From NCBI GenBank assembly GCA_024642145.1, contig JAHEBS010000006.1:1-32591 (forward strand): a stretch of 32,591 bases of DNA, given 5' to 3'. Every line of letters starts with the position of its first letter. Within the stretch, counting starts at the first letter, position 1. This DNA comes from Marivivens sp. Its GTDB lineage: Bacteria > Pseudomonadota > Alphaproteobacteria > Rhodobacterales > Rhodobacteraceae. Position numbers and translations under genes: made by a program. This document shows positions 1 to 32,591 of the stretch, in pieces. The notes beneath the pieces were generated by a model. The model ran no database searches. It saw only the letters and a list, made by a program, of their open reading frames with translations, and was not told the DNA's origin.

Positions 1-480
1 GAAGTCGCGGCCCTGCTTGATGTTCAGGACACGCTCTTGGGCGTCGGTGGCGAAAGCCTGTTGTCAACCGAGGCCCTGCGTCACGTGGTCACCCGCCTCA
101 GCGATGAGGGCCTGACGATCGAGGTGTTTGCGATGGACGGCGCGCCCCTGTTTCTGGGCGACACCGATACCCCGACGCCGCTTTTGACCGAGGTCATGGC
201 GGCTCTGGCCCGCGTCTCGAACATGGTTACCAACCCCGTCGCAGTCACCGCAAGCACGCGGACGCGGACCGTGCTGCTGCGCGATGATCCGGTCTGGACC
301 TTGACGATGTCATGGGCCGCGCAAAGCCAGATCTTGCTGCAACAGGGCGGGATGCCAACGACACGTTTCCGGCGCGTCACGGGTCAGGGCGCCAGCCAGC
401 CCGCGGTCGAGATTCCTTTTGCGCGGCGAAATGACCGCGTCGAGGTCACCTTTCTGCGGATGAACGGGCAGCGCGGTTAG
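1..480 (+). CDS. motB: Flagellar motor protein MotB, C-terminal part (5' end outside window)
   Basis: The reading frame is open from base 1, so the track start (TTG at 37) is an artefact and the gene begins left of the window. About 159 C-terminal residues are visible. They resemble the OmpA-like peptidoglycan-binding half of alphaproteobacterial MotB: a segment 'GVGGESLLS' after the linker, then 'TDEGL-like' sequence 'LSDEGLTIEVFAMDG', a repeat of hydrophobic strands, and a C-terminal 'RRNDRVEVTFLR' typical of the domain end. MotB pairs with MotA as the stator and anchors it to peptidoglycan. The signature normally written NxxLSxxRA reads 'DPVWTLTMSWAAQ' here, with Trp where the conserved Arg is expected; see findings. 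motA is some 10 kb away in this cluster rather than adjacent. flgE follows 60 bp downstream. The family call is by recalled similarity; the membrane segment with the proton-binding Asp is not visible. Confidence 0.82.
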   Translation, partial: EVAALLDVQDTLLGVGGESLLSTEALRHVVTRLSDEGLTIEVFAMDGAPLFLGDTDTPTPLLTEVMAALARVSNMVTNPVAVTASTRTRTVLLRDDPVWTLTMSWAAQSQILLQQGGMPTTRFRRVTGQGASQPAVEIPFARRNDRVEVTFLRMNGQRG

Positions 481-491
481 GTCCCTGTTAA
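477..491 (+). promoter_or_regulatory. CtrA-like binding site upstream of flgE
   Basis: TTAG-N7-TTAA, 7 of 8 matches to the CtrA consensus TTAA-N7-TTAA. It overlaps the motB stop codon and is centred about 57 bases before the flgE ATG. An activator at -35 would put transcription start near 519, leaving a leader of about 20 bases that includes the AGGGG ribosome site. CtrA control of flagellar genes is established in alphaproteobacteria; its role here is inferred from the motif and position. Confidence 0.5.
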
Positions 492-540
492 GGCCGAAGG
501 CGTAGCAAGGGTCGATCTCCGTCCGCAAAGGGGCAGACCC

Positions 541-1839
541 ATGACGATCTCTAGTTCCTACAATGCCAGCGTCGCCGCGCTTTCGGCCAATGCCAGCAGG
601 CTATCGGCCATTTCCGACAACATCGCCAATGCATCTACGTATGGCTACAAACGCGTCTCGACGGATTTCGAGTCGATGGTCATCGACTCTGGCAGCGGTT
701 CCTTCTCGGCCGGCGGCGTCCGAATCACGACGACACGGCTGATTGACGAAGGTGGCTCGTTGGTCTCGACCGCCAACGCGACCGACATTGCCGTGCAGGG
801 GCGCGGGATGTTGCCCGTGACGCCGGCCAATGCGGTGCTGGCGGGTGGGGCCACACCAATGTTGCTGACTACAACCGGCAGCTTTCGCCCCGACGCGGAC
901 GGTTATCTGCGCAGCGACAGCGGCCTGATCCTGATGGGCTGGCCCGCAACGGCAGACGGGACCGTGCCCAATTTTCCGCGTGACACCCAATCGGGGCTGG
1001 AACCCATTCGGGTGAATACCACCCAGTTCGGCGGCGAGGCCACGACCAACATCCGCTTTGCCGTAAACCTGCCCGCAACCAGCACCGAGGCCGGCGCCGC
1101 GGGCACGGCAGAAGACCTTTCGCTGCAGTATTTCGATAACCTCGGCACATCAAAAACCCTGTCAGTGACCTTTGCGCCGACGGTCCCCGCAACCGGTTCG
1201 TCGAATGAATGGACCATGACCGTGCGCGACAGCGCCAGCGGTGATGCCGTAGTGGGCGAATACACACTGACCTTTGACGATGCGCGCGGAACGGGCGGCA
1301 CGCTGTTATCGGTCAACACGGTTTCGGGTGGCGCATTTGACCCTGCGACTGGAAAGCTGACGGTCAACGTGGCCGGAGGCCCGATTGAAATCGACATCGG
1401 CGAACCCGGCTCGCCCATGGGGCTCACCCAGCTTTCCGATCGCTTTGCGCCGGTCGCGATATCCAAGAACGGCGCACCTGTCGGCAATATGACCAAGGTC
1501 GAAATCGACCAGAACGGCTTTGTCAGAGCCTTTTTTGACATTGGCAGCTCCAAGGTCATCTATCAGGTGCCGCTGGTCGATATGCCAAATCCCAACGGTC
1601 TGAAATCGCTGGACCGTCAGACATACGCGCCCACCCCTGCCAGCGGGCCCTATTTCCTGTGGAACGCCGGCGACGGACCAACCGGCTCTGTCATCGCCTA
1701 CGCGCGCGAAGAATCGGCCACCGATATTGCCGGTGAACTGACACGCCTGATCCAGACCCAGCGCGCCTATTCGTCGAACGCCAAGGTCATCCAGACCGTC
1801 GACGAGATGATGCAGGAAACCTCGAATATCAAACGTTAG
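541..1839 (+). CDS. flgE: Flagellar hook protein FlgE
   Basis: 432 aa, the subunit of the extracellular hook that joins the rod to the filament. The N-terminus 'ASRLSAISDNIANASTYGYK' carries the rod/hook family signature (SxNIAN...TxGYK), and the C-terminus 'LTRLIQTQRAYSSNAKVIQT' is the matching terminal helix; the two form the core coiled coil of axial proteins. Between them are beta-rich FlgE domains. No signal peptide, as expected for export by the flagellar type III system, and no cysteine. The ATG at 541 has an AGGGG ribosome site about 8 bases upstream. First gene of flgE-flgK-flgL-flgI, with a CtrA-like motif ahead of it. Length is normal for the family. Confidence 0.96.
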   Translation: MTISSSYNASVAALSANASRLSAISDNIANASTYGYKRVSTDFESMVIDSGSGSFSAGGVRITTTRLIDEGGSLVSTANATDIAVQGRGMLPVTPANAVLAGGATPMLLTTTGSFRPDADGYLRSDSGLILMGWPATADGTVPNFPRDTQSGLEPIRVNTTQFGGEATTNIRFAVNLPATSTEAGAAGTAEDLSLQYFDNLGTSKTLSVTFAPTVPATGSSNEWTMTVRDSASGDAVVGEYTLTFDDARGTGGTLLSVNTVSGGAFDPATGKLTVNVAGGPIEIDIGEPGSPMGLTQLSDRFAPVAISKNGAPVGNMTKVEIDQNGFVRAFFDIGSSKVIYQVPLVDMPNPNGLKSLDRQTYAPTPASGPYFLWNAGDGPTGSVIAYAREESATDIAGELTRLIQTQRAYSSNAKVIQTVDEMMQETSNIKR

Positions 1840-1848
1840 GTCTAGGGC

Positions 1849-3291
1849 ATGAGCATTTCGCAGACTCTGTCGAACGCGGTTTCTGGACTGACAGCAGCCG
1901 CGCGGATGGCCGAAGTGACGTCGGCCAACCTCGCCAACGTCATGACCGAGGGTTATGGCCGACGCAGCCTGACGCTCTCGGCGGCGACGGTGGGCGGGCG
2001 TGGCGCCGGAGTCCAGATCGACGGGGTCGAACGCTATGTGGACCGTGCGGTGCTGACTGACCGGCGGTTGGCCGAGGCCGATTATCGCGGGATGAGCGAC
2101 AGGTTGGACATGGCCCGTCGGATCGAGGCCTTGATCGGGATCGAGGGTCAATCGGGTGGCCTTACCGACCGCTTTACCGCGCTCGATCAGGCCTTGATCG
2201 GGGCGGCGGGTGACCCATCTAGCGACCAGCGTCTTGCGCTGGTCCTCTCGCAGTTTCAATCGGTCGCATCAGGGCTGAACGAGGCCTCGGCGGGCATCCA
2301 GTCACTGAGGGTAGAGTGTGACGGCGCGATTTCGGCGCAGGTTGGGATGCTCAATACGGCGTTGAAGGATGTAGAGCGCCTGAATGTCGACATTGCCAAG
2401 GCGCAGGGTAGCGGTGATGGCGCGGTGGCCTTGATCGACCAACGACAAAAGCTGGTCGATCAGATTTCCGGCATTGTGCCGCTGCGCGAAATCGACCGGC
2501 AAAACGGCCAGATCGCGCTGATCACCAACGCGGGGCAGACGTTGCTGGACGGTGTCGCCGCCCAGTTCGAGTTCACGCCAACCCACACAATTACGCCGGA
2601 CATGACGTTGCAAAGTGGTGCGTTGGGCAGAATCGGTTTGCGCGGCCAGCCACTTGCCGGGACGAGCGGTGCGGGCTCGTTGACTGGCGGTACACTTGGC
2701 GCCGCCTTCGAATTGCGCGATCAGGTGCTTGTCGATGCCCAGACCGGGCTCGACGATCTGGCCTTTGATGTGGCCGCGCGGCTTCAGGCGACATCGGCGG
2801 ATCCGAGTCTTGCCCCCGGATCGGCAGGCATTCTGACCGATGCCGGGAACGCGGTTGACACGGCAAACCGTGATGGCCTTGCGGCCCGTCTGAGGGTGAA
2901 CGCGATGGTGGACCCCGCCTCGGGCGGCAACCTGCGTCTTCTACGTGACGGTCTTGGCGCAGCGGCGGGCCCGCCCGGTGACGCCACGCAGCTTGACCGC
3001 CTGCGCGAAACGCTGTCGGCGCCAATTGCCGGCGTGTCTGGCGCGGCCGATAGCGCCGCAGGTTTGGCCGCGCGGTTCGTCGCGAAAAACGGTGCGGCCC
3101 GCCTGACAGTCGAAGACCGCATGGCTTTTTCGGCCGCCCGATGGAACGCACTGCGCCAAACGGAACTCGCGGGCGGGGTCGATACCGATCAGGAAATGCA
3201 GATGCTGATGCGGATTGAACAGGCGTATGCGGCCAACGCCAAAGTCGTGCAGGTGGTGGATTCCATGCTGCGCACGTTGACGGAGATCTGA
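1849..3291 (+). CDS. flgK: Flagellar hook-associated protein 1, FlgK
   Basis: 480 aa hook-filament junction protein (HAP1). The start 'LSNAVSGLTAAARMAEVTSA' followed by 'NLANVMTEGYGRR' is the axial-protein N-terminal signature, and the end 'IEQAYAANAKVVQVVDSML' is the C-terminal FlgK helix. The middle is variable, as usual. It starts nine bases after the flgE stop and ends one base before flgL. Exported through the flagellar secretion system, probably with the FlgN-like chaperone encoded at 26731-27069. One cysteine ('VECDGA', near residue 155) is unusual, since extracellular flagellar proteins tend to lack Cys. Confidence 0.95.
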   Translation: MSISQTLSNAVSGLTAAARMAEVTSANLANVMTEGYGRRSLTLSAATVGGRGAGVQIDGVERYVDRAVLTDRRLAEADYRGMSDRLDMARRIEALIGIEGQSGGLTDRFTALDQALIGAAGDPSSDQRLALVLSQFQSVASGLNEASAGIQSLRVECDGAISAQVGMLNTALKDVERLNVDIAKAQGSGDGAVALIDQRQKLVDQISGIVPLREIDRQNGQIALITNAGQTLLDGVAAQFEFTPTHTITPDMTLQSGALGRIGLRGQPLAGTSGAGSLTGGTLGAAFELRDQVLVDAQTGLDDLAFDVAARLQATSADPSLAPGSAGILTDAGNAVDTANRDGLAARLRVNAMVDPASGGNLRLLRDGLGAAAGPPGDATQLDRLRETLSAPIAGVSGAADSAAGLAARFVAKNGAARLTVEDRMAFSAARWNALRQTELAGGVDTDQEMQMLMRIEQAYAANAKVVQVVDSMLRTLTEI

Positions 3292-3292
3292 C

Positions 3293-4285
3293 ATGGTTGC
3301 CACCAACCTTGGCGATATGGCCCGCAGTTTTCAGACCTCGCGGCAACTCGCCGACCTCAAGACTCGTATGGCTATCCTGACCCGGGAAATGTCGTCAGGC
3401 GAAAAATCGGACGTGGCCCGAAGCCTTGGCGCGGCAGGAGGCCGGCTGATGGCGGTCGAGACCGATATCGGGCGCATGACCGCCTTTCGCGGCGTTGCCC
3501 GCGACTTTGCCCGAGATCTGGGGGGCGCCCAAACCGCGATTGGCCGGATCGATACCGCCCGACAGGCCCTCGCCGACGCGCTTGTCCCGCAGGCGACCGG
3601 CCCTGCGGCAACCGCACAAAGCGGTGCCAACGCCTTTCGTGACATCGTGGCGACGATCAACATCCGCATCGGCGGCAAGGCGGTTTTTGGTGGCGATCAG
3701 AGCGATTCCACGCCTTTGCCCGATGCGGCGACCATGCTGGATGAACTGAGGACTGCGATCTCCGGCGCGGTGACGACAGACGATATGTTTGCGCGGATCG
3801 ATAACTGGTTTGACGACCCCGCTGGCGGCTACGCGACGCTGACGGATTCGACCACAGGCGCGGCACGAACATGCCGTGTCGCCGAAGGCACCGTCGTAAC
3901 GCTCGACGTTACAGCCAAGGATGAGGCGTTTCGGGCCTCGCTGAAATCCGCAGCCATGGCCGCCATGGCAGACGACCCAACGGTTTCGTCGATGTCGGGC
4001 GCTGCCGATGATCTGAGGCGTGAGGCGGCGCGTTCGGCGGTTGCTGCCGCAGATCCGCTCGCGCGACTGCAGGCCCGCGTGGGGCTGGATGAGGGCAGGG
4101 TCGAACAGGCCCAAACATGGCTAACAGCACGGCAGACCGAGCTTGAATTGCATCAGCAAGAGATCCGGGGTGCCGATCCCTTTGAAACAGCGACGGCGCT
4201 GCAACAGCTCCAGACCCAGTTGGAGACTCAATATCTGCTTACGGCGCGCCTCGCAGGATTGTCGCTTGTGGACTATCTGCGATGA
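3293..4285 (+). CDS. flgL: Flagellar hook-associated protein 3, FlgL
   Basis: 330 aa junction protein (HAP3), a flagellin homologue. The N-terminal region 'LKTRMAILTREMSSGEKSDV' aligns with the flagellin N-domain, and the C-terminus 'LQTQLETQYLLTARLAGLSLVDYL' with the flagellin C-domain; both pack into the junction coiled coil. It comes directly after flgK (one base between stop and ATG) and overlaps flgI by ATGA, so translation is probably coupled. A single Cys lies in 'ARTCRVAEG' (about residue 190). Assignment rests on ends plus position; FlgL sequences are divergent, but the flgK-flgL order is diagnostic. Confidence 0.92.
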   Translation: MVATNLGDMARSFQTSRQLADLKTRMAILTREMSSGEKSDVARSLGAAGGRLMAVETDIGRMTAFRGVARDFARDLGGAQTAIGRIDTARQALADALVPQATGPAATAQSGANAFRDIVATINIRIGGKAVFGGDQSDSTPLPDAATMLDELRTAISGAVTTDDMFARIDNWFDDPAGGYATLTDSTTGAARTCRVAEGTVVTLDVTAKDEAFRASLKSAAMAAMADDPTVSSMSGAADDLRREAARSAVAAADPLARLQARVGLDEGRVEQAQTWLTARQTELELHQQEIRGADPFETATALQQLQTQLETQYLLTARLAGLSLVDYLR

Positions 4286-5379
4286 GGCGCCTTTCTTGGT
4301 TAGTCGTCGCATTTCTGCCGTTTGCGGCAATGTCCGAGCCCGTCCGTATCAAGGACTTGGTTACGGTCGACGGCGTGCGCAGCAATGATCTGGTTGGCTA
4401 CGGTCTGGTCGTCGGTCTCAACGGAACGGGCGATGGTCTTAGAAATTCACCGTTCACCGAAGAGATCATGACCAATATCCTCGAGCGGCTGGGCATCAAT
4501 GTCGCCGGTGAAAATCTGCGTCCGCGCAACGTTGCGGCTGTGTTGGTGACTGCCGCGCTGCCGCCTTTTGCGCGGGCAGGAAGCCCGATTGATGTAACTG
4601 TTTCGGCAATCGGCGATGCCTCTAGCCTGCTCGGCGGGACTTTGGTCATGACGCCTCTGAATGCGGCCGACGGCCAAATCTATGCCGTGGCGCAGGGCGC
4701 AATCATTGCAGGTGGCGTTTCCGCCAGCGGGCAGGCCACAACGGTCGTCGAAGGCGTGCCGACTGCCGGCGTCATTCCCTCGGGCGCAACGGTCGAACGC
4801 GAGGTTGATTTTGCGTTCAATAGTCTGGGGCTGGTCCGACTGGCGCTGCGCACCGCTGACTTTACCACCGCCGGACGCATAGAAACGGCAATCAACGATC
4901 AGTTTGGCCGCAGGGTCGCTTCGCTGGTCGATGCCGGAACGGTTTCAATCGACATTGGCGCCGCTGGCCTTGGCTCGGCCGCGCGAACCATGGGCGAGGT
5001 CGAAAATCTGATGGTCGAGCCAGAGCTTCCGGCGAGGGTCGTCGTCGATCAGCGCTCTGGCACGATCGTGATCGGCGAAGATGTGCGGGTCAGCCGTGTT
5101 GCGGTAAGCCAAGGCAATCTGACCTTGCGGATCGAGGAAGCGCCGCTTGCAGTTCAGCCAAGTCCGTTTTCACAGGGCGAAACGGTCGTGGTTCCGCGAA
5201 CGACCGCAACGCTCAACAGTGAGCCCGGCAATGGCCTTGCCGAGATTCCGGCCAGCACCAGCCTTTCGGATGTCGTGGCAGGTCTGAATGCTTTGGGCGT
5301 ATCGCCTCGCGACATGATCGACATCCTCAAATCCATCAAGGCGGCGGGGGCGCTGCACGCAGAATTCATCGTGAATTAG
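4282..5379 (+). CDS. flgI: Flagellar P-ring protein FlgI
   Basis: 365 aa periplasmic protein that polymerises into the P ring, the rod bushing in the peptidoglycan layer. A Sec signal peptide ('MRRLSWLVVAFLPFAAMS') precedes the mature start 'EPVRIKDLVTVDGVRSNDLV'. The strongly conserved FlgI block 'GYGLVVGLNGTGDG' follows, then 'NVAAVLVTAALPPFARAG', and the C-terminal 'LVAGLNALGVSPRDMIDIL'-like segment (seen as 'VVAGLNALGVSPRDMIDILK'). ATGA overlap with flgL. It needs FlgA (19027-19443) as chaperone. The convergent gap of 25 bases to fliP shows no clear terminator. Confidence 0.96.
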   Translation: MRRLSWLVVAFLPFAAMSEPVRIKDLVTVDGVRSNDLVGYGLVVGLNGTGDGLRNSPFTEEIMTNILERLGINVAGENLRPRNVAAVLVTAALPPFARAGSPIDVTVSAIGDASSLLGGTLVMTPLNAADGQIYAVAQGAIIAGGVSASGQATTVVEGVPTAGVIPSGATVEREVDFAFNSLGLVRLALRTADFTTAGRIETAINDQFGRRVASLVDAGTVSIDIGAAGLGSAARTMGEVENLMVEPELPARVVVDQRSGTIVIGEDVRVSRVAVSQGNLTLRIEEAPLAVQPSPFSQGETVVVPRTTATLNSEPGNGLAEIPASTSLSDVVAGLNALGVSPRDMIDILKSIKAAGALHAEFIVN

Positions 5380-5404
5380 CCGCGGGATAAGCGCCAATCA
5401 GGGT

Positions 5405-6127
5405 CTAGGCATAGCCTTTGACCAGACCCTCGGCCAGTAACGCCCAACCGTTGACCATGACAAAGAACGCCAATTTGAACGGCAAAGAAACCACCGCTGG
5501 CGGCACCATCATCATGCCCATGGACATGAGGATGGCCGATACAAGCAAGTCTATGATCAGGAATGGCAGATAGAGCAGAAACCCGACTTCAAACGCATGT
5601 GATATTTCGGAAATCATAAAGGACGGGATGATCACCGAAATTGGCATCTTAGACACTGAAATCTCGCCACTCAGGTCACTGCGCAGGCTTGCCATGTGGC
5701 CCAGCGTTTCGGGATCGACACGGCCGAGCATGAAAACACGAAAAGGCTCGATTGCCGCAGGAAAAGCGGCCTCTAGCGATAGCTTTCCCTGGGTCCAGGG
5801 TTCAATGCCTGCGCTCCAGGCTTGGAGGGCGACGGGTTCCATGACGAAGTAGGTCAGGAATAGCGCGAGGCTGATCATCAGCATATTCGGGGGGGCCTGT
5901 TGCAGCCCAACTGCCTGCCGCAATATCGAAAAAACAGTCACTAAAAACGGAAAGCACGTGGCCATCATCACGATGCCCGGCACGATCCCAAGCAAAGTCA
6001 CAACAAGAAACAGCTCGACGGTGCGCGTCGCCAAAGATCCGTCGCCGCCAAGATCCACCATCAATGATTGCGCCTGCGCAGGCCCGGCAGCCAAGACGAA
6101 GAATGCGACAGCTATTCGAGCTTTCAC
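5405..6127 (-). CDS. fliP: Flagellar export gate protein FliP
   Basis: 240 aa core subunit of the FliPQR export gate in the inner membrane. I chose the GTG at 6127 rather than the longer track ORF: it overlaps the fliN stop as GTGA, and the peptide then begins with a signal-like 'VKARIAVAFFVLAAGPAQAQ', as in FliP proteins, which have a cleavable signal. The 37 residues upstream of it overlap fliN and look non-coding. Family blocks are 'ATCFPFLVTVFSILRQAVG', 'PNMLMISLALFLTYFVMEP' and 'FMISEISHAFEVGFLLYLPF' with the closing 'MGMMMVPP'. Four membrane segments. Last gene of fliF-fliH-fliN-fliP. Confidence 0.96.
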   Translation of the reverse strand: MKARIAVAFFVLAAGPAQAQSLMVDLGGDGSLATRTVELFLVVTLLGIVPGIVMMATCFPFLVTVFSILRQAVGLQQAPPNMLMISLALFLTYFVMEPVALQAWSAGIEPWTQGKLSLEAAFPAAIEPFRVFMLGRVDPETLGHMASLRSDLSGEISVSKMPISVIIPSFMISEISHAFEVGFLLYLPFLIIDLLVSAILMSMGMMMVPPAVVSLPFKLAFFVMVNGWALLAEGLVKGYA

Positions 6128-6414
6128 GCTGGCCTGCCCGTGCTGACGACTTCGGTCAAACGCACGGCAAGCGCCCCTGTCGGGCCATCCTCGGCCTCTT
6201 CCAGATGTCCGCGCGCGACAAGGCGATCGCCGATCCACAATTCGACGGGGTCTTCGATTCGGCGATCAAGGGCCAAGACCGCGCCTTCGTCCATCGACAT
6301 CAGATCGCGCAAGGCGACGCGGGCGCGGCCGACGGTTATGACAAGATCGACGGGCATGTCTTCGAATAGGCGGTCGCGCAGATCGCCAGCGGTGGGGGAC
6401 GAATTGTCAGGCAT
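6124..6414 (-). CDS. fliN: Flagellar motor switch protein FliN
   Basis: About 96 aa with a single SpoA (FliN/FliM C-terminal) domain: 'LFEDMPVDLVITVGRARVAL' then 'LMSMDEGAVLALDRRIEDPV', 'ELWIGDRLVARGHLEE' and 'LAVRLTEVV'. FliN forms the base of the C ring, where it helps switch rotation and docks FliH with the ATPase. I prefer the ATG at 6414 ('MPDNSS'), which overlaps the fliH stop by only eight bases; an ATG at 6441 (105 aa) is also possible and neither has a strong ribosome site. Its stop overlaps the fliP start. fliM and fliG, its C-ring partners, are not in the window. Confidence 0.9.
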   Translation of the reverse strand: MPDNSSPTAGDLRDRLFEDMPVDLVITVGRARVALRDLMSMDEGAVLALDRRIEDPVELWIGDRLVARGHLEEAEDGPTGALAVRLTEVVSTGRPA

Positions 6415-6982
6415 GGTGCAAACTTTCTGACTGGTCGGCATGCATGGTTTGGTCGCCCAGAGCGCTGAGAGCGGAATCTATGGCGTCTTCGATTGCCGCC
6501 CCGTCGATTGCGATTGTGCGATCGCGGGTCGAAATAACTGCCTCGGACGGGGATAAGGCGTCGTCCGAGGCGAGGATGAGGCCCGGCATTTCGCCAAGGT
6601 GCAGGCTAACGATTTCCATGTTGGCGGGCGAGACCGTCAGGGTTGGCCTTGCCTCGGAAAAGGTCGCCGCCAATTGCTCTAGTTCTGCCGCGATTGTCTC
6701 GGCTAGGACGCGTGCGCCAAGTGACGGGAACAGCCGATGGGACAGCGCCCGGAAGAACGGGGCGAGCCCCCGCAATACATCTTGGCGCGCGGCGGCATGA
6801 TCAAATCGCAGATCGGCGATCGTCTGCATCAGCCTGTCGCGCAGAACCGCATCGGCAGATTTGCGTTCGGCCTCGGCAGCGGCGAGGGCGGCAGCATAGC
6901 CGGCATGCCAATCGTCACTCAGCGGCTTTGGGCCGACATGTTCGGCACGGGCATCAAAGCTGTCCAGCTGCAATAGGCCCAT
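6407..6982 (-). CDS. fliH: FliH-like regulator of the flagellar export ATPase
   Basis: 191 aa soluble protein. The N-terminus 'MGLLQLDSFD' is short; it is followed by an Ala/Glu-rich helix with 'AGYAAALAAAEAERKS' (GxxxG/AxxxA-like spacing of small residues typical of the FliH coiled coil) and a C-terminal domain resembling V-ATPase subunit E/FliH, 'LGARVLAETIAAELEQLA'. FliH binds the ATPase FliI and delivers it to FliN and FlhA. Sequence similarity in this family is low, so the call leans on composition plus location between fliF and fliN. Starts three bases after the fliF stop. Confidence 0.75.
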   Translation of the reverse strand: MGLLQLDSFDARAEHVGPKPLSDDWHAGYAAALAAAEAERKSADAVLRDRLMQTIADLRFDHAAARQDVLRGLAPFFRALSHRLFPSLGARVLAETIAAELEQLAATFSEARPTLTVSPANMEIVSLHLGEMPGLILASDDALSPSEAVISTRDRTIAIDGAAIEDAIDSALSALGDQTMHADQSESLHHA

Positions 6983-6985
6983 CGA

Positions 6986-8494
6986 TCAAGCCTCGACCTC
7001 GGGCTCTTCAACCCATGATTGCAACACACGGAGCGCTTCGGTCTGGCGCGCCTCGATCATGTCGCGCACACGCGCAACGGGGTCCTGTTTCTGTTGCGGT
7101 TCGGTCGGCGGCGCGAGGGCCGTAACTTGCGCGGCTTCGGCAAGCAATTGGCGCTGGGGTTCTGTCGGCGGCAACCGACGTCCCGCCAGAACTGGTCGCA
7201 CCACAAACAGACCCAAAATAAGAGCAACAGCGCCTAAAATACCGGCGCGCGCGAGGTCAGTTAGCGAAAGGTTTTGTGGCGCAAGGGCAACGCTACCGGC
7301 GTCGCGCAGGGGCTCGAACGGCATCGAGCGCACCGAGATGCGGTCGCCGCGCGATTCATCCACACCAACCGTCATGGCCACAAGCTCGGACAAGGCTGCA
7401 AGCTCTTCGCTGCTGCGCGGGGTCGAGGTCACATTGCCCTGTGTGTCGGTGGCGATGATGTCGTTCACCAAAACCGCAACCGTCATGCGGCGAATGCCCC
7501 CGGGGGCGCGGTTTAGACTGCGTTGGGTTTCGGAGATTTCATAATTGGTCAATGTGCGGGCCTCAGAGTTCTGGCTCTGGCTGGTGCCGCCGCCACCCGC
7601 ATCGCCCGTGGGCAGGTTCGACGCCACGGTTACCGCGCCGGTGTCAGCATTTTGGGCATTTGCCGTATTTTCAGTCACGTCGGTGCTGATCGCGACGCGC
7701 GTGGTCGGGTCCAGCGTGCGCTGGGTCAGCGTCTCGGTTTCGGTCACTTCGTCGATACTGACCTCGACCACGGCGTTGCCAATGCCCACGCGCGCCTCGA
7801 CCAACCTCTCGGCGTTATTGCGCAAAACCTCGGCACGGGTCGCGGCGCTGTGTGTCGGATCGTCGCCGCTGATCAGGCCGGCCTCGGAATCGATGATGGA
7901 CACGGATTCGGGGATCAGACCGGGCACCGACGAGGCAACAAGATAGCGCAGCGCCAGAATTTGCGGCGGGGTCAGCGACATGCCGGCGGTCGATACTGTC
8001 ACCGCGGCGGTCGGCGTGCTTGGCCGGTCAAAGCCGCGTGAAACCGGCGCCGAAATATGCACCCGTGCCGCGCGAATACGCGGATTGGCAAGGATCGTGC
8101 GGGCCAATTCACCCTCTTTGGCCCGCCAATACGCCGCGTCGAACATTTCGGACGTCGTGCCAAAACCCGACAACCCGTCCAGCAATTCATAGCCTTGGCT
8201 CGAAGGCGCGGGCAGACCCTGACCGGCCAAGGTCAGGCGCAACGCGTCGCGGTCAGACTGCGGCACCCAGATCGAATCGCCCCGCACCTGATAGGACACG
8301 CCCTGTTGTTCAAGCGCGGTCACAACGCCGCCCGCGACCGCTGGATCCAGATTGCTGTAGAGCAACAACATCGTCGGCGACAAAGCCGTGCGCGACAGCA
8401 ACAAAACCGCCGCAAACATTGCGATCGTCGCACCGATAACGACCACCCTTTTGCGCAAATCCAGCGCCGACCAGATTGAGACGACAGGGTTCAT
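6986..8494 (-). CDS. fliF: Flagellar MS-ring protein FliF
   Basis: 502 aa. An N-terminal membrane helix (about residues 18-36) leads into ring-building motifs with 'YSNLDPAVAGGVVTALEQQG' and 'GYELLDGLSGFGTTSEMFDA', then 'LARTILANPRIRAARVHISA', all classic FliF/YscJ blocks. A low-complexity periplasmic loop (about 300-320), a second membrane helix (about 417-436) and a cytoplasmic tail follow. The last helix 'RVRDMIEARQTEALRVLQSW' (about 474-495) matches the FliG-binding end of FliF, although no fliG lies next door. The ATG at 8494 has GGAG seven bases upstream. First gene of the minus-strand operon and divergent from fliL across a CtrA-like site. Confidence 0.96.
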   Translation of the reverse strand: MNPVVSIWSALDLRKRVVVIGATIAMFAAVLLLSRTALSPTMLLLYSNLDPAVAGGVVTALEQQGVSYQVRGDSIWVPQSDRDALRLTLAGQGLPAPSSQGYELLDGLSGFGTTSEMFDAAYWRAKEGELARTILANPRIRAARVHISAPVSRGFDRPSTPTAAVTVSTAGMSLTPPQILALRYLVASSVPGLIPESVSIIDSEAGLISGDDPTHSAATRAEVLRNNAERLVEARVGIGNAVVEVSIDEVTETETLTQRTLDPTTRVAISTDVTENTANAQNADTGAVTVASNLPTGDAGGGGTSQSQNSEARTLTNYEISETQRSLNRAPGGIRRMTVAVLVNDIIATDTQGNVTSTPRSSEELAALSELVAMTVGVDESRGDRISVRSMPFEPLRDAGSVALAPQNLSLTDLARAGILGAVALILGLFVVRPVLAGRRLPPTEPQRQLLAEAAQVTALAPPTEPQQKQDPVARVRDMIEARQTEALRVLQSWVEEPEVEA

Positions 8495-8544
8495 TCCGTT
8501 CTCCGCGAGCCTTCTGCCCGTGAATCACAATTGGCTGCTCGGAC

Positions 8545-8559
8545 TTAAGATTCGGTTAG
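8545..8559 (+). promoter_or_regulatory. CtrA-like binding site between fliF and fliL
   Basis: TTAA-N7-TTAG, 7 of 8 consensus positions, in the 109-base divergent gap. Its centre (8552) is 58 bases from the fliF ATG and 52 from the fliL GTG, so a single bound CtrA dimer could serve both directions with short leaders. The motif is seen; binding is inferred. Confidence 0.5.
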
Positions 8560-8603
8560 TCGCTTGGCGCTATCCAGATCGGGAGAATAAGGAGAATCCG
8601 ACT

Positions 8604-9170
8604 GTGACCGCGACTGTCGATGCCGTCCCTGCAAGGACCAGACCGCCAATTCTGTTGGCGGCGCTGTTGCTGATTCTGGGCCTTGGTGCCGGCTTTGGCG
8701 TGGTGCGGGGTGTGTTGCCGATTCTGGGTGGCGCCGGCGGCCAGTCAGCCGCATCCGATGCGCATCCGGCGGCAGATACGCAGGAAACCGCAACCGCTGC
8801 GCATGCTGCGCCTACTGGTGAAACCGCGTCGGGCCACGGCGTGGCAACCGATGGGCACGCGACCCCGTCGGGGCCGGTCTTTGTGCCGCTCGCCCCGATT
8901 TTGGTGATGTTGCCGCCCGGAAGTGGCCCGCACCATCTGCGGTTTGTCGCCCAATTGGATGTCGAACCGGCGCATGCGGATGAAGTTTCGGTCATCACCC
9001 CGCGCATCATTGATGCCTTCAACGCCTATTTGCGCGCGGTCGAAGTCAATGAGTTGCAAGATCCCGCGGCGTTGCTGCGGCTTCGGTCCCAGCTGTTACG
9101 GCGGGCGCAGGTCATTGCCGGCGTAGGGATGGTGAATGACCTGCTGGTAATGGAATTTGTTTTGAATTGA
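8604..9170 (+). CDS. fliL: Flagellar basal body-associated protein FliL (first copy)
   Basis: 188 aa. The track ORF begins at 8388 inside fliF; I place the start at GTG 8604, preceded by AAGGAG at 8589-8594, which gives a short cytoplasmic N-terminus and one membrane helix ('PILLAALLLILGLGAGFGVV'). A His/Ala/Thr-rich linker (about residues 45-90) leads to the periplasmic FliL domain: 'FVPLAPILVMLPPG', 'LRFVAQLDVEP', 'ITPRIIDAFNAYLRAV' and the end 'GVGMVNDLLVMEFVLN'. FliL surrounds the stator units and supports torque or swimming. A second FliL-like gene occurs at 17839-18318. First gene of a long plus-strand operon through flhB. Confidence 0.9.
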   Translation: MTATVDAVPARTRPPILLAALLLILGLGAGFGVVRGVLPILGGAGGQSAASDAHPAADTQETATAAHAAPTGETASGHGVATDGHATPSGPVFVPLAPILVMLPPGSGPHHLRFVAQLDVEPAHADEVSVITPRIIDAFNAYLRAVEVNELQDPAALLRLRSQLLRRAQVIAGVGMVNDLLVMEFVLN

Positions 9171-9177
9171 GGCCCTT

Positions 9178-9516
9178 ATGACGTTCTTGGCGGACATTCT
9201 TCTTGCGGCAGGCGCGCTGGGGGCGGCGTTTTACTGTTGGGTTCTCTCACGCCGCCTCCATGCGCTGACAAGCCTTGAAGGCGGCATCGGCGGGGCGGTG
9301 GCGCTCTTGTCCGTGCAGGTAGACGAATTGACGCGCGCGCTGGAACATACGGGAGCTGCCGCAAGGACACAGGGCGACAGCCTTTCCGCAACTGTCGCGC
9401 GGGCCGAGGCAGCATCGCGGCAGTTGGAATTGCTGATCGCGGCGCTGCACGACGTGCCGACCAATACGGCCGTAGGTCTCGATCCGTTCTTTCGCAAGTC
9501 GGGAACCGCCGCATGA
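9178..9516 (+). CDS. Small membrane-anchored flagellar-operon protein, function unknown
   Basis: 112 aa that I do not recognise with confidence. It has one N-terminal membrane helix ('LADILLAAGALGAAFYCWVL') and a basic stop 'SRRLHAL', placing the rest in the cytoplasm. A helical, probably coiled-coil stretch follows (about residues 40-90, rich in Ala, Glu and Leu), ending in 'VGLDPFFRKSGTAA'. It sits seven bases after fliL and overlaps the MotE-like gene by ATGA, so it is likely made with stator components. It recalls small DUF6468-type proteins found beside fliL in alphaproteobacteria, but that is a guess from context and shape. Confidence 0.6.
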   Translation: MTFLADILLAAGALGAAFYCWVLSRRLHALTSLEGGIGGAVALLSVQVDELTRALEHTGAAARTQGDSLSATVARAEAASRQLELLIAALHDVPTNTAVGLDPFFRKSGTAA

Positions 9517-10067
9517 CCCGTCTGCGACCGATTGGGACGATGACGGTGATCGCGTTGCTCCTTCTGCTTTCGGGGGCAATCAGGATCGGGACCCAAGCCG
9601 GTGCTGCCTTTGCCAGTGCAGGTGACGCGGTTTCGGCCTTGCCCGAGGACGGGTGCGCGGATGCCCCCGAAGCCCTTTTGCGCGCTTTACAACAACGCGA
9701 AACAGCGGCTGCGCAAATGGAAGATGACCTTGCCGCGCGCGCGGCTGCGCTTGACGCGGCCGAGGCCGCTGTGCGCGCGAAGCTTGATGAATTGGCCAGT
9801 GCCGAGGCAAGCCTTAATGGCACAATGGCGCAGGCCTCGGTGGCGGCGTCCGGTGACGTCAGCCGTCTGGTTGCGCTTTATCAGGCGATGCGTCCGCAGG
9901 ATGCCGCGGCGGTCATCACCCAAATGCCGCCCTCGTTTGCAGCGGGTTTTGTTGCCGAAATGCAGCCCGAGGCGGGCGCGGCGATCCTTGCCAAGCTCGA
10001 CCCCCAGATTGCCTTTGCGATCAGCGCCGAAATTGCTGGCCGCAATGCCCGCGCCCCGACCGAGTGA
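9513..10067 (+). CDS. MotE-like flagellar protein
   Basis: 184 aa: an N-terminal membrane helix or uncleaved signal ('MTVIALLLLLSGAIRIGTQA'), a periplasmic coiled coil (about 65-115, 'ALLRALQQRETAAAQMEDDL'), and a C-terminal domain 'LVALYQAMRPQDAAAVITQM' and 'AAILAKLDPQIAFAISAEI'. The last part matches the MgtE-N/FliG-N-like helical repeat of the MotE family, which in rhizobia acts as a MotC chaperone or stabiliser. Here it lies two genes before motA and one gene before the 629-aa exported protein, so a role in stator assembly is likely. ATGA overlap with the gene before; 54 bases to motA. Confidence 0.7.
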   Translation: MTRLRPIGTMTVIALLLLLSGAIRIGTQAGAAFASAGDAVSALPEDGCADAPEALLRALQQRETAAAQMEDDLAARAAALDAAEAAVRAKLDELASAEASLNGTMAQASVAASGDVSRLVALYQAMRPQDAAAVITQMPPSFAAGFVAEMQPEAGAAILAKLDPQIAFAISAEIAGRNARAPTE

Positions 10068-10121
10068 GCCAAGATTTAACTTTCATCGACCAGACTGAGG
10101 GGGGAATCGAAGGGAATCCAG

Positions 10122-10991
10122 ATGGTCGGAATCATCGGTATCGTCATGATCTTTGTCATGGTTTTCGGCGGCTACGTTCTTGCCGGGGGCCATATGGAGA
10201 TGATCCTCCATTCGTTGCCCTACGAGTTGATGATGATCGGCGGCGCAGCCGTGGGCGCCTTCGTGATTTCGAACGACTTTTCAACGGTCAAGGCTACGTT
10301 CAAGGCGGTAGGCAAGGTCTTCAAGGGCCCAAAATGGAAGTCAGGTGACTATCGTGATCTTCTGTGTCTGCTGTTCGCGCTTATCCGCGTTGCCAGAGCC
10401 AGCCCCGTAGCCTTGGAGCAACATATTGAAAATGCGCATGATTCAGAAATCTTCGCGACCTACCCGAAGATTCGGGATGACCACGAAGCCGCGCAGTTGA
10501 TCTGCGATACGTTCCGTGCCGCCAGCATGAACTACGACGACCCACATCAGGTCGAGGAGGTGCTGGAAAAGCGGATCGAGGCGCATCTGCACCACGATCT
10601 GCACGCGATGCACGCGCTGCAATCCATGGCGGATGGTTTGCCCGCGCTGGGCATTGTTGCCGCGGTTCTGGGCGTCATCAAGACGATGGGGGCTATCGAC
10701 CAACCGCCGGAAATTCTGGGAAAATTGATTGGTGGCGCGCTGGTCGGCACGTTTCTGGGCGTATTTTTGGCCTACGGTCTGGTCGGACCCTTTGCGGCCA
10801 AGGTCAAGGCGGTCGTGGAAGAGGACGTCTCGTTCTATCGCCTGATCCGCGAGGTGCTGGTCGCAAATCTCTATAACCATAGTCCGCAAAACTGTATTGA
10901 GGTCGGCCGCCAGAATGCGCCGGGCCACCTACGCCCCAGTTACGCCGAACTGGAAGAGGCGCTGAAAGCGATCAAACAGGACGCGGCATGA
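10122..10991 (+). CDS. motA: Flagellar stator protein MotA
   Basis: 289 aa inner-membrane subunit of the proton-driven stator. Four membrane helices: residues about 2-22, 33-50, 172-190 and 203-225. Key features are visible: 'GLPALGIVAAVLGVIKTMG' holds the conserved Pro of helix 3 and 'GALVGTFLGVFLAYGLVGPF' that of helix 4, and the cytoplasmic loop has 'ARASPVALEQHIE', the region whose charged residues interact with FliG. The AGGGAA ribosome site fits the ATG at 10122. Overlaps the next gene by ATGA. motB is not adjacent but at the left edge of the window, before flgE. Confidence 0.96.
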   Translation: MVGIIGIVMIFVMVFGGYVLAGGHMEMILHSLPYELMMIGGAAVGAFVISNDFSTVKATFKAVGKVFKGPKWKSGDYRDLLCLLFALIRVARASPVALEQHIENAHDSEIFATYPKIRDDHEAAQLICDTFRAASMNYDDPHQVEEVLEKRIEAHLHHDLHAMHALQSMADGLPALGIVAAVLGVIKTMGAIDQPPEILGKLIGGALVGTFLGVFLAYGLVGPFAAKVKAVVEEDVSFYRLIREVLVANLYNHSPQNCIEVGRQNAPGHLRPSYAELEEALKAIKQDAA

Positions 10992-12877
10992 GATGGCTGA
11001 TCCTCATTCTGCTGGCGCTGATCGCCTCACCAACCATGGCGGGCGAGGTGCGCGGCGGCCGGCATGAAGGGTTTGTGCGTTTTGTTTTCACCATCCCGTT
11101 TGGTGCAGAATGGCGACTTGGGCGCGTGCCAACTGGTTATGCGCTGTGGGTCGCGGGAAGTGACGCATGGGATATGGGCCCTGCACTGGCCAAGGCCGGC
11201 TATGGCAGGGTCGGCGGGTATGAACAAACGGGCGATGTTTTGAACTTGGTCGTCAACTGCCCCTGCCATGCAGAGGTTATTCCATGGCGACCCGACCGGA
11301 TTGTTTTGGATATTGCAGAGGGACCGGCACCTGCCAGTTCGCCTTTTGAGGATGCCTTCGCGGCACCGAGCGACGTCTTGGCTCAGCCGCCCACCGCAAA
11401 CAGCTTGCCCGCGCTAGCCGAAACCGTGCCAAGCCAAATCCGCCTGATTGCGGACGCAGATCTTGGGGCCGCGAACACCGCGGCAGGAGTCGGCTACGAT
11501 GCGGTTCTGGCTCGCAATCTGGCGCAAGCCATAAGCGACGGGCTCTTGGCGCGCGCAGGGGGAAATGGGTCGGCCGATGTGCAATTTTCGGGTGGATCGG
11601 CCCGCCACGAAATGCCGGGACTTGCGGCGCGCGATGCTTTTGCGGACCCAACGTCGCAGGAATCATCGCTAACCGCTGACGGTTCCCTTTGCCTCGAAGA
11701 CAACGCGTTTGCCTTGCCCGCGTGGGAGGATGCCGAACACTATGTCAGGCTGCTCGCAGAGGCGGGGGCCCAGATCTTTGACGCGCGCGACAGGGTCAGT
11801 GACCAAGCGTTGGAAGTCTATGCGACTGCCTTGGTTGCGGGTGGTTTCGGACGCGAGGCCATAGCGGCGCTGGGCCAATCAGATGTTACAAACTCTGTTC
11901 GTATGCGGATCATACATTTGGCCCAATTGGTCGATGGCGACGAAACCGGCGCGCCAATCTTGGCCGATCAGGCTGGTTGCACGGGCGCTGTGGCGATTTG
12001 GGCCTATCTCGATGGCGCCGGACCCTTGGTGCCTTCGGTCATGAACGCTATCTTGATGCAGATCCGCGCCCTTCCACCGCCGCTACAGGGCGCAATCGGG
12101 CCGCCGTTGGCGCGTCGGTTGCTGACCGATCACGAGCCCGAGGCGGCAGAGGCGGTGCTTGGCTTGGCCGCAACCAGCAGCTTTGCCGCCCGCGCGGACC
12201 TTGCGTTGGTGGAAATCGCGCTCGCAGCGGAAAAGGGCGATACCCCAACTCTGCAAGACAAGATGGCCGCGGTCCTTGGCGACCCGATGTTGTCGCCGGA
12301 AACACTGACCGCGCTTTTGACGCTGGTTGGACAAGGAACCATCGAGGGGAGCGACGATCTGTTGGATAGCGCCGACTTCATGCGGCCCCAGTTTCGCCAG
12401 TCAAAAAGCGGTCCGGATCTTGATCGCGCGCGGATGGCGGCGAGTTTGGAAATGGGCGAATTCGGCAGGGCACGGGTGATCTTGGACGAAGGCGCCCGAC
12501 CGCCGGATGTAGAACACGCTTTGCAGACTATGTTTTTCGATGCAGTGACGACGTCACCGAACGACGGGGTCTTTTTGCGCTACGCCTTCGAAGACCTGCC
12601 TGCGTTAGCCCCGGAAACGGTCAGGGCCATTTCGATTAGGTTAGCGGCACTCGGATTTGCGGCCCGCGCGCAGATGATCGCGCCTGCCCCCACCATCGAG
12701 ATGCAGCTAACGGTTGGTCATGATCAGCAGGCCGTCACGGTACCTGAACTATCGTCACGAATGGCCGCGGCGCCGCCACAAACGCTTGCCGCGTATGGCC
12801 AGCTCTTGGAGGCGGCTTCGGCGACGCGCGACAGAATTGACGCGTTGCTTGCTCTGCCGTCAGACGTGGCGCGCTAA
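10988..12877 (+). CDS. Large exported protein coupled to motA, function unknown
   Basis: 629 aa. The start 'MRWLILILLALIASPTMAGE' is a clear Sec signal peptide, so the mature protein is periplasmic or secreted. Residues about 20-112 form a beta-rich unit ('FVRFVFTIPFGAEWRLGR', 'YALWVAG', 'RIVLDIAEG') that resembles an AMIN-type domain, with a CxC pair at 91-93. A Pro/Ala-rich linker follows, then from about 230 to 600 an Ala/Leu-rich helical solenoid that could be TPR- or HEAT-like. The start overlaps the motA stop (ATGA). The arrangement recalls MotC, the periplasmic MotB partner of rhizobia, but I see no sequence match that proves it. A structural periplasmic role near the stator is my inference. 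Confidence 0.65.
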   Translation: MRWLILILLALIASPTMAGEVRGGRHEGFVRFVFTIPFGAEWRLGRVPTGYALWVAGSDAWDMGPALAKAGYGRVGGYEQTGDVLNLVVNCPCHAEVIPWRPDRIVLDIAEGPAPASSPFEDAFAAPSDVLAQPPTANSLPALAETVPSQIRLIADADLGAANTAAGVGYDAVLARNLAQAISDGLLARAGGNGSADVQFSGGSARHEMPGLAARDAFADPTSQESSLTADGSLCLEDNAFALPAWEDAEHYVRLLAEAGAQIFDARDRVSDQALEVYATALVAGGFGREAIAALGQSDVTNSVRMRIIHLAQLVDGDETGAPILADQAGCTGAVAIWAYLDGAGPLVPSVMNAILMQIRALPPPLQGAIGPPLARRLLTDHEPEAAEAVLGLAATSSFAARADLALVEIALAAEKGDTPTLQDKMAAVLGDPMLSPETLTALLTLVGQGTIEGSDDLLDSADFMRPQFRQSKSGPDLDRARMAASLEMGEFGRARVILDEGARPPDVEHALQTMFFDAVTTSPNDGVFLRYAFEDLPALAPETVRAISIRLAALGFAARAQMIAPAPTIEMQLTVGHDQQAVTVPELSSRMAAAPPQTLAAYGQLLEAASATRDRIDALLALPSDVAR

Positions 12878-12933
12878 CGGCATGGAAAGGTTTCGACTCT
12901 AGCCTGAGCCAAGGAAACCTGACGGGCGACAGA

Positions 12934-13593
12934 ATGTCATCTGCAACTCTCATGGCGGCGCTGGTCGCCTGTGTCGTCGGATCGGCAGCTCTGGCCGACC
13001 CGTCCGATCTTTGTCTTTCCGCGGCTCGCACGGCTGCAGCACAGCAGGGGGTTCCTGCTGAAATGATGATTGCCGTCGGTCTCGCTGAAACTGGTCGCCG
13101 TCAAGACGGGGTGCTGCGGCCTTGGCCATGGACGGCCAATCTGAATGGCGAGGGTTTTCGGTTTGACAGCGCGGCCGAGTTGCAGCGTTTTGCCAGCGCC
13201 GCAATTTCGCGGGGTGAAACCAGCATTGATATCGGTTGTTTTCAGGTCAACTACCGCTGGCATGGCGATGCTTTCGGGTCGCTCGAGCAAATGATCGACC
13301 CCTTAACGAATGCCCGATACGCGGCCTACTTTCTGCGCGGGCTTGCCGATGAACTGGGTGGTTGGCAGGCGGCAGTCGGGGCCTATCATTCGCGCAGTCC
13401 GCCGCGTGCGGCGGCCTACCGGCAACGCGTCGCGGATCTACAAGCGGGCCTGCCGCCCGAGGGCGGTTTTCCGGCTTTGCCGCCGCCCACGGACACCCAG
13501 ATTGCACGGCTCAATTCCTTTCCTCTTTTGGGAACGGGCGGCAACGCGGGCGCGCTCGGGTCCTTGGTGCCACTTGGTGGTGACGGCGCATGA
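12934..13593 (+). CDS. Flagellar-type lytic transglycosylase (SltF-like)
   Basis: 219 aa periplasmic enzyme expected to cut peptidoglycan for rod penetration. A signal peptide (about 1-21, ending 'GSAALA') precedes a compact SLT domain. The catalytic Glu is probably E52 in 'GLAETGR'; 'IDIGCFQVNYRWHG' (98-111) and 'AAVGAYHS' (146-153) are the other SLT motifs. The C-terminus from about 170 is a Pro/Gly-rich tail, perhaps for partner binding. Since the FlgJ here (27066-27317) lacks an enzyme domain, this protein likely supplies the activity, as SltF does in Rhodobacter sphaeroides. ATGA overlap with flhA. The ribosome site is weak; AAGGA lies rather far upstream. Confidence 0.83.
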   Translation: MSSATLMAALVACVVGSAALADPSDLCLSAARTAAAQQGVPAEMMIAVGLAETGRRQDGVLRPWPWTANLNGEGFRFDSAAELQRFASAAISRGETSIDIGCFQVNYRWHGDAFGSLEQMIDPLTNARYAAYFLRGLADELGGWQAAVGAYHSRSPPRAAAYRQRVADLQAGLPPEGGFPALPPPTDTQIARLNSFPLLGTGGNAGALGSLVPLGGDGA

Positions 13594-15671
13594 ACCGGTT
13601 TTCGGTCGCCGCGGTTTTTCAACCAACCGTCCTCTTCGCGCTGGCGTTGATGGCGGTGATTGTCATGATGATCCTGCCCATGCCGTCGGTCGTGCTGGAC
13701 ATTGGTCTGGCGGCGTCCTTTGCGCTGGCGATCCTGATCTTTACGGTGACGCTTTTCATCGAAAGACCGCTGGATTTCTCGGCCTTTCCGACGGTGCTTC
13801 TGGCTTCGCTGATGTTGCGCCTGTCGCTGAATGTCTCTTCGACCAAGCTGATCATCGGGCAGGGGCATACGGGCACGCAGGCGGCGGGTCATGTGATCGA
13901 GGGTTTCGCAAATTTTGTCATGGGCGGTTCGATTCTTTTGGGTCTGGTGGTCTTTGGCGTGCTGCTGATTGTCAATTTTGTCGTCATCAACAAGGGCGCC
14001 GCCCGCATGGCCGAGGTCGGCGCGCGTTTTGCGCTGGACGGGATGCCAGGCAAGCAACTGTCGATCGACGCCGATCTGAGCGCAGGGGCCATCGACCACG
14101 CCGAAGCCAAGCGCCGTCGCGAAACCGAGCAGGCCGAAACCACCTTTTTCGGCTCGCTTGATGGCGCGTCGAAATTCGTCAAAGGCGACGCGGTCGCGGG
14201 CCTTTTGATCACGATGCTGAACCTTTTGATGGGTTTGGTCATGGGTGTGGCGGTGCATGGCATGCCTCTTGCCCGCGCATTCGAAACCTACGCGATCCTG
14301 ACGGTTGGCGACGGGCTGGTAAGCCAGATTCCTGCGGTCATTATCTCTGTCGCCTCGGCGCTGTTGCTGGCGCGTGGCGGCACCAAGGGGGCGACGGATC
14401 TGGCGATTCTCGCGCAGCTTGGCCGCCACCCCGCGGCGCTGGGCACGGTGGCGGTCCTGATGGCGCTTTTTGCCTTGGTGCCAGGTCTGCCTTTTGTGCC
14501 GTTCATGGCGGGCGCTGCGGTTTTGGCGGCAGCCGCACGGTCGGTGGTGCGCAAGAACCGGCGCGAGGCGCAACGCGCCGAAGCCACAGGCCCAATGCAA
14601 GCCCCGCCACAAAGCACGATGGGCGATATGCTGGATCTGGACGATATCCATGTCGAATTCGCGGGCGATCTGGTTTCGATGGTGCTGGATCCGGCAACCG
14701 GTTTGGATGCGCGGATTGCCAGTATGCGCGCCCATGTGGCCACAAATTATGGGCTGCTTTTGCCCGAAATCCGGCTGACCGATAATCGCGCGCTTGCCGA
14801 CGGGTGTTACCGGATACTTGTGCAGGGCGTCGAACAGGCACGCGACAATCTGCGCCCCGCGCGGGTGCTGGCGCTTTTGGCCGGTCCGGCGCCGGCCGAG
14901 GTGCAGGGCGAGGACGTATCAGAGCCGGTCTACGGCGCACCTGCCCGCTGGATTTCGCCGGAAACGCAGGATCGTGCCGCGCTGGCTGGCCTGACCACGG
15001 TGCAGCCGGCCGAGGTTTTGGCGACCCATCTGCTGGAAACCATCAAACGCAATTTTGGGCGGTTGATGACACTGCGCACCTTGCGCCGGCTGTTGGATGA
15101 GATGACAGGTCTTTCGGATCGCACGCGGGCCGAGGCCAACAAGCGGCTTTTGGACGAACTGATCCCCGATAAGGTGCCGCACGATCTGTTGCTGACCGTG
15201 TTGCGGTCGCTTTTGGAAGAACGCGTTTCGGTGCGCAACCTGCCGCTGATCCTCGAGGCCGCGTCCGAGGCACGGCAAATCTATGCCTCAAGCGACCAGA
15301 TTGTGGAACATGTCCGCCAGAGGCTTGGTTTTCAGATTATTGCCGGCCTGCGGCGTGACGACGGGGCGTTGCCACTGATCCAGCTGGCCCCCGAATGGGA
15401 AGAGACCTTTGCCACCTATCAGATCGGCGGCGACAAGGGACAGGACGTGGCTCTGCCGCCGGAAATGTTCAACAGGCTTGCGTCCCTGATTGCGGAAAAG
15501 GCGGCGAAAGCGGCCGAAAGCGGCACACAGGCCGCTGTCGTAACCTCGATGCGGCGGCGACGGTTCTTGCGGACTGTGCTGCGCGCCAAAGGCATCTCGA
15601 ACCCCGTCATCAGCTTTGAGGAAATCGGCTTTGACGCACGTCCGGCTATCGTGGGGCTTGTCCCGGCATGA
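13590..15671 (+). CDS. flhA: Flagellar export apparatus protein FlhA
   Basis: 693 aa, the large export-gate protein that handles substrates and couples proton flow to secretion. The N-terminal half (about 1-320) is a multi-helix membrane domain, with 'PTVLLASLMLRLSLNVSSTK' and the FHIPEP-family signature 'RMAEVGARFALDGMPGKQLS' at about 140-160. The C-terminal half is the cytoplasmic substrate-binding domain, with 'HLLETIKRNFGRLMTLRTLR', 'LIPDKVPHDLLLTVLRSLLE' and 'ERVSVRNLPLILEA'. Length is normal. Overlaps the transglycosylase gene before it and fliR after it by ATGA, so it belongs to the long fliL-to-flhB operon. Confidence 0.97.
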   Translation: MNRFSVAAVFQPTVLFALALMAVIVMMILPMPSVVLDIGLAASFALAILIFTVTLFIERPLDFSAFPTVLLASLMLRLSLNVSSTKLIIGQGHTGTQAAGHVIEGFANFVMGGSILLGLVVFGVLLIVNFVVINKGAARMAEVGARFALDGMPGKQLSIDADLSAGAIDHAEAKRRRETEQAETTFFGSLDGASKFVKGDAVAGLLITMLNLLMGLVMGVAVHGMPLARAFETYAILTVGDGLVSQIPAVIISVASALLLARGGTKGATDLAILAQLGRHPAALGTVAVLMALFALVPGLPFVPFMAGAAVLAAAARSVVRKNRREAQRAEATGPMQAPPQSTMGDMLDLDDIHVEFAGDLVSMVLDPATGLDARIASMRAHVATNYGLLLPEIRLTDNRALADGCYRILVQGVEQARDNLRPARVLALLAGPAPAEVQGEDVSEPVYGAPARWISPETQDRAALAGLTTVQPAEVLATHLLETIKRNFGRLMTLRTLRRLLDEMTGLSDRTRAEANKRLLDELIPDKVPHDLLLTVLRSLLEERVSVRNLPLILEAASEARQIYASSDQIVEHVRQRLGFQIIAGLRRDDGALPLIQLAPEWEETFATYQIGGDKGQDVALPPEMFNRLASLIAEKAAKAAESGTQAAVVTSMRRRRFLRTVLRAKGISNPVISFEEIGFDARPAIVGLVPA

Positions 15672-16429
15672 TGGTGGACCTTGCATCACTGATGGGGCTT
15701 TTCGATACCTATTGGGTCTTGCTGGTCGGTGTCTTCCTGCGCGTGGGCGCGGTGATCTTTCTCGCGCCGGGTTTTGGCGAAAGGGTGCTGCCCATGCGCG
15801 TTCGTTTGGGTCTGGCCTTTGCCTATACCGCCATTGTTCTGCCGACTGTTTCGCCACCCCCGACGGGTAGCCCCTACGTGATGGCTGCGGCCGAGGTCAC
15901 GGCCGGGTTGTTTCTGGGTATTGCCTTGCGGGCCACTATTTTTGCGCTGCAGACGGCCGGTTCAATTGCCGCGCAGTCGACCTCGTTGGCGCAGATGTTT
16001 GGCGGCGTCGATGGCGAACCGGCTGCGGCCTATGGCCATCTTGTGACGATGCTTGGCATCGCGGTGGCCCTGTCGCTGGGGCTGCACCTGCGGCTCGCCG
16101 ACTACCTGATTGCGAGCTACCAATTGCTGCCCGCGGGCGTCCCTGTCAGCGGGGCCGGTCTGGCCAAACAGGCGCTGGCGCTCTTGGGCGGTTCTTTTGC
16201 GATGGGGTTTCGTCTGGCGCTGCCATTCGTGGTAGGTGCTTTCCTCTATAACCTGACCCTCGGTCTGATGAATCGGGCCATGCCCCAGTTGATGGTGGTC
16301 TTTATCGGCGCGCCGGTCCTGACGTTTGGCGGGCTGGTCTTGATGTATCTGGTCACGCCGCTTTTGATCCACGCTTGGGCGGCATCAATGGCGGGCGTGC
16401 TGGACGGCCAGTTCGACGGCTTGCGATGA
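15668..16429 (+). CDS. fliR: Flagellar export gate protein FliR
   Basis: 253 aa inner-membrane protein that completes the FliPQR gate. About six hydrophobic helices; FliR blocks include 'VGVFLRVGAVIFLAPGFGER', 'TAGLFLGIALRATIFALQTA', 'AAQSTSLAQMFGG' and 'NLTLGLMNRAMPQLMVVFIG'. The start could be 15668 (ATGA overlap with flhA) or the adjacent ATG at 15671. Followed by flhB with another ATGA overlap, the usual fliR-flhB order. Confidence 0.95.
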   Translation: MMVDLASLMGLFDTYWVLLVGVFLRVGAVIFLAPGFGERVLPMRVRLGLAFAYTAIVLPTVSPPPTGSPYVMAAAEVTAGLFLGIALRATIFALQTAGSIAAQSTSLAQMFGGVDGEPAAAYGHLVTMLGIAVALSLGLHLRLADYLIASYQLLPAGVPVSGAGLAKQALALLGGSFAMGFRLALPFVVGAFLYNLTLGLMNRAMPQLMVVFIGAPVLTFGGLVLMYLVTPLLIHAWAASMAGVLDGQFDGLR

Positions 16430-17466
16430 GCGAGGAAAGCGATGCCGAAAAGTCGCACGAGGCCACCCCGCACAAACGCGACGAGGCCCGCAAAAAGGGC
16501 GATATTCCGCGCTCTGCAGATGTGAATGCCGCAACGGGGCTGTTGGCGCTGGTTTTTGTGCTGACGGTTTCGGGGCCTGCGATCACGCAGGCATCGGGTC
16601 AGGTTCTGCAGGCGATGTTGGCCCATGCCGCCTTTGGGGTCGTGCCGTTCGCTGAAATGGCAAAGGGGCTGGCGGCCGCGATTTGGCCGCTCTTCGTGGT
16701 GCCTGCCTTGGCGGTTACGCTGGCATTGGTGGCGCAACGCGCCATCGTGGTGACGCCGGACAAACTGCGACCCAAGCTCGACCGGATTTCGCCCGCCAAG
16801 ACCTTTGGGCAAAAATTCGGACGCGCGGGGCTGTTCGAGTTTGCCAAGTCTCTGGCCAAGCTGATCGCCTTTGCCGTTGTGCTTGGCACCTATCTGGCAG
16901 CCGAAGCGCCGGCGATCATCACCGCCGCAAACGGTGGGGTGGCCATTGTCGGGGTCTTTGGTCTGGGGCTTCTGGGTCGGGCACTTGTCGTTGCGGTGGT
17001 GATTGCCGCGCTCGATTTGATTTTCCAGCATGCCGAACATGGGCGCCGCCTGATGATGACGCGCCAAGAGATCATGGACGAGTTCAAGGAGCAGGACGGC
17101 GATCCCGCGATCAAACATCAGCGTCGCCAGCGGGGCATCGATATCGCGATGAACCGGATGCTGGCGGATGTGCCCAAGGCTGATGTGGTGATCGTGAACC
17201 CGACCCATTACGCGATTGCCCTGAAATGGGAACGTGGTTCGGGCCGCGCGCCGGTTTGTGTGGCCAAGGGCGCGGACGAGATCGCGGCCCGCATTCGCGC
17301 GGCGGCAATGACGGCGGGTGTGCCGCTGCGGTCCGATCCGCCGGTGGCGCGGGCCTTGTTTGCGACGGTCGATCTTGGCCAAGAGGTGCCGCCCGAACAC
17401 TATCGCGCCGTTGCCGCGGCCATCCGCTTTGCCGAACGGATGCGCGCCAAGGCGGCCCGCACATGA
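16426..17466 (+). CDS. flhB: Flagellar export switch protein FlhB
   Basis: 346 aa. I place the start at ATG 16426, overlapping the fliR stop as ATGA, not at the track start 16375; the peptide then opens with the typical charged 'EATPHKRDEARKKGDIPRSA'. Four membrane helices (about 35-210) are followed by a cytoplasmic domain with the autocleavage motif NPTH at 258-261 ('VIVNPTHYAIALKWERG'). Cleavage between Asn and Pro switches export from hook to filament substrates, with FliK as ruler (27414-28547). 'FKEQDGDPAIKHQRRQRG' in the linker is also characteristic. Confidence 0.97.
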   Translation: MSEESDAEKSHEATPHKRDEARKKGDIPRSADVNAATGLLALVFVLTVSGPAITQASGQVLQAMLAHAAFGVVPFAEMAKGLAAAIWPLFVVPALAVTLALVAQRAIVVTPDKLRPKLDRISPAKTFGQKFGRAGLFEFAKSLAKLIAFAVVLGTYLAAEAPAIITAANGGVAIVGVFGLGLLGRALVVAVVIAALDLIFQHAEHGRRLMMTRQEIMDEFKEQDGDPAIKHQRRQRGIDIAMNRMLADVPKADVVIVNPTHYAIALKWERGSGRAPVCVAKGADEIAARIRAAAMTAGVPLRSDPPVARALFATVDLGQEVPPEHYRAVAAAIRFAERMRAKAART

Positions 17467-17858
17467 GCCGCGATCCGCGTAGCTTGCAGGCCTTGGCCCG
17501 TGTGACCGAGGCCACCTACCAGACTGCCGCGGCAGCGATGGCAGCACTTGCCGCCGAAGAGGCCGCCATCCGGCGCGCGCTCGATGCCCTGTCGCCCCCA
17601 TCGCACGATCTGACGTCGGTCGATCTGGATCCCGCCGCGCGCGCAGGCGCCCATCTCAAGTGGCAACTCTGGGCGGCCGCCCGCCGCGAGGCGCTGCTGG
17701 CAGAGTTGGCGCGCCTGCGTGTCCGCCAAGAGGCGGCGCGAGATGTTCTGGCCCGTGCTTTTGGGCGCAACATGGTGGCGGGTCGCCTGATCGAGCGCGC
17801 CAAGGCAGAGCATGCGCGACAGGCGGCACGGGCCGCTGTCAGAGATCCTGACGCGTGA
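17463..17858 (+). CDS. Small helical cytoplasmic protein, FliJ-like candidate
   Basis: 131 aa. The true start is the ATG at 17463 (ATGA with the flhB stop); the longer track ORF runs backwards through flhB. The protein is almost wholly helical and charged, with no signal or membrane segment: 'LQALARVTEATYQTAAAAMA', then a conserved-looking 'HLKWQLWAAARREALLAELA' and 'ARAFGRNMVAGRLIERAKAE'. Size, charge and coiled-coil tendency suggest a FliJ-type export chaperone or FliI partner, a gene otherwise missing from the window. That is an inference, not a match. Its 3' end overlaps the convergent fliL-like gene by 20 bases. Confidence 0.6.
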   Translation: MSRDPRSLQALARVTEATYQTAAAAMAALAAEEAAIRRALDALSPPSHDLTSVDLDPAARAGAHLKWQLWAAARREALLAELARLRVRQEAARDVLARAFGRNMVAGRLIERAKAEHARQAARAAVRDPDA

Positions 17859-18318
17859 TGTCGAGGATCAGGACGTCGCTGACGCCATCGCCAAGGACCT
17901 CATGCGCGGCAGCCAACAGGCCCGAGCGCAGGCTCCGCATCGGGGTCGAGGCGGTAAAGTCGCCATCGAAACCGCCCAGATTGGCGTGGTCAAACATCAC
18001 TTGCAGAAAGCTGTCGCGCAGGCGCGGCTCAACTGCAAAAACATCGGCCTGCGTGCCTTGCGGCACCTCGATCGTCAGACCCAGTGACATGAGCGACCGA
18101 ATGCGCCCATCGCCGATCACGGGGACGACGAACTGGTTATTCAACCGCGCATATTCGCGGGGCGTTTCGGGCTCGGGCGGCGTTTCGGCCGCGACGTTGT
18201 GTTCTGGGGTGGCGGCGCAGTCGGTGGCGGTCGTCGGCTGGGGCAGGATATAGGCAGCGCCGACCCCACCACCGAGACCGAGGAAAAGCAAAGCCGCGGG
18301 CAGGATAATGGGCTTCAT
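17839..18318 (-). CDS. Second FliL-like protein
   Basis: 159 aa. An N-terminal membrane helix ('ILPAALLFLGLGGGVGAAYI') is followed by a short Pro/Glu-rich linker and a FliL-type periplasmic domain: 'NNQFVVPVIGDGRIRSLMSL', 'LTIEVPQG', 'EPRLRDSFLQVMFDHANLGG' and the end 'VSDVLILDITRQDL'. It has the same layout as the first FliL (8604-9170) but is clearly diverged. Last gene of the flgB-to-flgH operon, eight bases after flgH, with GAGGA before its ATG. Its product may form stator-associated rings with, or instead of, the first copy. Confidence 0.82.
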   Translation of the reverse strand: MKPIILPAALLFLGLGGGVGAAYILPQPTTATDCAATPEHNVAAETPPEPETPREYARLNNQFVVPVIGDGRIRSLMSLGLTIEVPQGTQADVFAVEPRLRDSFLQVMFDHANLGGFDGDFTASTPMRSLRSGLLAAAHEVLGDGVSDVLILDITRQDL

Positions 18319-18326
18319 CTGGGTCC

Positions 18327-19040
18327 TCAGAACGGAAGCACGTGGTCTAGGATCTGCGATCCCACCCGTGGTTGCTGCATGTCGGTAATCTGGCCCGCAC
18401 CCCCATAGGCGATGCGCGCAGAGGCGATTTTGTCATAGGTGATCTCGTTCAGGCGGCTGATGTCTTCGGGGCGGACAAAGCCCGAAACCACCAACTCGCG
18501 CATTTCAAAGTTCACGACGACCTGCTGTGTGCCGAGAATTTCAAACAGCCCGTTCGGCAAAACGCTGACCACGGTGGCGGCGATGCGCAGGGTCAGTTTT
18601 TCGTTGCGCCGGATCGAGCCCGCGCCGCCGTCACTGGCGCTGGAGGACAGCGACACAGCGGGGTCGAGCGAGGCGCCATCGGGCAGGAACCCTGCGACCC
18701 GTTGCGGCAGACCGAAAAGCGAGCCCACAGACATCTGTTGATCCGATTGGCGCGAACGGTCCGAGGTATTGGAGATCTCGGCTCTGTCATCGATTTCGAC
18801 CACAACCGTCAGAATGTCGCCCCGCTGCATCGCGCGTCGGTCCCCCAAAAGCGAATCCGGATCACCGGTCCAGAGGGATGCGCGCGTGCCACGCGGCGCT
18901 GCGGACGCGGGCTGCATCATGGCTTGGTGTTCGCTGCCTTGGTCGACAGGCGCCAGTGTCGGTGCCTGTCCGACGGGTGACATGGCGGTGCAGCCGGCCA
19001 ACAGAATAATTGCCAAAAACCAGAGACTAATTCGAGACAT
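18327..19040 (-). CDS. flgH: Flagellar L-ring lipoprotein FlgH
   Basis: About 237 aa outer-membrane ring protein. A lipoprotein signal with lipobox LAGC ('WFLAIILLAGCTAMSP') marks the acylated Cys. Family blocks: 'SLWTGDPDSLLGDRRAMQRG' and 'DILTVVVEIDDRAEISNTSD', then 'GLFEILGTQQVVVNFEMREL' and 'VSGFVRPEDISRLNEITYDK'. I prefer the ATG at 19040, 14 bases inside flgA; an ATG four codons earlier (19052) is also possible. FlgH with FlgI forms the LP ring. Confidence 0.95.
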   Translation of the reverse strand: MSRISLWFLAIILLAGCTAMSPVGQAPTLAPVDQGSEHQAMMQPASAAPRGTRASLWTGDPDSLLGDRRAMQRGDILTVVVEIDDRAEISNTSDRSRQSDQQMSVGSLFGLPQRVAGFLPDGASLDPAVSLSSSASDGGAGSIRRNEKLTLRIAATVVSVLPNGLFEILGTQQVVVNFEMRELVVSGFVRPEDISRLNEITYDKIASARIAYGGAGQITDMQQPRVGSQILDHVLPF

Positions 19041-19443
19041 AGGCGGCCCCATCTGCGCCGATCATCGCCATGACGGTCGTGCGCGAAGACATGTTCATGA
19101 CCCGCACCCAATCACCCGGCGCGGCGCGGTCGAGGGCGCGACCCTCGGTGGTGATGTAAAGCCCGCCGTGCTGATAGATCAGCGGCAGGGTCTGGTTGCG
19201 CTCGACAATGGCAGGCAGGCCTAGGTCGGCCGCGCGAATAGGCCGCCCCGCATAAAGCGTGACCCGCGCCTCTAATCCCACGACCAGATCCAGCGTGGTC
19301 ACAGCCCCGGGAATATCGCGCGCCAGCATCGTCAGATCGTCGGCAGTGATCAGGCTGCGGGCCGGAATGGTGTGGCTGGGCACGACGACATCGGCGCAGA
19401 CCGGCGCGGCCAAGAACGCCACCATCGCGGCTAGGCGTTTCAT
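19027..19443 (-). CDS. flgA: P-ring assembly chaperone FlgA
   Basis: 138 aa periplasmic chaperone for FlgI. A signal peptide ('MKRLAAMVAFLAAPVCA') is followed by a SAF-type domain: 'VVPSHTIPARSLITADDL', 'VGLEARVTLYAGRPIRAADL' and 'VVERNQ-type' sequence 'AIVERNQTLPLIYQHGGLYI', ending 'PGDWVRVMNMSSRTTVMAMI'. It is short compared with enterobacterial FlgA (about 220 aa), lacking the N-terminal extension, which is common in alphaproteobacteria. ATGA overlap with flgG upstream; the end overlaps flgH. Confidence 0.93.
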   Translation of the reverse strand: MKRLAAMVAFLAAPVCADVVVPSHTIPARSLITADDLTMLARDIPGAVTTLDLVVGLEARVTLYAGRPIRAADLGLPAIVERNQTLPLIYQHGGLYITTEGRALDRAAPGDWVRVMNMSSRTTVMAMIGADGAAYVSN

Positions 19444-20225
19444 CTGATCTGCACCATGGCGCCCAGCATTTGGTCGGCGGCCGTGATGACCTTGGAGTTC
19501 AACTCGTAGCCGCGTTGGGCCTCGATCAGGTCGGTTACTTCGCGCACGGGATCGACACTGCTATCTTCCAGATAGCCTTGGCGCAGGGTGCCCAACCCGT
19601 CCTGCCCGGGGGTCGCCACCAAGGCAGGGCCAGAGGCGGGGCTTTCCAGAAACAGGTTCGATCCGATCGATTCCAGCCCCTTGGGGTTGGTGAAACCAGA
19701 GACCGTGATCTGTCCCAATAATTGCGGGGCCACCTGATCGGCGAAATAGGCATAGACCTCGCCCTCGGGGTTAATGCTGATCGACCGCGCATCGGGCGGG
19801 ATGGTAACGCCTGGCGCAACGGGATAGCCGTCCGAGGTAACGATTTGCCCGTCCGCAGAACGTTTCAGCCCGCCGTCACGCGTATAGGCCGCGCGACCAT
19901 CCGGCAGCGTGACCTCGAGATAGCCGTTGCCTTCGATCGCCAAGTCCAGATCGCCACCGGTCGCGGCCAGCGACCCTTGGGCCAACATCACCGAGATGGC
20001 GGTGGGGCGCACGCCAAGACCCAGTTGCACGCCCGTTGGCAGCATGGTCCCGTCCGAGGCCTGCACAGAGCCGGGCCTTGCGACCTGCTGGTAATGCAGA
20101 TCGGCAAATTCCGCGCGGCGGGCGTTAAAGCCCGTGGTGTTCATATTGGCGAGGTTGTTGGCAATGACCTCGACCCGGGTTTGTTGGGCGCTCATGCCCG
20201 AAGCGGCGATTTGCAGGGCGCGCAT
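19440..20225 (-). CDS. flgG: Flagellar distal rod protein FlgG
   Basis: 261 aa distal rod subunit. The ATG at 20225 is preferred to the track's TTG at 20231, because AGAGAGG stands six bases before the ATG and would touch the TTG. The start 'MRALQIAASGMSAQQTRVEV' with 'IANNLANMNTTGFNARRAEF' is diagnostic for FlgG, as are 'LDLAIEGNGYLEVTLPDG' and the end 'LIEAQRGYELNSKVITAADQ'. Exported by the flagellar system without a signal peptide. Located between flgF and flgA in the usual order. Confidence 0.97.
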   Translation of the reverse strand: MRALQIAASGMSAQQTRVEVIANNLANMNTTGFNARRAEFADLHYQQVARPGSVQASDGTMLPTGVQLGLGVRPTAISVMLAQGSLAATGGDLDLAIEGNGYLEVTLPDGRAAYTRDGGLKRSADGQIVTSDGYPVAPGVTIPPDARSISINPEGEVYAYFADQVAPQLLGQITVSGFTNPKGLESIGSNLFLESPASGPALVATPGQDGLGTLRQGYLEDSSVDPVREVTDLIEAQRGYELNSKVITAADQMLGAMVQIR

Positions 20226-20227
20226 GT

Positions 20228-20947
20228 TCAACCTCTCTGCCCGAGCGCCGACAGCGCGGCGCGGATACGTTCATCTTCCTTGTCCAAGAACCCTTGGCCG
20301 AGTTCATAGGCGCGCTGGACCTCGATCATGCGCGCGACCTCGGCAATCGGATTGACGTTCGAGCCTTCCAGAAAGCCCTGAACGAGCCGCCCGTCCGGCA
20401 TGGGTTCTGCCCCGTCGGGTGCGGCGAACCGCACGCCGTCTTCGCGCAAAAGACCCAAAGGGTTTGATGGCATGAAAATGCCGATCTGACCCACGGGCTG
20501 GCCACCGGCGCTGATGGTGCCATCGGGCGCGATAGCCACGGGGCCGGCACCGGTCGGCACAAAAAGGGGGCTGCCACCGGCATCCAAGACAGGCTCGCCC
20601 GTCAGGGTCACCAGATCGCCATTTTCATTGGGGGTAAATGCGCCGTTGCGCGTCAAACGCTCGCCTGCAGGGGTCTGGATCATGAAATAGCCGTCCCCCT
20701 CGATCGCCAGATCAAAGGCGCCGCCGGTTTGGGTCATGCCACCCGCCGCCTCGGACAGTCCGCGCACGGCAATATCCGCCATCGACAGCGACGGGGCCGC
20801 ACCAAGTGCATCGATGTGTTCGGCATAGCTCACGGTTTCGGCGCGAAAGCCGGTGGTGCTGGCGTTGGCGATGTTGTTGGCCACGACGCGCAGTTCCGCC
20901 ATCAGGCCGGATTGGCGCGTCAGGGCAACATATCCTGCGTTATCCAT
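20228..20947 (-). CDS. flgF: Flagellar proximal rod protein FlgF
   Basis: 239 aa rod subunit. 'ALTRQSGLMAELRVVANNIA' and 'NASTTGFRAETVSY' are the N-terminal rod signature; 'GGAFDLAIEGDGYFMIQTPA' the central FlgF/G block; 'PIAEVARMIEVQRAYELGQG' the C-terminal helix. The ATG at 20947 lies three bases after the fliQ stop. Paired with flgG immediately downstream. Confidence 0.95.
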   Translation of the reverse strand: MDNAGYVALTRQSGLMAELRVVANNIANASTTGFRAETVSYAEHIDALGAAPSLSMADIAVRGLSEAAGGMTQTGGAFDLAIEGDGYFMIQTPAGERLTRNGAFTPNENGDLVTLTGEPVLDAGGSPLFVPTGAGPVAIAPDGTISAGGQPVGQIGIFMPSNPLGLLREDGVRFAAPDGAEPMPDGRLVQGFLEGSNVNPIAEVARMIEVQRAYELGQGFLDKEDERIRAALSALGQRG

Positions 20948-20950
20948 AGG

Positions 20951-21217
20951 TTACCTCGCAACCAACGGCATGATTGTGCCGCGAAAGAACGTGGCCAAAG
21001 TGCCGGTCATGAACCCCATCGATGCCCAGAACACGACGAGGATCGCCAGCATCTTGGGCACAAAGGTCAGTGTCATTTCCTGAACCGAGGTCAGCGCCTG
21101 CAAAAGGCCGATAGCCAGACCCACCACCAGCGCGGCCGCCAGAATCGGCGCTGCGGTGATCGTCGCGACCCAAAGCGCCTCGCGCGTCACGTCGTAGATT
21201 TGACCCTCGCCCAACAT
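20951..21217 (-). CDS. fliQ: Flagellar export gate protein FliQ
   Basis: 88 aa with two membrane helices, the third component of the export gate. I use the ATG at 21217, arranged with the fliE stop as TGATG; the track's start is the TTG just before it. Family motif regions: 'EALWVATITAAPILAAALVV' and 'GLAIGLLQALTSVQEMTLTF', with 'VPKMLAILVVF' after. FliQ is usually next to fliP; here it is in the rod operon, as in related alphaproteobacteria. Confidence 0.95.
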   Translation of the reverse strand: MLGEGQIYDVTREALWVATITAAPILAAALVVGLAIGLLQALTSVQEMTLTFVPKMLAILVVFWASMGFMTGTLATFFRGTIMPLVAR

Positions 21218-21495
21218 CAAACCGGCATCCTCAGCAATTCCTGATAGGCCTCGACCACGCGGTTGCGGATTGTCACCGCGGTTTCGACGGCCAGTTCGGT
21301 CTGGGCCAGCGCCTCGACCAAGGCCTGCGGATCCGCGCCGCCGGACATGGCCGATAGCGCGGTGTTCTCGCTGGCCCGCAGGCTTTGGGCAAAGTCGGCT
21401 GCCGCGCCACCCAGCCCGGAACCGCTGCCCGGTTGAGGTGCAATTGCGGTGCGGTTGGCATAGGCTTGACCCGCGATCATTGGCGTCTGGATCAT
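21217..21495 (-). CDS. fliE: Flagellar hook-basal body protein FliE
   Basis: About 92 aa, the adaptor between MS ring/export gate and rod. The C-terminal region is the FliE signature: 'FAQSLRASENTALSAMSGGA' then 'LVEALAQTELAVETAVTIRN' and 'VVEAYQELLRMPV'. Either the ATG at 21495 or a GTG at 21507 overlapping the flgC stop (GTGA) could be the start; GGTGA before the ATG favours 21495 slightly. Confidence 0.92.
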   Translation of the reverse strand: MIQTPMIAGQAYANRTAIAPQPGSGSGLGGAAADFAQSLRASENTALSAMSGGADPQALVEALAQTELAVETAVTIRNRVVEAYQELLRMPV

Positions 21496-21503
21496 GGCGC
21501 TTT

Positions 21504-21884
21504 TCACCGTTTCAGCAGCGACAGCAGGTCGCTGTGCATCTGCCGGATCTGGTCAAAAATCTTGAGGTTCGCCTCGTAACTGCGGCTTGCCTCGCGGGCA
21601 TCGGCAATCTCGACAATCAGATCGACGTTCGATCCGGCATAGTGGCCCGTGGCATCGGCCAGAGGGCTGGACGGGTCGTAAATCTGCTCTGGCGCGGACG
21701 GGTCCAGCCCGACGCGGCCCAACCGGACATCCCCATCAACGGCTTGCCGGAAATTGACGGTCTTGCGGTGGTAACCGGGGGTATCGGCGTTCGCGATATT
21801 TTCGGACACATAGCGCAGTCGCTGCGACTGTGCGCGCATACCGCTTGCCGCCTGTGACAGGCCAGAGAGCAGATCACCCATCAT
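21504..21884 (-). CDS. flgC: Flagellar proximal rod protein FlgC
   Basis: 126 aa rod protein. 'LSQAASGMRAQSQRLRYVSE' with 'NIANADTPGYHRKTVNF' is the N-terminal signature, and 'VEIADAREASRSYEANLKIF' the C-terminal helix; 'YAGSNVDLIVE' corresponds to the FlgC block usually read as hPxSNVDxVxE. ATGA overlap with the flgB stop. Confidence 0.95.
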   Translation of the reverse strand: MMGDLLSGLSQAASGMRAQSQRLRYVSENIANADTPGYHRKTVNFRQAVDGDVRLGRVGLDPSAPEQIYDPSSPLADATGHYAGSNVDLIVEIADAREASRSYEANLKIFDQIRQMHSDLLSLLKR

Positions 21885-22258
21885 GACCTTCCTAGCGCGC
21901 TGCGTAACAGGCCGAGCGCATGACGATAGACCAGCAGCGCCTCTTGGTGGTCGCGCTGGGCAGCGGCCGAGGCCAGCATTTCGTCTTCAAGCGAGACCGA
22001 ATTGCCATTGGGCGACGGCTCTGTCCCTGCGTCCACGACGTGGGTCGCTGCAATCGGGTCGGCCCTCATATGGCCCGGCCGCGTGGCCCGCTGGGATGAG
22101 GGGCTGCCGGAATAGGCGGTCTCAAACGCTGCCAAACGCTGGGCGCGGTAACCCGGTGTGTCCGCATTGGCGATATTGCGGGCGATCAACGACTCGGCCC
22201 GTGTGGCGTGGTCCGCAAGGGCATGGGCGGTCGCAAAGACCGTAAGATTGGCAAACAT
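21881..22258 (-). CDS. flgB: Flagellar proximal rod protein FlgB
   Basis: 125 aa rod protein and first gene of the flgB-to-fliL-like operon. 'RAESLIARNIANADTPGYRA' is the rod-protein N-terminal signature. The C-terminal half 'NGNSVSLEDEMLASAAAQRD' matches FlgB's 'NxVxLExEM' block. Begins 70-83 bases from the divergent fliI start with a CtrA-like motif between. Confidence 0.94.
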   Translation of the reverse strand: MFANLTVFATAHALADHATRAESLIARNIANADTPGYRAQRLAAFETAYSGSPSSQRATRPGHMRADPIAATHVVDAGTEPSPNGNSVSLEDEMLASAAAQRDHQEALLVYRHALGLLRSALGRS

Positions 22259-22281
22259 CGGGGCTTCTCCCTCGACTGGCG

Positions 22282-22296
22282 ATAACCATGGATTAA
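22282..22296 (-). promoter_or_regulatory. CtrA-like binding site between flgB and fliI
   Basis: Read on the minus strand it is TTAA-N7-TTAT, 7 of 8 consensus positions. The centre is about 31 bases from the flgB ATG and 52 from the fliI GTG. For fliI an activator at -35 gives a start near 22324 and a short leader carrying GGAG. For flgB the spacing would leave almost no leader. Function is inferred. Confidence 0.47.
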
Positions 22297-22340
22297 GGGC
22301 GATTCCCTAAGATCGTGTTGACGCCAGAATGGAGTTTGCG

Positions 22341-23669
22341 GTGACATTGGATCTGATCACGCGGGCGACCGCCGCCCTTTCGGCAAATCGCGGGGTTTTT
22401 CCCTTGGGGCGCGTCGTCGCGGTCGATGGCGCAACGATTGGCGTTGGCGGCCTGACCGATAGCGCCCGGCTTGGTGACAGGCTGCAGATTCGCGCGACTG
22501 GGCTGAACCCTTTGCGGGGCGAGGTCGTGGCGATGGCGGGCGATCAACTGCGTGTGCTGGTCGAAGGGCGGGCCGATGGCATAGCCTTGGGTGACAGGGC
22601 GCTCTTGATGCCGCAGCCGGTTTTTGCCCCGCATGCCAGCTGGATTGGCAGGGTGATTGACCCCGACGGCTGCCCGCTGGACGGTCGCCCGCTGTTGCCC
22701 GGAACCGGGCCGCGGGGTTTGCGCGTGCCGCCGCCGCCGCCGCAGACCCGGCGCGGTTTGGGCGCGCGCATGGCGACCGGATACGCGGTTTTCAACACCT
22801 TGCTGCCACTGGTTCGTGGGCAGCGCGTCGGCCTTTTTGCGGGCTCTGGCATTGGAAAATCCACGCTTTTGGCGGGCCTCGCGCGCGGGGTCGAGGCCGA
22901 TGTCATCGTCATCGGTCTGGTCGGCGAGCGTGGGCGTGAACTGCGTCATTTTGTCGAGGATGTGCTTGGCCCAGCGGGGATGGCGCGTGCCGTGGTCGTG
23001 GCCGCAACCTCGGATCGAGCGCCGCAAGAAAGGCGGCGCTGCGCTCTGGCCGCAACCGCTGTTGCTGAATATTTCCGCGATCAGGGCAAGCAGGTCTTGT
23101 TGCTGGTGGACAGCGTTACCCGCTTTGCCGAGGCGCATCGCGAGGTCACGGTTGCCGCGGGCGAAGCGGCTGGCCTGCGCGGGTTTCCGGCATCCACAGG
23201 TCCGGAAATTGCCGCGCTCTGTGAACGCGCCGGGCCTGGTGCGGGCGGGCAAGGTGACATCACAGCGATATATGCGGTGCTGGTCGCGGGCTCGGACATG
23301 GATGAACCCGTGGCCGACATGTTGCGCGGGGTGCTGGACGGACATGTCATCTTGGACCGGCGCATCGCCGAACGCGGCAGGTTTCCTGCCGTCGATCTGT
23401 TACGGTCTGTCTCGCGTTCTCTGCCCGCCGCTGCGGCGGCGCCTGAAAACCAGCTGATCGCAGAAGCGCGCCGTTCGTTGGGCGCCTTTGACCGAGCAGA
23501 GTTGATGATCGAGGCTGGGCTTTATGTTCAGGGTTCGAACCCTGAAATCGATCTGGCGATCGCAAGACAGCCGCTGTTGGAAAAGTTTCTTGCGCGCAGC
23601 GAACATGGCGGTGTCGCCGACAGTTTTCTGGCCCTGCGCTTGGCCCTGCAGGGCGGCGCCCAAAGCTAG
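22341..23669 (+). CDS. fliI: Flagellum-specific export ATPase FliI
   Basis: 442 aa F1-beta-like ATPase that unloads chaperones and feeds the export gate. Walker A 'AGSGIGKSTLL' (about 167-177), 'VIVIGLVGERGRELRHFVED' and Walker B 'VLLLVDSVTRFAEAHREV' are intact, as is 'GRFPAVDLLRSVSR', a FliI/YscN block. I favour GTG 22341, which has GGAG six bases upstream; the ATG at 22329 in the same frame (446 aa) lacks a ribosome site. A monocistronic unit on the plus strand; its stop is 12 bases from the convergent DUF1217 gene. Confidence 0.95.
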   Translation: MTLDLITRATAALSANRGVFPLGRVVAVDGATIGVGGLTDSARLGDRLQIRATGLNPLRGEVVAMAGDQLRVLVEGRADGIALGDRALLMPQPVFAPHASWIGRVIDPDGCPLDGRPLLPGTGPRGLRVPPPPPQTRRGLGARMATGYAVFNTLLPLVRGQRVGLFAGSGIGKSTLLAGLARGVEADVIVIGLVGERGRELRHFVEDVLGPAGMARAVVVAATSDRAPQERRRCALAATAVAEYFRDQGKQVLLLVDSVTRFAEAHREVTVAAGEAAGLRGFPASTGPEIAALCERAGPGAGGQGDITAIYAVLVAGSDMDEPVADMLRGVLDGHVILDRRIAERGRFPAVDLLRSVSRSLPAAAAAPENQLIAEARRSLGAFDRAELMIEAGLYVQGSNPEIDLAIARQPLLEKFLARSEHGGVADSFLALRLALQGGAQS

Positions 23670-23681
23670 TGTTTTGCCGCG

Positions 23682-24476
23682 CTAGTTTGCGCCACTCTGC
23701 AAGAGGCTGAGCGCAACCGATGCCCCACTGGGGGTCGCGGCCGCGCTAATCTGTGCCCGCATCAGGAAAGTGCGGATCAGTTTCTCCTGCAATTCAGGGG
23801 CCTTGAAATCTGCAATCCGATCCGTCCCGAATAGGCGTTCGCTGCGGTCGGTAAACGTGGTCAGTTGCTGATCGATGTCCAGTCGACCAAAGCTCGACGG
23901 TAGGCCGAGGGCACCTTCGAAGACACGTCTTGTTGGGGGGCTGCCCATGACGGCAAACCATTGTGCGCGGTTCGAGGTCGAATTGGCGGTAAGTTCGCGC
24001 AGTTGATCGTTCAGGCCCAAGGCAAGGCGCATGTTGTCATCTTGCTCGCCTACGGCCACTTCGAATTGGCGGGCGCCATAACGGGATAGGATTTGGTCGG
24101 CAAAACCGGGCAACGCCGTTCGTGCGCCCAAGTCGCCAAAGCCGAATGCGCGCGAAAAGGCGGCATAACGCTTGTCTGAAAGCCGGTTGGCCAACGCATC
24201 GGATTTCAGCGTCCCATCCGCGAGGATCTTGCGGATAAAGGCTTTGCTGTTGATATCGTCAGCCAGGCCAAAGGCGCCTAGCGCGACCTGCAGCAGCCGC
24301 CGATCCGCGACAAGATCGTCGGCTTTTCGGACCGTGGCGATCTTGTCGCGGAAATAGCTGGTTAGTCGCGTGACCTGCGCACTCTTGTCGAATTGTGCCC
24401 TTTGGCTGCTGATCGTCTTGGTCAGGAAACGCCAGCCGGCATATCCGCCGAGCGGTATGACCGGCTGAAAACTCAT
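23682..24476 (-). CDS. DUF1217-family flagellar locus protein
   Basis: 264 aa soluble protein without signal or membrane segment. The opening 'PVIPLGGYAGWRFLTKTISS' followed by 'QRAQFDKSAQVTRLTSYFRD' and 'LQVALGAFGLADDINSKAFI' is the pattern I associate with DUF1217, a family found in alphaproteobacterial flagellar clusters with no settled function. The C-terminus 'LQEKLIRTFLMRAQISAA' is helical. ATGA overlap with flbT, so it is produced with the flagellin regulators. A role in filament or hook assembly is possible but not shown by the sequence. Confidence 0.72.
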   Translation of the reverse strand: MSFQPVIPLGGYAGWRFLTKTISSQRAQFDKSAQVTRLTSYFRDKIATVRKADDLVADRRLLQVALGAFGLADDINSKAFIRKILADGTLKSDALANRLSDKRYAAFSRAFGFGDLGARTALPGFADQILSRYGARQFEVAVGEQDDNMRLALGLNDQLRELTANSTSNRAQWFAVMGSPPTRRVFEGALGLPSSFGRLDIDQQLTTFTDRSERLFGTDRIADFKAPELQEKLIRTFLMRAQISAAATPSGASVALSLLQSGAN

Positions 24477-24877
24477 GATGCAAAGGCCGCCAAAAGGCGG
24501 GCTTCGCGCGGCAAAAGCGACCGCAGGCGGCGCAGAGCGCGGTAAAAATCACCAGCGCCGATCGCCTGGGTTGCGGCGTCAAGCTGGGCGCGGCTGTCAT
24601 CGTCGCGCAGCGCTTGGCTGAGTTGCTCGATGCCGCGCAGCAGTTGGTGGCGCGCGTCGGCCACGTCTGCATCACCCGACAGCACCAGTTGCGCGATATA
24701 GCAAACCCTGCTGACCGGCGTGCGCGCCTGCTCGGGATGGAGCGCGTCGCGCAGCCTCAGGATATTGGCCTTTGGGGTAAGAATTGAAAGACGTGACCGC
24801 CGGTCGCCATTTTCGACGACAGCGCCATTGATCAGCAGGCGTTCGCCAGGCGCGAGTTTGATGACCAGACCACTCAT
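24473..24877 (-). CDS. flbT: Flagellin post-transcriptional regulator FlbT
   Basis: 134 aa cytoplasmic protein. 'LVIKLAPGERLLINGAVVEN' plus 'SRLSILTPKANILRLRDAL' is the FlbT N-terminal block. In Caulobacter FlbT binds the 5' leader of flagellin mRNA and lowers its stability or translation until the hook is finished. It lies between flaF and the DUF1217 gene with ATGA overlaps on both sides, and just downstream of fliC, whose leader is strongly structured (26554-26634). Confidence 0.93.
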   Translation of the reverse strand: MSGLVIKLAPGERLLINGAVVENGDRRSRLSILTPKANILRLRDALHPEQARTPVSRVCYIAQLVLSGDADVADARHQLLRGIEQLSQALRDDDSRAQLDAATQAIGAGDFYRALRRLRSLLPREARLLAAFAS

Positions 24878-25251
24878 GCGGCGACCCTCCCCTCGCCAAG
24901 TCCGCGCATCATTGCCGTGTTGATTTCCACCAAAATGTCGGCACTGGCCGCGCCTGTCAGCACCTTGCTGCTCTGTTGATGTGTGAACTCTGCGAGGTAG
25001 AAAATCTGGGCCCGCAAAGCCTGAGGCAGACTGTTGTCCTTGTCTGCGACATCAATGGCCAGCGTGGTCCACAAGCGGCGATTTTCATGCAAAGCCACGG
25101 CCAAGGCGGGAAAACCCGCGGGACCTTGCTGGATGGCCTTGCGGATGCGGGCGGTGATGTCTGCGAAAAGCTGAAGCTCGGTCGAGCGCCCTGTTCTGAG
25201 CGGCGAGCGATTGGGGGCATAGGCATTGAGGGCGAGGTTTGTCGCGTTCAC
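24874..25251 (-). CDS. flaF: Flagellar biosynthesis regulator FlaF
   Basis: 125 aa. The start is GTG at 25251, supported by AAAGGA seven bases upstream. The FlaF family is seen in 'NALNAYAP-like' sequence 'NLALNAYAPNRSPLRTGRST', 'ENRRLWTTLAIDVADKDNSL' and 'LRAQIFYLAEFTHQQSSKVL'. FlaF and FlbT act as a pair on flagellin expression; FlaF promotes flagellin production or secretion. First gene of flaF-flbT-DUF1217, 73 bases after the fliC stop and beyond the fliC terminator, so transcription may come from read-through or from a weak promoter I cannot identify. Confidence 0.92.
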   Translation of the reverse strand: MNATNLALNAYAPNRSPLRTGRSTELQLFADITARIRKAIQQGPAGFPALAVALHENRRLWTTLAIDVADKDNSLPQALRAQIFYLAEFTHQQSSKVLTGAASADILVEINTAMMRGLGEGRVAA

Positions 25252-25292
25252 GATGCAATCCTTTCAAGAATGCGCGGGTCTCTGCCAAAATC

Positions 25293-25315
25293 GGGGGCGC
25301 CGTTTTGGCGCCCCC
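25293..25315 (-). terminator. Rho-independent terminator after fliC
   Basis: A perfect nine-base stem GGGGGCGCC / GGCGCCCCC with a five-base loop, followed on the minus strand by GATTTTGG. It begins nine bases after the fliC stop codon. It likely limits read-through of strong flagellin transcription into flaF. Confidence 0.85.
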
Positions 25316-25324
25316 GTGAACTCA

Positions 25325-26533
25325 TCAGCGGAACAGCGACATGATCGACTGAGGCGCCTGGTTGGCGATCGAAAGCGCCTGAATGCCCAGCTGCTGTTGC
25401 ACCTGCAGCGCTTGCAGGCGGGCAGATGCCTCCTCCATGTCGGCATCGACCATACTACCGATGCCGGATTTGAGTGCGTCGGACAGTTTGCCGACGAAAT
25501 CCGATTGGGTCTGGATGCGACCCTGTGCCGAACCAAAGGCCGAGGCCGCGTCGATCGAGGTCTGGATCAGGTCCTCGATGTTGCCAAGCGCCGCCGTGGC
25601 GCCCGAGCCCGTCGAGACGTCGATGCTGGACAGCGCGGCAAGGCCACCCGATCCGGCATTGGCGAATTGGGCCGAAACGGTCAGGTCATTGGCGCCTGCG
25701 TTGGTAAAGGCCAGTGTTCCCGCCGACGCACTGTCATAGTCGACCGTCAGGCCGGTGATCCCCAATGCGTCGATCGAATTCTTGAGGCCGATGGCGACGA
25801 TGTCTGCGGTCGTTGTCGCGTCCACGTCGGATTGGGTCACGGTATAGGTCGCCGTCTTGCCACCCACGGTGATGTCGATCTTGTCACCCGCCGCAAAGGT
25901 GTCCGTGCTGTCATCGATCACGATGGTGCCCGTGCCGGATGTGTTGTCCAGCTGGAAACCCGCCGTGTCGTTGTTGGCCGAGGCGCCATCGGACCCTGCA
26001 AGGACGCCCTTGGCCACATAGCCGCCAACCGAGAGGTCTTGTGCGTCAACCGCGATGGTCGAAATGCTGACGTTGCCGCTTGAGTCTCGGTCGAGCGAGG
26101 ACAGGACGTCCACGCTGGAATGCGAACCATCGACAAGGTTAAGGCCGTTGAACTGGGCTGCGGAAACCACCGAAGTGATTTGGTCGCGCAGTGCCGTGAT
26201 GTCTGTCTGGATCTTGCCGCGATCGACGTTGGATTCCTGCGCCGCGACGATCTTGCCTTTGATGTCGGTCAGCAGGCTGGTGACGGTTTCCGCGGCCTGA
26301 CGCGCAACGGCGACGGTCGATTCGCCTAGCGAAAGGCTTTCCGAAATGCCTTTGAACCCTTTGACATCGGCCTCCATCACCTTGGAGATCGCCCAGATCG
26401 AGGCGTTATCCTTGGCCGAGTTGACCGACTTGCCTGTCGAGATCAGGGCCTGCGTCTTGCCGAGTTCGCTGTTGGTGGTCTTGAGCGTTTGCAGCGCCAC
26501 CATGGCGCTGGTGTTGGTCAGAATGCTGGACAT
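25325..26533 (-). CDS. fliC: Flagellin FliC
   Basis: 402 aa filament subunit. I place the start at ATG 26533 ('MSSILTNTSAMVALQTLK'), with GGAAAG about 10 bases upstream; the 12 extra residues in the track ORF are basic and not flagellin-like. The D0/D1 N-terminus continues 'TQALISTGKSVNSAKDNAS', and the C-terminus ends 'LSIANQAPQSIMSLFR', the export and assembly end of alphaproteobacterial flagellins. The middle (about 150-290) is Asp/Thr/Gly-rich and variable, probably surface exposed. No cysteine. Only one flagellin gene is in the window. It has a structured leader and a strong terminator; regulation by FlbT/FlaF is likely. Confidence 0.97.
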   Translation of the reverse strand: MSSILTNTSAMVALQTLKTTNSELGKTQALISTGKSVNSAKDNASIWAISKVMEADVKGFKGISESLSLGESTVAVARQAAETVTSLLTDIKGKIVAAQESNVDRGKIQTDITALRDQITSVVSAAQFNGLNLVDGSHSSVDVLSSLDRDSSGNVSISTIAVDAQDLSVGGYVAKGVLAGSDGASANNDTAGFQLDNTSGTGTIVIDDSTDTFAAGDKIDITVGGKTATYTVTQSDVDATTTADIVAIGLKNSIDALGITGLTVDYDSASAGTLAFTNAGANDLTVSAQFANAGSGGLAALSSIDVSTGSGATAALGNIEDLIQTSIDAASAFGSAQGRIQTQSDFVGKLSDALKSGIGSMVDADMEEASARLQALQVQQQLGIQALSIANQAPQSIMSLFR

Positions 26534-26553
26534 GGATCTGTCTTTCCGTTGAC

Positions 26554-26634
26554 GGCGCTTTTGCGCCAAAGTTTCGGGAGTGCCGATTTCGGCGGTACGA
26601 CCCGTCCTTCTGACGGTGGCGCCCTCTGGGGGCG
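26554..26634 (-). promoter_or_regulatory. Structured 5' leader of fliC (four inverted repeats)
   Basis: Four inverted repeats lie between 21 and 101 bases before the fliC ATG: GGCGC-TTTT-GCGCC (26554-26567), GCCGA-TT-TCGGC (26582-26593), CCGTC-CTTCT-GACGG (26602-26616) and CGCCC-N5-GGGCG (26620-26634). In RNA three can form clean hairpins; the second has a very short loop unless its inner pairs open. Such a leader fits post-transcriptional control of flagellin by FlbT. The whole gap 26534-26730 holds no gene. Confidence 0.5.
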
Positions 26635-26677
26635 GATGCGTCCTTTGGGATGCGGGGCCACATTCGGGCTGGCGTTC

Positions 26678-26692
26678 CTAAGGATGCGTAAA
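26678..26692 (-). promoter_or_regulatory. Weak CtrA-like site upstream of fliC
   Basis: On the minus strand it reads TTTA-N7-TTAG, 6 of 8 consensus positions. An activator here would place the fliC start near 26650, giving a leader of about 115 bases that includes all four inverted repeats. Weak on its own; reported because of its position. Confidence 0.25.
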
Positions 26693-26730
26693 TTCAGGCC
26701 GGCGAGATGCAAAGCATTTGAGCAATCTCG

Positions 26731-27069
26731 TCACGCCTTGCGCTGCAACGCCCCGGGCGGTGCGGCAAGCCGGCTTTTGCGACCGGTGGCATCGTAGGTT
26801 CCATGATCGGCAAGGCTGGCGCGGATCGTCGTGACGCGGTCGAGGGCGGTTTTCAGCCCCGCCAGCGCCGCCGCCAGCAGTCTTTCGTTGCGCTGGGCGG
26901 CGAGCGCCACCCGCGCAAGTTCGGTCGAGCCGCGCATCGAATCAAGTGCCGCCAGACAAGCCTCTTTGCGGCCACGCATGTCGGCAAGAGCCGCGTAGTT
27001 GCCCGCAACAAGGGCAGCACGTTCGGCCTCTAGCAAAGCCAGTGTTTCGTGGATCACCTTTTGCGTCAT
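26731..27069 (-). CDS. FlgN-like export chaperone
   Basis: 112 aa. The ATG at 27069 overlaps the flgJ stop (ATGA) and has a G-rich ribosome site; the longer track ORF is flgJ's shadow. The protein is one long helical unit: 'IHETLALLEAERAALVAGNY' then 'LADMRGRKEACLAALDSM' and 'LLAAALAGLKTALDRVTTIR'. This is the size and the L/E/A heptad pattern of FlgN, the chaperone of FlgK and FlgL, with the typical 'AALxxGDxxxLxxLxxxKxxL' like core. The C-terminus is basic and disordered-looking. Sequence conservation in the family is low, so function leans on shape and context. Confidence 0.72.
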   Translation of the reverse strand: MTQKVIHETLALLEAERAALVAGNYAALADMRGRKEACLAALDSMRGSTELARVALAAQRNERLLAAALAGLKTALDRVTTIRASLADHGTYDATGRKSRLAAPPGALQRKA

Positions 27070-27317
27070 GTTCCCCCCATCGCGCGGAAAATGGATTCGG
27101 ATAGGCCGATGCCCCCTGCGGCAACCATGGCCTTGGCCTGCGCGTCGCAAAGGTAAGAGCGGAATTGATCCTCGCCAGCGCCGCCGCCGAACCCTGCAGG
27201 TGGCGCCGCGAAACCGGCCGATTTCAGCATTTCTGACAGAAATGCCGCCTCGAGCGATTGCGCAGCGGCGCGAAGGGGCGCGGTTGGTGGGGTGGCCTCG
27301 ATTGGGGGCAGGTTCAT
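27066..27317 (-). CDS. flgJ: Minimal FlgJ rod-binding protein
   Basis: 83 aa. The start at ATG 27317 has GGAG six bases upstream, so I discard the 23 extra residues of the track ORF. It has only the rod-binding (CheL/FlgJ N-terminal) domain: 'LEAAFLSEMLKSAGF', 'GAGEDQFRSYLCDAQAKAMV' and 'GGIGLSESIFRAM'. FlgJ is a scaffold that caps the growing rod. The glucosaminidase half of enterobacterial FlgJ is absent; the separate transglycosylase at 12934-13593 probably takes that role. Followed by flgN-like gene with ATGA overlap; divergent from fliK. Confidence 0.85.
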   Translation of the reverse strand: MNLPPIEATPPTAPLRAAAQSLEAAFLSEMLKSAGFAAPPAGFGGGAGEDQFRSYLCDAQAKAMVAAGGIGLSESIFRAMGGT

Positions 27318-27357
27318 GAAAAGCTCCGTTTCGTTGAAGCCAGTTTCGCTGATCGAA

Positions 27358-27372
27358 GTAAAATTTCGGTAA
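27358..27372 (+). promoter_or_regulatory. Weak CtrA-like site between flgJ and fliK
   Basis: GTAA-N7-GTAA (TTAC-N7-TTAC on the other strand), 6 of 8 consensus positions, in the 96-base divergent gap. The centre is 48 bases from each start codon, which fits activation of both. Weak by sequence, supported by symmetry of position. Confidence 0.3.
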
Positions 27373-27413
27373 GCAGTTTCTGCCAAACCGGAGGTGCAGA
27401 CCGGAGAATCGAT

Positions 27414-28547
27414 ATGCCCATTGCGCCTGCCGCCCTATTGCCCGGCCCACCGTTCATGGGGACCACAAGATCCGCGCCGGAAACGGCTTCGGGTCTGGAG
27501 GAGGTATTTGCGGCGCTGTTCACGGCCACCACAGTTGGACAACCAGCGACTGAGGCTGACGTGGCAGAGGTTTCGGCGGCACCCGAGAACGATCCTGACC
27601 CGATGGCGGATTCAACCTTGGTTCAGGCCGTATCTGCAGACTGGGTCTTGCCGGCAATGTCCTCTGTGCCAGCGCCGATCGAAATGCCCGCGCAGGAGGT
27701 TCTGATGGCGGCTTCGCCGGCGCGGGCGGCCTTGGTCGCCGAACCTCCCCAGATCCGGCCCGACAGGACGGGGCCCGAGGCCACGCCGCCCACGCCCGCG
27801 TTCGATACGCCGCCAGAAGAACTGCCAGCTACCAACCCTGCGCCCATGGTCGAGCCTGCGCAGGCAGCGCCGCCGTCAATGTCACCGCCGCTAAGGCCAA
27901 GCCCGCAGATGCGCCCCGAAGCGCCACCCCAAGCGCCTTCCGCGGCGCTGCCAGCGGTGCAGATGCGAACAGACGACACGCAAACAGATGGTGAGCAGGA
28001 TCAGGGCGGCGGCGATGACAAGCGCCGCATCAAACCGCTGACCTTGAGCGCAGACCGGGCCGCCCCGGTCGTTGCGGCGCTGCCCGCCGCGCAAACGGAC
28101 ACGCGCCCGCAAGCGATCGCTGCGGCCGATGTGCCGCCCCAACCGCAACGCAGCGCGCCGGTCCATCACCAAATCGCCGCCGCGATTCAAGCTAGCCCCG
28201 ATGGACGGGTCGAGCTGCGCCTGAGCCCAGAAGAGTTAGGTCGTGTCACCATGGAAATCCGCCATGAGGGCGGCCAGATGCAGGTCAGCGTCATTGCAGA
28301 ACGGGTGGATACACAGGACCTGTTGCGCCGCAATATCGGTCTATTGGGGCAGGATTTGCGCGATCTGGGCTTTGGTGACGTGCGGTTTTCCTTTGGTGGC
28401 GATCCACGCGGTTCCGGCTCGACGCCCGATCGCGGCTTGCCGGATCAGCCACAGGCCGCGGTATCGGCAGACGCGGCCCTGCCGGAAATCACCCCGCCGC
28501 CGATATCGCAGCGCATGGTGCGCGGTGGCTTGGACCTTAGGCTTTAG
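27414..28547 (+). CDS. fliK: Flagellar hook-length control protein FliK
   Basis: 377 aa. The start at ATG 27414 has GGAG about eight bases upstream; the track ORF runs 52 residues further back into flgJ. The first 260 residues are Pro/Ala-rich and low in order, as in FliK rulers. The C-terminal Flg_hook domain (about 265-345) includes 'RVELRLSPEELGRVTMEIRH' and 'LLRRNIGLLGQDLRDLGFGD'. FliK measures the hook and signals FlhB to switch export. Followed by flgD eight bases later, which scaffolds hook assembly. Confidence 0.93.
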   Translation: MPIAPAALLPGPPFMGTTRSAPETASGLEEVFAALFTATTVGQPATEADVAEVSAAPENDPDPMADSTLVQAVSADWVLPAMSSVPAPIEMPAQEVLMAASPARAALVAEPPQIRPDRTGPEATPPTPAFDTPPEELPATNPAPMVEPAQAAPPSMSPPLRPSPQMRPEAPPQAPSAALPAVQMRTDDTQTDGEQDQGGGDDKRRIKPLTLSADRAAPVVAALPAAQTDTRPQAIAAADVPPQPQRSAPVHHQIAAAIQASPDGRVELRLSPEELGRVTMEIRHEGGQMQVSVIAERVDTQDLLRRNIGLLGQDLRDLGFGDVRFSFGGDPRGSGSTPDRGLPDQPQAAVSADAALPEITPPPISQRMVRGGLDLRL

Positions 28548-28555
28548 GAGGTAAA

Positions 28556-29218
28556 ATGGATACAGCACTGAACCCCGTCGCCGCGCAGGGCGCTACCTCT
28601 GCAGCCGGTCGTGCGGCAAAGCCGGCGATCACCTCGGACTTTCAAACCTTTTTGCGGATGTTGACGGTCCAGATGCAGAATCAGGACCCGCTTAACCCCA
28701 TCGACTCGGCGGATTATGCCGTGCAGTTGGCAACTTTTTCGGGCGTTGAACAGCAGGTGCAGACCAACGACCTGCTTAAAAGCCTCGCCCTGCAGTTTTC
28801 CGTCTCCGGCCTCGGGCAGATGGCCGGATGGGTCGGGCGCGAGGTTCGGGCGGTTGCGCCTGTTGCGTTCGACGGCGCACCCGTCGATCTGATGTTGCCG
28901 ACAACGGCGGATGCGATTGGCGCCGATCTGGTGGTCCGCGACATGGCGGGCCAAGAGGTCCAGCGGATTGCGATTGGCGCAGCGGGCGGCCCGATGCGCT
29001 GGGATGGGCTTGGCGACGACGGGCTGCCCCTGCCAGTCGGGCTTTATGACTTTGCGGTTGAGGCATTTGGCGAATCCGGCACCACTCGGACACTGCCTGT
29101 CGAAAGCTACGCAGCCGTCACCGAGGCGCAACTGCGCAACGGCGAGATCTGGTTAAGCCGCGCGGGCGGGGCGGAAATACCGGCCTCGGCCGTAGCGGCC
29201 ATCCGCGGCGCACAATAA
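28556..29218 (+). CDS. flgD: Flagellar hook assembly scaffold FlgD
   Basis: 220 aa hook cap. The N-terminal FlgD block is clear: 'DFQTFLRMLTVQMQNQDPLN' and 'IDSADYAVQLATFSGVEQQV', followed by 'TNDLLKSL'. The C-terminal part is a FlgD Ig/tudor-like pair with 'RWDGLGDDGLPLPVGLYDF', the equivalent of 'WDGxDxxGxxxPxGxY'. A strong AGGAGGT ribosome site precedes the ATG. Last flagellar gene on this side; the 94-base gap to leuB shows no obvious terminator. Confidence 0.96.
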   Translation: MDTALNPVAAQGATSAAGRAAKPAITSDFQTFLRMLTVQMQNQDPLNPIDSADYAVQLATFSGVEQQVQTNDLLKSLALQFSVSGLGQMAGWVGREVRAVAPVAFDGAPVDLMLPTTADAIGADLVVRDMAGQEVQRIAIGAAGGPMRWDGLGDDGLPLPVGLYDFAVEAFGESGTTRTLPVESYAAVTEAQLRNGEIWLSRAGGAEIPASAVAAIRGAQ

Positions 29219-29312
29219 TCCGCGGTCATGGTGATCCCGACGCCCTTGGTTTCTTGACCCTCGCGGGGCAACCCGATAGGCCCTTGCGGGACCAATTTTC
29301 AGGGAAATCATC

Positions 29313-30419
29313 ATGGCTAACCCCAAGCTTCTCATCCTGGCCGGTGACGGCATCGGCCCCGAAGTCATGGCCGAAGTGAAAAAGATCATCGGCTGGTTCG
29401 GTGCCAAGCGCGGCATGGGCTTTGACGTCGAGGACGATCTGGTGGGCGGCTGCGCCTATGACAAATACGGCACGCCGCTGCATGACGACACCATGGCCAA
29501 GGCGCAAGCCGCCGATGCCGTGCTTTTGGGCGCCGTGGGCGGCCCGAAATATGACAACCTCGACTTCTCGGTCAAACCCGAACGCGGCCTGCTGCGCCTG
29601 CGCAAGGAAATGGACCTGTTCTCGAACCTGCGACCCGCCCAGTGCTTTGATGCGCTGGCGGATTTTTCCTCGTTGAAAAAGGATGTGGTCGCGGGTCTCG
29701 ACATCATGATCGTGCGCGAACTGACCTCGGGCGTTTATTTCGGTGAGCCGCGCGGCATCTTTACCGAGGGCAACGAACGAGTGGGGATCAACACCCAGCG
29801 CTACACCGAAAGCGAAGTGGCGCGCGTTGCCCGTTCGGCGTTCGAGCTGGCCCGTCGGCGCAACAACAAGGTCTGCTCGATGGAAAAGGCCAACGTGATG
29901 GAATCGGGCATTCTGTGGCGTGAGGTCGTGCAGAAGATCCACGACGAGGAATATCCCGACGTGCAGCTCAGCCACATGTACGCCGACAACGGCGCGATGC
30001 AGTTGGTGCGCTGGCCCAAGCAGTTCGACGTCATCGTAACCGACAACCTCTTTGGCGACCTGCTTTCGGACTGTGCCGCGATGCTGACCGGCTCGCTGGG
30101 CATGTTGCCATCGGCTTCGCTTGGCGCGCCGATGGCCAATGGCCGCCCCAAGGCGCTTTATGAGCCCGTCCACGGCTCGGCCCCCGATATTGCGGGTCAG
30201 GGTAAGGCCAACCCGATCGCCTGCGTTCTCTCATTCGCGATGGCGTTGCGTTACAGCTTTGATCAGGGCGCCGAGGCGGATCGTCTGGAAAAGGCGGTTG
30301 AAAAGGTGCTGGCCGATGGTGTCCGCACCGCTGATCTGATGGGCCCCGAAGGCGGGGTTCCGGTTTCGACGGGCCAGATGGGCGATGCGATCCTTGCCGC
30401 GCTAGACGCGAGTCTCTGA
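29313..30419 (+). CDS. leuB: 3-Isopropylmalate dehydrogenase LeuB
   Basis: 368 aa cytosolic enzyme of leucine synthesis. It oxidises and decarboxylates (2R,3S)-3-isopropylmalate with NAD+ to 2-oxoisocaproate. '[19 protein letters not shown]' is the N-terminal nucleotide-side motif, '[17 protein letters not shown]' the substrate-binding arginines, and '[20 protein letters not shown]' with '[12 protein letters not shown]' the isocitrate/isopropylmalate dehydrogenase signature. '[19 protein letters not shown]' completes the active-site region. Ribosome site AGGGA. Other leu genes are not in the window. A strong terminator follows. Confidence 0.97.
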
Positions 30420-30436
30420 TCCGCCAACAGAACAAC

Positions 30437-30465
30437 AAAGCCTCGCCAAGCGGCGGGGCTTTTTC
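30437..30465 (+). terminator. Rho-independent terminator after leuB
   Basis: An 11-base stem AAAGCCTCGCC / GGCGGGGCTTT (one G-U pair) with a four-base loop, running into a T-rich tail TTTTTC. It starts 18 bases after the leuB stop and separates leuB from the transporter gene. Confidence 0.88.
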
Positions 30466-30541
30466 TTTGCGAAAAGCGTGTGGCAGGTTGACCACCGCGC
30501 TATTCTGCAAGATCAGTGGTTGCGCTAACAGGGAGGGTCAG

Positions 30542-31504
30542 ATGCATCACAATGTGCGGGGCGCGCTGCTGTCGCTATTGGCCTTTGCGATCTATGCTTC
30601 AACCGATGTGATCGTGAAATTTCTGGGCGGCGTCTATTCGCCCGTGCAGACGATCTTTTTCTCGACGCTGTTCAGCTTTCCGCTGGCGGTGCTGATGATC
30701 ATGCGCGACCCCGAGCCTGGCACGCTGCGCCCCAAGCACCCGTGGTGGGCACTTGCACGCGCGGTGGCCACGCTGGGCAGCGGCATCTCGGGGTTCTACG
30801 CCTTTTCGGTTCTGGAATTGACGCAGACCTACACGATCCTCTTTACCATGCCGCTGCTGATAACGGTGATGGCCGTTCCGGTGCTGGGCGAGCGCGTCCA
30901 CTGGCGTCGTGGCGCTGCAGTTCTGGTGGGGTTGGGCGGCGTCGTTGTGGCGTTGCAGCCGGGACAGACGGAGCTTGGGCTCGGCCATTTGGCGGCGCTG
31001 GTGGCCGCGGTCTGCAGCGCGACAGCCTCGGTCATCGTGCGCAAGATTGGCGCGGACGAGCGCCCCGTTGTCATCATGCTCTACCCCATGATGGCGAACT
31101 TTGTGGTGATGGGTGCGGCACTGGGATTTGTCTATCAGCCCATGCCCGTCGAACACATCGGGCTTCTGGCGTTGATGGCGATCTTGGGCAGCGCGGCAGG
31201 CCTGATCATCATCGCCGCCTACAAGTCCGCCGTAGCGATCGTGGTCGCGCCAATGCAGTATTCGCAGATCATCTGGGCGACCATTTTCGGACTGGCCGTA
31301 TTCCAAGAATCACCCAACATCCACACGCTCTACGGTGCTGCAATCATCATTGCGAGCGGGGTCTATATTGTGCTGCGCGAGGAAAAATCCGGTAGCAAAT
31401 CCAAGCGACCGGTGCTGCAGACACGTAGTCGTGCCGAGACGGGGATCAATCTGCGTATCGGGCCGTTGTTGGATCGGATGCGTGACGAAAACAGCGACAA
31501 ATAA
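30542..31504 (+). CDS. DMT-superfamily (EamA) transporter
   Basis: 320 aa inner-membrane protein. The start at ATG 30542 is preceded by GGGAGGG; the track start (30467) lies in the terminator region. About ten membrane helices in two EamA repeats: 'LSLLAFAIYASTDVIVKFLG' opens the first with the usual basic/Asp pattern, 'YTILFTMPLLITVMAVPVLG' followed by 'ERVHWRRGAAVLVGLGGVVV' closes it, and 'VVAPMQYSQIIWATIFGLAV' is in the second. The family exports or imports small metabolites; the substrate cannot be told. The C-terminal 30 residues are hydrophilic. Confidence 0.9.
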   Translation: MHHNVRGALLSLLAFAIYASTDVIVKFLGGVYSPVQTIFFSTLFSFPLAVLMIMRDPEPGTLRPKHPWWALARAVATLGSGISGFYAFSVLELTQTYTILFTMPLLITVMAVPVLGERVHWRRGAAVLVGLGGVVVALQPGQTELGLGHLAALVAAVCSATASVIVRKIGADERPVVIMLYPMMANFVVMGAALGFVYQPMPVEHIGLLALMAILGSAAGLIIIAAYKSAVAIVVAPMQYSQIIWATIFGLAVFQESPNIHTLYGAAIIIASGVYIVLREEKSGSKSKRPVLQTRSRAETGINLRIGPLLDRMRDENSDK

Positions 31505-31549
31505 CGCCTTGTCAAAGCTGCCGGTTCGGTTTACCCCGCACGCCACGGT

Positions 31550-31626
31550 CGGAGCGTAGCGCAGCCTGGTAGCGCACCTGCTTCGGGAGCAGGGGGTCGG
31601 AGGTTCGAATCCTCTCGCTCCGACCA
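31550..31626 (+). tRNA. tRNA-Pro, anticodon CGG
   Basis: A 77-base cloverleaf: acceptor CGGAGCG / CGCTCCG, D arm GCGC...GCGC with AGCCTGGTA loop, anticodon stem CCTGC / GCAGG around TTCGGGA (anticodon CGG), T arm GGAGG-TTCGAAT-CCTCT, and an encoded 3' ACCA. It reads CCG codons. It lies 45 bases after the transporter gene. I see no repeat of its 3' end in the nearby sequence that would mark an integrated element. Confidence 0.97.
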
Positions 31627-31667
31627 ATATTCCCCAAAATCCAATTCTTGCTCCCCTGTCGGGGCCG

Positions 31668-31838
31668 TCAGTCATCGGTCTGGTCGGCGGGTGCCTTGTC
31701 GTAGTCTGTCCGCAAGATGCGCTGGGCGTCGCCCTCGGGGTCGTCATACTGGCGCGACCGCAGGGTCCAGACAAAAGCCACAAGTCCCAGACCCCCCAGA
31801 ATCAGGCTGGCCGGAATGAGGTAAACCAGCACATCCAT
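31668..31838 (-). CDS. ccoS: cbb3-type cytochrome oxidase assembly protein CcoS
   Basis: 56 aa, too short for the ORF track. From the ATG at 31838 it reads '[20 protein letters not shown]' and then '[20 protein letters not shown]', ending in Asp-rich sequence. This is the standard CcoS layout: one membrane helix and the conserved 'RSxQ-[FY]-DD-x-x-G-x-x-x-R-I-L' segment. CcoS is needed for maturation (heme and copper) of the cbb3 oxidase. The ATG overlaps the ccoI stop by one base (TGATG), the usual ccoI-ccoS order. Confidence 0.93.
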
Positions 31839-32591
31839 CAGCGAACCCTGAGCGCGTTGAGCGAGACGATGATCGACGACGACGACATGGCGATGGCCGC
31901 AGCAAGCGGGCTGGCAAAGCCGAGGAAGGCCAAGGGGATCGCCACCGCGTTATAGACCGCCGCCACGGCAAAGTTTTCCAGAATGCGGCGGCGCGCGGAA
32001 ATGGCCAAACGGAACGCGGCAGCGACGTTGCCAAGGTCTGGCGACAACAGCACCAGATCAGCCGCGACGCGCGATGCCTCGAGCGCCGAGGCAGGTGCCA
32101 CCGAGACATGGGCGCTGGCAAGTGCTGCGGTATCATTCAGCCCGTCACCGATCATCAGCACCTTGGCGCCCGCGGCCGTCATGGCCTGCACGGCAGCCAC
32201 CTTGCCCTCGGGCAGGATTTGCGCCTGCCAATCGGTTATGCCTGCCGCGCGGGCCGTGGCCGCAACAGCGGCGGGCTGGTCGCCTGAAATCAAGGTGACG
32301 CGGACCCCAGCCTTGGCAAAGGCCTGCACCATTTCCGCAGCGCCGGGCCGCAGCGTGTCGTCAAAACCAAAACGGGCAATCACGCGGCTGTCCTGCGCCA
32401 GAATCGTTTCCCCGCTGGCGTCGCCTGCCGCCCAATCCGCGCGTCCGAGGCGCAGTGCAGTCGCGCCTTGCGTGGCGGTCACGCCATGGCCGGGCAGTTC
32501 GCGGATCTGGTCGACGGCGGGCAGCAGCAGTCCACGTGATTTGGCCGCCGCCAGAATGGCGCGAGAACGGGGGTGCGAAGAACCCTGCGCC
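31838..32591 (-). CDS. ccoI: CcoI/FixI copper P-type ATPase, C-terminal part (5' end outside window)
   Basis: The frame stays open to the right edge, upstream of the track's start at 32482, so this is the C-terminal third of a larger gene. Upstream residues include 'SSHPRSRAI', the HP motif of P1B ATPase nucleotide domains. The phosphorylation-domain features 'LISGDQPAAVAATARAAG' and hinge 'MIGDGLNDTAALASAHVSV' follow, then two membrane helices with 'AVYNAVAIPLAFLGF' (YN) and 'MSSSSIIVSLNAL' (MxxSS), the metal-path motifs of Cu+ pumps. CcoI supplies copper to cbb3 oxidase. ccoS follows in the operon; ccoGH would be expected upstream. Confidence 0.93.
   Translation of the reverse strand, partial: AQGSSHPRSRAILAAAKSRGLLLPAVDQIRELPGHGVTATQGATALRLGRADWAAGDASGETILAQDSRVIARFGFDDTLRPGAAEMVQAFAKAGVRVTLISGDQPAAVAATARAAGITDWQAQILPEGKVAAVQAMTAAGAKVLMIGDGLNDTAALASAHVSVAPASALEASRVAADLVLLSPDLGNVAAAFRLAISARRRILENFAVAAVYNAVAIPLAFLGFASPLAAAIAMSSSSIIVSLNALRVR

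Follow-up and report, generated by a model that had tools for sequence, protein, structure and literature searches.

The gene at positions 10988–12877 (+) of the window, the whole analysed stretch of 32,591 nucleotides of Marivivens sp. DNA, which is also one whole contig of the assembly (C83), encodes MotK, an identity established by its sequence, the order of the genes and its architecture. The original prediction had presented its product, an exported AMIN-solenoid protein of 629 amino acids, as the best candidate for an undescribed component of the flagellar motor, a claim that does not hold because MotK was named in 2024 by Velez-Gonzalez et al. in Cereibacter sphaeroides (RSWS8N_12065, UniProt Q3IY86; PMC10954123) and was reviewed in 2026 (PMC13023049). 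The reading as a whole, in which motK belongs to a fla2-type cluster and its product is a spoke with the AMIN domain on the wall and the solenoid on MotE and MotB, placing or activating MotA/MotB, is in our view almost certainly right. Tying the gene to MotK removes one candidate "undescribed" part of the motor, and leads remain in a class-wide sequence link, a set of four cysteines and an altered wall site in MotB, which together ask which protein anchors these stators.

The genomic context of motK, present as a single copy in the 2.65-Mb assembly, is that of a flagellar cluster. Its ATG overlaps the TGA of motA (10122–10991, +; TIGR03818, 356.7 bits) by 4 nt (ATGA), the start thus lying inside the stop codon, which bears out the originally claimed coupling of the 629-residue frame to motA. 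The MotE-like gene expected upstream was also found: motE, encoding a candidate E-ring protein, lies at 9513–10067 (+) and scores 27.3 bits with Pfam MgtE_N, for a cut-off of 25.9. Its start is overlapped by 4 nt by a pflI-like gene (9178–9516, +; DUF6468, 24.8 bits, slightly below the cut-off), preceded in the same gene run by fliL (8388–9170, +; FliL, 41.6 bits), whose real start is probably downstream of the ORF start at 8388. On the other side, between motK and flhA, there is an SLT-type lytic transglycosylase-like gene (12934–13593, +; SLT_3, 24.1 bits, below the cut-off), possibly coding for the wall-opening enzyme of this flagellum. The order is therefore fliL, pflI, motE, motA, motK, the transglycosylase-like gene and flhA, and flgI, flgK, an flgL-type gene, fliF, fliP, flaF and flbT are found among others in the remaining window. 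A frame of 159 codons at 17839–18318 (−), with a hydrophobic N-terminal segment and a score of 16.2 bits with NF004285 (FliL), far below the cut-off, may possibly be a second FliL-type gene of the cluster.

In content and order, the window operon (fliL-pflI-motE-motA-motK) is the one published for C. sphaeroides, fliL2-pflI-motE-motA2-motK with motK at the end (PMC10954123), and the theme of a MotE-like protein, MotA and a large exported protein was rightly recognized. With BLASTP, the window protein aligns end to end with the MotK of C. johrii (29% identity over 657 columns, E 1e-28). A second homologue, at locus L014 of a genome that carries a second flhA, matches the window protein with E 4e-25; its 652 residues, the published length, and its 91% identity with C. 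johrii MotK indicate that it is probably C. sphaeroides MotK itself. Identities of the window MotK to its relatives reach only 21–31%, and searches with Pfam and NCBIfam found no family for it. An enzyme or transporter family, named in the original prediction as the counter-case, was looked for in these two collections and nothing of weight was obtained, the SorA match, at 13.6 bits for a cut-off of 600, being a chance one.

A model of the protein was calculated with AlphaFold2 on an alignment of 30 sequences (mean pLDDT 81.9), and it bears out the predicted succession of a signal peptide, an AMIN-like unit with a CxC pair, a linker and a helical solenoid. The putative signal peptide (10988–11041, +; residues 1–18, MRWLILILLALIASPTMA), assigned by inspection, contains a model helix at residues 2–12, and is followed by an AMIN-type beta domain (11042–11320, +; residues 19–111) with eight strands and one helix, carrying the CPC pair C91/C93. 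The flexible linker (11321–11731, +; residues 112–248), modelled with low confidence at about residues 136–224, has one helix at 167–183 and a conserved C235 near its end. An unbroken helical solenoid then extends over residues 249–575 (11732–12712, +) with a conserved C331; on the basis of the model, it is of the TPR type, with repeated helix pairs. After a variable stretch, a C-terminal helix (12785–12853, +; residues 600–622) is kept across the family.

Fold comparisons with AMIN and TPR proteins, put forward along with the original prediction, gave matches on both sides. For the N-terminal domain alone (pLDDT 95), the first Foldseek matches were AmiC (4bin) and PilQ, with TM values of 0.63–0.70 and modest E-values. 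The domain has in common with AmiC-type amidases an R.G.H...TR pattern, and hhalign of the MotK profile against the AMIN domains of these amidases, a comparison of sequences only, gave 96% and E 1.9e-9. Pfam AMIN and the Pfam TPR models gave no score on the window MotK; as judged from its sequence signature and its modelled fold, the N-terminal domain is of the AMIN type. When the whole model was compared with the PDB, many PPR/TPR-type solenoids were listed and AmiC appeared at rank 20, while rank 2 was occupied by a periplasmic scaffold of the Campylobacter jejuni motor, 9hmf_K (E 9e-4), a match that is weak taken alone given its low global TM of 0.16–0.19. From its length of 773 residues, we infer that this chain is PflA.

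The gene is clearly real, with homologues in 104 of 199 Rhodobacteraceae genomes by single-sequence search and in 133 of the 199 by profile search. MotK was detected in 131 of the 136 genomes whose FlhA is of the window type, compared with 2 of the 63 others (Fisher p 1e-42), one of these two being a weak AMIN-only match, and it goes with a vertically inherited flagellum across the family. Conservation extends to the neighbourhood, as PflI-MotE-MotA-MotK occurs in 74 of the 80 named loci of the family (in two of them with overlapping mechanical ORF starts), a pflI homologue in 77 and a homologue of the transglycosylase-like gene in 60. The 4-nt overlap with motA is available in 27 of the 29 family loci with motA in view, the window counted, a number that leans towards overlap because the starts were picked nearest the motA stop.

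Thirteen columns are invariant in the 30-member MotK alignment, including four cysteines, a set that we did not find in the MotK literature. In the window protein these are C91, C93, C235 and C331, and it has no other cysteine. The MotE cysteine (C48 in the window) is in turn conserved in 75 of 77 MotE sequences of the family, and since PMC10954123 mentions cysteine for MotE only, a role of the MotK cysteines appears to be unreported. At two family loci, L002 and L006, a residue is inserted in the AMIN CxC pair (CTNC and CETC).

Outside the family, a class-wide search with the MotK profile detected proteins of about 1000–1400 amino acids in many genomes. As the matches also include other repeat proteins and alphaproteobacterial AmiC-type amidases, the latter found through their AMIN domains, a MotE neighbour was required for a match to be considered MotK-like. 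Twenty loci were taken from the best matches, with MotE playing no part in their choice; a MotE-like ORF was present in 19, and 17 had both MotE and a MotK-like ORF, 0.1–3.2 kb apart on the same strand. In most of the non-family genomes (L124–L142), motE and the MotK-like gene are separated by one to three ORFs of about 130–300 amino acids. Profile-profile comparison of MotK with 11 of the class-wide proteins, none of them named CC_2058, gave 99.9% and E 8e-36 over 403 columns of the solenoid. PMC10954123 reported no BLAST similarity of MotK to Caulobacteraceae proteins, the link there coming from the predicted fold. The sequence-profile homology with the class-wide AMIN-solenoid proteins of 1000–1400 residues, which we did not encounter in work on MotK, supports the relationship between MotK and the Caulobacter type more firmly than the fold, for sequences that are not themselves named as CC_2058.

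A further observation concerns MotB, whose gene is split by the contig end: the C-terminal part is found at window positions 1–480 (+) and the N-terminal half on contig C159 (20290–20562). Pfam OmpA gave no score on the window fragment, scores weakly on the MotB of two relatives and passes its cut-off on one. In Helicobacter pylori MotB, Gly161, Asp164, Leu179, Arg183 and Arg226 are thought to be essential for the recognition of peptidoglycan (PMC3080404). The altered signature that had been pointed out is real, as two residues linked with the binding of peptidoglycan are absent from the window MotB. Of the 16 family MotBs examined, the window one included, none has the Asp of the GHTD motif, whereas 26 of 28 MotBs belonging to other families of the class retain it. 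The Arg of the RA motif, on the other hand, is replaced by Trp only in the window, where WDxSxxRA reads WTLTMSWA; the other 15 family MotBs retain it. A wholly family-wide alteration is thus half right, for the Asp and not for the Arg; neither the family loss of the Asp nor the additional loss of the Arg in the window was found in the literature on MotK. These changes fit, without showing it, a shift of anchoring towards MotK. That the wall grip of the stator has been transferred in part from MotB to MotK, whose AMIN domain, held by the conserved family-specific cysteines, would carry the anchor, is a tentative and rather unlikely proposal, and a simple swap is countered by the AMIN-bearing MotK-like proteins found in other members of the class, in which the Asp of MotB is mostly retained.

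The function of the protein can be approached through its C. sphaeroides orthologue, which binds MotE and MotB2 and whose loss leaves flagella assembled but paralysed, the protein being essential for rotation (PMC10954123). In later papers, MotE was assigned to the flagellar E-ring and MotK was grouped with the PflA-type spokes (PMC13023049, PMC11870540), the 2026 review treating MotK as resembling PflA and as partnering the E-ring of MotE (PMC13023049). In the window, a possible link with the E-ring is suggested by the proximity of motE and motK, the MgtE_N score above the cut-off, a score of 24.2 bits with the FlbB model and the 9hmf_K fold match, with its low TM. In the proposed mechanism, MotK would be exported to the periplasm, where its AMIN domain most likely holds the peptidoglycan and its solenoid may bind the MotE ring and periplasmic MotB, the binding being known from the C. 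sphaeroides orthologue and its assignment to this domain being ours. As a spoke, MotK would in this way connect the E-ring formed by MotE with the cell wall and the stator, and would place or activate (open) the MotA/MotB units and let the flagellum turn. Without it, flagella would be expected to assemble but not to turn, as described for C. sphaeroides motK and Caulobacter CC_2058. Of the stator scaffold or peptidoglycan bridge originally imagined, involvement with the stator is backed by the C. sphaeroides orthologue (PMC10954123); contact with the wall we infer.

A role of MotK mainly as a periplasmic chaperone or stabiliser of MotE, without a structural part in the motor, could be suggested by the degradation of C. 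sphaeroides MotE in the absence of MotK (PMC10954123), and has a precedent in the S. meliloti MotE/MotC pair, first read as a chaperone and its client (PMC13023049). Localisation data make this less likely: MotK-sfGFP is found at the flagellated pole together with the hook in a manner dependent on MotA2/MotB2, whereas MotE-sfGFP localises without MotK (PMC10954123). Since the AMIN and solenoid architecture and the class-wide conservation also suit a structural part, we consider the chaperone-only reading improbable. A similarly low probability is given to the window protein being a strict orthologue of MotC: a common partner, MotE, a TPR-like solenoid and the proposal that MotC and MotK are very divergent homologues (PMC13023049) would agree with it, but MotC is reportedly without an AMIN domain (PMC13023049) and encoded downstream of motB. 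Finally, an involvement of MotK in flagellar assembly or wall remodelling with the transglycosylase-like protein encoded 3′ of it in most loci, rather than in rotation, may be suggested by the AMIN domains of wall amidases, but is highly improbable given that mutants in C. sphaeroides motK or Caulobacter fssB still build their filaments and are yet paralysed.

With MotK as a proposed spoke, a close structural parallel is the PflA protein of C. jejuni, a spoke of the periplasmic scaffold, where an AMIN-like beta domain and a TPR solenoid sit on an E-ring made of the MotE homologue FlgY. Beyond the rank 2 position in Foldseek, homology between PflA and MotK has been proposed (PMC13023049, PMC11870540); however, no sequence match between both proteins was found, the global TM is low, and the motor of C. 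jejuni contains additional scaffold parts beyond those known in the MotK family. The MotC of Sinorhizobium meliloti is likewise large and periplasmic, partners with MotE and is required for rotation, but it has no reported AMIN domain and its gene comes after motB. Moreover, the stability relationship is reversed, as S. meliloti MotC depends on MotE whereas C. sphaeroides MotE depends on MotK.

Caulobacter crescentus CC_2058 and the class-wide proteins resemble MotK in having a MotE-linked gene, an AMIN N-terminus and helical repeats, and for CC_2058 (fssB) the likeness extends to the mutants, which assemble filaments with paralysed flagella (PMC7885107) as described for C. sphaeroides motK. 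The class-wide proteins differ in their size (about 980–1400 amino acids versus 630–810 for MotK), in the absence of the four cysteines of the MotK family and in the position of motA, which is beside only 1 of the 20 fetched loci. Also among the closest known relatives is C. sphaeroides MotK, a periplasmic protein studied by experiment, whose N-terminus is AMIN-like and whose C-terminus is TPR-like (PMC10954123). Differences between them comprise a length of 652 versus 629 amino acids, a low identity and, in the window genome, a more degenerate MotB. Both the L014 homologue and the window protein are short forms, whose profile match ends around position 605 of 740 and does not reach the final repeat segment that most members have, and C. 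sphaeroides MotK and the window protein have in common the operon, the neighbours, the domain order and a homology that extends over their full length.
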